48,061 nt of DNA, taken from the NCBI RefSeq assembly GCF_013812825.1, contig NZ_JACCSU010000093.1:1-48061 (forward strand). The letters run 5' to 3'. Under the pieces are notes generated by a model that worked only from the letters and a program-made list of their open reading frames with translations, was not told where the DNA came from and did no database searches. Position 1 is the stretch's first letter. Every line of letters starts with the position of its first letter. The DNA is from Sphingomonas sp. Lineage in GTDB: Bacteria > Pseudomonadota > Alphaproteobacteria > Sphingomonadales > Sphingomonadaceae. This document shows positions 1 through 48,061 of this stretch, in pieces. The position numbers were made by a program, and so were the translations under genes.

Positions 1-7
1 GCACAAG

Positions 8-42
8 AAAGGCCCGGCCGCGAGGGGAGCGCGCCCGGGCCT
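8..42 (-). terminator. Rho-independent terminator of the DUF2171 gene
   Basis: Positions 10-17 (AGGCCCGG) pair with 35-42 (CCGGGCCT). Read on the minus strand the hairpin lies about 35 bases after the stop of the gene ending at 76 and is followed by TTTCTTG, as expected of an intrinsic terminator. Confidence 0.6.
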
Positions 43-75
43 CGACAGCCCCCCGGGAAGGGCTAGCTCACATTC

Positions 76-1059
76 CTAGCGATAGGTGCCCGAGAAGCTG
101 CGCTCGAGGCTGTGCGGGCCGGCTTCGCCCTGGTCCTCACGCTCGAACAGAGCCCGCTCGCGGCTTTCGTCGCGCCAGCGGTTGCGTGCCTCCTTGGCGT
201 CGATTTCCAGGATCAGCCGGTCGCCTTCGACCCGGTCGATCTCGGTGCAGCTCAGTGAGTGCCGGCCGCCGGCCGAATCGCCACTGGTTTCGGAATCGCC
301 CTTGGCCAGGATGATGCGGTCGCCGGCGACGCGCTCGACGGTGCCGATCGGCTCGTCGTCGCTGCCGAACACCTGCATGTTCTCGCGGATCTGGCCGAGC
401 ATCTGGCGCTTGCTTTGCCGACGCTCGCGCCAGCTGCCGAAATCGCTTTCGAACTTCGACTGGTGCTCGCGGCGATACTCGTCATAGTCGCGGTCGAGCT
501 CGTCGAGCTGGCGCTGCCGCCATTGCTGATAGTGCGGGTCGTGATGCTGTGAGCGCTCGCTCGAGCCCGCGAAACTGGTGCGGCGATACTCGTCGCGGCC
601 CCAGTTGCTCTCGCGGTCCGACCGGCCACGATCCCAACCGCCTTCGGGGTCGCCGCGGCTGGCGCCGCTGGCGGCGAAATAGCCTTCCGAACGGCCATAG
701 TCGCCGGTGACCGGGCGATATCCGCGGTCCTCGCGGTCACCTGCGCCCCACGGCTCGCGCTCGCGCGCCGGTCGATAGCCGCGATCCTCGTCGCGATCGT
801 AGCCGAAGCGGCCGCGCTCGCGCTCGCGGCTCATGGCGCGGCCGTGCTCCTGGTCGCGACCGCTGATCCGCTCGTGCTGGCGGCTGCGATCGTCGTCATC
901 CTCGTCGCCGAACCAGGAGGCGATCTGCTCGCCGGCCCGTTCGAAGAACCCGCGCTCTTCGCCGCTGCGGTCGCCGCCCTCGCGAGGCGGATAACGCTCG
1001 TTCGAATAGCGCGACTGCTCGCGCGGCCCTCTGCGCGTGTCATACCGGTCGTATGCCAT
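76..1059 (-). CDS. Hydrophilic DUF2171-domain protein
   Basis: A 327-residue, strongly charged protein without signal peptide or membrane segment. Residues 1-200 are low-complexity, rich in Arg, Asp, Glu, Gly and Tyr, with a SWFGDEDDD motif near residue 48 that I associate with sphingomonad BON/DUF2171 proteins. The C-terminal third (about 225-295) holds the ordered part, FGSDDEPIGTVERV and GDRIILAKGD followed by DRVEGDRLILEID, the beta-rich pattern of DUF2171, a PRC-barrel-like fold. GGAGG lies 7 bases before the ATG at 1059, and a terminator follows the stop. The molecular role is unknown; such proteins are often thought to belong to the stress-responsive set, but nothing here proves it. 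Confidence 0.75.
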   Translation of the reverse strand: MAYDRYDTRRGPREQSRYSNERYPPREGGDRSGEERGFFERAGEQIASWFGDEDDDDRSRQHERISGRDQEHGRAMSRERERGRFGYDRDEDRGYRPAREREPWGAGDREDRGYRPVTGDYGRSEGYFAASGASRGDPEGGWDRGRSDRESNWGRDEYRRTSFAGSSERSQHHDPHYQQWRQRQLDELDRDYDEYRREHQSKFESDFGSWRERRQSKRQMLGQIRENMQVFGSDDEPIGTVERVAGDRIILAKGDSETSGDSAGGRHSLSCTEIDRVEGDRLILEIDAKEARNRWRDESRERALFEREDQGEAGPHSLERSFSGTYR

Positions 1060-1285
1060 CTCAATTCCTCCAATGTGCTGGGCCGCCAGGCAGACCGCCG
1101 GCAGCTACTGGGCAAAAAACGAATGGCCGACCGAGGACGTTCCGGTTTCGAGGCGCGATTGCGCCGGCTAAACGATGGACGGACGGAGTGCTGCGGCGAG
1201 CGTTGCAAGGGGAGCCAAGCGAGGCTATCTGAGCCGCCTCCGTAAGGCCCGATCCCATCGGGCTGAGCCGCTCAGGCTGGGGCGC

Positions 1286-1361
1286 GGGGCTGTAGCTCAG
1301 ATGGGAGAGCGCTGCAATCGCACTGCAGAGGTCAGGGGTTCGATTCCCCTCAGCTCCACCA
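1286..1361 (+). tRNA. tRNA-Ala (anticodon CGC)
   Basis: A complete 76-base cloverleaf can be drawn. The acceptor stem GGGGCTG pairs with CAGCTCC, the D-arm is GCTC/GAGC, and the anticodon stem CTGCA/TGCAG encloses ATCGCAC, giving CGC. The T-arm AGGGG/CCCCT encloses TTCGATT, and a genomic CCA ends at 1361. The last 14 bases are the left copy of the island attachment core. Confidence 0.95.
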
Positions 1362-1365
1362 GCCC
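1348..1365 (+). repeat. attL core (tRNA-Ala 3' end)
   Basis: CCTCAGCTCCACCAGCCC, which spans the tRNA 3' end and four bases beyond, recurs exactly in direct orientation at 19677-19694. Integrases of the P4/DUF4102 type normally recombine within a tRNA 3' end, so this is read as the left attachment site of the 18.3-kb island. Confidence 0.8.
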
Positions 1366-1476
1366 GCCGTTTCAGGCTGTTTCAGAACAAACCAAGGTCG
1401 TGAAGTGAAAACGCTTCCTGTTCCCCTTTTGTGTTTCAGCATGGCCCTTGTCGGCCCATTGTAACCCGGCTATGGT

Positions 1477-1486
1477 GGGGTAACAA
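1477..1486 (+). promoter_or_regulatory. Possible integrase arm site, left
   Basis: GGGGTAACAA lies 14 bases before the integrase start. The same ten bases occur at 19628-19637 just inside attR. Short repeats near both att sites fit arm-type binding sites for the integrase; this is inference from position only. Confidence 0.35.
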
Positions 1487-1499
1487 ATGAGGTGCCACT

Positions 1500-2729
1500 A
1501 TGCCGCTAACGGTCAAGGAAGTGCGGAACGCCAAGCCCGGCCGTCAGTCTGACGGCAAGGGTCTCTATCTGCTGGTGAAACCCAGCGGCTCAATGTCTTG
1601 GGTGCTGCGGGTCCAATACCAAGGGGAGCGCCGCGACTTTGGGCTAGGCTCGGTCGCCTTCGAGGCGATCAACGCGCCAATCCCGATACACAAACGGAAG
1701 CTGCTCACGCTGGCGGAGGCTCGCGAAAAAGCTGCCATTGGTCGGGCTCTCGCCAAGGCTGGACTCAACCCGTCTGCCGAATGGCGGCAGGGGGTAGAAG
1801 AGGAGCCGCATACCTTTCGAGCCGTTGCCGAGGAATGTCACCGGCAAGCGTTGAAGGGCTGGCGAAACGGCAAGCATCGGGACGAATGGTTAGGTTCGCT
1901 GGAACGCTATGCATTTCCGGTTATCGGCTGCTTCACACCGGACGAAGTGGACGCGGCGGCAATCCAGCGGGTCCTCTTGCCTATTTGGCTAACCAAGGGC
2001 GAAACGGCGCGACGCGTTAAGCAGCGGATTGGCGTCGTTCTCGACTATGCTCATGCGAAGGGCTGGCGATCGGCAGAAGCGCCGATGCGGGCGGTCAACC
2101 AGCTGATGCGCGGGATCAGGCAGCCGAAGCGCGGCAATTTCGCCGCCACGCCCTACGCTGATGTTCCTGCCTTCATGGCGAAGCTGCGGGAGGGTGACGG
2201 GTCCGTGGGGCGGCTGGCTCTGCAATTCCTTATCCTGACGGCTGCTCGCTCGGGTGAAGTGCGCGGCGCAACCTGGCGGGAGTTCGACCTAGACAAAGCC
2301 GAGTGGAGCATCCCGGCCGAACGGATGAAGGCCGACCGTCCTCATATTGTGCCGCTGGTTCCCGCCGCCGTGGAGATCCTTCAACAGGTGCACGGGCTGT
2401 TCGCGCCGCAACCCGGCGACTTTGTGTTTCCCGGCCTCAAGGGCGTGATGAGCGATGCCACTATGGCAAAGGTGCTGCGCGTCTGTGGAGGCGGAGCTTA
2501 CACCGTTCACGGCTTCCGATCATCTTTCCGCGATTGGGTGGCTGATATGGGGTTCGCTGACTCGTGGGCCGAAGCGGCGTTGGCCCATAACAACCCGAAC
2601 AAGACGGAAGCGGCTTACCGCCGCACTACATTCTTCGAGCAGCGCCGCGATAAACTGATGCCGGCGTGGGGCGCTTTTGCTTTGGGGGATACCTCCAATG
2701 TTGTCTCGCTCGCTGCTGCGAGGGGGTAA
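1500..2729 (+). CDS. P4-type tyrosine integrase
   Basis: A 409-residue site-specific recombinase, the expected length for the P4/DUF4102 integrase family, which inserts elements at tRNA 3' ends. Residues 1-95 form the DUF4102 N-terminal arm-binding domain (SDGKGLYLLVKPSG), about 100-200 the SAM-like core-binding domain, and 215-390 the catalytic domain. The tyrosine recombinase residues are visible: R250 in TAARSGEVR, H337 and R340 in VHGFRSSFRDW, H363 in LAHNNPNKTE, and the probable nucleophile Y373 in AAYRRT. The gene faces away from the tRNA and begins 138 bases after it. It looks intact and presumably drives integration and, with the AlpA-like protein downstream, excision. Confidence 0.93.
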   Translation: MPLTVKEVRNAKPGRQSDGKGLYLLVKPSGSMSWVLRVQYQGERRDFGLGSVAFEAINAPIPIHKRKLLTLAEAREKAAIGRALAKAGLNPSAEWRQGVEEEPHTFRAVAEECHRQALKGWRNGKHRDEWLGSLERYAFPVIGCFTPDEVDAAAIQRVLLPIWLTKGETARRVKQRIGVVLDYAHAKGWRSAEAPMRAVNQLMRGIRQPKRGNFAATPYADVPAFMAKLREGDGSVGRLALQFLILTAARSGEVRGATWREFDLDKAEWSIPAERMKADRPHIVPLVPAAVEILQQVHGLFAPQPGDFVFPGLKGVMSDATMAKVLRVCGGGAYTVHGFRSSFRDWVADMGFADSWAEAALAHNNPNKTEAAYRRTTFFEQRRDKLMPAWGAFALGDTSNVVSLAAARG

Positions 2730-2732
2730 GGC

Positions 2733-3203
2733 TTGGCGCGGGGCGGAAGCCGACTTGGCGCAGGGCGCAGGCCAAAGTTAGAAACTCTGACACGCCTTGA
2801 GCTCGGGGCGGAATGCGAGGGTCTCTTTCTCGCGCTTTGGCGTGATGCCAGTGACAAACTCTGCGATGAATACGCCGCTCGCGGCCCAATCAACGACATA
2901 CGGGCTGAAGCTGATGCGCTTCCTGTTTCAGTTCGAGCTAAGTGGCTGCAATCTCAAGCGGGATTAGAATACCTGGAGGAGGTGGAGGAGGCCCGGCGGG
3001 CCATGCGGCGCACACCCGATTTTGCTCTCAGCGCCAATCCATATTTCGAGTTCACTGCGCCACGCCCGAAAGGGGTCAAGAACGGCATTTGCAGGGAAGT
3101 GGCGGCGAAGCATAACCTAGCAGGTGTTGGCCCCGCCTATGTGCGTAAGTGCTGGGCTGAGTTTCGAGCTGTAAAGAAGGCAGCCGCTTCTCACGAGGAT
3201 TGA
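2733..3203 (+). CDS. Hypothetical island protein with GAGRRPK motif
   Basis: A 156-residue protein that begins with TTG three bases after the integrase stop, with GAGGGG just upstream, so it is probably cotranscribed. The N-terminus reads RGGSRLGAGRRPK, a Gly/Arg motif common at the start of phage and plasmid DNA-associated proteins such as small terminase subunits. The middle (about 60-95) is an acidic, probably helical stretch, and the C-terminal part (about 115-150) looks like a helix-turn-helix-like segment (REVAAKHNLAGVGPAYVRKCWAEF). No function can be assigned; DNA binding is a guess from composition and position. Confidence 0.65.
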   Translation: MARGGSRLGAGRRPKLETLTRLELGAECEGLFLALWRDASDKLCDEYAARGPINDIRAEADALPVSVRAKWLQSQAGLEYLEEVEEARRAMRRTPDFALSANPYFEFTAPRPKGVKNGICREVAAKHNLAGVGPAYVRKCWAEFRAVKKAAASHED

Positions 3204-3291
3204 TTTCGATACGCAATTCCTGGTGGCCTGATGTGCCCTACTATCCCTGAGCCTCCCACGGCGGCCCTCGCCGCACCGACAGGAGGTAGAA

Positions 3292-3492
3292 TTGGAACCG
3301 ATCGGCCTAAGTATTCCCGACACCGGCAAGGCGCTTGGTGGCTCGGATAAGCCGCTTTCCCGAAACACGATCTATCGGATGATCGGGCGGGGCGAGCTTG
3401 AAGCATTCAAAATGGGTTCGCGAACCCTTGTGTCTGTTCCCAGCATCAAGCGAGCGGCGGAAAATGCGCGCCGGCTTACGGTAGCTGCGTGA
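3292..3492 (+). CDS. AlpA/excisionase-like helix-turn-helix protein
   Basis: A 66-residue protein starting with TTG eight bases after a strong AGGAGG. The segment SRNTIYRMIGRGELEAFKMGSRTLV (about 23-47) is the winged-helix excisionase pattern: a recognition helix with an Arg/Asn-Thr-Ile-Tyr motif, then the wing Ala/Gly-x-Lys-x-Gly-x-Arg. Proteins of this family direct excision (Xis) or activate element genes (AlpA). It lies between the integrase and the RepA-like gene, the usual place for such a factor in small integrative elements. The ORF that follows begins one base after its stop. Confidence 0.75.
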   Translation: MEPIGLSIPDTGKALGGSDKPLSRNTIYRMIGRGELEAFKMGSRTLVSVPSIKRAAENARRLTVAA

Positions 3493-3493
3493 T

Positions 3494-3778
3494 ATGAACG
3501 CGCTTCCCGATCCGATCGAGACTTTCGCGCCTTGGGCTGATGATGCGGAAAAGAATCTTCGCAGGAGGCTTGCGCAAACACAGGTAACTGGCAGCGCGAG
3601 GGCAGCGCGCTCCAAGTCAGACGCTGCATGCTGCCTATGGTGTCATGCCGCACAAGTGGCTTCGGCTTGGACATTCGCGCGGGCAAGCAAGGGCGATCTT
3701 GTGGATGTTCTGCGCGCCTGTTCGCAGATGTTCTGCGCGGCCAATGTCTTCGAGCGGATCGAAGGCGGCTCCCTGTGA
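3494..3778 (+). CDS. Hypothetical protein coupled to RepA-like gene
   Basis: A 94-residue protein that starts one base after the AlpA-like stop and whose TGA overlaps the GTG start of the next gene (GTGA). This supports it as a real, translationally coupled gene, and it rules out the longer upstream extension of the ATPase frame. It has four Cys (CC, C, C in the middle and end) and a C-terminal helical half (DLVDVLRACSQMF). I recognise no family. Confidence 0.5.
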   Translation: MNALPDPIETFAPWADDAEKNLRRRLAQTQVTGSARAARSKSDAACCLWCHAAQVASAWTFARASKGDLVDVLRACSQMFCAANVFERIEGGSL

Positions 3779-4893
3779 AGACCTGGGACACGATCGAGCC
3801 GGAGGACAGGTTCTGTTCCAACCGGAACGGCATCACCGCGGCGGCCCTGATGCTCAAGACATTCGACCCCGTGAGCTACATCGTTCCGGGCTATGTCTGC
3901 GAAGGGCTGACGGTACTCGCCGGATCGCCCAAGCTCGGCAAATCATGGATGACGCTGGGCTGGGCGCTGGCCGTAGCAACAGGCCGGCCGGCGTTTGAGT
4001 CGATCCCGGTACTGTCTGGCGACGTGCTGTATCTTGCGCTTGAGGACAACCAGCGCCGCCTCAAGAAGCGGCTGCTGCACATGGGCCTCAAGGACGCTCC
4101 CGAGCGGCTGACCTTCCACACACACTGGCCGGACTTGGACAACGGCTGCTTAGGCGCGGTCGATCAATGGCTGAATGATCATCCCGACGCCCGCCTTATC
4201 GTGGTGGACGTGCTCGCCAAGGTGCGCGGCATGATCGGCAAGGAGTCAGCCTATGAAGCTGACTACCGCGTGCTGTCTGGCCTTCAGGGGCTCGCTGGTC
4301 GCTATGGCGTGGCGATCGTCGTCGTTCACCACACTCGCAAGATGGAGGCGGACGATCCATTCGATAGCGTCAGTGGAACGCGGGGACTAACGGGCGCCGC
4401 CGATACCGTCCTGGTGCTCAAACGGGACGTTGGGACAGGCGGAACGGGACGAGTGACAATTTACGGACGTGGCCGCGACATCGAGGAAATTGAGACAGCT
4501 CTGGAGTTCAATCGAGACAATGGGATTTGGCTCGTCGTCGGCGCTGCGCATGATATTGCCAAGACAAGCGAGCGCCAAGCGATCCTCGACGTTGTTCGCG
4601 CCAGCTCTAACCCACTGACTGCGCGGGAGATTTCCGACCTTCTCGGCAAGAACTATGACGCGGTGCGCCGGTGCCTCACCCGCATGGCGCAGAGTGACGA
4701 AGTCGAGAAAACGGGGAGGGGTCAATATACCTGTCCCAACGGTCCCATTGTCCCAACTGACGCCAGCGCACCTGCGCAATGTGACATTGAGACACATGGG
4801 ACAGGGGATATAGATCAGTGGAGCCGGCAGATTCTTGCACCCGGTGAAACGGGCGGCGAGCCTGTTCTCGGCTTCGAAGGGCTTGCTCGATGA
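3775..4893 (+). CDS. RepA-like AAA family ATPase
   Basis: A 372-residue protein resembling the RepA hexameric helicase/ATPase family of broad-host-range plasmids and integrative elements. The Walker A motif GSPKLGKS is at 50-57, Walker B LIVVDVLAKV at 131-140, and the RecA-fold strand plus sensor IVVVHHTRK at 161-169, followed by SGTRGLTGAADTVLVL. Residues about 238-290 form a winged helix (ILDVVRASSNPLTAREISDLLG). The start chosen is the GTG overlapping the preceding stop, because the longer frame only reads through the neighbour. It may unwind the excised element for replication; no primase partner is visible. Confidence 0.8.
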   Translation: MKTWDTIEPEDRFCSNRNGITAAALMLKTFDPVSYIVPGYVCEGLTVLAGSPKLGKSWMTLGWALAVATGRPAFESIPVLSGDVLYLALEDNQRRLKKRLLHMGLKDAPERLTFHTHWPDLDNGCLGAVDQWLNDHPDARLIVVDVLAKVRGMIGKESAYEADYRVLSGLQGLAGRYGVAIVVVHHTRKMEADDPFDSVSGTRGLTGAADTVLVLKRDVGTGGTGRVTIYGRGRDIEEIETALEFNRDNGIWLVVGAAHDIAKTSERQAILDVVRASSNPLTAREISDLLGKNYDAVRRCLTRMAQSDEVEKTGRGQYTCPNGPIVPTDASAPAQCDIETHGTGDIDQWSRQILAPGETGGEPVLGFEGLAR

Positions 4894-5321
4894 GCGAGCG
4901 CCGTAAATACGGGGCCAATACGAGAGAAACCCGATTCCAACCGGGCAATCCTGGGAAACCTCGCGGCGCCCGCCACAAGGTCACTCGCGCCGTGGAAGCT
5001 CTGCTCGAGGGCGAGCACGAGGCGCTTACTCGAAAGGCCATTGAGAAGGCGTTGGAGGGCGACGGCGCAGCGCTTCGGTTGTGCCTCGATCGCCTGGCTC
5101 CGGCCCGCAAGGATGCGCCAATCTCGGTGAACCTCCCTCCAGTTAAGTCTGCCGCCGATGCCATAGGCGCGTCTGCGGCGCTTCTGGATGCTGTTGCTGC
5201 TGGTGAAGTCACTCCCGACGAAGCCGCACGCGTTATGGTTCTGCTGACGGCTCATAAGGCCATCGTTGAAACAGGGGATCTGGAAAGCCGGATCGCCGCA
5301 CTGGAAGGGGCGAAAAAATGA
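4890..5321 (+). CDS. DUF5681-type protein
   Basis: A 143-residue protein whose ATG overlaps the ATPase stop (ATGA). The N-terminus TRFQPGNPGKPRGARHK is the hallmark of DUF5681, a short basic motif with the pattern FxxGxxGNPxGRP found upstream of phage terminase-like genes. The rest is helical and acidic, with a linker (PISVNLPPVKS) near residue 90 and an amphipathic C-terminus (DLESRIAALEGAKK) resembling the short helices of the next four proteins. A role in DNA recognition is possible, but no terminase large subunit is present in the window. Confidence 0.7.
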   Translation: MSERRKYGANTRETRFQPGNPGKPRGARHKVTRAVEALLEGEHEALTRKAIEKALEGDGAALRLCLDRLAPARKDAPISVNLPPVKSAADAIGASAALLDAVAAGEVTPDEAARVMVLLTAHKAIVETGDLESRIAALEGAKK

Positions 5322-5581
5322 AAGCTCTGGAAAGACGGCTGGTCGCCCTCGAAGGGCCGAACGGAATGTTAGAATACAAGCGGTGGACTGATGAGCGGCT
5401 GAACACGGAGATAGCCAATGTCACAGCGGAGCTGCGCCGTGCCGGTTCCTTGCTCGATCCTAAGCGGAATGCGCTCTTGGAGTGCGACGATCCCGATCGC
5501 CTCTCCGAGATGATTCGCGATCTGGAAGCCGAGTTCAGCCGAGAGGAATCGCACGGTGACACAGATGCGCAAGAGGGTTGA
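5318..5581 (+). CDS. Small coiled-coil protein, first of tandem set
   Basis: An 87-residue acidic protein whose ATG overlaps the preceding stop (ATGA). It begins MKALERRLVALEGP, the same short amphipathic heptad that opens the next three proteins, and then continues as a long predicted helix (about 20-80). It differs from the next three in having no beta-strand pair after the heptad. Function unknown. Confidence 0.6.
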   Translation: MKALERRLVALEGPNGMLEYKRWTDERLNTEIANVTAELRRAGSLLDPKRNALLECDDPDRLSEMIRDLEAEFSREESHGDTDAQEG

Positions 5582-5717
5582 AAAGCTTGAAGCGCGAATG
5601 CCCGAGCAAGCGCGCCGGGGAGTGTGGCGCGACGCCGAGCAAACCGACGCCGAGGCGCTGGCCGTCGCTCGCTGTGGTGCCGCCGATAATGTTCTCATCG
5701 TGTCGTGGAGGGAATGA
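5556..5717 (+). CDS. Small coiled-coil protein, second of tandem set
   Basis: A 53-residue protein from GTG at 5556, overlapping the end of the previous gene by 26 bases and sharing ATGA with the next gene. It starts MTQMRKRVEKLEARMP, then a Trp/Arg-rich stretch, then DAEALAVARCG and a hydrophobic strand NVLIVSW. The pattern (heptad, spacer, EAxA helix, Gly, hydrophobic strand) recurs in the next two proteins. It could begin instead at the ATG three codons on. Function unknown. Confidence 0.5.
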   Translation: MTQMRKRVEKLEARMPEQARRGVWRDAEQTDAEALAVARCGAADNVLIVSWRE

Positions 5718-5932
5718 TGCAGCTTAGAAGGCGTGTTGAAGGCCTGGAAACGCGGCTCATTCCGCCCGCTCGGGTCGAGGTTCACATTGTTGGGGTGATG
5801 TCAGGGGAAACCGAGGCCGAAGCCTTGGCGCGCTACGGCCGGCCGATAGAGGAAAGCGATCGGCTCAATCTCATCCTACTGGTCGGGGTCGCGCCGGGTA
5901 GCGTGCCGGGGAGCGTCCATGAAGCGGCTTGA
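5714..5932 (+). CDS. Small coiled-coil protein, third of tandem set
   Basis: A 72-residue protein whose first ATG overlaps the preceding TGA; GGAGG lies 5 bases upstream. It opens MMQLRRRVEGLETRL, then a strand (RVEVHIVGVMSG), the helix EAEALARYGRP and a closing strand NLILLVGVAPG. This is a fuller version of the fold seen in the previous protein. It overlaps the next gene by 14 bases. Function unknown. Confidence 0.6.
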   Translation: MMQLRRRVEGLETRLIPPARVEVHIVGVMSGETEAEALARYGRPIEESDRLNLILLVGVAPGSVPGSVHEAA

Positions 5933-6122
5933 TGCGAGGGTCGCGGACCTGGAGGCGAAGCACATTCCTTTGCAGCGGGTCGTTCGCGTGCTGCGCCACG
6001 AAAGGAAAAGCCAGGATGAAGCGATAACGGCAGCTGGGTTCGATCCAAGCGATGATGAGATTTTCTTCTTCACCCGGTCGGTCGTGTCGCCGCAGTCAGG
6101 CCCGGACCGGGACTCGAGCTAG
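5919..6122 (+). CDS. Small coiled-coil protein, fourth of tandem set
   Basis: A 67-residue protein that starts inside the end of the previous gene. MKRLDARVADLEAKH repeats the N-terminal heptad, followed by a strand (RVVRVLRHE), the helix QDEAITAAGFD and a final strand EIFFFTRSVV, so it is probably a diverged paralogue of the two genes before it. Its stop at 6120-6122 abuts a dispersed palindrome, which may have replaced whatever followed. Confidence 0.6.
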   Translation: MKRLDARVADLEAKHIPLQRVVRVLRHERKSQDEAITAAGFDPSDDEIFFFTRSVVSPQSGPDRDSS

Positions 6123-6150
6123 TGTCCGCTTTCGACCCATTGCGGACATT
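6123..6150. repeat. TGTCCGC palindrome, copy 1
   Basis: TGTCCGCTTT, a CGACCC centre and TTGCGGACATT form an imperfect palindrome of 28 bases, followed by AGAGCG. It begins directly at the stop of the preceding gene. This is the reference copy of the REP-like family in this window. Confidence 0.85.
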
Positions 6151-6174
6151 AGAGCGCCCGCTAACCTACCTGCG

Positions 6175-6612
6175 ATGATCGACTTCTTCCGCACCTGGCT
6201 CCCGCAGATAATCGGCTACGCCGAAATGCTGCAGGACGACACGCTGGAAAAGGCTTGGGCGGAGGGCGACCGCTCCCGCACTTCCGTTTATTACAGCGGT
6301 GAACTCTACGAGCAGGTCTTTGGCGGTCTGGACGCTGACAACATGATGGAGGAAGCGCGCCTGAAGCTTGGACAGCACCCCACCATAGTCGCCGCGCTCG
6401 ATAGCTTCCTACGCTCGCTGAAGCGGCTTGATGAGTGGATTGAGGCGCATGTGGACACCGACACTTGGGGCAAGGGGCAGCGGATACCGTCAGGTGTTCG
6501 CAGTATCTTCCAATCGCAGGACTGGCGTGAGGCTCAATCATCTGCGGCTGCATTGATGTCGGCTGCTGGAGAAGCGGGCTTCAGCAGCACAGATTTCGAC
6601 CGGCGACGGTGA
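6175..6612 (+). CDS. Hypothetical 145-residue protein between palindromes
   Basis: The open frame extends upstream through the palindrome at 6123, but protein-like sequence begins at the ATG at 6175 (MIDFFRTWLPQII). The product is soluble, acidic in its middle part and mostly helical (GQHPTIVAALDSFLRSLKRLDEWIEAHVDTDTWG), without signal peptide or membrane segment. No family is recognised. No clear ribosome binding site precedes the ATG. It is closely bracketed by two palindromes, and its TGA (6610-6612) is one base before the second. Confidence 0.55.
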   Translation: MIDFFRTWLPQIIGYAEMLQDDTLEKAWAEGDRSRTSVYYSGELYEQVFGGLDADNMMEEARLKLGQHPTIVAALDSFLRSLKRLDEWIEAHVDTDTWGKGQRIPSGVRSIFQSQDWREAQSSAAALMSAAGEAGFSSTDFDRRR

Positions 6613-6613
6613 G

Positions 6614-6641
6614 TGTCCGCTTTCCACCCAAAGCGGACATT
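6614..6641. repeat. TGTCCGC palindrome, copy 2
   Basis: TGTCCGCTTT, CCACCC and AAAGCGGACATT, one base after a stop codon. The centre has CCACCC where copy 1 has CGACCC, the two common variants in this window. Confidence 0.85.
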
Positions 6642-6724
6642 GCAGCCCGCCAGCTTTCAAGTGCCATTGACTCAGGTCGGGTCATAAAACATCCTCAACC
6701 GAGGGACCGAGAAGGGCGGGAATC

Positions 6725-6895
6725 ATGAAACTTTATCGCATAAACAAGGTGACGAAGCCCGGCGGGGTCGTCGTCAAGAAAAAGGATGTGCTCGCAGTTT
6801 CTGATGCGGAGGCATTGCAACGAGCTGCGGAAAGTCGCGACTGTCCTGTGTGCGAAATTCTCAAAGACGGCCAGCAGGTCGGAGCGATCGTCTAG
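6725..6895 (+). CDS. Small hypothetical protein (56 residues)
   Basis: An intact small frame with ATG at 6725 (preceded by AGGGCGGGAATC, a fair ribosome binding site) and TAG at 6893-6895. The sequence MKLYRINKVTKPGG, KKKDVLAVSDAEALQ, ESRDCPVCEILKDG alternates short strands and one helix, with a CPVC pair near residue 41. I have seen similar 55-60 residue proteins in sphingomonads but know no function. It is convergent with the broken gene that follows. Confidence 0.6.
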   Translation: MKLYRINKVTKPGGVVVKKKDVLAVSDAEALQRAAESRDCPVCEILKDGQQVGAIV

Positions 6896-6896
6896 G

Positions 6897-7063
6897 TCAT
6901 TCGTCGTCTTCACGCTCTCCGCGATGGCGCAGGAGCATCTTCTCCGATTCACCGACGAGCCGCTCGGTCTCGGAAATGCTTTCGCGCACGGATCTCTGGC
7001 TCGCTCGGTCTCGAGAGCATGACGCTCCCGTTGTTCCGCTCGCTCTTTCTTGGTGTCGCGCAT
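6897..7063 (-). pseudogene. Frameshifted small coiled-coil gene
   Basis: The minus strand reads MRDTKKERAEQRERHALETE from the ATG at 7063 in one frame. From about 7000 the second frame continues naturally as ASQRSVRESISETERLVGES and EKMLLRHRGEREDDE to a stop at 6897. Joining them requires a one-base change in the run GAGCGAGCC near 7000 and gives a single continuous amphipathic, highly charged protein of about 55 residues. Either the gene is broken or the base is an assembly error. Related small proteins with an ISETERLVGES motif exist in sphingomonads as I recall; function unknown. Confidence 0.55.
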
Positions 7064-7118
7064 CAACGGCCTGAACGTGCTCACCGTCCGATGGATTCAC
7101 TAGGGGGCAAACGCCTGC

Positions 7119-7140
7119 CTGGGTCTCAAAGCGGACATCG
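7119..7140. repeat. Half palindrome of the TGTCCGC family
   Basis: Only the right arm, AAAGCGGACAT, remains, preceded by CTGGGTCTC. It lies just beyond the stop of the response regulator gene, and the left arm is lost. Confidence 0.5.
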
Positions 7141-7146
7141 TAATTG

Positions 7147-7506
7147 TCATCCAGATAGGTTGGTCTTGCGGAGCGCTTTGCGAACGGCGGCAGCGAGCTC
7201 CTGCTCTTTGATAGGTTTTTGAATTACCGTCGCGTCCGGCGCACGGTCTTTGAGTTCTTCAGCGTAGCCCGTGACAAAAATCACGGGAATCTGCCTTCTC
7301 GCGCAGATAGCTTCCACCGCCCTGACGCCGTCACCGGGAAGCAACCGGACATCTGCCGAGATCAGGTCGATCGCTTCTTCAGGCGCCCCGAATACCGCTG
7401 CATCCTCTGACCGAGCAAAGCTGAACTCGGTGAAGCCCAGTCGCTCAAGCATGTCCCGGAGAGCCTGGCCAATGAGATAATCGTCTTCAATGATGAACGC
7501 GTGCAT
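7147..7506 (-). CDS. Single-domain response regulator
   Basis: A 119-residue receiver domain with no output domain, starting at the ATG at 7506 (the frame is open further upstream but without protein-like sequence). The phosphorylation site is complete: acidic pair D8/D9 (IIEDDY), phosphoacceptor D52 (SADVRLLPG), T79 (FVTGYAEE) and K97 (VIQKPIKEQE). Such stand-alone receivers act as phosphate sinks or relay partners for HWE/HisKA_2 histidine kinases in alphaproteobacteria. A broken kinase of that class lies 3.3 kb downstream in the same island. A possible sigma EcfG promoter lies at 7557-7581. Confidence 0.85.
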   Translation of the reverse strand: MHAFIIEDDYLIGQALRDMLERLGFTEFSFARSEDAAVFGAPEEAIDLISADVRLLPGDGVRAVEAICARRQIPVIFVTGYAEELKDRAPDATVIQKPIKEQELAAAVRKALRKTNLSG

Positions 7507-7556
7507 CGGCCGGAGCTCCGAGCGACTGCCTCCCTCATCGGAGGCGCGCACTACAC

Positions 7557-7581
7557 AACGTTTCGCCCATGGCTGTGTTGC
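7557..7581 (-). promoter_or_regulatory. Possible EcfG-type stress promoter
   Basis: On the minus strand GCAAC, 16 bases, then CGTT, against the alphaproteobacterial general stress consensus GGAAC-N16/17-CGTT: one mismatch at -35 and a perfect -10. It is about 50 bases before the response regulator start. Such a short motif can occur by chance. Confidence 0.3.
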
Positions 7582-7801
7582 TCGCCCCGGCCTTGACCAC
7601 AGTGCACGCGCCGCTGAGCGTCCATTTCCTGCGGGCCGCGCAAATGGCAACTTGCCGGGCGCGAGAGCGTTGATTGAGATCAAGTGCTTAAAATGCCTGA
7701 GCTTTCTCAAGAAGTGCTGCTGCCACAGTCTGCTTGTTGAGTAGGAAATTCGTCGTCGCAAGGGTGGGCGCAGGCAGAAAGCTAGCCCGCTTCACAGCAG
7801 T

Positions 7802-8062
7802 ATGGAGACTAGGATGCTCGTGGCCGAGCGGGTGAACGACTACATCACCTGCAGGAGGCCTAACGCCGTCTGCGATCCCTGCATCGCCGAAGCACTTGGT
7901 TTGGGCCAACAGGCACACGCTAGCCAGATCACAGCGGCTCTAGGCACCAGCAGTGACTTCATACGCGAAACGGCCCGGTGCTCGATTTGCGGGGCCATAA
8001 AGAAGGTAATCCGCCGAGCCAAAAGGTCGCGCGGACCAGCCTCTGGGGCATTTGCGGATTAG
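7802..8062 (+). CDS. Small Cys-rich hypothetical protein
   Basis: An 86-residue protein, with a possible later start at the ATG at 7814. It contains CRRPNAVCDPCIAEALGL (Cys at about 17-27) and CSICGAIKKVIRRA (Cys at 59 and 62). The CxxC pairs and basic C-terminus suggest a small zinc-binding, perhaps DNA-binding, fold. The helical middle (QASQITAALG-like) resembles a winged-helix element. I recall similar short proteins in sphingomonads; no function is known. It lies opposite the response regulator and ends two bases before a palindrome. Confidence 0.65.
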   Translation: METRMLVAERVNDYITCRRPNAVCDPCIAEALGLGQQAHASQITAALGTSSDFIRETARCSICGAIKKVIRRAKRSRGPASGAFAD

Positions 8063-8063
8063 A

Positions 8064-8090
8064 TCCGCTTTCGACCCAAAGCGGACAATG
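8064..8090. repeat. TGTCCGC palindrome, copy 3 (composite with next)
   Basis: ATCCGCTTT, CGACCC, AAAGCGGACAATG. It is followed after 21 bases by a second type of palindrome at 8112, the same arrangement as at 19168-19271. Confidence 0.75.
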
Positions 8091-8111
8091 CACCGCTACT
8101 CTGTGTAGCGC

Positions 8112-8163
8112 GGTGAGCCTCGCCGCGTCCTGCTTTTGCCAAGCTAGGCACGGCGAGTCTCGC
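8112..8163. repeat. GTGAG/CTCGC palindrome, copy A
   Basis: GGTGAGCCTCGCCGCG, TCCTGCTTTTGCC, AAGCTAGG, then CGGCGAGTCTCGC. The outer arms are complementary and the centre TCCTGCTTTTGCC is identical in copy C at 19218. A further half copy (GGTGAGACCCGCCG) follows at 8179-8192. Confidence 0.7.
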
Positions 8164-8258
8164 TAGCAGACTAGCAAAGGTGAGACCCGCCGCAAAAAAA
8201 CGAGGACAACGTGCCGCGTTGCTTTCGAGAACCAAGGTTAGTGAGTTTTCGGGCAATC

Positions 8259-8290
8259 AAAAGGGCGCCCGTGTGTCCACGAGCGCCCTT
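8259..8290 (-). terminator. Rho-independent terminator of lipoprotein gene
   Basis: AAGGGCGC and CCGTG pair with CACG and GCGCCCTT around a short TGTC loop, and on the minus strand the hairpin is followed by TTTTGATT. It lies about 45 bases after the stop of the lipoprotein gene. Confidence 0.75.
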
Positions 8291-8334
8291 ACCAGGCTAC
8301 CCTACGTGCGAAGCGGCCTGGGTTCGAGTGAGAG

Positions 8335-8601
8335 TTAGTTGGCGCTGTTGCCGGCTGCGTCCGCTCCATTTCGTGTGGCGTCGGCATTCTCTTCCCCGGC
8401 TTCGCGTGTCGCATCAGCCTGGTTTTCGAGATTGTCTTCTGTGGCCTCGTTGGCGGTCTCGTCGGCCATCTCTTCGAGATTGTCGGCGTTCATCTCGGCA
8501 TTGGCCTCGATGTTGTCGGTAGCTTCCTCCTGTGCTCCTTGATTGCAAGCCGCTAGCGCACAGAGGGCGAAGGACATCGCCACTGTAGAAATGATCTTCA
8601 T
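8335..8601 (-). CDS. Acidic small lipoprotein
   Basis: An 88-residue protein with a lipoprotein signal peptide: MKIISTVAMSF, a hydrophobic core and the lipobox LAAC with the acylated Cys at 19. The mature part is almost entirely Ala, Glu, Asp, Asn and Thr (for example EEATDNIEANAEMNADNLEE), very acidic and repetitive, and probably disordered or helical at the membrane surface. GGGGAA lies 8 bases before the ATG, and a strong terminator follows. No function can be named; comparable short acidic lipoproteins are common in sphingomonads. Confidence 0.8.
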   Translation of the reverse strand: MKIISTVAMSFALCALAACNQGAQEEATDNIEANAEMNADNLEEMADETANEATEDNLENQADATREAGEENADATRNGADAAGNSAN

Positions 8602-8756
8602 AGGATTTCCCCTTGTTGGTGAGAACGGCAGGCAGCGGGCGCTTGCCTGTCTCTAGCAGCATAAATCCTCAAAACAGCCGTTCTGTTCCGCTTTTGGGAC
8701 CGGTGCCCCCAGCCTCGGACTGATCGGAACGGAAGCCCTGGAACCACGCTCTTATA

Positions 8757-8954
8757 GTGAGCGTCAGCATACCTCCATACTTAGCCCGCCGTGAAGTTTC
8801 CCTGCTTCCCGGCGGGCATTTCAATGTGCAATTGTCAGCTGCTGGCGGCCCTTTAGGTGACGCGATGCGATTGCATGGGACAATCGAAGAGACCGAGCAG
8901 CTATTGCCAGCGCTCGGCGACTGCGAGGCCATTCGGTTCACCCTGAGACACTGA
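8757..8954 (+). CDS. Hypothetical 65-residue protein
   Basis: GTG start and TGA at 8952-8954. The C-terminal half, MRLHGTIEETEQLLPALGDCEAIRFTLRH, looks like a genuine protein with strand-helix-strand alternation, and an ATG start at 8868 is possible for a shorter product. No clear ribosome binding site supports the GTG. Function unknown. Confidence 0.4.
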   Translation: MSVSIPPYLARREVSLLPGGHFNVQLSAAGGPLGDAMRLHGTIEETEQLLPALGDCEAIRFTLRH

Positions 8955-9079
8955 AGCACTGGACCGATCTGCTGCACCATGCGCGGCGCAAACTCGCGAC
9001 AGGTGAAGCTTTCGATCGAGAGACGCTTTCAGAGCTTGTTGCCACCCTCGATGCCGCAGTCGCGGACCATTCGGCCTAA
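8951..9079 (+). pseudogene. Possible open frame without a start codon
   Basis: From about 8951 to the TAA at 9077-9079 the frame reads LKHWTDLLHHARRKLATGEA, then FDRETLSELVATLDAAVADH, a coherent helical sequence. No ATG, GTG or TTG begins it, and it overlaps the end of the preceding gene by four bases. It may use a CTG start, be the second half of a frameshifted gene, or be chance. Confidence 0.25.
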
Positions 9080-9191
9080 GATTTTGGGCTCTCACCCGTC
9101 TGCGGCCCCAGCCTGCCCGTTCCGCTGGAACGGAACCGCTGTTGACGCCTTGATCGAATGGGTGGGGTTCTCGGAACAAAGGAGCAGGGAC

Positions 9192-9650
9192 ATGGCACTG
9201 TTCGATTTCTTCAAGCGCGACAAAGGCAAGGAAATCTTTGAGGAAAATGCCGACGCGCAAAAGCGAGCCGAAGCGATCAAGAAAGAGATCCAGCGGCTCG
9301 GACTCCCCGGCAACATCAATGTTCAGGTGGAAGGCTCCAGGGTCAGGGTGACCGGCGACGTGCCCGACGAGGCGACCCGCCAGAAGCTGGCGATGATCGT
9401 CGGCAACGTCAAATACATCGAAGCGGTGGACGATAGCGGCCTGACTGGTGCCCAGGCGGAGGTGAGGCAGCCAAAGGTGCACGAGGTCCAGAGTGGGGAC
9501 ACCCTCTCGGCGATCGCCCAGAAGCACTATGGCGACGCGAATGCTTACCAGAGGATATTCGAGGCCAACCGGCCGATGCTGAAAGATGCCGACGACATCT
9601 ACCCAGGCCAGGTGCTGCTCATTCCGGAACAGGCGGGCGCGATGGCCTAG
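9192..9650 (+). CDS. BON-LysM protein, Kbp/YgaU-like
   Basis: A 152-residue protein with the domain order of E. coli Kbp (YgaU), a potassium-binding protein: an N-terminal helix (MALFDFFKRD), a BON domain at about 25-85 (INVQVEGSRVRVTGDVPDE), and a LysM domain at about 96-146 (VHEVQSGDTLSAIAQKHYG, VLLIPE). No signal peptide is present, as in Kbp, which is cytoplasmic or peripheral. AGGAG lies 9 bases before the ATG; the frame is open upstream but not protein-like. The E. coli protein is osmotically induced, so an osmotic or K+ role is a reasonable inference. Confidence 0.85.
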   Translation: MALFDFFKRDKGKEIFEENADAQKRAEAIKKEIQRLGLPGNINVQVEGSRVRVTGDVPDEATRQKLAMIVGNVKYIEAVDDSGLTGAQAEVRQPKVHEVQSGDTLSAIAQKHYGDANAYQRIFEANRPMLKDADDIYPGQVLLIPEQAGAMA

Positions 9651-9689
9651 CGGCTCGCAGCAGCGGTAACACTCGAGACCGCCGCCTCA

Positions 9690-9723
9690 GTCACCCGGAT
9701 TCCTTCGTTGGGGTCCGGGTGAC
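9690..9723. terminator. Long inverted repeat between convergent genes
   Basis: GTCACCCGGA (9690-9699) and TCCGGGTGAC (9714-9723) form a perfect ten-base stem with a 14-base loop. It sits between the convergent LysM and Crp/Fnr genes, as a bidirectional terminator would, but has no T-run. Confidence 0.45.
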
Positions 9724-9806
9724 CTCCCGGCTTCCCTGCTTCCGTCGGCCAAGGCCGATCGCGGCCTCGTTCTGCCGCGGGGGCAGGGCCTCGGCGGCGT
9801 CGCAAA

Positions 9807-10574
9807 TCAGGCAAGCAGTGGGTCGTCTTGTCTCATATGCAAATAGCCGCTGTCGAAATCGCCGGCTTCCGCGAGCTTCTTCCAGTCCCCAATTGTGATG
9901 GAACGCGGGCTCACTCGCTCAATCAGCCCATCTCGCTCGAGCGACTTGATGGTGCGATTGACATGCACCGAAGTTAGACCCGTGGCGTCGCCGAGCTGCT
10001 CCTGGGTCATCGGCAGGTCGTAACCCGTCTCCTCTCCCAGTCCGGCGTGCTTCATCCGGAGCGCGAACTCGCAGAGCAAGTGAGCAATGCGGGTGCGCGC
10101 GTCTCGGCGGCCGATGTTTGCAATCCACTCCCGGAAGATCGAGCCATCAACCAGAGTGTCGAGCCACATCGCCTTGCCAACTTCGGGTCGGTCGAAAGCA
10201 ATGCGGCCGATTTCCTCTCGAGGAATCATTGCGACTTTCCCTGCCGTCAGCATCTGCACACTGTGGTCCGCGGTCCCGAGCAATGAGTTTTGAAGGTCGA
10301 CCATCTCCCCCTTCATGTGGATAGCGACGATCTGGCGAAAGCCCGTGCCGACGATCTTATGGCGGACCGAAAACCCGGACAGCATCAAACAAGAGTGCGT
10401 CGCCTTGTCGCGCTCGCGAACGATGAAATGCTGGTTTTGGATCGACTTTACGACATGAGGCAAACCGAGCAGCGCAGCCCTGTCGGCGGCGCTGAATTTC
10501 CCCCGATACTCGAGTTTCCGGACCATCGGTGCGAGTGCCGATCCGTTGAGTTGTTCTGTGTTGGAAGCCGTCAA
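9807..10574 (-). CDS. Crp/Fnr family transcription regulator
   Basis: A 255-residue regulator. An N-terminal cyclic-nucleotide-binding-like beta-roll (about 15-140; FIVRERDKATHSCLMLSG, GEMVDLQNSLLG) is followed by a dimerisation helix and a Crp-type winged helix at about 175-230 with the motif MTQEQLGDATGLTSVHVNRT. The Fnr Cys cluster is absent, so it is not an iron-sulphur oxygen sensor of that type. I prefer the TTG at 10574, which has AGGAG 7 bases upstream, over the farther ATG at 10607. The ligand is unknown. It belongs to a group abundant in sphingomonads and rhizobia. Confidence 0.85.
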   Translation of the reverse strand: MTASNTEQLNGSALAPMVRKLEYRGKFSAADRAALLGLPHVVKSIQNQHFIVRERDKATHSCLMLSGFSVRHKIVGTGFRQIVAIHMKGEMVDLQNSLLGTADHSVQMLTAGKVAMIPREEIGRIAFDRPEVGKAMWLDTLVDGSIFREWIANIGRRDARTRIAHLLCEFALRMKHAGLGEETGYDLPMTQEQLGDATGLTSVHVNRTIKSLERDGLIERVSPRSITIGDWKKLAEAGDFDSGYLHMRQDDPLLA

Positions 10575-10777
10575 GGCTTGTCTCCTGCACCGGCGTTTCC
10601 GCAGCAACCGAGAGAGATTGCGATAAGGGCAGCTTTCATCGTCACCTCCGTTGGCCGCCAGCGAAGCTAGATGAATTCGAAACTAGCTCCAAACCTCTTG
10701 GGTCAAAAGCATCCGTCGAGAAGTCACTCCAGCGAAATGACTCGCTTTCTTGTTAAGTTCGGCGCCATCCTTGGCGG

Positions 10778-11640
10778 ATGGGCAGGGGAATAACACGGCC
10801 TTCGCCGGCTACTCACACGTTGAGCGATGTCTTCGTCACCGAGCAACTGGCATCGCGACCCTCAAAGCGAACCGATTGCCAGCGAGAAAAGAAGGCCATG
10901 CTTGATCTCGCTGGTCGCCTGGCGGACGCGTCCAGCGAAGTGCTGCCTCGCTTTGTCGAACTGGCCATGGAGATGACTGGCGGCGTTTCTGCGGGCCTGA
11001 GCATCTTTGACGCGGATCGTGAGCCGGACCTGTTCCGCTGGAAGCATCTGCATGGCTCCCTGGCCGGTTTGAAGGTAGTACGACGCCCCGCAACAACAGC
11101 CCCTGCGGAGTTACGCTAGACGCCAACGCGCCGGTTCTAGTGACGCATCCTGAGCGGCTCTACAATTGGATCGCAGCGGAGAACCTTATTCTTCCAGAGG
11201 TGCTGCTCGTGCCCCTCGCCGTAGGCGACGGGGACCAGCTTGGTACCTTGTGGGTTGTAGCTGACGCCAAAGACCATTTCGATGCCGGGGACGCTCAAGC
11301 TGTGGCAGATCTCGCGGTGTTCGTCGGCATGGCCCTTCTCGTGGGCAAACGGGAGGAGCAATCTCGACGAGCCCTCGAAGAGCAGGAGACGGTCGCCCAG
11401 GAGATGAGTCACCGACTTAAGAACCTGTTCGCCGTAACTGACGGGATGATCCGCGGCAGCGCCCGAAATGCTCAGAGTCCAGCCGCAATGGCCGACGCAC
11501 TTTCGGGACGGCTTCACGCCCTGGCCAGCGCACACTCGCTAGTGCGCCGAAAGGTGAGCGACAGCGGGGCCATCCTGGACGAGAAGGATCTCGGTGATCT
11601 CATCCGCGCCGTGGTGAGTGCTCATGAGGCAGGCTATGAG
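10778..11640 (+). pseudogene. Broken GAF-HWE/HisKA_2 histidine kinase
   Basis: The first frame, from 10778, gives the start of a GAF domain (LDLAGRLADASSEVLPRFVE, AGLSIFDAD) and stops at 11119. One base is lost at about 11070, in GGTTTGAAGG. The second frame then continues the GAF domain (EGSTTPRNNSPCGVTLDAN, ERLYNWIAAENLILPEVLLV) into the phosphotransfer helix AQEMSHRLKNLFAVTDGMI, whose H in MSHRLKN is the HisKA_2/HWE phosphoacceptor. Protein-like sequence ends near AVVSAHEAGYE at 11640, before the ATPase domain. A frameshift and a 3' truncation make it a pseudogene. Its normal partner would be a receiver such as the one at 7147. Confidence 0.8.
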
Positions 11641-11736
11641 CGCGAACCTATAAGTTCTGCAAGGCGCAGCAACTGCCAATGCGGTCAATCAAGGATGCGA
11701 TGCAGGCGGTTCCGAACTGACGGGGGGCGACCAAAG

Positions 11737-11800
11737 TGTCCGCTTTCCACCCATTCCGGACATTTAGCGCAGTGTCTGCTTTCGACCCAAAACGGACACT
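11737..11800. repeat. Tandem pair of TGTCCGC palindromes
   Basis: Copies at 11737-11764 (TGTCCGCTTT, CCACCC, TTCCGGACATT) and 11773-11800 (TGTCTGCTTT, CGACCC, AAAACGGACACT) stand eight bases apart in direct orientation, beyond the broken end of the kinase. The nearly 300 bases from here to the next gene hold no other coding sequence that I can support. Confidence 0.8.
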
Positions 11801-12006
11801 AGAGCGGCGGCAGGATCGTCGGCTACGCCTCGTTCCCGCCCCGTGTGCCTCACAGCGCGTTCCTCCAAGGGTGCCCACTCTGGTACTCAGGGCCCCAACC
11901 AACCCTTGTGCAAATTCTCATATTTTTTTGCCCGCTGCCGCGCCGGCCGCTTGACTCCGTCGCAGGTCGAACGCAGCCTTTGATTCTCGACAACATAGTT
12001 GCGAGG

Positions 12007-12027
12007 TGAAAGCGGGGGGCGCTTTCA
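12007..12027. promoter_or_regulatory. Perfect inverted repeat before the adhesin gene
   Basis: TGAAAGCG (12007-12014) and CGCTTTCA (12020-12027) flank GGGGG. It is 54 bases before the adhesin start, in its leader or promoter. It could be an operator or an mRNA hairpin; no known site is matched. Confidence 0.35.
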
Positions 12028-12080
12028 TTGATCATGGTTGCCGCTCCTTGGCCGAGACCTACGTGCGAAGGAGAATCCCC

Positions 12081-13556
12081 ATGTCCAAATCCCTCAAACT
12101 GAGCCGTTACCTGCTTGCGACGACGGCGGCTTTCAGCGTGCTTGCACTGACGTCGACCCTGGGCAGTCAACCGGCGCACGCCTACGATTGCCTGCTTGAC
12201 ACCAACAATGACGGCAATGCCGATACCGACATCGACACCGACGGCGGCGCCGATTCCGCTGGTAGCAGCTCCCGCCTCGCCTGCGGTCCTGGCGCCGTAG
12301 CTTCAGGGGCGGACGCCACCGCCATCGGAGCCATCGCAACCGCCAGCGGCACATGGTCGACCGCGATCGGCTGGGGGACTGACGCGACCGGCACACGCGC
12401 GGTCGCGATTGGCGATTCCGCCCAGGCCTTGGCTGGCTCAGCCACCGCTGTGGGGGGGGCCGCTGGTGCAAGTCAGTTCGGTGCGACCGCTTTCGGCAAC
12501 CAGGCCCACGCTACGGGTGTCGAAGCCATCGCCATTGGCAATGTCAGTCGCGGGACCGCCGCCGGCGCCGTCGCGATCGGCGGCGACAGCTCGGACCCTG
12601 ACGGTTTCGGCGCCCAAGCCACCGCCGTTAACGCGATAGCGCTTGGCGCCGATTCGTCGGCCACCACTACCAGTGCTGTGGCCCTCGGCGCGGGGGCGCA
12701 GTCTCAAGGCACGCTGACGATCGCAATCGGAGCGGGCGCCAGGTCCAAGGGCACCGACAGCATCGCCATCGGCGCGAACGCGGTGTCCAACTTTTTCAAG
12801 AGCATCGCCATCGGCAATAACACGGTCGCCGCCGCCCAGGGCGTGGTGATCGGCGATTCGTCGAGCACCACCGGGGTGCGCTCGACGGTGATCGGCGAGA
12901 GCTCGAGCGCCAATGGCGACGACGCGCTGGTGTTCGGCTCCAACACCAACGTGACCGGCAATGGCGCCATGTCGGTTGGAGCGCGCTCGAACGCGAATGG
13001 CGCCGCGGCGACGGCGCTCGGCTTCTTCGCCTCGGCACAGTTCGCCGGCTCGACGGCGATCGGCACCAATGCCACCACCACGGCGGTCAACCAGGTCACC
13101 CTGGGCGGCTCGGGCTCCTCGGTGCGGGTCGGCGACATTGCCGCCTCGACCGCGGCGCAAAGCGGGCCGGTGCAGGTGGTCACGGTCGATGCCAACGGCA
13201 CGCTCGGCCGGCAGGCGGTGTCGATGAGCTCGATGGACTTCAAGGGCGCCAGCGGGGCGGAGATGATCGCGCTCAACAGCCGCATGGGCCTGATCGACGG
13301 CGAGCTGGACAACATGCGCGGCGAGTTCCGCCAGGGCATCGCGGCGTCCGTGACGATGACCCCGGTCCAGATCCCGTCCGAGCCGGGCCGGTTCAGCTAC
13401 GCGCTCAACGGCTCCGCCTATCGGGGTGAATATGCGACCGGCGGGTCGATGATGTACCGGCTCAACACCAAGAGCCCGATGGCGGTCGGGATGAGCTTCT
13501 CCCACGGAGGCGGCAAGAGCCGGGCCATGCGCATCGGCGTCGCCGGCGAGTTCTAA
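12081..13556 (+). CDS. YadA-like trimeric autotransporter adhesin
   Basis: A 491-residue protein beginning at the ATG at 12081 with AAGGAG 8 bases upstream. A signal peptide with an unusually long, basic n-region ends near residue 34 (SQPAHA). Residues about 60-350 contain more than a dozen YadA-head repeats of the form AIAIGxxAxAxG (for example TAIGWGTDATG, SIAIGANAVS), which fold into a left-handed beta-roll. A short neck/stalk with LGGSGSSVRVG and a coiled-coil (MIALNSRMGLIDGELDNMRGE) precedes a C-terminal four-strand membrane anchor (FSYALNGSAYRGEYATGG to a final Phe). Three chains form one outer-membrane pore. Adhesion is inferred from the family; the ligand is unknown. Confidence 0.88.
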   Translation: MSKSLKLSRYLLATTAAFSVLALTSTLGSQPAHAYDCLLDTNNDGNADTDIDTDGGADSAGSSSRLACGPGAVASGADATAIGAIATASGTWSTAIGWGTDATGTRAVAIGDSAQALAGSATAVGGAAGASQFGATAFGNQAHATGVEAIAIGNVSRGTAAGAVAIGGDSSDPDGFGAQATAVNAIALGADSSATTTSAVALGAGAQSQGTLTIAIGAGARSKGTDSIAIGANAVSNFFKSIAIGNNTVAAAQGVVIGDSSSTTGVRSTVIGESSSANGDDALVFGSNTNVTGNGAMSVGARSNANGAAATALGFFASAQFAGSTAIGTNATTTAVNQVTLGGSGSSVRVGDIAASTAAQSGPVQVVTVDANGTLGRQAVSMSSMDFKGASGAEMIALNSRMGLIDGELDNMRGEFRQGIAASVTMTPVQIPSEPGRFSYALNGSAYRGEYATGGSMMYRLNTKSPMAVGMSFSHGGGKSRAMRIGVAGEF

Positions 13557-13615
13557 GGGCGCGCAACGGGCGGCTGGGCAGCCGGCCGCCCAGTCTTCGG
13601 ATCGGAGGGACGAAT

Positions 13616-14125
13616 ATGCGACTGATACTCGTCGCGGCGGCGGGCCACATCTTGCTGTTCGGAGCGGTCCCCGCCGCTTCGCAAACGACCTCGGCTCCTC
13701 CCCGCACAGCGGCTCAGACGCGCCAACCCACACCGGTCCCGCGCGCGCAATTCATCGCCGACATGGACGCCCAATTCAAAACGCTCGACGGCAACGGCGA
13801 CAGGGTCGTCCTCAGGGCCGAGATCGAAACGGCGCAGAAGCGGCAGGCGGCGGCCGCCTCGCTCCAGCGCAACCGGATGTTGTTCGAACAGCTCGACAAG
13901 GACCGCAACGGTCAACTGAGTGCGGCCGAGTTCCGAGCCCTGGCGACGATTCAGGGCAAGCCCGACGCGGCGCCACTGCTGTCCAGGTTCGATACCAACA
14001 AGGACGGCAAGATTGAGCTTGTTGAATATCGAGCGGCCACTCAGGCGAATTTCGACCGCATGGACACGGACAGGGACGGAATCGTCAGTGTCGCCGAGAT
14101 GCGCGCCGGGGGCATCATCAAATAG
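13616..14125 (+). CDS. Secreted EF-hand calcium-binding protein
   Basis: A 169-residue protein with a signal peptide (MRLILVAAAGHILLFGAVPAAS) and GGAGG 7 bases before the ATG. Four EF-hand-like loops follow: LDGNGDRVVLRAEI (about 58), LDKDRNGQLSAAEF (about 93), FDTNKDGKIELVEY (about 124) and MDTDRDGIVSVAEM (about 143). The last three keep the D-x-D/N-x-D/N-G-x-I/L-x-x-x-E ligand pattern; the first is degenerate. Periplasmic or extracellular Ca2+ binding is likely. It is 60 bases after the adhesin gene, with a GGGCGGC/GCCGCCC hairpin between them, so co-expression is possible but not shown. Confidence 0.82.
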   Translation: MRLILVAAAGHILLFGAVPAASQTTSAPPRTAAQTRQPTPVPRAQFIADMDAQFKTLDGNGDRVVLRAEIETAQKRQAAAASLQRNRMLFEQLDKDRNGQLSAAEFRALATIQGKPDAAPLLSRFDTNKDGKIELVEYRAATQANFDRMDTDRDGIVSVAEMRAGGIIK

Positions 14126-14163
14126 GATCTGGCGAACTCGTGGTAGGAAAGTTGGCCCCCCAC

Positions 14164-14228
14164 TGTCCGCTTTCCACCCAACTCGGACACTAGCCGCTTA
14201 TGTCTGCTTTCGACCCAAAGCAGACATT
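14164..14228. repeat. Second tandem pair of TGTCCGC palindromes
   Basis: Copies at 14164-14191 (CCACCC centre, CGGACACT end) and 14201-14228 (TGTCTGCTTT, CGACCC, AAAGCAGACATT). In the second copy both arms carry matching changes, TCTGC and GCAGA, so pairing is kept. Confidence 0.8.
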
Positions 14229-14241
14229 AGAGCGGCGGCGC

Positions 14242-14412
14242 TTACATCCAGACGCGGGCGGCCCAGCAAGGGATGAATTGCCAGGCGACCCAACGTACCG
14301 GGAAATCCATCCGGCAGCGCTCCATGGTCTGGCCGGGGTCGGCACTGGCGGGGGCGTGGCCGTACACAGTGGCGACTAGCGTAACGGAAACGAAGATCTT
14401 GAGGATTCTCAT
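14242..14412 (-). CDS. Small secreted protein
   Basis: A 56-residue protein starting at the ATG at 14412, with AGGA nine bases upstream. Residues 1-24 (MRILKIFVSVTLVATVYGHA) form a signal peptide with cleavage near PASA. The mature part is about 30 residues with an aromatic end (PVRWVAWQFIPCWAARVWM) and two Cys that could pair. The open frame reaches further upstream without supporting features. No family is recognised. Confidence 0.45.
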   Translation of the reverse strand: MRILKIFVSVTLVATVYGHAPASADPGQTMERCRMDFPVRWVAWQFIPCWAARVWM

Positions 14413-14556
14413 CGATGTGTCCTTCGTGGTGAAGGACCTCACTGGCTGGCCGACGTTAACTTTGGCTTGATCTTGTATCCACTCCGGATCAGTTAACTCG
14501 CCAATGAACATTGCGCCCGCTCGCGCGCGTCCGCCGGCAAGGAGGGTGCAAAGAAA

Positions 14557-14784
14557 TCAGTCCAAACGAGATGGGGGCGATCGATTTGCTTGGTCTAGTC
14601 GGCGGTGGAAGAATGTAGCGGTGCAAACGAGGGCAGTGCCCGCTAGGAGGCAGGCAATTAGCAGCCAGAGTTGGTCGAAGTAATCGTCGCTACGGATGAA
14701 CAGCCCGGCGAGCAGGAAAATCAACGCACCGGTGACGAAGCCAACCAGGATGGCTTGAGTGTAGGATAAGGGATACACGAACAT
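14557..14784 (-). CDS. Small two-helix membrane protein
   Basis: From the ATG at 14784 the product has about 75 residues with two hydrophobic segments, AILVGFVTGALIFLLAGLF and LWLLIACLLAGTALVCTATF, joined by a short acidic loop (RSDDYFDQ). A GTG at 14844 would add 20 residues. No ribosome binding site is evident for either. Unknown family. Confidence 0.45.
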   Translation of the reverse strand: MFVYPLSYTQAILVGFVTGALIFLLAGLFIRSDDYFDQLWLLIACLLAGTALVCTATFFHRRLDQANRSPPSRLD

Positions 14785-14984
14785 CAGTGCGACTGTGCGT
14801 CCAACGCTAACTGATGATTCGGCGAGGCACACGATGCAGCGCACTTGTCCGTTCTGTCAAATTTCTATCGAGATCACGATCAGAATCATATCGTGCTTAC
14901 CGGGCGGCTACTTTGACAGAGTTAGACTGAATTAAATGCTAGATTTCACGCCGGCAACATCCACCGCTGACGGGACCCGGGCCA

Positions 14985-15139
14985 GTGGATCTCATCTTCG
15001 GCTTCGCTATTGCTGGCGCTCGCTTCCTCGTTTCGTATTACGATCGTCGCATCCTCAGCTAAGGCGCGAGGATCGCGCCAACGCTCATGTGGGCGCGTTG
15101 TCGGTGGTCCTGAAGCTCGAGCAATTGATGACCCGCTAA
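14985..15139 (+). pseudogene. Possible frameshifted small membrane protein
   Basis: GTG at 14985 opens MDLIFGFAIAGARFLVSYYD with RRILS, ending in TAA at 15060-15062. The next frame over continues as REDRANAHVGALSVVLKLEQ and LMTR to TAA at 15137-15139. Together they would make one small protein with a membrane helix and an amphipathic tail, broken by one base near 15060. Neither half alone looks complete. Confidence 0.3.
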
Positions 15140-15327
15140 GAGCGACGCTGATTTGAACTTTCTTCTAGGGCTGTAATGACATCCTCGAGCCTCGCTCCTA
15201 TGTCGGGGGAAAGCTCCAGCGCATCGCAGATCTTCAGTGCTTCGGCACAGAGCGCGTGCGCTCGATCGATGGCGTTTTTTTCGTCCGCTGTACCATTCGA
15301 ATTGCGAGCCGCTGAATTTGCCGACAT
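15136..15327 (-). CDS. Small helical hypothetical protein (63 residues)
   Basis: Starts at the ATG at 15327, with GGGGG 8 bases upstream. The core AIDRAHALCAEALKICDALE and LSPDIGARLEDVITALEE forms two amphipathic helices joined by a short turn. I recall similar short proteins (helix ending ICDAL, then DIGARLQ) in sphingomonads. Function unknown. It is encoded opposite the end of the previous candidate. Confidence 0.55.
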   Translation of the reverse strand: MSANSAARNSNGTADEKNAIDRAHALCAEALKICDALELSPDIGARLEDVITALEESSNQRRS

Positions 15328-15403
15328 TCCAAATCCCCCGAGCAAGGACGGCGCAGTGATGCCGTCGCCTCGGTAGCCTTAAACAGCAGAAATTCGTGAC
15401 GGT

Positions 15404-15988
15404 CTATATCGTCGGCACGATCGCTTCAGCAAAATATGCGTCGAGCGCTTTAAGGCCCTCGTCGGTAAGCTCAACGAAAAAAACTCGCCCGTCCGTTGGA
15501 CTGGATCGCCGCGCAACCAGTCCCTCCTTTCGCAAAAAGTCGAGCCATCGAAGCGCGGTTGTCGGCGCCACGCCAGAGAGATCTAACAATCCACTCACAG
15601 TGTGTCGGGCTCCGGATTGCTCGGTCACGTAAAGCGCGAGCAACATGTCCCAGGCCGCTTCTCCGAACATTGCCTTATTGAAAAACTGGGCACGCTGAGA
15701 ACGGCTGGCAAATGTCTGACGCGCGCGCTCGACGAATAGCTCGCGACCATGAGGGCAATTCGTTGCAGCTGCTTTCCGGAGGATTTTCGACAGCTCTCCG
15801 CCACCGTCCCCCTCCAAGCCAGCAAGTGCGTTCAGGAGCTGAGTGGCCGCGCGAACTTCCCGCTCGGTCAGCTTTACCGTCTTAAGAACATGATATGGGC
15901 CCTGTTCGAGGCCCGGCTCGGACGCATCGGATCCCTTGGTTGCAGAATTTTTCCTCTGATCAGAGGATTCCCAGGAGCTCGAACTCAT
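15404..15988 (-). CDS. MarR-like winged-helix regulator
   Basis: A 194-residue protein. The first 75 residues are charged and variable; from about 110 on, the sequence AAWDMLLALYVTEQSGARHT, LLDLSGVAPTTALRWLDFLR, then EGLVARRSSPTDGRVFFVEL is a winged helix of MarR type: helix-turn-helix, then a wing with the Asp-Gly-Arg turn that contacts the minor groove. Its ATG overlaps the stop of the upstream small gene (ATGA), so both are probably in one transcript. The effector and targets are unknown. Confidence 0.75.
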   Translation of the reverse strand: MSSSSWESSDQRKNSATKGSDASEPGLEQGPYHVLKTVKLTEREVRAATQLLNALAGLEGDGGGELSKILRKAAATNCPHGRELFVERARQTFASRSQRAQFFNKAMFGEAAWDMLLALYVTEQSGARHTVSGLLDLSGVAPTTALRWLDFLRKEGLVARRSSPTDGRVFFVELTDEGLKALDAYFAEAIVPTI

Positions 15989-16179
15989 TTTTTACTTCTG
16001 CGCGGCTGAGAGTTCTCCGCGCTCCGCCTCGCCGACTGTTGCAACTGCTGGGCACGCTTAACAAGTGCCTCTAGTTCCGCGTGAGGCAAATGTTCGCGGT
16101 AATGTTCCAAAATCTCCTCAGGCGTTTCAAATTGCCTGATTGCTGGTTTGGTCCAAGTTTTCTTGGTTGAGTGCGCCAC
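15985..16179 (-). CDS. Small protein coupled to MarR-like regulator
   Basis: A 64-residue basic protein. The GTG at 16179, with AGAGG 5 bases upstream, is preferred over the ATG at 16206. It reads MAHSTKKTWTKPAIRQFETP, EEILEHYREHLPHAELEALV and ends in a Lys/Arg/Ser-rich tail. The KKTWTKPAI opening recalls short leader-like peptides in alphaproteobacteria, but no modifying enzyme is nearby. Its stop overlaps the regulator's start, which suggests a functional link. Confidence 0.6.
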   Translation of the reverse strand: MAHSTKKTWTKPAIRQFETPEEILEHYREHLPHAELEALVKRAQQLQQSARRSAENSQPRRSKK

Positions 16180-16344
16180 AAATCCTCTCCCGCAGAACGG
16201 GGTCATTAGATTCGGCGACTTGCTGGCTAAACCACTCAGGAATCGGTGTCACTACTGAAGACCGCGATTTTTTAGTCCAAAATGGATGAGAACTAACGAT
16301 CAGGGCAACAAGGGTGCCGCAAGTGAGACGACCGTTTTGCAAAT

Positions 16345-16368
16345 CAGCGGGTGCGCCGAGCCGCACCC
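16345..16368 (+). terminator. GC-rich hairpin
   Basis: GCGGGTGC and GCACCCGC pair perfectly around GCCGAGCC, followed by CTTTGATT. It lies in the roughly 350 bases between 16179 and 16525, where I see no other supported feature. It could end a plus-strand transcript. Confidence 0.4.
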
Positions 16369-16524
16369 GCCTTTGATTCGACAGCTGACCAGTGTGTTCT
16401 GGGATCGAAACTCCTATAATGCAATGGAGTTCTTCATCCGTTTCCGGCTAAAAGAATTAATGCTCGGTAAACGATGGGCATCTTCGAACTGGTAACGGTG
16501 ATTACTTCGGCATAGTGCGGCGCG

Positions 16525-16983
16525 GTGACCGAAGATACCAACAACACCATCGAGCAGCTGACACAGGGCCAGATTGATTGCCTCCTCCTCGTCCATCAGC
16601 ATCTGACCTCGAAAGAGATTGGGCTGCGGTTGGGCATCTCCCCTCATACGGTCGATCAACGAATCCGTGCGGCGCTGCGAATCCTCGGCTGCAATCGCAG
16701 ATCCCAGGCTGCGAAGCTGGTCGCTTCCAGTCGGAGCCAAGAGAGAGCATTCCTGTTGCCGCGAAGCGTGGCAGAGCCCTTTGTGCAGCATCAAGCTAAT
16801 TGGCTTGAAGGCAAAAGCAGGAAGTCCATTCCTGTGCCATTTTCAACGCAAGATCATCCGAGCAACGTAATGAGTGTTCGTTTTCGTCTGTTTTGGATCG
16901 TAGCCATTGCGTCTGGATCGGCATTCTCCGCAGGGATGTATTTGGCGGGACTAGAAAGTCTGTCGCGACTGATCCAGTCGTAA
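16525..16983 (+). CDS. LuxR-type HTH protein with membrane anchor
   Basis: A 152-residue protein. Residues 12-65 are a LuxR/GerE helix-turn-helix (LTQGQIDCLLLVHQHLTSKE, IGLRLGISPHTVDQRIRAAL). A basic linker follows, and the C-terminal residues 120-143 (LFWIVAIASGSAFSAGMYLAGL) form one membrane segment. Membrane-tethered short LuxR regulators of this layout are known to me from sphingomonads; signal and targets are unknown. The GTG start lacks a strong ribosome binding site, and no ATG lies nearby that keeps the HTH intact. Confidence 0.75.
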   Translation: MTEDTNNTIEQLTQGQIDCLLLVHQHLTSKEIGLRLGISPHTVDQRIRAALRILGCNRRSQAAKLVASSRSQERAFLLPRSVAEPFVQHQANWLEGKSRKSIPVPFSTQDHPSNVMSVRFRLFWIVAIASGSAFSAGMYLAGLESLSRLIQS

Positions 16984-16998
16984 ATTCCAGTTGCGGCA

Positions 16999-17052
16999 TG
17001 TGAGCCCGCCGCACTTCCCGTTTGTCGAGCTAGGCAGTCGACGAGCCTCCCC
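16999..17052. repeat. GTGAG/CTCGC palindrome, copy B
   Basis: TGTGAGCCCGCCGC, ACTTCCCGTTTGTC, GAGCTAGG, then TCGACGAGCCTCCCC. It is a diverged copy of the family at 8112 and 19218, in the same orientation, and stands just before the serine recombinase module. It lacks the TGTCCGC companion that copies A and C have. Confidence 0.6.
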
Positions 17053-17060
17053 AACAATTT

Positions 17061-17345
17061 GTGACGCACTTACCAAGACAGGGTTTGGACGAAATAATCC
17101 AAGAGGCCAAAACTTCCGGTACATTGCGTTCGCGCTCATCTCCTCAAGGCTCAAAGCCTCAACCCGGTAAGATCACTTCCGTAGATCTGACGCGTCCGCG
17201 GTTGGCACTCGAGTCTCTTGCAGAAGATCTCGCCGATGACCCCGTTGTCGTGAAGCGGCAAATGGCAAAGCTTCAAACCCTCGACATAATTGCTCAGGCG
17301 CACAGGAAGCTTGCCGCGGACGCTAAAGATGGGAACTACCGCTGA
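17061..17345 (+). CDS. Hypothetical protein upstream of serine recombinase
   Basis: A 94-residue soluble protein starting with GTG. The first half is Ser/Pro/Gly-rich and probably unstructured; the second half is helical (LALESLAEDLADDPVVVKRQ, LQTLDIIAQAHRKLAADA). It ends 55 bases before the recombinase start and inside that gene's upstream open frame. It may be an accessory factor for the recombinase, but this is only positional. Confidence 0.5.
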   Translation: MTHLPRQGLDEIIQEAKTSGTLRSRSSPQGSKPQPGKITSVDLTRPRLALESLAEDLADDPVVVKRQMAKLQTLDIIAQAHRKLAADAKDGNYR

Positions 17346-17400
17346 AGCTGAGTTCCGCTATCTGATCACTGTGGTCTTTGGCGGGCCAAGGGAGGCCGCC

Positions 17401-19161
17401 ATGCCGAGTGTCATTTTGCCCACATCCACATCCACCAAACGGTGCGCCATATATGCCCGCAAGAGCAGCGAGCACGGCCTTGAACAGGATTTCAATTCGC
17501 TTGAGGCTCAACACGAACTCTGTTCTGCTTACATCACCAGCCAAAAGCACCGCGGCTGGGCGGAGGTCGACAAAGTCTATATCGACGCGGCGCAGTCCGG
17601 CGGAAGCCTCGACCGACCTGCACTGCAGGCGCTCCTGGAAGACGTAGAAGCCGGGCAGGTCGACATCGTCGTCATATATAAGCTGGACCGCCTCAGCAGG
17701 AGCCTGTTGGACTTCGTCCGTCTCATGGCGGTCTTCGACCGCAACTCCGCGTCTTTCGTCTGCATCACCCAAAACTTCGACACCGGTGACAGCTTAGGTC
17801 GTTTGATCATGAACATACTCCTCACGTTCGCCCAGTTCGAGCGGGAGCTCACCGGCGACCGCATTCGAGACAAAAAACAGGCGATGGCTGCCAGAGGGTT
17901 CTGGACGGGAGGCCGTCCACCATTTGGCTACGACTATATCGACAAGCAGCTTCAGCCGAACACGATCGAGGCGGCCAGTGTTAAATTCATTTATCGTCGC
18001 TACCTTGCTTTACGATCAATCATGGCAGTCTGGCGCGAGTGCTCCGCGAGGGGAATCCGGAGCAAGCCATGGGTCTCTCATGATGGGGAAGTGAGGGGTG
18101 ACCAGCCGATTCACCGCGCTACGGTCCGCTCAATCCTCTGTAATCCGATATACAAGGGCGACATCAAAAATGTCGACAAGACGTATCCTGGACAACACCC
18201 GGCCCTGGTGACCAAGGCCAATTGGAAAAAGGCCGCGCAACTTAGGCTAGAGACGCACTCTAAAAGGAATCTTCAGGCTCCCGCCGATCTGCTGCCATCA
18301 GTCATATACGATTGCTTTGGCCGCCGTATGTCTATGGTCCGCAAGTATCGAGATGGCCGTTGCGAGCGGCATTACTACTCTGATGTAACTGCATGGGGTC
18401 GCAAGCATCAGGTTCCGAGAATGCGGGCCCGCGCCGCCGAGCTTGAGAAACTCGTACTGGCGGCGATCTCGGCAACGCTTTCAGATCGCAAAGAGGTTCG
18501 GGCGATGTTGCTCACCATCGGGCGGCGCAGCTCGCGTCTGGAAAGGATCGCTGCAGGCTGCGAAACCGCAAGCCGACGCGTGACTAATGGCGTTTTTGAT
18601 CAACAGATCGCAATTATGGCAGCTCTCGTCGTGCGCGTAGAACTTTCAACCGAACGGCTGAAGATTATCCTCCGCGCCTCGGAGCTCGAAAGATTTCTCG
18701 AATGGGATGGTTTCGATTTCTTCGCCGCCGAGAAACGGCCGAAGAGTGCTCGGGAAATAACCCATTTGATCGATGTCCCCGCGACAGGTGGCCGGCTTTC
18801 GAGACGCTTGCGATTGCCGATCGGACCAAGAGCAGCAAACAGCCCGGCGCGGCCCGATCCCAAGCTGCTCCTTCTTATGAAACAGGTTCGCCACGCGCAG
18901 CGATTAGTAGACACAGAGCGCCTCGAGTCCGTCGCTTCACTCGCAAGTCGGATGAGCAGGAACACCGGCCATTTCATGAAGTTGCTTAGATTGAACTATC
19001 TGGCACCGGACATTGTCACCGCAATCTTTGACGGTACGCAGCCGGCCAGTCTCACTCGGCGGACATTGCTCGATGCAAATCTCCCGACGGACTGGCCCAT
19101 GCAGCGGAAGCTGTTTGGGTTTCCGGAGCAGCCTCCGCTGCAAACGTCGGAGCGATATTGA
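17401..19161 (+). CDS. Large serine recombinase
   Basis: A 586-residue protein of the large serine recombinase class, which cuts both DNA strands through a 5'-phosphoserine link. The N-terminal resolvase domain (about 14-165) has Y18-A-R-K-S22 with S22 as the expected nucleophile, IYKLDRLSRSLLDF with the catalytic arginines, and the E-helix region FAQFERELTGDRI. The recombinase domain follows at about 170-285 (RGFWTGGRPPFGYDY, ATVRSILCNPIYKG). The following region keeps only one Cys (VIYDCFGRRMS), so the usual CxxC zinc ribbon is missing or replaced. I start at the ATG at 17401; upstream sequence is the neighbour's. It is flanked by direct copies of the GTGAG repeat. Confidence 0.88.
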   Translation: MPSVILPTSTSTKRCAIYARKSSEHGLEQDFNSLEAQHELCSAYITSQKHRGWAEVDKVYIDAAQSGGSLDRPALQALLEDVEAGQVDIVVIYKLDRLSRSLLDFVRLMAVFDRNSASFVCITQNFDTGDSLGRLIMNILLTFAQFERELTGDRIRDKKQAMAARGFWTGGRPPFGYDYIDKQLQPNTIEAASVKFIYRRYLALRSIMAVWRECSARGIRSKPWVSHDGEVRGDQPIHRATVRSILCNPIYKGDIKNVDKTYPGQHPALVTKANWKKAAQLRLETHSKRNLQAPADLLPSVIYDCFGRRMSMVRKYRDGRCERHYYSDVTAWGRKHQVPRMRARAAELEKLVLAAISATLSDRKEVRAMLLTIGRRSSRLERIAAGCETASRRVTNGVFDQQIAIMAALVVRVELSTERLKIILRASELERFLEWDGFDFFAAEKRPKSAREITHLIDVPATGGRLSRRLRLPIGPRAANSPARPDPKLLLLMKQVRHAQRLVDTERLESVASLASRMSRNTGHFMKLLRLNYLAPDIVTAIFDGTQPASLTRRTLLDANLPTDWPMQRKLFGFPEQPPLQTSERY

Positions 19162-19167
19162 TCCGTA

Positions 19168-19196
19168 TGTCTAGTTTCCGATCAAAAGCGGACATT
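19168..19196. repeat. TGTCCGC palindrome, copy at recombinase end
   Basis: TGTCTAGTTT, CCGATC, AAAAGCGGACATT, seven bases after the recombinase stop. The left arm is degenerate. It is followed after 21 bases by the GTGAG palindrome at 19218. Confidence 0.65.
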
Positions 19197-19217
19197 GGAC
19201 CGGTGCTGAGGGTAGAA

Positions 19218-19271
19218 GGGTGAGACCCGCCGCGTCCTGCTTTTGCCGAGCTAGGGGCGACGAGTCTCGCC
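19218..19271. repeat. GTGAG/CTCGC palindrome, copy C
   Basis: GGGTGAGACCCGCCGCG, TCCTGCTTTTGCC, GAGCTAGG, then GCGACGAGTCTCGCC. Shares a run of 20 identical bases (CGCCGCGTCCTGCTTTTGCC) with copy A at 8112, and the same 21-base distance to a TGTCCGC palindrome. Confidence 0.7.
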
Positions 19272-19339
19272 GTCGTTTCTAGCGTCTTTTGGCTAGTTCA
19301 CAAATTGCGCTCGAAGCTGCTCAGTGTAGAAGATAGTCC

Positions 19340-19480
19340 ATGATTCACGACCTGGCGTTCGTTCACCCTGACGCGGAAATCGGCGAGGGGACCACCATCT
19401 GGCAGTCCGTGGTCGTGCTGGCAAACACGAGTCAGACGAAGAAGAAAGGCGCATTCGCTTCGGCGTTATCATGCTTCTGA
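19340..19480 (+). pseudogene. Hexapeptide acyltransferase N-terminal fragment
   Basis: MIHDLAFVHPDAEIGEGTTI with WQSVVVLA matches the opening of left-handed beta-helix acyltransferases that act on UDP-linked or O-antigen sugars (pattern HPxAxIGEGTxIW). After about 26 residues the similarity stops, and the frame ends in unrelated residues at 19478-19480. It is a remnant, so a sugar-acylation gene was probably cut at about 19420. Confidence 0.55.
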
Positions 19481-19524
19481 TTATCGCCGCGTCGGTGGTT
19501 TTGTTCTGGCTGCTGGTGTCCTAA
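19419..19524 (+). pseudogene. Remnant of a small single-helix membrane protein
   Basis: In a different frame from the acyltransferase fragment, the sequence reads AGKHESDEEERRIRFGVIML, then LIIAASVVLFWLLVS to TAA at 19522-19524. This is the typical end of a short inner-membrane protein with a charged N-side and one helix. No start codon is present, so it is joined to the preceding fragment by a deletion or recombination. Confidence 0.45.
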
Positions 19525-19615
19525 GCCGCTGCATCGCCGACCTATCGCTCGACCGCTCGTTTAGCAGCTTTCGCCACGGCGAGTGACGGCAATCTAGGCG
19601 TTTTTAAATGCTCAT

Positions 19616-19637
19616 GGGGTATCAAACGGGGTAACAA
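19616..19637 (+). promoter_or_regulatory. Possible integrase arm sites, right
   Basis: Two tandem motifs, GGGGTATCAAA and GGGGTAACAA, about 40 bases inside attR; the second is identical to the site before the integrase at 1477. Spacing and position fit arm-type sites. Exact ends are approximate. Confidence 0.4.
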
Positions 19638-19676
19638 TCCCAACTGTTGGCAATTTCCCCTTGGAGGTTCGGTAGT

Positions 19677-19694
19677 CCTCAGCTCCACCAGCCC
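19677..19694 (+). repeat. attR core
   Basis: CCTCAGCTCCACCAGCCC, an exact direct copy of 1348-1365. Flanking bases differ on both sides, so it is not a second tRNA gene but a copied 3' end, as left by tRNA-targeted integration. It stands 15 bases past the msrB stop. Confidence 0.8.
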
Positions 19695-19708
19695 CCAATC
19701 CACCACTT

Positions 19709-20203
19709 TCAGCCCGACCAGACCTCGCCTTCGGGGGTGCCGCGGCCGAGCTTGTCGGGGAGCGGCTCGCCTTCGGGCGTGAACTCGAGCGATACCGAAT
19801 TGATGCAGTAGCGCTCGCCGGTCGGCGGCGGGCCGTCGGGGAACACATGGCCCTGGTGGCCGCGGCAGCGGGCGCAGACGATCTCGGTTCGGACCATGCC
19901 GAAGCTGACGTCGCGAATGGTCTTCAGATGCCCTTGCGCGAACGGCGAGGTGAAGCTCGGCCAGCCGGTGCCGCTTTCGAACTTGGTGCCGCCGTTGAAC
20001 AACGGCAGGCCGCACAGCCGGCAGGTGTAGACGCCGCCGCGCTTCTCATCGAGGAACAGGCCGCAGAACGGCGTTTCGGTGCCATGCTCGAGCAGCACCC
20101 GCCGCTCGTCGTCGCTGAGCTCGGCGGCCAGCCGGCCAAGCTCGTTGTCGGTTGGCGGGGTCAGGTCGAACCGGGTGCTCAGCGTGGCGGTGGAGTCGGT
20201 CAT
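19709..20203 (-). CDS. msrB: Peptide-methionine (R)-S-oxide reductase MsrB
   Basis: A 164-residue methionine sulfoxide reductase B, which reduces the R form of methionine sulfoxide in proteins. The structural zinc site is complete (C61/C64 in CRLC, C110/C113 in CARC), as is the catalytic RYCINSVSLEF with C133. KFESGTGWPSF and HQGHVFPDG are family signatures. There is no signal peptide, so the enzyme is cytoplasmic. I start at the ATG at 20203, with GGAGG 6 bases upstream. It is the first core gene after the island, and the att repeat follows its stop closely. Confidence 0.95.
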   Translation of the reverse strand: MTDSTATLSTRFDLTPPTDNELGRLAAELSDDERRVLLEHGTETPFCGLFLDEKRGGVYTCRLCGLPLFNGGTKFESGTGWPSFTSPFAQGHLKTIRDVSFGMVRTEIVCARCRGHQGHVFPDGPPPTGERYCINSVSLEFTPEGEPLPDKLGRGTPEGEVWSG

Positions 20204-20239
20204 GTTGGGCCTCCTGCGCTGGCCATACCAAAGAAAAAA

Positions 20240-20272
20240 CCCCGCCGCGATTGCTCGTGGCGGGGTCGTTTT
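20240..20272 (-). terminator. Rho-independent terminator after pnp
   Basis: CCCCGCC (20240-20246) pairs with GGCGGGG (20259-20265) around a 12-base loop; T-rich runs flank both sides. On the minus strand it follows the pnp stop by about 20 bases and ends in GTTTTTTC. Confidence 0.8.
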
Positions 20273-20288
20273 TGGAATGTGACGCGAA

Positions 20289-22697
<2,409 letters not shown>

Positions 22698-22827
22698 GTG
22701 GTTTCCTTCAGCCCGCGGGCCGGATGCCGGCGGGTTCATCTTGTGCAGGCAAGCCGGCCTGCTGCGGTTCGGGGCATTCGATAGCCCCACGGACTCCCCG
22801 CCGAATTGCGGAGATTCCTTGCACGAA

Positions 22828-22847
22828 GGGCGCCCGTTCAGGCGCCC
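22828..22847 (-). terminator. Hairpin between rpsO and pnp
   Basis: GGGCGCC (22828-22834) and GGCGCCC (22841-22847) form a seven-base stem, 8 bases after the rpsO stop on the minus strand. There is no T-run, so it may be a partial terminator or an mRNA processing hairpin, as known between these genes in E. coli. Confidence 0.55.
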
Positions 22848-22854
22848 CTTGAAA

Positions 22855-23124
22855 TTATTTACGCAGACCCAGCTTGGCGATGAGATCGGTGTACCGTTTC
22901 TCGTTCTCGCGTCGCAGATAGTCGAGCAGCGTACGCCGCTTGTTGACCATCATCAGCAGGCCGCGGCGCGAATGGTTGTCCTTCGCATGCGTCTTGAAAT
23001 GCTCAGTCAGCGTGTTGATTCGGCTGGTGATGATCGCGATCTGGACTTCCGGAGACCCCGTGTCGTCCGATCCGCGCCCATGCTCCTTGATCAGTTCCTG
23101 CTTGCGCTCGGTAGTGATCGACAT
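22855..23124 (-). CDS. rpsO: 30S ribosomal protein S15
   Basis: An 89-residue protein, exactly the family's usual size. It binds 16S rRNA early in small-subunit assembly. The signature region [20 protein letters not shown] and the end [19 protein letters not shown] are conserved. The ATG at 23124 follows AGAAGGAG-like sequence (AAGGAG, 8 bases away). It lies 13 bases downstream of truB and upstream of pnp in the standard order. Confidence 0.98.
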
Positions 23125-23137
23125 CGTAAAACTCCTT

Positions 23138-24022
23138 CTAAAGGTTGAAGCCCCGGACGACGCGGACGTCGCCAGCCAAAACCTCGACCAGAGCGACGGG
23201 ACGAAGTGCGTCGGTCGCGAGGTAAAGGCCCGGCTTAGCGGGGTTCCCGGAGAGCCGCTGTCCATGATGGAGCAACTGCGCTTCTTCGGGGGTGACGGGG
23301 AGGGCCGGGATGTCGTCCAGCGCCGCGGTTAGCGGAAGTACCGCCCCATCGAGTTGCCGCGCCTTAGCGGCTTCTTCCAGAAAGTCCAGTGAAATGGCCT
23401 GTTCGAGGTCGAACGGGCCGGCCCGCGTGCGCCGCAGCATGGTCACATGGCCGACCGTTTCGAGCGCTCGGGCAATGTCGCGGGCAAGGCTTCGGACGTA
23501 GGTGCCTTTCGACACGGTGGCGGACAATCTCGCCTCGTCCGCGCTGCTCGCCAGCAGGCGCAACTCATGCACGGTCACGGCTCGAGCGACCATCTCGACC
23601 TGTTCGCCCGCCCGCGACCGCTGGTAGGCGGCCTGGCCGCCGATCTTGAGCGCCGAATAAGCCGGCGGCACCTGCTCGATGGGGCCAGTGAATCGCGCCA
23701 GCACGGCCTCCACCTCCTCTCGAGCCGGGCGGTGAGGACTGGTTTCGACCACGCGGCCTTCCGCGTCGAGAGTGTCGGTCTCCTCGCCGAAGCGGATCGT
23801 GAACTCATATTGCTTGGTCGCGTCGAGCATCCGGCCGGCGAGCTTGGTCGCCTCTCCGAGCGCGATCGGCAGCACTCCGCTGGCCAGCGGGTCGAGCGTC
23901 CCGCCGTGTCCGACCTTGGTCTTCGGCTCCCCCGCCTCCCTCAAGATGCGCTTGACCGCCGCGACCGCCTGGGTCGAGCCGAGTCCGACGGGCTTGTCGA
24001 GGTTGATCCAGCCGTGGAGCAC
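23138..24022 (-). CDS. truB: tRNA pseudouridine(55) synthase TruB
   Basis: A 294-residue pseudouridine synthase that modifies U55 in the T-loop of tRNAs. The catalytic Asp is D44 in [25 protein letters not shown] near the start and [15 protein letters not shown] in the second half are family motifs. The C-terminal part (about 235-294) is a short PUA-like extension. It is 12 bases downstream of tdk and upstream of rpsO. Confidence 0.97.
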
Positions 24023-24034
24023 TCAGGCCTGCAT

Positions 24035-24652
24035 CTAGCGGCGGGCGAGCTTGAGGCTCAGCTGGCGCGCCTCGCTTTCGCGCAGCCGCTCGAAGAAATG
24101 GCGGCGGCACAAGGCGACGTAGCGGTCGTTGCCGCCGATCTCGGTCTGCTCGCCCGACGCGACCGCGTGGCCTTCCGCATCGACCCGCAGGTTCATCGTC
24201 GCCTTGCGGCCGCATTCGCAGACCGCTTTCAGCTCGACGAGCGCATCGGCGATCGCCAGCAGGGCCGCGCTGCCTTCGAACAATTGACCGAGGAAATCGG
24301 TGCGCAGGCCGTAGCATAGCACCGGCAGATTGACCTCGTCGCATAGCCGGCACAGCTGCAGCACCTGGTCGCGGGTCAGGAACTGCGCCTCGTCGACCAG
24401 CACGCAATGAATTTCGCGCCGCTTCAATTCCTCGCCGACCCTGCCGAACAGGTCGACTTCGGGCGAATAGGCATGCGCTTCGATCGTCAGTCCCAGCCGA
24501 GAGCCGATCTGGCCCGAGCCGGAGCGGTCGTCGTGCGCCGCGGTCCACAGCATGGTGGCCATGCCGCGCTCGCGATAATTGAAGTCCGCCTGCAGCAGGG
24601 TCGTCGATTTGCCGGCGTTCATCGCTGCGTAGTAGAAATAGAGCTTGGCCAT
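24035..24652 (-). CDS. tdk: Thymidine kinase (type II)
   Basis: A 205-residue thymidine kinase for the salvage of thymidine to dTMP. P-loop MNAGKST at 11-17, catalytic Glu in LVDEAQF (DEAQ at 87-90), lasso region with CECGRKATM, and zinc ligands completed by the later CRRHF. I start at the ATG at 24652; the open frame reaches to 24766 with non-conserved sequence, and no clear ribosome binding site is seen. It is the first gene of a likely tdk-truB-rpsO-pnp transcript. Confidence 0.96.
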   Translation of the reverse strand: MAKLYFYYAAMNAGKSTTLLQADFNYRERGMATMLWTAAHDDRSGSGQIGSRLGLTIEAHAYSPEVDLFGRVGEELKRREIHCVLVDEAQFLTRDQVLQLCRLCDEVNLPVLCYGLRTDFLGQLFEGSAALLAIADALVELKAVCECGRKATMNLRVDAEGHAVASGEQTEIGGNDRYVALCRRHFFERLRESEARQLSLKLARR

Positions 24653-24718
24653 CGGGTGCCTGTTAGCGCGGCCGCATCCGACCGGCCATCGCGTGATTGC
24701 TCGGGCGCGCGGGGGCAA

Positions 24719-24745
24719 CGGCCGTTTCGACCCATTGAGGCACAT
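24719..24745. repeat. Degenerate TGTCCGC palindrome
   Basis: CCGTTTCGACCCATTGAGGCACAT keeps the CGACCCATTG centre, with both arms decayed. It is the only trace of the family within the core block, in the 340-base gap between tdk and the TonB gene, which holds no other feature I can support. Confidence 0.35.
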
Positions 24746-24993
24746 AGCCAAAGGCCTGATGGCCAAACTTGGCCACCGTCGGCCGACTCAGGTGGGAAAT
24801 TTCGCCACGCCGCGGCGGTTCAGCCCACCATTGCCTGCCCAGCCGGGTATCCGCTCATTGAAAACAAAGCATTTTTTCTGTTCGGCATGGGAACATACGA
24901 TGTTCGTGACCAGTTAAAGTAATACAAGCAGCCGAAGTCAATCACGCATCGGGCTTTCAGCGGAGGGGCTGGAGAGCATCTAGAAAACGAAAA

Positions 24994-25689
24994 GTGTCCT
25001 ACGCCCAGCATAGACAGATAGGAACCAACCGGACGGTTGCGATCATTGTCGTTGCGATCGTCCACGTGATGCTTGCTTACGTCATCATCAACGGTCTGGC
25101 CTACAACGTCATCAAGCAAGCGACCGAGGAGCTCAAGGCCTTCAACGTCGAGCAAACACCGCCGCCCCCGCCCGAGGAGCCGCCGCCCCCTCCGCCCGAG
25201 CAGGTTCCGGAAACTCCGCCGCCGGTTGTTTCGCCGCCGCCGATTGTTCAAACCAAGGTCGCTCCGCCCGTCGTCCAGACGGTGAAAAAGGCTCCGCCAC
25301 CGGTGATCACTCCGCGCGCCGCGCCCGCTCCACCCGCTCGGCCCGCTCCACCGCCACCGCCTCCGCCGCCGCCGCCGCCTCCGCCAGTGAAGACGGTTCC
25401 GCCGCGCAGTGCCACTGGCGACCTGCAGGGCCTGTTCCGCGGAGACGACTATCCCGAGAGCGCAATACTGGCTGATGAGCAGGGTTCCGTCACCGTACGT
25501 CTGACCGTGGGAACCAACGGCCGGGTGTCAGATTGCACGGTTAGGTCCTCGAGCGGCTCGCGAGCATTGGACCGTGCGACCTGCCAAGTCCTGCAGCGAC
25601 GCGCCAGGTTCACACCGGCTCGCGATAATCGCGGCAACCCGACGACCGACACGGTGGTCCAGCGTATCCGCTGGGTTCTTCAGGGCTAG
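24994..25689 (+). CDS. TonB family protein with poly-Pro region
   Basis: A 231-residue energy transducer for outer-membrane receptors, coupling to ExbB/ExbD. Residues about 14-35 are the inner-membrane helix (TVAIIVVAIVHVMLAYVIIN, including the conserved His). Residues about 50-135 are a periplasmic Pro-rich spacer with Glu and then Lys/Arg patches, including 13 consecutive prolines. The TonB C-terminal domain follows (SVTVRLTVGTNGRVSDC, ATCQVLQRRARFTPA), with two Cys. The start is GTG at 24994, with no strong ribosome binding site. ExbB/ExbD genes are not nearby. It is divergent from tdk and convergent with the GNAT gene. Confidence 0.88.
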   Translation: MSYAQHRQIGTNRTVAIIVVAIVHVMLAYVIINGLAYNVIKQATEELKAFNVEQTPPPPPEEPPPPPPEQVPETPPPVVSPPPIVQTKVAPPVVQTVKKAPPPVITPRAAPAPPARPAPPPPPPPPPPPPPVKTVPPRSATGDLQGLFRGDDYPESAILADEQGSVTVRLTVGTNGRVSDCTVRSSSGSRALDRATCQVLQRRARFTPARDNRGNPTTDTVVQRIRWVLQG

Positions 25690-25727
25690 GCTCCGCCCTT
25701 GGCAAAGAGACGCGGCCAAAGCCGACA

Positions 25728-26258
25728 TCAGGGTTCGTATTCGTCCATGAGGATCGCGAACAGCACGGTGTCGCGCACGTGGCCGTTCCAGGTGACTCGG
25801 TCGCCACGCATCACGCCCTCGCGGACGGCGCCGAGCTTTTTCATCGCGGCCTGGCTGCGCGCGTTGCGCGAATCGATCCGGAACTCGATGCGGCGGTAGC
25901 CGCGGTCGAACGCGTGGCGCATCATCATATCCTTGCATCGCCGGTTGAAACCGGTGCCGCGGTGGGATGGCCGGTAGTACGTGCTGCCGATCTCGAGCGT
26001 CTGGCGGCTGTCGTCGAGATTGAGGTAGCAGCTCATTCCGGCGAACGCCTCGCGGTCGTAGAGAGCGAACGGCAGCCACGACCGCTGCAGCAATTCCTCG
26101 AAGCTTTGGTCGAACTGATCAGGAGCGTAGCTGACATAATAGATCTGCCAGATGTCCGGGTCTTCGGCGCAAGCCTCGCGCAACAGGTCGCGGTGCGCTT
26201 GGGTCAGCGGCTCCGCCCGGCAATCCTCGCCCGACATGGGCTCGGCCAGCGGCTTCAT
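25728..26258 (-). CDS. GNAT N-acetyltransferase, RimJ/RimL-like
   Basis: A 176-residue acetyltransferase. Conserved elements are [18 protein letters not shown] (strand before the acetyl-CoA site), [18 protein letters not shown] (pyrophosphate-binding loop and helix), [20 protein letters not shown] and the end [12 protein letters not shown], as in the RimJ/RimL group that acetylates protein N-termini or small amines. The substrate cannot be told from sequence. Its ATG overlaps the rbfA stop (ATGA), so it is probably the last gene of the nusA-infB transcript. Confidence 0.85.
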
Positions 26259-26647
26259 TCGCGCTCGAGATCCTGCGCCACCTTGGGATCGCGAAGCAGC
26301 CGGTCGACCCGGCTGCCCTCGTCGAAGCTTTCATCGGCGATGAACTTGAGGTCGGCGGCATATTTGGTGTTCACCCGCCGAGCGACCTCGCCCTTCAGAT
26401 AGCGGACGTGCTTCTTCAGCGCGGCTAGCACCTCGGCCTCGTCGGAACCCAGCAACGGCTTCACGAACACGGTCGCGTGCCGAAGGTCGGGCGACATGCG
26501 CACCTCGGTGACGCTGACCAGGTGCGATGCCAGCGTCTCGTCGTGGACGTCGCCGCGCATCAGGATCCCGGACAGCGCGTGGCGCACCTGCTCGCCGACT
26601 CGAAGCAGCCGGACCGAGCGGCCTTCGAGGGTTTCGACCTTGCGCAT
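26255..26647 (-). CDS. rbfA: Ribosome-binding factor A
   Basis: A 130-residue protein needed for late maturation of the 30S subunit and cold adaptation. It has the KH-like fold with conserved [39 protein letters not shown] and the end [20 protein letters not shown]. It directly follows a small membrane-protein gene after infB and overlaps the GNAT gene. Confidence 0.96.
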
Positions 26648-26911
26648 TTACTCGCCAGCTTTCGATTGCCGGTGCTTGAAGAACATCGCGGCGCCAAAAG
26701 GGAGAGCGATGCACAGGTAGGACATCGTCAACACCAGACCAAACGCCTGCAGGCTGGGATATGGAAATCCCATCACTGCTGATCGAAGAATGAAGTTCAG
26801 CGTGGTGACGCTGATCGCCGCCAACGCGATTTTGAGAACCGCCGGCCACCCCGCGTCGGTTGAGCGCCAGCCCCAAACCGCTCCGGCGACTGCAAGGAAC
26901 AACAATCCCAT
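26648..26911 (-). CDS. Small membrane protein between infB and rbfA
   Basis: An 87-residue protein starting at the ATG that overlaps the infB stop (TAATG), so it is translationally coupled. Three hydrophobic stretches are visible: LLFLAVAGAVWGW, VLKIALAAISVTTLNFILR and FGLVLTMSYLCIALPFGAAMF, ending in a basic tail. No family is recognised. Its stop touches the rbfA start region without a gap. Confidence 0.7.
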   Translation of the reverse strand: MGLLFLAVAGAVWGWRSTDAGWPAVLKIALAAISVTTLNFILRSAVMGFPYPSLQAFGLVLTMSYLCIALPFGAAMFFKHRQSKAGE

Positions 26912-29418
26912 TACAGCGTCCGGGCGCGCTCCTCGGTCTCGAACACTTCGAGATGATCGCCCGGCTTGATGTCGTTGGTGTCGGCGAGGAGGACGCCGCA
27001 TTCCATGCCCGCCCGAACCTCGGCCGCGTCGTCCTTGAAGCGGCGCAGCGACGAGATCGTCGTCTTGCTGACGATGACGTCTTCGCGCGTCAGCCGCGCG
27101 TGGAGTCCCTTGCGGATGACCCCTTCCAGGACCAGCAGGCCGGCGGCCTTGTCCTTCTTTCCGGCCGGGAAGACTTCCTTGACCTCGGCTCGGCCGAGCA
27201 CCGTCTCGATGATCTCAGGCCCCAGCTCGCCGGCCATCGCGCCCTTGGCCCAGTCGGTCAGTTGATAGATGACGTCGTAATAGCGAAGCTCGACCTTGGT
27301 CCGCTCGGCGATCTCCCGGGCCTTGGCGTTCGGACGGACGTTGAAGCCGATGATCGGTGCGCCGCTCGCGTTGGCCAGAGTGACGTCGCTTTCGGTGATC
27401 GCGCCGACTCCCGAATGCAGGATTCGCACCCGGATTTCGTCGGTCGACAAGCGGTTGAGCGCGTGGACGATCGCCTCCACCGAGCCGTGGACGTCGGCCT
27501 TGACGACCAGCGGGAATTCCATGGTCGTCGACGCTCGGCTGGCGAACATGTTCTCGAGAGTGACCGGCGCGCTGGTCGTGCGCTTGCGGTCGAGCAGGCC
27601 CTGCCGGTAGGCGGCCACTTCGCGCGCGCGAGCCTCGTTCTCGACCACCGTGAACGGCTCACCGGCGGCCGGAACCGCGGACAGCCCGAGCACCTCGACC
27701 GGGACCGATGGGCCGGCTTCCTTCACCTGGCGCCCCTTGTCGTCGATCATCGCCCGCACCTTGCCGCTCGACGCTCCGGCGACGAACACGTCGCCAACCC
27801 TCAGCGTGCCGCGCTGGATCAGCACCGTCGCCAAGGGCCCGCGGCCCTTGTCGAGCTTGGCCTCGACCACCGTTCCTTCGGCGGCGCGCTCGGGATTCGC
27901 CTTCAGCTCGAGGATCTCGGCCTGCAGCTGGATCGCCTCGAGCAACTTGTCGAGGTTGGTCTTCTTGGTCGCCGACACTTCGACGTTCTGGACGTCGCCG
28001 CCCATCTCTTCGACCATCACTTCGTGCTGCAGCAGCTCCTCGCGGACGCGCTGGGCCTTGGCATCGGGCTTGTCGATCTTGTTGATTGCGACGATCATCG
28101 GCACCCCGGCGGCGCGGGTGTGATTGATCGCCTCGACGCTCTGGGGCTTGAGGCCGTCGTCGGCGGCGACCACCAGCACGACGATGTCGGTGACGTTGGC
28201 GCCGCGCGCGCGCATCTCGGTGAACGCCTCGTGGCCGGGCGTGTCGAGGAAGGTGACCTTCGACTTGTCGGGCACGGTCACCTGGTAGGCGCCGATGTGC
28301 TGGGTGATCCCGCCGGCCTCGCCGGAGACGACGTCGGCGCCGCGGATCGCGTCAAGCAGCGACGTCTTGCCATGGTCGACATGGCCCATGATGGTCACCA
28401 CCGGCGGGCGCGGCTGGAGGCTCTCGGGCGCATCCTCTACATCGCCGATGCCGATCTCGACGTCGCCTTCGCTGACGCGCTTGATGGTGTGGCCGAACTC
28501 GGTGACCAGCAGCTCGGCGGTGTCCTGGTCGATGGTCTGGGTGACCGTCACCGGCATGCCCATCTTGAACAGCGCCTTGACTAGGTCGGCGGCGCGCTCG
28601 GCCATCCGGTTGGCGAGCTCCTGGACGGTGATCGCTTCGGGAACGACGACGTCGCGCACCTGCTTGGCGGCAGGCCCCGCCTGCTGGTGGTGGCGCTTTT
28701 CCTTTTCGCGCGCACGCCGGAGGGCGGCCAGCGAACGCGCTCGGCTGTCGTCCTCGCCGGACAAGGCGCGGGTGACGGTCAGCTTGCCCGAATGGCGGCG
28801 GTCATCGCGGCTGCGTGGCGGCCGGGCGGCCTCGGTGCGCTTGGGCGCGGGCGCCCCGGGCCGGCGGAATCCGCGCTCCTCCTCGTCCTCGATGACGGGA
28901 GTACGCTCTTCGGCGACCGGAGCCGGCTCGGGAGCCGCCTCGACTTGCGGCTCGGCCTCCTGCAGCCGCGCAGCTTCGGCGGCGTCTCCCTCGGAGCGGC
29001 GGTTATCCTCGGCGCGGCGCTTCTCGTCCTCGGTCTGCTCGACCTTGACCCGGTCGTCGCGGCGGCGGGCTTCCTCGAGCGCCGCCATGCGCGCCTCGTC
29101 GGCCTCGCGAAGCAGTCGTTCCTGGAGCTCGCGCCGGGTGGAAATGTCGTCGACCGGAGCGCGCTTTGGGGCGGGAGCCGGGGCGGGACGAGCGGGAGCG
29201 GCGGGCTTCGGAGCTTCCGCGGCGGGCGCCGGCTTGGGCGCCTCGGCCGGCGGGGCTTCGCCGGGCTTGCCGAGGATTCGGCGTTTCTTGACCTCGACCA
29301 CCACCGTGTTCGAGCGGCCGTGGCTGAAGCTCTGCTTGACCTTTCCGGTCTCGACCGTGCGCTTGATGCCCAGCGGCGGCCGGGTGCCAAGCTTCGGCTT
29401 TTCGGTCTGGTCGGTCAT
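26911..29418 (-). CDS. infB: Translation initiation factor IF-2
   Basis: An 835-residue GTPase that delivers initiator tRNA to the 30S subunit. An IF2-associated N-terminal segment ([17 protein letters not shown]) is followed by a long Ala/Pro/Glu/Arg linker (about 55-240), the IF2_N domain ([19 protein letters not shown]), and the G domain with G1 [10 protein letters not shown]3 DTPGH and G4 NKID. Domains II to IV end in [16 protein letters not shown] and [15 protein letters not shown]. Its start overlaps the ylxR stop (ATGA). Order rimP-nusA-ylxR-infB-rbfA is the standard operon. Confidence 0.98.
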
Positions 29419-30134
29419 TCTATTCCTTCGTCAATTTCTTCAGCCGAGCCGGGGGCCGGGGCGGGTGCGCCGCCGTCTAGCCCGGTACGGGGGTCAGTGA
29501 AAGCGCGCCACCGGGCAAGCGCATGGGACACACGCGACGCGGCGGCGGGATCGGTCAGCGCAACATGTACCACATTTTCGCGCCCCAAGGCCATCGACAA
29601 GATAGAGCGCTCCTCGGGAAATATAAGACCGCGCGGCTGGCCGCCCCCAGTTCGCCAGGCCTGGTCGAGCCGTCTGCTGCCATCCTCGCTGGCATCGGCG
29701 GCGTGGATCAGCAGATGCACCTTGCCGGCCCGCGCCGCCGCTTCGATTCGGTCGGCGCCGTTGATCAGCGTTCCGCCGCGCGCCTCGAGACCGAGGCGGT
29801 CGAGCGCCGACTGGCGCAGCGCGCGCTCGACTTGCTCGCCGAGATCGGCCGGAATCTGGAGATCGCCGACCTTGAACGCCCGCGCCAGCGCGCTCTTGAG
29901 CTGGCCTTTGGCATTGGCCGCGTCGAGCTCGGCTCGACCAACCGAGATCCACGCGCCGCGGCCCGGCGCCCGAGCGCGAACATCCGCGCCGACCTGGCCA
30001 TCCGGGCCGAGCGCCAGCCGGATCAGGCTGTCGCGCGTGCCCTTGCGGCGGGTCAGCACGCACGTCCGCTCGGGAACGTGCGCGCCTGGCTTCTCATTCA
30101 GGCGTTGGCCGGACTCATTGGGGGGATTCCGCAA
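29415..30134 (-). CDS. ylxR: YlxR-L7Ae fusion RNA-binding protein
   Basis: A 239-residue protein. The N-terminal 25-105 is a YlxR/DUF448 domain ([29 protein letters not shown]), and about 115-205 is an L7Ae-like domain ([35 protein letters not shown]). This fusion is usual in alphaproteobacteria; it may act on RNA or RNase P, but its role is not settled. The start is TTG at 30134, overlapping the nusA end by 20 bases, with a strong AAGGAGG 6 bases upstream. This choice is safe because no in-frame ATG precedes the domain. Confidence 0.9.
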
Positions 30135-31761
30135 CCGCGTCCTCCTCCTTGGCGTCCGGCGCGGCGGCTTCGTTCTCGTCCTCGAACCAGTGGGCGCGGG
30201 CAGCCATGATGATCTCGTTGCCCTGCTCTTCGGTCAGGCCATACTCGTGCAGGATGCCGCCCTTGTCCTCGGGCCGATTGCTCGGCTCGCGCTGGCGGCG
30301 CTGCTCGGGCCGCTTTTTCTGGATCAGCTCGTCGGTCGCGAGGTCGGCGAGGTCGTCGAGCGTCCGGATGTTCGCTTTGCCGAGGGTCACCAGCATCGCC
30401 TCGGACAAATGCGGCAGCTCGGCGAGCGCGTCCTCGACTCCCAGCTTGCGGCGTTCCTCGCGCGCCGCAGCCTCGCGCCGCTCCAGCGCCTCGCCGGCGC
30501 GGCTCTGCAGCTCGGCCGCAAGATCCTCGTCGAAGCCGTCGATCGCGCTGATCTCCTCGGCGTTGACGTAGGCGACCTCTTCCAGGGTGGTGAAGCCCTC
30601 GGCGACCAGCAGCTGGGCGAGCGTCTCGTCGACGTCGAGCTCGTTCTGGAACATCTCCGAGCGCTCGACGAACTCGCGCTGGCGCTTCTCGCTCGCGTCG
30701 GCCTCGGTCAGGATGTCGATCTGCGAATTGGTCAGCTGGCTCGCCAGCCGGACGTTCTGGCCTCGCCGGCCGATCGCCAAGCTCAGCTGGTCGTCGGGGA
30801 CGACCACCTCGATGCGGGCTTCCTCCTCGTCGATGACGACCCGGCTGACCGTCGCCGGCTGGAGCGCGTTGACGACGAAGGTCGCCAGATCCTCGCTCCA
30901 CGGGATGATGTCGATCTTCTCGCCCTGCAGCTCCTGGACCACGGCCTGGACCCGGCTGCCCTTCATCCCGACGCAGGCACCGACCGGGTCGATCGAGCTG
31001 TCGTGGCTGATGACTCCGATCTTGGCGCGGCTTCCCGGGTCGCGGGCGGCCGCCTTGATCTCGATGATTCCGTCGTAGATTTCCGGCACTTCCTGGGCGA
31101 ACAGCTTCTTCATGAAGTCCGGGTGGGCGCGCGACAGGAAGATCTGGGGGCCGCGCGCCTCGCGGCGGACCGACAGGATCAGGCTTCGGATGCGGTCGCC
31201 GACACGGACCATTTCGCGTGGGATCTGCTGGTCGCGGCGGATGACTCCTTCGGCCCGTCCGAGGTCGACGACGACGTGGCCGAACTCGACCCGCTTGACG
31301 ACCCCGGTGATGACTTCGCCGGCGCGGTCCTTGAACTCCTCGTACTGGCGCTCGCGTTCGGCGTCGCGGACCTTCTGGAAAATGACCTGCTTGGCGGCCT
31401 GCGCGGCGATCCGGCCGAACTCGATCGGCGGCAGCGGGTCGACGATGAAGTCGCCGATCTGAGCGTCGGCCTTGAGCTTCTGCGCCCCCTTCAGATCGAC
31501 CTGCTTGAAATGGTCATCGACCTCCTCGACGACTTCGACCACGCGCCACAGGCGAAGGTCGCCGGTCGTCGGGTCGAGCTTGGCGCGGATGTCGTTCTCG
31601 GCGCCGTAGCGGGCGCGGGCGGCGCGCTGGATGGCGTCCTCCATCGCCTCGATGACGATGCCCCGGTCGATCAGTTTTTCGCGCGCGACCGCGTCGGCGA
31701 TGGCGAGCAGTTCGGCCTTGTTGGCGGCGGGACCAGCGGTCGCGGGAGCGGCGGTAGCCAT
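30115..31761 (-). CDS. nusA: Transcription termination/antitermination factor NusA
   Basis: A 548-residue RNA polymerase-binding factor that affects pausing, termination and antitermination. NusA N-terminal domain (about 15-135), S1 domain (about 145-205; EVITGVVKRVEFGHVVVDLG), two KH domains (about 210-350; DPVGACVGMKGSRVQAV, LAIGRRGQNVRLASQL), and two C-terminal helix-hairpin-helix repeats (about 370-520; GFTTLEEVAYVNAEEISAID, LGKANIRTLDDLADL) as found in alpha- and gammaproteobacteria. The ATG at 31761 with AAGG 9 bases upstream is preferred over an upstream TTG. rimP ends 5 bases before it. Confidence 0.97.
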   Translation of the reverse strand: MATAAPATAGPAANKAELLAIADAVAREKLIDRGIVIEAMEDAIQRAARARYGAENDIRAKLDPTTGDLRLWRVVEVVEEVDDHFKQVDLKGAQKLKADAQIGDFIVDPLPPIEFGRIAAQAAKQVIFQKVRDAERERQYEEFKDRAGEVITGVVKRVEFGHVVVDLGRAEGVIRRDQQIPREMVRVGDRIRSLILSVRREARGPQIFLSRAHPDFMKKLFAQEVPEIYDGIIEIKAAARDPGSRAKIGVISHDSSIDPVGACVGMKGSRVQAVVQELQGEKIDIIPWSEDLATFVVNALQPATVSRVVIDEEEARIEVVVPDDQLSLAIGRRGQNVRLASQLTNSQIDILTEADASEKRQREFVERSEMFQNELDVDETLAQLLVAEGFTTLEEVAYVNAEEISAIDGFDEDLAAELQSRAGEALERREAAAREERRKLGVEDALAELPHLSEAMLVTLGKANIRTLDDLADLATDELIQKKRPEQRRQREPSNRPEDKGGILHEYGLTEEQGNEIIMAARAHWFEDENEAAAPDAKEEDAVAESPQ

Positions 31762-31766
31762 TGGAT

Positions 31767-32303
31767 TCAACCTTCCATCTTGATGAGATCGGCCCCCTCG
31801 GCCTCGAGCGGGGCGGTAGCTTTGATCAGCGCGTCGGTCAGCAGCAGCTTGGCCGAAGCGATGGCTTCAAACGGGATTTCGCGGTCGCCCTTGGGGGTCG
31901 CCAGCAGGACGATGTCCTTGTCGATACCCTTGATGGTCCCGGAAAGCTGCCTGGCGCCGTCCACGGCCTCTGCGAGCTTGAGGCGCGCCTCGTGCCCCGC
32001 CCAATCGGCGTAGTCGGAGGGCCTCGTTAGCGGCCTGTCGATCCCGGGCGAGCTCACCTCGAGCCGATACGAGCCGTCGATCGGGTCGTGCCCCTGGCTC
32101 TCCAAGGCATCCAGCACTTCCGACAGGCGGCGCGAAATCCGCTCGCAATCCTCGAGCTTGAGCTGCCGGGTCTCGGGGCTTTCGGCCATCACTTGCAGCG
32201 TCGGGTCCGACGTTCCGCCGATCATCGCGGCGCGCACCAGCCGATAGCCGAGGGCTTCCACCTCCGGTTCGATCAGCTGCGTCAGTTGCGCGGTTTCGGC
32301 CAT
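31767..32303 (-). CDS. rimP: Ribosome maturation factor RimP
   Basis: A 178-residue 30S maturation factor. The RimP N-terminal domain has LIEPEVEALGYRLVR and the conserved CERISRRLSEVLDA followed by YRLEVSSPGIDRPLTRPSDY; a C-terminal SH3-like domain ends in KLLLTDALIK. The ATG at 32303 with AGGG 7 bases upstream is preferred over a start 12 bases earlier. It is the first gene of the nusA operon. Confidence 0.96.
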   Translation of the reverse strand: MAETAQLTQLIEPEVEALGYRLVRAAMIGGTSDPTLQVMAESPETRQLKLEDCERISRRLSEVLDALESQGHDPIDGSYRLEVSSPGIDRPLTRPSDYADWAGHEARLKLAEAVDGARQLSGTIKGIDKDIVLLATPKGDREIPFEAIASAKLLLTDALIKATAPLEAEGADLIKMEG

Positions 32304-32320
32304 TCGACCCTTCAAAACTC

Positions 32321-32350
32321 AAAAAACCTCTCGGACCGGCCTCCGGGGAG
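32321..32350 (-). terminator. Possible terminator after the PKS-methyltransferase pair
   Basis: On the minus strand CCCCGGA, a GGCCGG loop and TCCGAGAGG make an imperfect stem followed by six T. It lies about 80 bases after the methyltransferase stop and just before rimP, so it may separate the two operons. Confidence 0.4.
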
Positions 32351-32427
32351 ACCAGCCTCAGCATCGGCAACGATGTCGAGGAGAGAGGCGCGATATAGGC
32401 CGACGGGCCCGCTCGCGCAAGCAATGC

Positions 32428-32916
32428 TTATCGGCGGAGCGCCGCATTCTCCGCTCCGATGCGAACCCACAGCACCGCGGCGTTGAGCAGGCTGAACAGC
32501 AGCGCGACGTAGATGAGGCCGAACACCAAAGGGAGGACGGCAATCTCGCCGATGACGACCCAATAATTGGGATGGTTGAGAAACCGGTACGGTCCTTTCC
32601 TGACCAGCGGCGCATCGGGATGGACGATGATTCGAGTCGTCCAGCGAGGTCCGAGAGTCGCGATCACCCAGAAGCGGGCGATCAGAAGCATCGCGAACAT
32701 CGCCAGCCAGAAGGGATCGATCGGCCGCCCGGTCGCCAGCAGCCACAGGGTGATCAGCCAAGCCGCGTGAACTGCGACGATCGCCGGATAATGGGATGCG
32801 CCGTGCTCGCGGGCGCCCTTCGCGACCAGCCGGGCGGTATTGGTGCGGGCGATCACCAGCTCGAGAAGGCGCTCGAGCGTGACGAACCCCAGGATCGCGA
32901 CGGCGAGCCAGTTCAT
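32428..32916 (-). CDS. Isoprenylcysteine carboxyl methyltransferase-like protein
   Basis: A 162-residue integral membrane protein with four or five hydrophobic segments (MNWLAVAILGFVTLERLLEL, HAAWLITLWLLA, LAMFAMLLIARFWVIATL, VIGEIAVLPLVFGLIYVALL) and the catalytic signature VRKGPYRFLNHPNYWVV (about 105-121), with the RHPNY-type motif seen here as NHPNY. Proteins of this family next to type III polyketide synthases, such as Bacillus BpsB and the streptomycete SrsB, O-methylate alkylpyrones or alkylresorcinols. Its ATG overlaps the stop of the polyketide synthase, which supports a joint pathway. Confidence 0.85.
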   Translation of the reverse strand: MNWLAVAILGFVTLERLLELVIARTNTARLVAKGAREHGASHYPAIVAVHAAWLITLWLLATGRPIDPFWLAMFAMLLIARFWVIATLGPRWTTRIIVHPDAPLVRKGPYRFLNHPNYWVVIGEIAVLPLVFGLIYVALLFSLLNAAVLWVRIGAENAALRR

Positions 32917-33959
32917 GGCGCTTCCAGGATCAGTCCGGCGCAGGTGAACCCGGGGCCGAACGCGGTCATCAGTACGCGTTCCGGAATCCCGCGCTCGAGC
33001 AAGCGGTCGAGCACGAACAGGACCGTCGGCGCGCTCATGTTGCCGAAATCGCGAAGCACGTCGCGCTCGATGTCGAGCTCGCCTTGCGGAAGCTCGAGCG
33101 CGGTTTCGATCGCGTCGATGACTTTGACGCCGCCGGGATGGCAGCAGAAGCGAGCGATGTCGCCGCTCTCCAGCTTCAGTTCGCGCAGCATCCCCGCGAC
33201 CGCGGGTGCGAGCTCGCGCTCGATGAACGGCGGGATCGCTCGGTCGAACACGACGGCGAGACCAGGATCCTCGATGTCCCAGCCCATGATTCGCTGGGTA
33301 TCGGGCCACAATTTCTCGGCCGAACCGCCGATCTTCGCGAGCCCCGGCTGGCCGTTGCCGATGACCGCGGCCGCCGCCCCGTCGCCGAACAAGGCCGTGG
33401 CAACCACCGCGGCCGGATCGTCGCTGTCGAGGCGGATCGAGATCGAACAGGTCTCGACGGTCACGAACAGCCAGCGGCTGCTTGGCTTGCCGGCCGCCAG
33501 CCGAGCCGCGGTGGCGAGGCCGCTGACCCCTCCGGCGCAGCCGAGGCCGAACAGCGGCACCCGGTGGACGTCGGGGCGAAGACCCAGCCGAGGGCCAACG
33601 CGGGCCTCGAGGCTTGGAGTCGCAATGCCGGTGGTCGAGACGCTGACGACTCCGTCGATATCTGCTGGAACAAGGCCGGCCTTGCCGATCGCCGCGGACG
33701 CCGCTTCCTCGAACAATTGCTCGGCAGCCTGCAGATAGAGGGAGTTGCGCTCGGCCCAGCCATGCCCATGCTCGTACCAATCGGGCGACGCCACCAGGTG
33801 CCGATTGTCGATTCCGGCGTTGTCGAACACGCTCGACAGCCGCTCGAACAGCGGTGCCTTGCCGCCAAACGCGCGGCGGCCGAGCTCCTTCGCATCGGGC
33901 TGCGCGATTCGGTTGCGCGGAACCGCCGTCGCCAGCGAGAGTAAACTGCTCGAATGCAT
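32913..33959 (-). CDS. Type III polyketide synthase
   Basis: A 348-residue homodimeric ketosynthase of the chalcone synthase fold. The catalytic triad is visible: C141 in VPLFGLGCAGG, H274 in FCCHPGG, and N307 in DFGNMSAPT. The length fits the bacterial group (BpsA/ArsB-like) that extends acyl-CoAs with malonyl-CoA to give alkylpyrones or alkylresorcinols, membrane phenolic lipids. The product cannot be decided from the sequence. The methyltransferase-like gene overlaps its stop. It is divergent from the sugar dehydrogenase, with only 41 bases between the starts. Confidence 0.9.
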   Translation of the reverse strand: MHSSSLLSLATAVPRNRIAQPDAKELGRRAFGGKAPLFERLSSVFDNAGIDNRHLVASPDWYEHGHGWAERNSLYLQAAEQLFEEAASAAIGKAGLVPADIDGVVSVSTTGIATPSLEARVGPRLGLRPDVHRVPLFGLGCAGGVSGLATAARLAAGKPSSRWLFVTVETCSISIRLDSDDPAAVVATALFGDGAAAAVIGNGQPGLAKIGGSAEKLWPDTQRIMGWDIEDPGLAVVFDRAIPPFIERELAPAVAGMLRELKLESGDIARFCCHPGGVKVIDAIETALELPQGELDIERDVLRDFGNMSAPTVLFVLDRLLERGIPERVLMTAFGPGFTCAGLILEAP

Positions 33960-34000
33960 TCAACGCCTATACACGCCGGGATCAGTAAGGACCTCTCACA

Positions 34001-35176
34001 ATGACCTTCCGCTTAATGCAAGCCGCAGCGCTGATGATGGTCGCCGCGTGCGGTTCGGCGCCCTCGTCGACCGCCGCCCAGACCCGCAATGAACAGACAA
34101 GCAACCAGCGTCCCTTCACCGTCACCGAGGTCGCCCGCTTCACGACCCCCTGGGCGATGGATTTCCTGCCGCGAAGCGGAGTCCGGCTGACGGCCGCGGC
34201 GCTGGTCACCGAAAAGGATGGCCGGCTGTGGCTGATCAACACCAGCACCGGCGCCCGCCAACAGGTCAGCGGCGTCCCGCGAGTGAAAGTGGCGGGGCAG
34301 GGCGGGCTCGGCGACGTCGTCGCTCACCCGGACTTTGCCGGCAACCAGCGCGTCTATCTGAGCTACGCCGAGGCGGGCCCGAGCGGGACCAGCGGCGCGG
34401 CGGTCGGCTACGGCCGCTTGATCCTCGGCGGTGGCCAGCCGCGAATCGAAGGGTTCAAAGTCATCTGGCGGCAGTCGCCGAAGGTCACCGGCAACGGGCA
34501 TTTCGGCCATCGGATCGCCTTCGCCCCCGACGGCTCCATGTTCGTCTCGTCCGGCGAGCGCGAGAAAATGGCGCCGGCGCAGGACCTGCGCAGCAGCCTC
34601 GGCAAGATCTTGCGGCTGACGGCCGAAGGCGCTCCCGCGCCCGGCAATCCGTTCAACGACCCGCGCGCCGACTCGACCCGCGACCCGGCGATCTGGAGCT
34701 ACGGCCATCGCAACGCCCTCGGAATCGCCTTCGCTGCGGACGGGCGGCTGTGGTCGAGCGAGATGGGCCCGCAGGGCGGCGACGAGTTCAACTTGATCCT
34801 GCCGGGCCGGAATTACGGCTGGCCGAGCGCGTCCTACGGCAGCCATTATGGCGGCGGCGGAATTCCCGACCAGCATCGCAGCCGCGGCTTCGAGGAACCC
34901 AAGCTGTGGTGGAGCCGGTCGATCTCTCCCGGCAGCCTGCTGATCTACACGGGGAACCTGTTCCCGCAATGGAAGGGCGATGCGCTGATCGGCGCCCTGT
35001 CCGGCGAGTCTTTGATCCGCGTCGACATCGAAGGCGACCGAGCGAGCAAGGCTGATCGCTGGCCGATGGGCGAGCGCATCCGCGCTGTCGACCAGGGCCC
35101 GCGCGGCGAAGTCTATCTACTCGAGGACGGCGGGCGCCTGCTTCGGCTCGAGCCCGCGGGTCAGACGCGCCGGTAG
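34001..35176 (+). CDS. PQQ-type aldose sugar dehydrogenase, lipoprotein
   Basis: A 391-residue protein of the soluble glucose dehydrogenase/YliI (Asd) family, six-bladed beta-propellers that oxidise aldoses with PQQ. A lipobox VAAC with Cys 17 (MTFRLMQAAALMMVAACG) suggests membrane anchoring. Family motifs include FTTPWAMDFLPRSG, AGQGGLGDVVAHPDF, GHFGHRIAFAPDGSMFVSSG, SYGHRNALGIAF and MGPQGGDEFNLILPGRNYGW. AGGA lies 9 bases before the ATG. Whether the strain makes PQQ cannot be seen here. Its last 16 bases overlap the convergent trmB. Confidence 0.9.
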   Translation: MTFRLMQAAALMMVAACGSAPSSTAAQTRNEQTSNQRPFTVTEVARFTTPWAMDFLPRSGVRLTAAALVTEKDGRLWLINTSTGARQQVSGVPRVKVAGQGGLGDVVAHPDFAGNQRVYLSYAEAGPSGTSGAAVGYGRLILGGGQPRIEGFKVIWRQSPKVTGNGHFGHRIAFAPDGSMFVSSGEREKMAPAQDLRSSLGKILRLTAEGAPAPGNPFNDPRADSTRDPAIWSYGHRNALGIAFAADGRLWSSEMGPQGGDEFNLILPGRNYGWPSASYGSHYGGGGIPDQHRSRGFEEPKLWWSRSISPGSLLIYTGNLFPQWKGDALIGALSGESLIRVDIEGDRASKADRWPMGERIRAVDQGPRGEVYLLEDGGRLLRLEPAGQTRR

Positions 35177-35859
35177 CGCAAATAATAGGGCCGCCGGCCT
35201 TCCCGCCGCGACTTGGCGCCGTAGCGGGTTTCGAGCCAGCCGCCTGGCGACTCGAGGAAGTCCAAAGGCCGTTGCGCCAGCCATTCGAAGCGGCTGGCGT
35301 GGCGCTGCATCACCACCAAAGTCCATTCGAGATAGATCGGGTGATCGGTCGCGACCCGCAGCTCGCCGCCCGGCTTGAGCTTGGCCGCGATCAGGTCGAG
35401 CGGCCCGTCGTTGATCATCCGCCGCTTCGAGTGGCGAGCCTTGGGCCACGGGTCCGGGTGGAGCAGATAGACGAAGTCCAAGGCGCCGTCGGGCAGCCGG
35501 CGCAGCACGTCGAGCGCGTCGCCGCGCCAGATGCGGACGTTGGCGAGGCCCCGGTCGCGGATGTGGGCGAGAGCCGCCGCGACTCCGTTGATGAACGGCT
35601 CGCAGCCGATCAAGCCATGGTCGGGAAGCAAATCGGCGCGCTGCGCCAGATGCTCGCCCGAGCCGAAGCCGATCTCGAGGTGGAGCCGCCGGTCGTCGCC
35701 GAACAGCCGCCGCGAACTGATCTCGCCTTCCGCCGGGACCGCGATCGCCGGCAGCAGCGTCTCGATCAGCTCCTGCTGCGCGGGGCGCAGCTTGTGGCCG
35801 CTCGAGCGGCCATAGAGCCGGTTGAGGGTGGTCGGGTCGCCGGCCTTGTGAGCGGTCAT
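35161..35859 (-). CDS. trmB: tRNA (guanine-N7)-methyltransferase
   Basis: A 232-residue SAM-dependent enzyme that makes m7G46 in tRNAs. The Rossmann SAM site is HLEIGFGSGEHLA, and the family signatures FVYLLHPDPWPKARHSKRRM and GELRVATDHPIYLEW are present. The ATG at 35859 opens MTAHKAGDPTTL; a GTG at 35877 would add six residues, and neither has a clear ribosome binding site. It overlaps the convergent sugar dehydrogenase by 16 bases at its end. Confidence 0.95.
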   Translation of the reverse strand: MTAHKAGDPTTLNRLYGRSSGHKLRPAQQELIETLLPAIAVPAEGEISSRRLFGDDRRLHLEIGFGSGEHLAQRADLLPDHGLIGCEPFINGVAAALAHIRDRGLANVRIWRGDALDVLRRLPDGALDFVYLLHPDPWPKARHSKRRMINDGPLDLIAAKLKPGGELRVATDHPIYLEWTLVVMQRHASRFEWLAQRPLDFLESPGGWLETRYGAKSRREGRRPYYLRYRRV

Positions 35860-35916
35860 TCGGCGGTGGCTAATCACTCAAGCGCGCGTTCAGCAAGCCT
35901 GGTTCACTCAACAGGC

Positions 35917-36270
35917 ATGAACAAGCCGCTGTTCGCCATTACCCTCTTTTTGCTTGGGACTGCTCCAGCGCATGCCACCGGCGGTTTCGTCTGCCGCACC
36001 GCCGGTTCGCGGCCGATCGAGGTGTCGCTCGGTTTCGGTCACGTGCCCGGCTCGCCGCTGATCCTCACCCGACTGACCGACAACGGTCGCCAGGTGCCGG
36101 TTCAAAGCGCGCAGTGGTGGCTCGACAAATCCGAGCTTCGGCTGGTTCTCGTCAGTCCCAATGCGATGCGCGAGGAGCTCGTCATTCGCGCCCGCGGCAA
36201 TCGCCACTTCTACGACGGATCGGCGTGGCGAAACGGGCGCCAGCAGTGGATCCGCTGCCGCGGGGACTAG
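35917..36270 (+). CDS. Small secreted hypothetical protein
   Basis: A 117-residue protein with a signal peptide ([20 protein letters not shown], cleavage after residue 20). The mature domain is mainly beta ([66 protein letters not shown]) with two Cys, near the start and end, that may form a disulphide. No family name is certain. It is divergent from trmB and overlaps the convergent metK stop by four bases. Confidence 0.65.
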
Positions 36271-37493
36271 GCCAGCGCCGCCTTCAGATCGTCGACCAGG
36301 TCGACCTTCTCCCACGGGAACAGATCGCCCTCGGGCTGGCGGCCGAAATGGCCGTAGGCGGCCGTCTTGCCGTAGATCGGCTTGTTGAGCTGGAGGTGCG
36401 TTCGGATACCGCGCGGGGTGAGGCCACCGAGCTTGTCGATGCGGTCAATGGCGGCCTCGATCGCGTCGTCGCCGACGGTACCGGTACCGTGGGTGTCGAC
36501 ATAGAGCGACAGCGGCGCGGAGACTCCGATCGCGTAGGCGAGCTGAATCGTGCAGCGGCGGGCAAGCCCGGCGGCGACGATGTTCTTGGCCAGATAGCGA
36601 GCCGCGTAAGCGGCCGAACGGTCGACCTTCGTCGGGTCCTTGCCCGAAAAGGCGCCGCCACCGTGCGGTGCCGCGCCGCCGTAGGTGTCGACGATGATCT
36701 TGCGACCGGTCAGCCCCGCGTCACCGTCGGGCCCGCCGATCTCGAAGCTGCCGGTCGGGTTGATATGGTAGACGGTGTCGTTCGACAGCAGCTCGGCCGG
36801 GATCACCTGAGCGACGACCCGCTTCACATAATCGTGAAGCTCGGCCTCTTTCTCCCCTTCGTCATAGCCTTTGCCGTGCTGGGTCGAGACCACGATCGCC
36901 GTCGCCGCGACCGGCTTGCCGTTCTCGTATCGCAGCGTCACCTGGCTCTTGGCATCGGGCTCGAGGAACGGCGCGGCGCCCGAATGGCGGTCGGCGGCCA
37001 TGCGCTCCAGGATCTGGTGGCTGTAGTAGAGCGTCGCCGGCATCAGCTCGGGCGTCTCGTCGACGGCGAAGCCGAACATGATGCCCTGGTCGCCGGCGCC
37101 CTCATCCTTGTTGCCGGACGCATCGACTCCCTGCGCGATGTGCGCCGATTGGCCATGGAGGTGGTTCTCGAAGCTGGCGGTCTGCCAGTGGAAGCCGTCC
37201 TGCTCGTAACCGATCTCGCGCACCTTGTTGCGGACCACCTGCTCGATCTCGTCGCGGGCCCCGGGCGCCCAGCCGTGGGTGTCCTGGAACTTCTCCTCGT
37301 CGAACACCGGGCGGCAGCGGATCTCGCCGCCGATGACGATGCGCTGCGTCGTGACCAGGGTCTCGCAGGCCACGCGTGCTTCGGGATCCTTGGACAGGAA
37401 GAGATCGACGATGGAGTCGCTGATCTGGTCGGCGACCTTGTCGGGATGGCCCTCGGAAACGGATTCGGACGTGAAGAGGTAATTGCTGCGCAT
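36267..37493 (-). CDS. metK: S-adenosylmethionine synthase
   Basis: A 408-residue enzyme making S-adenosylmethionine from methionine and ATP. Conserved elements include [18 protein letters not shown] near the start, [18 protein letters not shown] (about 131-148), [39 protein letters not shown] and the C-terminal [15 protein letters not shown] palindromic operator lies about 45 bases upstream. It is downstream of lnt in the same direction, an order seen in other alphaproteobacteria. Confidence 0.98.
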
Positions 37494-37538
37494 GTTGCGA
37501 AATGGTCCTGGAGAGATCGGCCGAAGCCGGATTTAACG

Positions 37539-37558
37539 ATATAAGGAAATCCTTATGT
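37539..37558. promoter_or_regulatory. Palindromic operator upstream of metK, SahR-like
   Basis: ATATAAGGAAATCCTTATGT is a near-perfect palindrome (arms ATAAGGA and TCCTTAT) between lnt and metK, overlapping the lnt end. It resembles the ATATAAAG-CTTTATAT motif described for SahR-type ArsR-family regulators of the SAM cycle. Assignment to that regulator is inference. Confidence 0.5.
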
Positions 37559-39133
37559 CCGCCGATAGCGCTCGCCTGTTCGAAGGGCAATGGCGGCAAG
37601 GATCAGCCCCAATGCGAGCAGCAGCGCAATCCAGTTCCCGGCCCGGGCGAAGGGCGTCAGGCCAAGCGCCGGCGGCGGCAAAACGCCGTCGATCGCCCCG
37701 GCCGTTCGCCACGGCTGCGCCGCGACGATGGCGCCGCGGGCATCGATGATCGCGCTGATCCCGGTCGGCGTCGAGCGCAGCACCGGAATCCCTTCCTCGG
37801 CGGCGCGCAGCCGCGCCTGCGCAAGGTGCTGCGGCGGGCCCCAGCGGCCGAACCAGGCGTCGTTCGAGGGGTTGAAGATGAAATCGGGCCGGTTGCGCCG
37901 ATCGACGACATGGCCGGGAAAGATGATCTCGTAGCACAGCTGGAAACCGACCTTGCCCCAGCCGGGCAGGTTCAGAGTGCGCGGTCCCGGTCCCGGCGCG
38001 AAATCGACGTCGCCCGGAGCGAGACGCGACAGGCCGATCGACGACAGCAGCGGCCGCATCGGCAGATATTCGCCGTACGGCACGAGATGGGCCTTGTCGT
38101 AGCGGCCGAGGACCTGTCCGCCCGGGCCGATCACGAAGACGCTGTTCGCCGCCCCGTCGACTCGGCGGCCATCGGACGAGTGCAGCGCGATTCCGCCCGT
38201 CAGCAGATACTCGCCGGGGGCCAGCAGCGACGCCGCCCGGGTGCGCTCGAACTCGGCGTACGCCTGATGCTCGCTGGTGCGCGCATCCTCGAGCGGCTCG
38301 GTGACCGCCGCCTCGGGCCACAGCAACAACCGTGGGCCGGCGTCCGGGTGGCGCGGTGCCGACAATCGCGCCAGCCGCCGCGCGGCGATTTCGCTGAAAC
38401 CCGGCCGCCATTTGTCCTGCTGGCCGATGTTCGGCTGAACGATTCGCACCGGCTTGAGGGCGGTCTGCGACGTCGGCACGCGCGACGCCGGGAACGCCCA
38501 GAGCAAGACCACCACCGCCGCAACTGCAAGCGCGGGCCAGGCTGTGCGGTGAACGGCGAGCCACAACGCGCCGCCGATCAGCACGACCAGCATTGACAAT
38601 CCGTAGGTGCCGATCAGTGCGCTCGACTGGAGCAGGGAAGTGTCGGCGAGGACGACTCCGACCGGGTTCCAAGAAAAGCCGGTGAAGATTCCGCCGCGCA
38701 GCCACTCGGTCACTCCCCACCCGCCGGCCAGGGCGAGCAGCAGCGGGCCCCGCCGGCCGCCGCCGAGCCGCCATCCGAGCCCCGCCGCCAGCGCCGGATA
38801 GACGGCCAGGTAGAGCGACAGCAGCACCACCGCGATCCAGCCGAGCCACGCCGGCATCGCCGCCTGGTAGGTGAAGGCGGTCGCGATCCAGTTGAGCCCG
38901 ATGACGAACTGGCCGAGACCGAACAGCCAGCCGAGCAGAAGCGCGCGGCGAAGGCTTTTCGAGCGCAGCAGCAGCTCGCACAGGACTGCCAAGGCGAGCA
39001 GCATCAGCGGCCACCAGCCGACCGGCTCGAAGGCTAGCGCGGACAGGACGCCCAGCGCCAGCGCGGTAACCAGCGAGTGCCGCTCGGCCAGCTCGAAAAG
39101 TCTCAAAGGTCGCACTCCATCGCGCATCCGCAT
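37553..39133 (-). CDS. lnt: Apolipoprotein N-acyltransferase
   Basis: A 526-residue inner-membrane enzyme that adds the third acyl chain to lipoproteins. Six to seven membrane segments occupy about 20-210; the nitrilase domain has the catalytic residues E274 (LLLWPEAAVTEP), K347 (YDKAHLVPYGEYLP) and C400 (VGFQLCYEIIFPG). The final hydrophobic segment is at about 495-515. It follows a 4-kb accessory patch that separates it from corC, with which it is usually linked. Confidence 0.95.
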   Translation of the reverse strand: MRMRDGVRPLRLFELAERHSLVTALALGVLSALAFEPVGWWPLMLLALAVLCELLLRSKSLRRALLLGWLFGLGQFVIGLNWIATAFTYQAAMPAWLGWIAVVLLSLYLAVYPALAAGLGWRLGGGRRGPLLLALAGGWGVTEWLRGGIFTGFSWNPVGVVLADTSLLQSSALIGTYGLSMLVVLIGGALWLAVHRTAWPALAVAAVVVLLWAFPASRVPTSQTALKPVRIVQPNIGQQDKWRPGFSEIAARRLARLSAPRHPDAGPRLLLWPEAAVTEPLEDARTSEHQAYAEFERTRAASLLAPGEYLLTGGIALHSSDGRRVDGAANSVFVIGPGGQVLGRYDKAHLVPYGEYLPMRPLLSSIGLSRLAPGDVDFAPGPGPRTLNLPGWGKVGFQLCYEIIFPGHVVDRRNRPDFIFNPSNDAWFGRWGPPQHLAQARLRAAEEGIPVLRSTPTGISAIIDARGAIVAAQPWRTAGAIDGVLPPPALGLTPFARAGNWIALLLALGLILAAIALRTGERYRRT

Positions 39134-39280
39134 GAGCGGGCGCTGGCGCCGGCCCGGGGCATTGAAGCTTCAGGTCGGTCGGAGGGAGACCGCGTCGGGA
39201 CAATCATCGCCGCGCCCTATGCCGCGCATCACCCTTTGGAGGACAGCTTTTTCGTCATTCGGCAGCGATGTCGTGCCCTC

Positions 39281-39460
39281 ATGCCGCACGCGTCGGGGCG
39301 TTGCGGCAACACAGACCGCCAGCAGCGGCAGGACGATGGCCGCTTCCCGTGGCGCCTGCTCGGCCTGCTCGGGCTCGCGGGCCTGATTGCGCGCAAGCCG
39401 CAGCGCCGCACTGAAACCGAGAGAATAGCGGCGGGGCCCCAGTGCCAAGCTCGCGCCTGA
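39281..39460 (+). CDS. Possible WGxxG-like small membrane protein
   Basis: From the ATG at 39281 a 59-residue product has a polar first half and then FPWRLLGLLGLAGLIARKPQ, a Gly/Leu helix followed by basic residues. This resembles the WGxxGxxG anchor of short sphingomonad proteins (usually WGLLGLLGLAGL), but the N-terminal signal peptide is missing. It may be a truncated copy. The rest of the 39.13-39.64 kb interval shows only a palindrome. Confidence 0.4.
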   Translation: MPHASGRCGNTDRQQRQDDGRFPWRLLGLLGLAGLIARKPQRRTETERIAAGPQCQARA

Positions 39461-39539
39461 GCCCTTCAAGAGCGGTCGTCGAGCCTTAGATGGCTCGCCG
39501 CAGGCGGTCTTCGCGCAGGCTCATCCGATGCGTTCGCAG

Positions 39540-39567
39540 TGTCCGCTTTGGGTGGAAAGCGGACACT
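39540..39567. repeat. TGTCCGC palindrome, inverted copy
   Basis: TGTCCGCTTT, GGGTGG, AAAGCGGACACT: the centre reads as the complement of CCACCC, so this copy is in the opposite orientation to those at 6.1-14.2 kb. Confidence 0.85.
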
Positions 39568-39640
39568 AGCGACCGCCGCTGAGCCAGTCAGTGACACCCC
39601 AATCAACTGAGCGTAGGGTAAAGTGCCGAAGGGGGCTGCC

Positions 39641-40309
39641 ATGTTCTGTCCGACGCCTGAACTTACGTCGAGGGCCGAGTTGACGCTGACCCGACGCCAT
39701 CTCCTGATGGGCTTCACTAGCGTTGTTGGGGCGAGCGCAGCTATCGCAATCCCTGTTGAGCCCCTCACCCGGCGCGGCACGCCGCAGCTTACGACCGGTC
39801 CCTTTTATCCCCTGGACCGTCCTTTCGATCAGGACTGGGACCTGACACGGGTGCCAGGCCGGCCCGGGGTCGCGCAAGGCGTCATTATGGATCTACATGG
39901 GAAGGTAACGACCGAGCAGGGCCGCCCTGTCCCGGGAGCGATTCTTGACGTGTGGCAAACCAACGGCCTCGGCCGCTATCATCATCCGAGCGATACCGTC
40001 GGAAAGCCCATTGATCCCAACTTTCAAGGATCGGCAGTGATTCGCGCGGACGTTGACGGAGATTACCGGATCCGGACAGTTGTTCCGTTGCCCTACGAGC
40101 GTCGCCAGCGCCACATCCATTTCGACGTGCGAGGCGAGAAGCGGCTTCTGGTCACGCAAATGTTCTTCCCCGGTGAGCCGAACGAGCGTGACACCCTCTT
40201 CCCGGGGCTGAGGAACGAGGTGCTGCAAAGGGCGGTAACCGCCGAGCTTGTGGGGATCGACAACGGCGTGAAGACGTTTCGGTGGAACATCGTGCTTGCA
40301 GGAGAGTGA
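39641..40309 (+). CDS. Exported intradiol ring-cleavage dioxygenase-like protein
   Basis: A 222-residue protein of the protocatechuate 3,4-dioxygenase fold. LTRRHLLMGFTSVVGASAA at 16-34 is a twin-arginine (Tat) signal, so it is exported folded. The entrance motif TTGPFYPLDR and DVWQTNGLGRYHHP are family signatures; the four expected Fe(III) ligands are Y113, Y152, H158 and H160. Such Tat-exported members are sometimes called intradiol dioxygenase-like without known substrate. I use the ATG at 39641 with AAGGGGG upstream. A LysR regulator stands beside it, convergent, and may control it. Confidence 0.85.
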   Translation: MFCPTPELTSRAELTLTRRHLLMGFTSVVGASAAIAIPVEPLTRRGTPQLTTGPFYPLDRPFDQDWDLTRVPGRPGVAQGVIMDLHGKVTTEQGRPVPGAILDVWQTNGLGRYHHPSDTVGKPIDPNFQGSAVIRADVDGDYRIRTVVPLPYERRQRHIHFDVRGEKRLLVTQMFFPGEPNERDTLFPGLRNEVLQRAVTAELVGIDNGVKTFRWNIVLAGE

Positions 40310-40340
40310 CTCGGGCGCTCCCGCGCATTTTTAATGCTGG

Positions 40341-40361
40341 TTTGGGTGGAAAGCGGACATT
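40341..40361. repeat. Half palindrome of the TGTCCGC family
   Basis: TTTGGGTGGAAAGCGGACATT keeps one arm and the GGGTGG centre; the outer left arm is replaced by AATGCTGG. It is three bases from the LysR stop. Confidence 0.6.
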
Positions 40362-40364
40362 GTC

Positions 40365-41243
40365 CTATCCCGGCCAGCTGAAGGCCTTCGCGGTTCTCAC
40401 GAACGCCGCGGTCGATTGGGCGAACGGGCGCCCGGGCACCGTCACCAGAGCGATTGTTCGGCTGATCGCCGGATCGGTAATGGGCCGCTGCAGCAGGTCG
40501 GGGACAGTGACGGAATATTCCGGCATCACCGCAATTCCGATGTTGGCCAGCACCATCGCCTGGACCCAGTCTTCGCGTTCGGAGCGGAAGCGCGCGTACA
40601 GCTGAACATCAAGATCCCTGCAGACGGCTGTAAACATCTCGCGCATCTCGCACGACAAACGGTCGACGTAGGGCTGGCCGGAAAGGTCCTTGAGGCGAAC
40701 GCTGTTGCGCTCCGCCAGCGGGTGCCCCGGCGGAAGCACAGCGACATATTTCTCGGTGTAAAGCGGGTGTGCGTGGAAGCTCTCCGGCACGCCGTCGCAC
40801 GGATTGACGATCGCCAGGTCCAGAGCGCCTTCGTCGAGCCTGTTGAGCAATTCCGGAACCGGTGATTCGATGACCTCGACCTCGACGCCTTCGAAGGCGG
40901 ACTGGAAAGTGGCGAGGTAGCGCGCGATGCGCACCGAGCCGATCGTGCCGAGGACGCCGAGACGGACCGGCACCTTGTCGAGCAACCGGTGTTCCTGAGC
41001 GATTGCCTTGGCGCGTTCCGCCTGATCCTGCATCTGACGCAGTGTCGGAAGGATCGAGCGTCCAAAATCGCTCAATCGGACGCGCTTGCCTTCGCGGGTG
41101 AAGATCGGCGTACCCAGTTCCTGCTCAAGGTTCTTGACGGCTTTCGTCAGCGCCGGCTGCGATACGTTGCAGCGCTCGGCGGCCCTGGTGAAGTTCAGGG
41201 TTTCGGCGGCGGCGAGCACATAGCGGATTTGAAACAGTTCCAT
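40365..41243 (-). CDS. LysR family transcription regulator
   Basis: A 292-residue regulator. The N-terminal winged helix is MELFQIRYVLAAAETLNFTR, AAERCNVSQPALTKAVKNLE, and residues 90-285 form the two-lobed effector domain. The sequence PVRLGVLGTIGSVRIARYLA starts the domain, and VTVPGRPFAQ is close to the end. The DNA-binding part resembles OxyR-like members, but whether it has redox cysteines cannot be decided: C175-C200-type pairs are not aligned, and two Cys occur at RLSCEMREMFTAVC. It may regulate the convergent dioxygenase or the DUF4242-like gene. Confidence 0.85.
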   Translation of the reverse strand: MELFQIRYVLAAAETLNFTRAAERCNVSQPALTKAVKNLEQELGTPIFTREGKRVRLSDFGRSILPTLRQMQDQAERAKAIAQEHRLLDKVPVRLGVLGTIGSVRIARYLATFQSAFEGVEVEVIESPVPELLNRLDEGALDLAIVNPCDGVPESFHAHPLYTEKYVAVLPPGHPLAERNSVRLKDLSGQPYVDRLSCEMREMFTAVCRDLDVQLYARFRSEREDWVQAMVLANIGIAVMPEYSVTVPDLLQRPITDPAISRTIALVTVPGRPFAQSTAAFVRTAKAFSWPG

Positions 41244-41368
41244 CGCTTCCTCGTAATCGGCGCAGTGAACAGCAATAACCGGCGGTTATGCAACAATGCC
41301 GAACTTCTTCTGTCGGCGCACCCCCCGCCGGCCTAGGCTTTTCCGCTTACACAGGAGGGAGAAAGCCA

Positions 41369-41638
41369 ATGTCAGTGTTCATGGTCGAGCGGGACCTGAA
41401 GGGGATCGCGATGGAAGACCTGGCGGGCGCTCAGAAAGCGGCAATCGGCAAAGCCGGGGAAATGCGGCAGGGCGGATCGGACATTCGCTACATCCGCACC
41501 ACCTTCGCCCCCGAGGACGGGCGCTGCATGTGCCTGTTCGAAGCCGAATCAGATTCTGACGTCAGACGGCTCAACGACGAAGCCGGGCTGCCCTACAGCC
41601 GGATCGTTCCGGCGATGGACCTCACGCCTCAGGGCTGA
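41369..41638 (+). CDS. DUF4242/SCO4226-like small protein
   Basis: An 89-residue protein with the ferredoxin-like pattern of DUF4242, whose member SCO4226 binds nickel. Visible motifs are MVERDLKGIAMEDLAGAQKA, IRYIRTTFAPEDGRCMCLFE (with two Cys) and DVRRLNDEAGLPYSRIV. The ATG at 41369 has GGAGGGAG 8 bases upstream; the longer frame is not conserved. It is divergent from the LysR gene, 125 bases away, and could be its target. Its stop is one base before a palindrome. Confidence 0.75.
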   Translation: MSVFMVERDLKGIAMEDLAGAQKAAIGKAGEMRQGGSDIRYIRTTFAPEDGRCMCLFEAESDSDVRRLNDEAGLPYSRIVPAMDLTPQG

Positions 41639-41639
41639 A

Positions 41640-41667
41640 TGTCTGCTTTGGTTCGAAAGCGGACATT
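41640..41667. repeat. TGTCCGC palindrome, copy at 41.6 kb
   Basis: TGTCTGCTTT, GGTTCG, AAAGCGGACATT, two bases after a stop codon. The first arm has T where the second has a complementary-breaking G. Confidence 0.8.
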
Positions 41668-41697
41668 AGCCGAATGGAGTTCCGCGGCTCTAACGCT

Positions 41698-41901
41698 TTA
41701 ACCTTTTGTCTCGTCCCGATCGCGCTGGCGCCATATTGCTCGATCCGCTTCATCGATCGCCTGCAGTAAGCCCTCGAAGCATGGCGTGTCATCCACCGGC
41801 CAAGCCCGGTCGAATGATGCACCGAGCGCTTGGAGATCGTCTGCCGTCAGAAGCCCAATGGCCACGATCGGCTTGCCGCGAATGGTCCAGTCCACTGACA
41901 T
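41698..41901 (-). CDS. Small hypothetical protein (67 residues)
   Basis: MSVDWTIRGKPIVAIGLLTA is followed by DDLQALGASFDRAWPVDDTP and CFEGLLQAIDEADRAIWRQR, a compact alpha/beta protein. I recall similar sequences, with SFDRAxPVD and AIDEADR, in sphingomonads. There is no strong ribosome binding site before the ATG at 41901. Function unknown. Confidence 0.6.
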   Translation of the reverse strand: MSVDWTIRGKPIVAIGLLTADDLQALGASFDRAWPVDDTPCFEGLLQAIDEADRAIWRQRDRDETKG

Positions 41902-42098
41902 AGGTCAGGTAAAACGCAGCGAAGTGCGGGAAGCCCAAATTATTTCGCCACTGCATCTGCGGAGTTACCGTCCTGGTCGCTTCCGCGACAGACATTTTGC
42001 CGGGGTGATCCTCGGGCCTCCGTTCAGCTCAGAGAAAGCCGCAAGTCCCTGTAGAACAAGACGAAACGTCGGTGTTTCTATTCCCCGGGGGCGCATTG

Positions 42099-42305
42099 AT
42101 GGCCGACTACAAGCTCTTCTGTTTCGACGGCGCTGGCAAGCTATGGGTCGACGATTGGATCTCCGCCGATAGCGACGAAAAGGCTGTGGCCGCGGCGAGG
42201 GCTATTCGGGACGCCGTCAAGTGCGAGGTATGGCAGCGGGACCGACTTGTGGCGACAATTCAGGACGGACGAGCGTTCTTTGGTGAGTCCCGGCCGATTA
42301 TTTAG
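42099..42305 (+). CDS. Small hypothetical protein (68 residues)
   Basis: MADYKLFCFDGAGKLWVDDW, ISADSDEKAVAAARAIRDAV, KCEVWQRDRLVATIQDG: strand, helix, strand with the appearance of a real domain. Start at the ATG at 42099, with CGGGGGC 6 bases upstream; the longer frame begins within unrelated sequence. Short proteins with this YKLYCLDxxGK opening are frequent in sphingomonads as I recall; function unknown. Confidence 0.6.
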   Translation: MADYKLFCFDGAGKLWVDDWISADSDEKAVAAARAIRDAVKCEVWQRDRLVATIQDGRAFFGESRPII

Positions 42306-42327
42306 GCTGACGATCCTCGCGCTTTAA

Positions 42328-42390
42328 TGTCCGCTTCGGTCGAAAGCGGACCTAATCGCCTGCAATCAGCAATGGGTCGAAAGCGGACAG
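42328..42390. repeat. Two degenerate TGTCCGC palindromes
   Basis: A copy at 42328-42353 (TGTCCGCTTC, GGTCG, AAAGCGGACCT) and a half copy at 42370-42390 (CAATGGGTCGAAAGCGGACAG), between two small genes. Confidence 0.7.
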
Positions 42391-42401
42391 GCTCCGAGTT
42401 C

Positions 42402-42524
42402 TTAGAAGTTCAGGCGGCCTGTCAGATAGAGGAAAAGCAGGATGGCGCCCGACACCAGGAGGACTGCCGTTCCGTAACTTAGCCCGTAGCCACGCCGGCC
42501 TTCAGAGAAACGTCGACGCCACAT
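42402..42524 (-). CDS. Single-helix small membrane protein (40 residues)
   Basis: The ATG at 42524 has AGGGAG 9 bases upstream. The product is a basic N-terminus (MWRRRFSEGRRGYG), one membrane helix (YGTAVLLVSGAILLFLYLTG) and a five-residue tail. The frame is open to 42656, but that part overlaps a palindrome and is not protein-like. Unknown family. Confidence 0.55.
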   Translation of the reverse strand: MWRRRFSEGRRGYGLSYGTAVLLVSGAILLFLYLTGRLNF

Positions 42525-42613
42525 GATGCACTCCCTGGCAATTGAGGCTGAACGCAGGGCTGGCTCAGCGCGTTCCTGCGACAGCCTTTGCGGCCATCCA
42601 GCGGGGAGCCAAG

Positions 42614-42641
42614 TGTCCGCGCTGGGCCCAAAGCGGGCATT
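42614..42641. repeat. TGTCCGC palindrome, last copy
   Basis: TGTCCGCGCT, GGGCCC, AAAGCGGGCATT. Both arms are partly altered. It is the last family copy, 70 bases before the VOC gene. Confidence 0.65.
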
Positions 42642-42711
42642 GGACAATTGCGACAACCGCTCGGCCGCTGGCGTGCTTGCTTTCCACGGGCGGCGGTGAA
42701 AAAGCGCGGAT

Positions 42712-43134
42712 GTGACCCGCCCGCCGTTCCACCTCGCCTTTCCGGTCGACGACCTCGCCGCCGCGCGCGACTTCTACGGGCGGGTGCTCGGCTGCCCGGA
42801 AGGGCGGAGCGCCGAGCATTGGGTCGATTTCGACTTTCACGGCCACCAGATCGTCGCCCACCTCGCCCCGGGCTCGGAGCGCAACAAGGCCGGCAATTTG
42901 GTCGACGGCGAGGACGTGCCGGTGCCACATTTCGGGCTGGTGCTGGCGATGGACGACTGGCGGGCGCTGGCGCGCCGGCTGGAGGCCTCGGGCGTCGAGT
43001 TCATCATCCCGCCGACCGTGCGCTTTGCCGGCGAGCCCGGCGAGCAGGCGACGATGTTCCTCGCCGATCCGGCCGGCAACGCGCTCGAGTTCAAGGCGAT
43101 GGCCGATCCGGGCAAATTGTTCGCCGCTCACTAG
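42712..43134 (+). CDS. VOC family (glyoxalase-like) protein
   Basis: A 140-residue protein of the vicinal oxygen chelate fold. Residues 6-65 ([38 protein letters not shown]) and 75-135 ([40 protein letters not shown]) form the two beta-alpha-beta-beta-beta modules. His 8 and Glu 129 (NALEFK) match metal-ligand positions of the family. The substrate is unknown. GTG start at 42712; no ATG fits better. It converges on corC, 15 bases apart. Confidence 0.85.
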
Positions 43135-43149
43135 CGGCTGGAGGGCCGG

Positions 43150-44025
43150 TCAGGGGGCGCCCGGCACTTCGGGCGCGTGCAGGCGCACCCGGCGGACCCG
43201 GCGACCGTCGGAGTCGATGCACTCGAGCCGCCAGCCGGTTGGATGGACGACCGATTCGCCCGGCTTCAGGACCCGGCCGGCGATCAGGAACACCAGCCCT
43301 CCAAGCGTGTCGATTTCGTCCTCTTCGGCGGTCAGCCGAGCATCGACCGTCTCGGTCAGCTCCTCGAGCTCGAGCCGCGAGTCCGCCTCCCACAGCCCTT
43401 CCTCGAGCATGATCAGCATGCGGTCGGCTTCCTCGTCGTGCTCGTCCTCGATCTCCCCGACGATCTCCTCGACCACGTCCTCGATGGTCACCAGCCCTTC
43501 AGTGCCGCCGAACTCGTCGACGACGATCGCGAGGTGGATATGGTCGGCGCGCATCCGCGCCAGCAAGTCGATGACGCCCATCGATTCCGGGACGAACAAC
43601 GGGGTTCGCATCAGGGCCGCGGGCGACCGGTCGCGGGTCTCGTCGACGTCGGCGATGAAGACGTCCTTGATATGGTACATGCCGACGACTTCATCGAGGC
43701 CGTCGCCGTAGACGGGGAGTCGGCTGTGGCCGGCGTCGGCAAACGCCCGGATCAGGTCCTCGAAGCTGATCGTCGAGGGGACCGAGATGATTTCGCCGCG
43801 GGGCACGCAGATGTCGCCCGCGGTGCGGTCGCCCATCTGCAGCAGATTGCGGAGCATCTGCCGCTCGTGCGGCGACAGGTCGCCCGACACCGGGTGGTTC
43901 GTCTCGGCTTCGTCGATCGCTTCCTCGATCTGGTCGCGAAGGCTGGTTTCGCCGTCATCGCCGAAGATCAAGGCGCGCATTCCGCGCCACAGCCTCGAGC
44001 CGACCTCGTCCTGCTGGGTCGCCAT
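43150..44025 (-). CDS. corC: CBS-domain transporter-associated protein, CorC-like
   Basis: A 291-residue soluble protein: a short N-terminal region, a pair of CBS domains (about 80-205; DICVPRGEIISVPSTISFED, HSRLPVYGDGLDEVVGMYH, VVDEFGGTEGLVTIEDVVEE) and a CorC/HlyC C-terminal domain (about 225-290). In E. coli CorC is linked to magnesium/cobalt homeostasis. The start is the ATG at 44025, overlapping the ybeY end. It is the last gene of the fur-plsC-miaB-phoH-ybeY-corC run. Confidence 0.9.
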   Translation of the reverse strand: MATQQDEVGSRLWRGMRALIFGDDGETSLRDQIEEAIDEAETNHPVSGDLSPHERQMLRNLLQMGDRTAGDICVPRGEIISVPSTISFEDLIRAFADAGHSRLPVYGDGLDEVVGMYHIKDVFIADVDETRDRSPAALMRTPLFVPESMGVIDLLARMRADHIHLAIVVDEFGGTEGLVTIEDVVEEIVGEIEDEHDEEADRMLIMLEEGLWEADSRLELEELTETVDARLTAEEDEIDTLGGLVFLIAGRVLKPGESVVHPTGWRLECIDSDGRRVRRVRLHAPEVPGAP

Positions 44026-44525
44026 CAGCCGGCGCTCTCGTAGGGATTGGCGATCCCGAGCCGGGCGAGCGCGCGAACCTCGCGCTGTTCCATGTTCGCG
44101 GCCGACTCGTCGTCGCCGTGATCGTCGCCGAGCAGGTGCAGCGTTCCGTGAACCAGCAGATGGGCCGCATGGTCCTCGATCGGGATCGCCTTGGCTGCCG
44201 CCTCGGCGGCGCAGATTCCGCGCGCGAGCACGACGTCGCCGAGCAGCAGCCCGGGACCGCTGTCGGATTCGAGCTCGGTTGTCTCCGCCATCGGAAACGA
44301 CAGCACGTTGGTCGGCCGGTCGTTGCCGCGCCATTGCTCGTTGAGCGCCCGGACTTCCTCGTCGCTGGTCAGTCGGACCGAGATCTCGACCGGGCGCGAG
44401 CCGGTCGCAAGCTGCGGGAAAGCGCTCTCGGCGATGGCCGACTCCGCCGACTTGCGCGCCAGAGCCGCCCAGTCGGTGCTACTGTCCCACTCCGCGTCGG
44501 TCTCGATGGCGATCTCGAGCATCAT
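44025..44525 (-). CDS. ybeY: Endoribonuclease YbeY
   Basis: A 166-residue zinc-dependent RNase needed for 16S rRNA 3'-end maturation and ribosome quality control. The metal motif HGTLHLLGDDH (H-x3-H-x5-H) is complete, and RALNEQWRGNDRPTNVLSFP is the second family signature. I take the ATG at 44525 (MMLEIAIETDAEW) with GAGG 6 bases upstream rather than one nine codons earlier that would overlap phoH. corC begins at its stop. Confidence 0.95.
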   Translation of the reverse strand: MMLEIAIETDAEWDSSTDWAALARKSAESAIAESAFPQLATGSRPVEISVRLTSDEEVRALNEQWRGNDRPTNVLSFPMAETTELESDSGPGLLLGDVVLARGICAAEAAAKAIPIEDHAAHLLVHGTLHLLGDDHGDDESAANMEQREVRALARLGIANPYESAG

Positions 44526-44532
44526 CTGCGCC

Positions 44533-45537
44533 TCAAGCTCCCGGCCCCTCATAAGCCTCGACGATGCGGCCGACGAGCGGATGGCGCACCACGTCGGCGG
44601 CGGTGAAGCGGATCACGGCGATGGTCTTGATGCCCGACAGGCGCGACACGGCGTCGGCGAGCCCCGACTTGCCCGGATCGGGCAGGTCGACCTGCGTCGG
44701 GTCGCCGCAGATCACCATCCGGCTGCGCATCCCGAAGCGGGTCAGGAACATCTTCATCTGCAGCGGGGTCGTGTTCTGCGCCTCGTCGAGGATGATGAAG
44801 GCGTCGTTGAGCGTGCGCCCGCGCATGAACGCCAGCGGCGCGATCTCGATCTCGCCGGACGCGATCCGCCGCTCGACCTGCTCGGTCGGGAGCATGTCGT
44901 AGAGCGCGTCGTAGAGCGGCCGCAAATAGGGGTCGACCTTGTCCTTCATGTCGCCCGGCAGGAAGCCGAGGCGCTCGCCGGCCTCGACCGCGGGGCGCGA
45001 CAGGATCAGCCGGTCGACGCTGCCGCTGATCAGCTGCGAGACCGCCTGGGCGACCGCGAGATAGGTCTTGCCGGTGCCGGCCGGACCAAGCGCGAAGATC
45101 ATGTCGTCGCGGGCCAGCGCTTCCATGTAGGCGGTCTGGACGACCGAGCGCGGAACGATGGTCTTCTTGCGCGTCCGGATCATCGCCCGGGGCGGCGAGG
45201 TGACGTCGTCTTCGATGATTCCGTCGAGGCTCGGCTGGGCGGCCATCCCGATCACCGATTCGACCGCCGCCGCGTCGATGTCATGGCCCTGGTCGAGGCG
45301 GTTGTAGAGACCGACCAGAACGTCGCGCGCCCTGGCCGCCGAATCGGCCTCGCCCTCGATCTGGACCCGGTTGCCGCGCGCGGCGATGTGGACCCCGAGC
45401 CGCTGCTCGATGGCGATCAAATGCCGGTCATAGTCGCCGAACAGGGGCCCGAGCAGGTACGGCTGGTCGAACTCGAGCTCGAGGCGAGCGCGGCCCTGCT
45501 CGTTGGAGGGCACGGCGGCGAGGTCCCGGCGGGCCAT
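44533..45537 (-). CDS. phoH: PhoH family ATPase
   Basis: A 334-residue PhoH/YbeZ-type protein. An N-terminal KH-like region (about 20-110; RLGVHIAARGNRVQIEGEAD) precedes the P-loop ATPase domain with Walker A FALGPAGTGKTYLA, Walker B FIILDEAQNTTP, and CGDPTQVDLPD as sensor. In E. coli YbeZ acts with YbeY in RNA metabolism, and here too it directly precedes ybeY. Start at the ATG at 45537, which overlaps the miaB stop; the longer frame is the miaB shadow. Confidence 0.95.
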   Translation of the reverse strand: MARRDLAAVPSNEQGRARLELEFDQPYLLGPLFGDYDRHLIAIEQRLGVHIAARGNRVQIEGEADSAARARDVLVGLYNRLDQGHDIDAAAVESVIGMAAQPSLDGIIEDDVTSPPRAMIRTRKKTIVPRSVVQTAYMEALARDDMIFALGPAGTGKTYLAVAQAVSQLISGSVDRLILSRPAVEAGERLGFLPGDMKDKVDPYLRPLYDALYDMLPTEQVERRIASGEIEIAPLAFMRGRTLNDAFIILDEAQNTTPLQMKMFLTRFGMRSRMVICGDPTQVDLPDPGKSGLADAVSRLSGIKTIAVIRFTAADVVRHPLVGRIVEAYEGPGA

Positions 45538-46877
45538 CAGGCGGCAGCCCTGGAAGTTCGCTCGGAGCGCACTTCGCCGGCCATGCTGTTGGGACCCGCG
45601 GCGACCAAGGTGACGTCGACCATCTCGCCCGGTGGAGCGGCGCTTTGGAAATGCACCGACTGCATCCATGGGCTGCGGCCGATCATCTGCCCGTCGTGGC
45701 GGCCCTTGCGCTCGACCAGCACTTGCGTGTCGAGACCGACCTTTGATTGATTGAAAGAAAGCTGATGGACCGCGATGCGCTCGTGCAGCCTCCGCAGTCG
45801 TTCTTCCATGATCTCGGGGGCAATCTGATCCTCCATCGCGGCGGCCGGAGTTCCCGGGCGCGAGCTGTATTTGAACGAATAAGCCGCCGCGTAGCCGACC
45901 GCGTCGACGATCCTCAGAGTCGCTTCGAAGTCCGCGTCGCTCTCACCCGGGAAGCCGACGATGAAGTCGCCGGAGAACGCGATGTCGGGCCGCGCCGAGC
46001 GGACTTTGTCGATGGTCCGCAGATAGCTGTCGGTCGAATGGCTGCGGTTCATCGCTTTCAGGATCCGGTCGCTGCCCGACTGAACCGGCAGGTGCAGATA
46101 GGGCATCAGCTTGTCGATCTCGCCGTGCGCGGCGATCAGCCCGTCGCTCATGTCGGCCGGGTGGCTGGTGGTGTAGCGGATGCGCTCGAGGCCATCGATC
46201 CGCGACAACGCCCGGATCAGCGCATCGAGCCCGCGATCGCCCCCCGTCTCGTCATCGGCGCTCCACGCGTTCACATTCTGGCCGAGCAAGACGATTTCGC
46301 GTGCTCCCGCCCCGACCAGGGCGTGGGCCTCGGCGATAACGTCCTTCCACGGCCTCGAGATCTCGGCCCCGCGGGTGTAGGGCACGACGCAATAGGTGCA
46401 GAATTTGTCGCAGCCTTCCTGGACGGTGAGGAAGGCGCTCGGAGCCGCGCGCCGCCGCCGCGGCAGCCGGTCGAACTTGGACAGCGCCGGCATGCCGGTG
46501 TCGATCGGCCGCGAGCCGCGCGCCGCGTCGGCGACCATCTCCGGCAGTCGGTGGTAGGATTGCGGCCCGACGACGATGTCGATCATCTTCGAGCGCGCCT
46601 GGGCTTCGCTGCCTTCGGCCTGGGCGACGCAGCCGGCGAGCGCGACCAGCGGGCGGGAGCCGTCGGGCCGCCGCAAGCGGCCGATGTCGGAATAGGCCTT
46701 TTCCGCCGCTTTCTCGCGGATGTGACAGGTGTTGAGGACGACCAGGTCCGCGTCCTCGCCGGGCGCGGCCGGCGCAAGGCCGGTGTCGCTCAGCAGTTCG
46801 GCCATGCGCTCGCCGTCGTAGACGTTCATCTGGCAGCCGAAAGACTTGATGCTGAAGCTCTTGGGGGCGGAAGTCAT
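45537..46877 (-). CDS. miaB: tRNA-2-methylthio-N6-dimethylallyladenosine synthase
   Basis: A 446-residue radical-SAM methylthiotransferase that converts i6A37 to ms2i6A37 in tRNAs reading UNN codons. Cys of the N-terminal UPF0004 domain are in SFGCQMNVYDGE and LNTCHIREKA; the radical-SAM cluster is CDKFCTYCVVPYTRG. A C-terminal TRAM domain follows (VGLDTQVLVERKGRHDGQMI). The ATG at 46877 is chosen because the upstream frame is not conserved. Its stop overlaps the phoH start. Confidence 0.97.
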   Translation of the reverse strand: MTSAPKSFSIKSFGCQMNVYDGERMAELLSDTGLAPAAPGEDADLVVLNTCHIREKAAEKAYSDIGRLRRPDGSRPLVALAGCVAQAEGSEAQARSKMIDIVVGPQSYHRLPEMVADAARGSRPIDTGMPALSKFDRLPRRRRAAPSAFLTVQEGCDKFCTYCVVPYTRGAEISRPWKDVIAEAHALVGAGAREIVLLGQNVNAWSADDETGGDRGLDALIRALSRIDGLERIRYTTSHPADMSDGLIAAHGEIDKLMPYLHLPVQSGSDRILKAMNRSHSTDSYLRTIDKVRSARPDIAFSGDFIVGFPGESDADFEATLRIVDAVGYAAAYSFKYSSRPGTPAAAMEDQIAPEIMEERLRRLHERIAVHQLSFNQSKVGLDTQVLVERKGRHDGQMIGRSPWMQSVHFQSAAPPGEMVDVTLVAAGPNSMAGEVRSERTSRAAA

Positions 46878-46888
46878 GTGTGACGCGC

Positions 46889-47641
46889 CTATAAGCCAGC
46901 CGCGGCGATACCGGAAGGCGCAAGCGCAGCCGCGATCGCATCGTGAGCGGCCTTCGCCATCGCCTTTCGGCCGAGCGAGGGATCGAGCGGCTCGAGAAGC
47001 CGAACGGTCGCGGTCATCCGCCCCTTGCGACCGAGGATTCGGATCGCGTTGGCGACCCCATGCTCGCCCTTCGCCCAGCCCAGCGAGCGCATCGCCGCTC
47101 CATAGTCGATCGCCGCCGGCTGGATCGCGCACCCCGGCGGAGGCGGCGCGACCGCGGTCAGCAGAGCCGGCCGAAACGGCAGCAGCCGGCCGCCGCCCAA
47201 TACCGTCCCTTCGGGAAACAGTGCCAGCGGCTGGTCGCCCCTCAGGGCGTTGCGGACCGCCGCGGTCTGCTCGTGCAGCCCGCGCCTGTCGGAGCGCTCG
47301 ATGTAGAGGGTGCGATTCTGGTCGGCGAGCCACTTCATCACCGGGTTGCGGGCAAGCTCGGCCTTGGAGACGAACGCGCAGCCGGTCGCCGATGCGAGCA
47401 CCGGGACGTCGAGCCAGCTGGTGTGATTAGCGAGCAGCAGCGAGTGCGAGTCGGCGAGCCTGCCCTCGACCTGGACATCGACTCCGCAGATTGCCGCCGA
47501 GCCGGCAAGAAATCGCCGCGGCCAGCGCGACTGGCCGAACATTCGCGACACCAGGTGCGGGACGACGCACAGCAAGATCCAGCCGGCCAGCGCGGCGATC
47601 CGAATTCCTGCCCGCCAGGCGGACGAGGGCGGTTCAGCGAC
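46889..47641 (-). CDS. plsC: 1-acyl-sn-glycerol-3-phosphate acyltransferase, PlsC-like
   Basis: About 250 residues of a PlsC-type acyltransferase that makes phosphatidic acid from lysophosphatidate. A hydrophobic N-terminal segment (IAALAGWILLCVVPHLVSRM) is followed by the catalytic box LLLANHTSWLDVPVL (H-x4-D), KAELARNPVMKWLADQ, and LALFPEGTVLGGG, the glycerol-phosphate site. No ATG, GTG or TTG starts this frame near the fur end, so the 5' end at 47641 is uncertain: the natural start could be ATT or GTC, or part of the gene may be missing. It follows fur and precedes miaB. Confidence 0.8.
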   Translation of the reverse strand, partial: VAEPPSSAWRAGIRIAALAGWILLCVVPHLVSRMFGQSRWPRRFLAGSAAICGVDVQVEGRLADSHSLLLANHTSWLDVPVLASATGCAFVSKAELARNPVMKWLADQNRTLYIERSDRRGLHEQTAAVRNALRGDQPLALFPEGTVLGGGRLLPFRPALLTAVAPPPPGCAIQPAAIDYGAAMRSLGWAKGEHGVANAIRILGRKGRMTATVRLLEPLDPSLGRKAMAKAAHDAIAAALAPSGIAAAGL

Positions 47642-48056
47642 CGCGGTCGAGGGCGACGCCGTACAGCTCCATGCGGTGGTCGACCAGGCGGAAGCCGAGC
47701 TTCTCGGCGATCCGCTTCTGAAGCTCCTCGAGATCCTCGTCGACGAACTCGATGACCTTGCCGGTCTCGACATCGATCAGATGGTCGTGATGAGCGTCCG
47801 ACGCGGCTTCGTAGCGCGAGCGGCCGTCGCCAAATTCATGCCGTTCGAGAATGCCGGCTTCCTCGAACAGGCGCACAGTACGGTAAACGGTCGCGATCGA
47901 AATGTTGGAATCGATCGCCGACGCGCGTGCATGGAGCGTCTCGACGTCGGGATGGTCTTCGCTGTCGCCGAGGACGCGGGCGATGGTCCGCCGCTGCTCG
48001 GTGATCCGGAGGCCCTTGGCGGCGCAAAGCGCCTCAATGTCGATGCTTCGCGGCAT
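47634..48056 (-). CDS. fur: Fur family metal-dependent repressor
   Basis: A 140-residue protein of the ferric uptake regulator family. Residues about 1-80 are the winged DNA-binding domain (GLRITEQRRTIARVLGDSED, NISIATVYRTVRLFEEAGI) and about 85-140 the dimerisation domain with the metal-ligand stretch DAHHDHLIDVETGKVIEF. The CxxC pair of zinc-binding Fur is absent, as common in alphaproteobacterial Fur/Mur. Whether it senses iron or manganese cannot be told. The start at 48056 is near the window edge, so its promoter is outside the window. Confidence 0.92.
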   Translation of the reverse strand: MPRSIDIEALCAAKGLRITEQRRTIARVLGDSEDHPDVETLHARASAIDSNISIATVYRTVRLFEEAGILERHEFGDGRSRYEAASDAHHDHLIDVETGKVIEFVDEDLEELQKRIAEKLGFRLVDHRMELYGVALDRGR

Positions 48057-48061
48057 GAGAG

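Follow-up and report, generated by a model that had tools for sequence, protein, structure and literature searches.

Four short genes that follow a DUF5681 gene in a mobile element of Sphingomonas sp. encode small proteins opening with the same motif, R-h-x-x-h-E, and this motif recurs at the C-terminus of the DUF5681 protein itself, where it had escaped the first-pass annotation of this DNA. Related DUF5681 genes in other genomes are followed by comparable arrays, in which the tag of the DUF5681 protein (the base) is acidic and that of the microproteins is basic. Because the motif is present on both partners, the charges are opposed, the genes are linked and the remainder of the microprotein (the body) changes, the best reading is that the microproteins dock through a basic N-terminal helix on an acidic C-terminal helix of the DUF5681 protein, which would thereby act as a hub. 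This reading is held at about an even chance of being right. The window, i.e. the whole stretch of 48,061 nucleotides that was analysed, is contig C42 of a 2.45-Mb genome.

The array and its surroundings in the window

The four overlapping short frames reported after the DUF5681 gene (5318-6122) are all present, and their linkage by ATGA or short overlaps was borne out. Two of the four junctions are ATGA, among them that of P2 with P3, and two are longer overlaps, of 26 nt between P1 and P2 and 14 nt between P3 and P4; a strict translational coupling of the array genes would agree with these overlaps. P2 has an alternative start at an internal ATG (5565), which would give 50 aa; its orthologue in locus L064, found in the walk along downstream ORFs, likewise has a GTG start. 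The N-terminal heptad said to be common to all four proteins is indeed found in each, specifically as R-h-x-x-h-E. The common body ascribed to the last three (an EAxA helix, a glycine and a closing strand) holds for P3 and P4, which both belong to the largest body cluster described below; P2 is alignable with them, yet shorter and outside their cluster. The body of P1 differs from the P3/P4 type and is probably helical. Searches of Pfam, PHROGs and NCBIfam with P1-P4 gave no match over the curated cut-offs, only weak matches far below them or none.

Table 1. Features of the window and of related loci; positions refer to the window unless another locus is named
Feature	Position	Strand	Remarks
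tRNA-Ala(CGC), presumed attachment site	1286-1361	+	ARAGORN
18-bp repeat, presumed left attachment site	1348-1365	+	overlaps tRNA 3' end; exact copy at 19677-19694
Tyrosine integrase	1500-2729	+	Phage_int_M, Arm-DNA-bind_3, Phage_integrase
HTH_17/excisionase-like protein (AlpA position)	3292-3492	+	HTH_17 24.5 bits, cut-off 27; TIGR01764 23.5, cut-off 28.8
AAA_25 RepA/primase-helicase-like protein	3628-4893	+	AAA_25 E 4e-34; phrog_906 DNA polymerase/primase 7.7e-15
Base protein DUF5681 (P0005)	4890-5321	+	143 aa; PF18932 37.2 bits, above the cut-off of 27.5
P1	5318-5581	+	87 aa; ATG start; -4 overlap with DUF5681; tag and probably helical body with WTDERL
P2	5556-5717	+	53 aa; GTG start; tag and short body
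P3	5714-5932	+	72 aa; tag and strand-helix-strand-like body (judged from sequence)
P4	5919-6122	+	67 aa; tag and body type as in P3
18-bp repeat, presumed right attachment site	19677-19694	+	exact copy of 1348-1365
P2 orthologue	L064:8396-8554		dN/dS 0.19
P3 orthologue	L064:8557-8751		dN/dS 0.33
P4 orthologues	G066:C82, G066:C91		dN/dS 0.32 and 0.28
base2 loci	L128-L130, L132-L134, L137, L140, L147		about 88 aa and longer, C-terminal tag

None of 2000 dinucleotide-type shuffles produced four ATG-start ORFs (50 aa or longer) chained at such spacing; 14 produced a chain of three. Codon log-odds rank each of the four frames above its two forward alternatives. An antisense frame reaches a similar score, however, and does so for DUF5681 too, so that this measure leaves P1 unsettled. 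The evidence for P1 as a putative gene consists of its overlap, its tag and its forward-frame codon use.

Within the same genus, contig G066:C82 carries a DUF5681 gene followed by overlapping orthologues of P2, P3 and P4 in the same order, with P1 absent. In G066:C91 the DUF5681 gene and the P3 behind it are both frameshifted, and two P4-like genes come next. The dN/dS ratio (NG86) is 0.07 for the base between the window and G066:C82, and 0.03-0.33 over 19 microprotein pairs from several genera, including the P2-P4 pairs (0.19-0.33). As order is conserved and dN/dS is low, P2-P4 withstand the two tests set beforehand, namely homologues in the same order elsewhere and purifying selection on the frames. 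No orthologue of P1 was found. Two weak matches to P1 in other places were rejected as homologues, as they sit between other genes and, by eye, look like coiled coils of the FtsB type.

The order upstream of the array is tRNA-Ala, integrase, a 156-aa protein, the HTH protein, the AAA_25 protein and DUF5681. The 156-aa protein between integrase and HTH protein gave no family match over cut-off, and the AAA_25 frame may have its true start further in. The 18-bp repeats suggest an island of about 18.3 kb. Just inside the right repeat lies a long ORF (17290-19161) that resembles a serine recombinase by eye, and given this ORF the island may be composite. Another ORF (12006-13556) encodes a repetitive AIG/A-G-rich protein that by eye is like trimeric autotransporter head repeats. 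Directly after the P4 stop begins a copy (6123-6149) of a palindromic repeat, TGTCCGCTTT-NNACCCANN-GCGGACAT, of which the genome has 23 copies and the window a second one at 6614-6640. Between these two copies lies a 145-aa ORF (6175-6612) without family match in Pfam, PHROGs or NCBIfam. Both G066 arrays seem to carry the palindrome at the same place, as judged from ORFs starting MSAFDP.

Arrays in other genomes

Window-type DUF5681 genes were found in 7 of 149 related genomes (the window's own included; G056 is distant) and at 56 further genome loci, a few of which duplicate places already counted in the related genomes; by title these are all alphaproteobacterial except one Thiobacillus MAG. 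The base also occurs in one phage record, in five plasmid records including Waddlia pWc, and at five viral-contig loci, all from the second scan and none from the first. On the chlamydial plasmid pWc of Waddlia chondrophila (L056), a primase gene is followed by the base and one tagged microprotein. The one microprotein queried against the phage collection had no match there, nor did the one queried against the plasmid collection.

The 63 loci that were walked (L051-L112 and the window) include 56 in which a window-type DUF5681 gene is followed by one to seven microproteins, 149 short ORFs in all. The walk favours motif-bearing starts, and the L101 microproteins were added by hand, so that motif counts on this set are partly by construction. 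Neighbouring genes overlap in 74 of 93 pairs, 35 of these by exactly 4 nt. An unbiased test is provided by ORFs chosen for coupling only, independently of the motif (40 aa or more, beginning at -4 or -1 relative to the preceding stop, 52 loci). Of the 85 ORFs so coupled behind the base, 72 have R[VILM]xx[LIM]E within their first 20 residues; of 297 ORFs with like coupling in other parts of these loci, 7 do. Several of these seven are themselves array members (L053, L058, L097) or sit directly before the base (L060, L086, L091); a tagged ORF also precedes the base in L123 and L126. The 11 loci outside this test (L059, L064, L100, L101, L105, L106, L107, L108, L109, L111, L112) are broken, partial or already counted in the related genomes.

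Seven of the 63 loci lack a downstream microprotein (L091, L105, L107, L108, L109, L111, L112). The contig of L105 ends inside the base, and in L107, L111 and L112 the base frame is broken or partial. L108 and L109 have a DUF5681-like base without C-terminal tag and no tagged ORF within 900 bp downstream; the next ORF in L109, of 227 aa, looks by eye like the ORF behind base2 (see below) in L128/L129. In L091, as in L005 (outside the 63), the base is tagged and the only tagged ORF lies upstream. In L007, also outside the 63, no tagged ORF lies near the tagged base, and in L100 a tagged ORF follows a frame whose end is without tag. Searched in 296 genomes of the order, a P3/P4-type profile was found in six, in all six directly behind a tagged base; three of these bases are DUF5681 (including, by construction, that of the window's own genome, G000) and three are of a different kind. 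When 270 genomes sampled across the class were searched, the microprotein profile matched only G000, plus a partial match in G815 outside the tag.

Trimmed of 14 residues, the 149 microproteins group by single linkage (BLAST E 1e-3) into 72 body clusters, of which 55 have one member. The arrays are thus better described as a shared tag joined to many bodies than as repeats of a single protein; remote kinship between clusters may exist. The largest cluster is mixed, with 41 members from 27 loci, and 28 of these, including P3 and P4, have GQxxxEAxAAxEAxxGP between two hydrophobic stretches. The WTDERL element of P1 is common to other helical-looking bodies, e.g. in L087, and a more general S/T-D-x-x-L theme picks out 19 of the 149 microproteins, some of them (such as P4) probably by chance. 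A search of solved structures with the base and microprotein profiles returned nothing convincing (best E 0.018 and 0.068, respectively). The local duplication of a microprotein that had been proposed fits P3 and P4 and the two P4-like copies in G066:C91, but not the 149 microproteins as a whole with their many body clusters under one common tag; duplication is thus an account of only part of the array pattern.

The different base mentioned above, base2, is an 88-aa protein other than DUF5681 that carries the tag at its C-terminus and precedes P3/P4-type microproteins in three genomes. The C-terminal 58 aa of the DUF5681 base match the base2 profile (hhalign 95.4%, E 1.7e-8), with only the tag module in common, and the tag pairing therefore survives a change of the other half of the base. 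At all nine base2 loci (Table 1) the next ORF, of 79-168 aa at -4 to +3 nt, has a tag or degenerate tag, the strict motif being present in five of the nine partners. The gene order of L129 and L130 runs from an integrase (recognised by eye) through one or two small genes, a primase and a protein of about 200 aa to base2 and the tagged protein; the L129 primase and an L130 HTH were confirmed. One base2 protein queried against the phage collection had no match, base2 was not found in the viral contigs, and one genome of the class-wide sample of 270 has it. In L127 (2860-3366), a DUF5681 protein continues past a degenerate tag into an LSDAELIRIIR body like that of the first microprotein of L054, a single case of a possible fusion of a DUF5681 base with a microprotein-like body.

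The elements around these arrays are varied. Of the 63 loci, 26 (window included) have an upstream integrase on the same strand that is related to that of the window or of L112, a count that covers these two integrase types on contigs several of which are short. Repeat-type attachment sites in 23 related loci exceed all their own shuffles only in L083 (19 bp) and L093 (15 bp), and the array is followed by a tRNA at a distance of 101 bp in L067, 146 bp in L079 and 222 bp in L106. The genes ahead of window-type bases frequently encode primases or helicases; among the 56 scanned of 104 upstream proteins are DUF3987 (8), AAA_25 (8) and phrog_239 (11) proteins. Some loci are prophage-like, with internal virion or phrog_5880 proteins upstream (L066, L055, L065) or with tail tube and tape measure downstream (L051).

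Opposite charge on the two tags

The DUF5681 C-terminus carries the RhxxhE motif in 51 of 52 loci. The net charge at tag positions -7 to -1, +2 and +3 averages -2.66 in the bases (n=53, which are mutually related and therefore not 53 independent cases) and +1.38 in the microproteins (n=149), without overlap. The base tag is lower in charge than the microprotein tag in 52 of 52 loci and of opposite sign in 50 of them. Base2 pairs are opposite in all eight that were typed; L132, whose partner has no clear motif, was left out. In the bases, acidic residues stand at -7 in 51 of 53, at -4 in 52 and at -2 in 40, and in the microproteins basic residues stand at -1 in 66 of 149 and at +3 in 86. Two positions run against the pattern, +2 in microproteins (acidic in 48 of 149, basic in 17) and -1 in bases (basic in 12 of 53, acidic in 8). 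When only positions -4 to -1, +2 and +3 are considered, the ranges overlap at -1 and 0 (bases -3 to 0, microproteins -1 to +4), and the mean charge per body cluster is positive in 59 of the 72 clusters, zero in 10 and negative in 3. An excerpt of PMC5940361 places the R of RhxxhE at heptad position g and the E at e; in this register, a microprotein K/R at -2 (e) could be the partner of the base E at -7 (g), and base-with-base pairing would set E against E.

The charge opposition bears on the alternative that the microproteins act alone, with tags that make RhxxhE homotrimers and a DUF5681 tail whose likeness is a by-product of common tag ancestry. This would agree with the published role of RhxxhE as a trimerisation motif (excerpt of PMC5940361, citing Kammerer 2005), with the P3/P4-type proteins behind base2 and with the tagged base of L007 that has no tagged neighbours. 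However, homotrimers of this kind are unlikely in view of the opposite charges in 50 of 52 loci and of a microprotein profile that, in the order sample, occurs only behind tagged bases (6/6 genomes). Recruitment of the basic helix to another target, such as a membrane, a nucleic acid or a host or phage protein, with the base as a parallel user, appears rather improbable. Compared with 240 control genes, the microproteins do have more basic N-termini (+1.83 as against +0.54 on average over 14 residues), but the conserved acidic residue of the core (72/85) is unexpected for a simple membrane- or DNA-binding helix, and the large terminase (TerL) ORFs beside DUF5681 genes are without the tag.

The common tag could also be a nucleotide signal, i.e. 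a reinitiation or recombination site, instead of a protein function. The many overlaps of exactly 4 nt (35/93) point this way, as does a slightly greater likeness of tags within arrays than between them (amino-acid identity 0.536 versus 0.493, a difference matched in 0 of 1000 label shuffles), although this excess, the trace that homogenisation of tags within arrays would leave, is small and ignores phylogeny. For a possible origin of the P1 tag as a DNA copy of the 3' end of DUF5681, the best ungapped match between the two covers 32 of 51 positions. In the tag codons, however, synonymous change lies far above non-synonymous change (pooled pS 0.44, pN 0.10), which rules out a nucleotide-only signal. 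The tag is under selection as a protein, and the motif is also present at the C-terminus of the base, so that a nucleotide role is very improbable. Chance frames or decaying duplicates in a GC-rich island, to which the orphan P1, the antisense codon scores and the frameshifts in one G066 array could be credited, are hardly credible and already contradicted for P2-P4, as the shuffles, the control ORFs and the dN/dS values rule out chance frames.

The joint oligomers suggested in the first-pass annotation are better supported as putative docking between base and microprotein. The core is identical to that of the RhxxhE trimerisation motif of short coiled coils, and the tag spans about two heptads here, a length that counts against docking, being short for a stable free coiled coil.

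The DUF5681 hub and known systems

The base starts with GNPGKPRG, which is AT-hook-like, and ends with the acidic tag DLESRIAALEG; P0005 had no HTH family match in Pfam, PHROGs or NCBIfam. DUF5681 (PF18932) corresponds to the N-terminal half of the base, which matches DUF5681 proteins adjacent to TerL (hhalign 94.1%), the tag module lying outside the part in common. Of the 296 genomes of the order, 78 have a generic DUF5681 match, which exceeds the Pfam cut-off in 73. Large terminases make up 10 of the 12 scanned ORFs directly downstream of these genes (12 of 29 were scanned, the other 17 being mostly short), and among 34 neighbouring ORFs ParB domains occur in 14 and DNA-methylase domains in 19. 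The idea that the microprotein tag mimics a TerL N-terminus was ruled out, as RhxxhE occurs in the first 150 residues of none of the 10 TerL ORFs adjoining generic DUF5681. In the window, the gene after DUF5681 is P1 and not terL; since the base gene is not beside TerL and has no HTH match, the hub is not assigned as a small terminase (TerS), but it may be read as small-terminase-like by position and partial homology. A second DUF5681 gene in the window's genome (G000:C41:69340-69564, L046) has a large terminase as the next long ORF, and this region is a possible helper prophage. Tandem DUF5681 genes about 0.5 kb apart occur in G002, G220, G240, G295, G297, G315 and others.

According to the docking model, DUF5681 would be a DNA-associated hub whose tail is a short amphipathic helix, acidic and built around RhxxhE, while each microprotein would combine a short basic RhxxhE helix with one of many small bodies. 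Coupled translation would yield the microproteins next to each other, and the basic helix would join the acidic hub tail in a mixed coiled coil, so that the element could present varying sets of small effector domains on a single hub. An origin of the hub in the phage small-terminase position, by descent or by borrowing, is probable. The likeliest use would be to steer or block a helper or competing phage, at packaging or at other steps, because the hub resembles a gene in TerS position and the elements look like satellites or prophages; those elements that are prophages, with genes for tail or internal virion proteins close by, do not require a satellite role. The genes, their conservation, the selection on three of the frames, the tag on both partners, the opposed charges and the neighbourhoods are observed, whereas physical docking, the oligomeric state, the ancestry and DNA binding of the hub and the use are what we infer. 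A wider proposal is tentative and a little short of even: a DNA-binding hub derived from a small terminase and provided with an acidic docking tail, served by an operon whose basic-tagged microproteins can be exchanged, with free turnover of their bodies. The activities loaded in this modular display would be packaging control and anti-helper or anti-host functions, by gain and loss of genes of 50-100 residues.

In phage-inducible systems of the PICI type, the gene order is integrase, xis, pri-rep, interference genes and sometimes terS, as given in an excerpt of PMC6092414. The window element is alike in having an integrase at one end (beside tRNA-Ala) and a primase/helicase-like replication module, behind which a further gene occupies the terS position, with accessory genes after it; its candidate excisionase-like HTH gene has matches below the curated cut-offs (Table 1). 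PICIs are about 15 kb in size without structural genes, compared to about 18.3 kb for the element, of whose genes a minority were scanned; furthermore, its terS-position gene is a DUF5681 gene with an added tag module, and the element is not known to be induced or packaged by a helper. The excerpted PICI account (PMC6092414) contains no arrays of tagged microproteins. TerS C-termini bind the partner TerL, according to excerpts of PMC9611059 and PMC6854486; generic DUF5681 stands directly before TerL, whereas the window-type gene precedes a microprotein instead. The docking domains of PKS, like the arrays, place short matching termini on consecutive gene products, a likeness in the way of working only. 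The arrays differ by their tiny bodies, several microproteins per base, the RhxxhE core and their location in mobile elements, and PKS docking was physically shown while array docking is proposed from sequence. P1-P4 showed no homology to PKS docking families, with no Pfam or NCBIfam match over cut-off. The literature searched, which covered few subscription-journal papers, gave one paper on DUF5681, no description of a tagged-array system and no publication on phage satellites in Sphingomonadales.

If the docking model is true, the microproteins would form a widespread and overlooked class that is defined by a docking tag and not by a fold, with a partner named from sequence alone. DUF5681 would be assigned a role, and satellite-like elements of alphaproteobacteria would be described. 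In addition, the tags would be a naturally occurring pair of very short coiled coils, one acidic and one basic, that carries dozens of payloads and would make a useful tag set.
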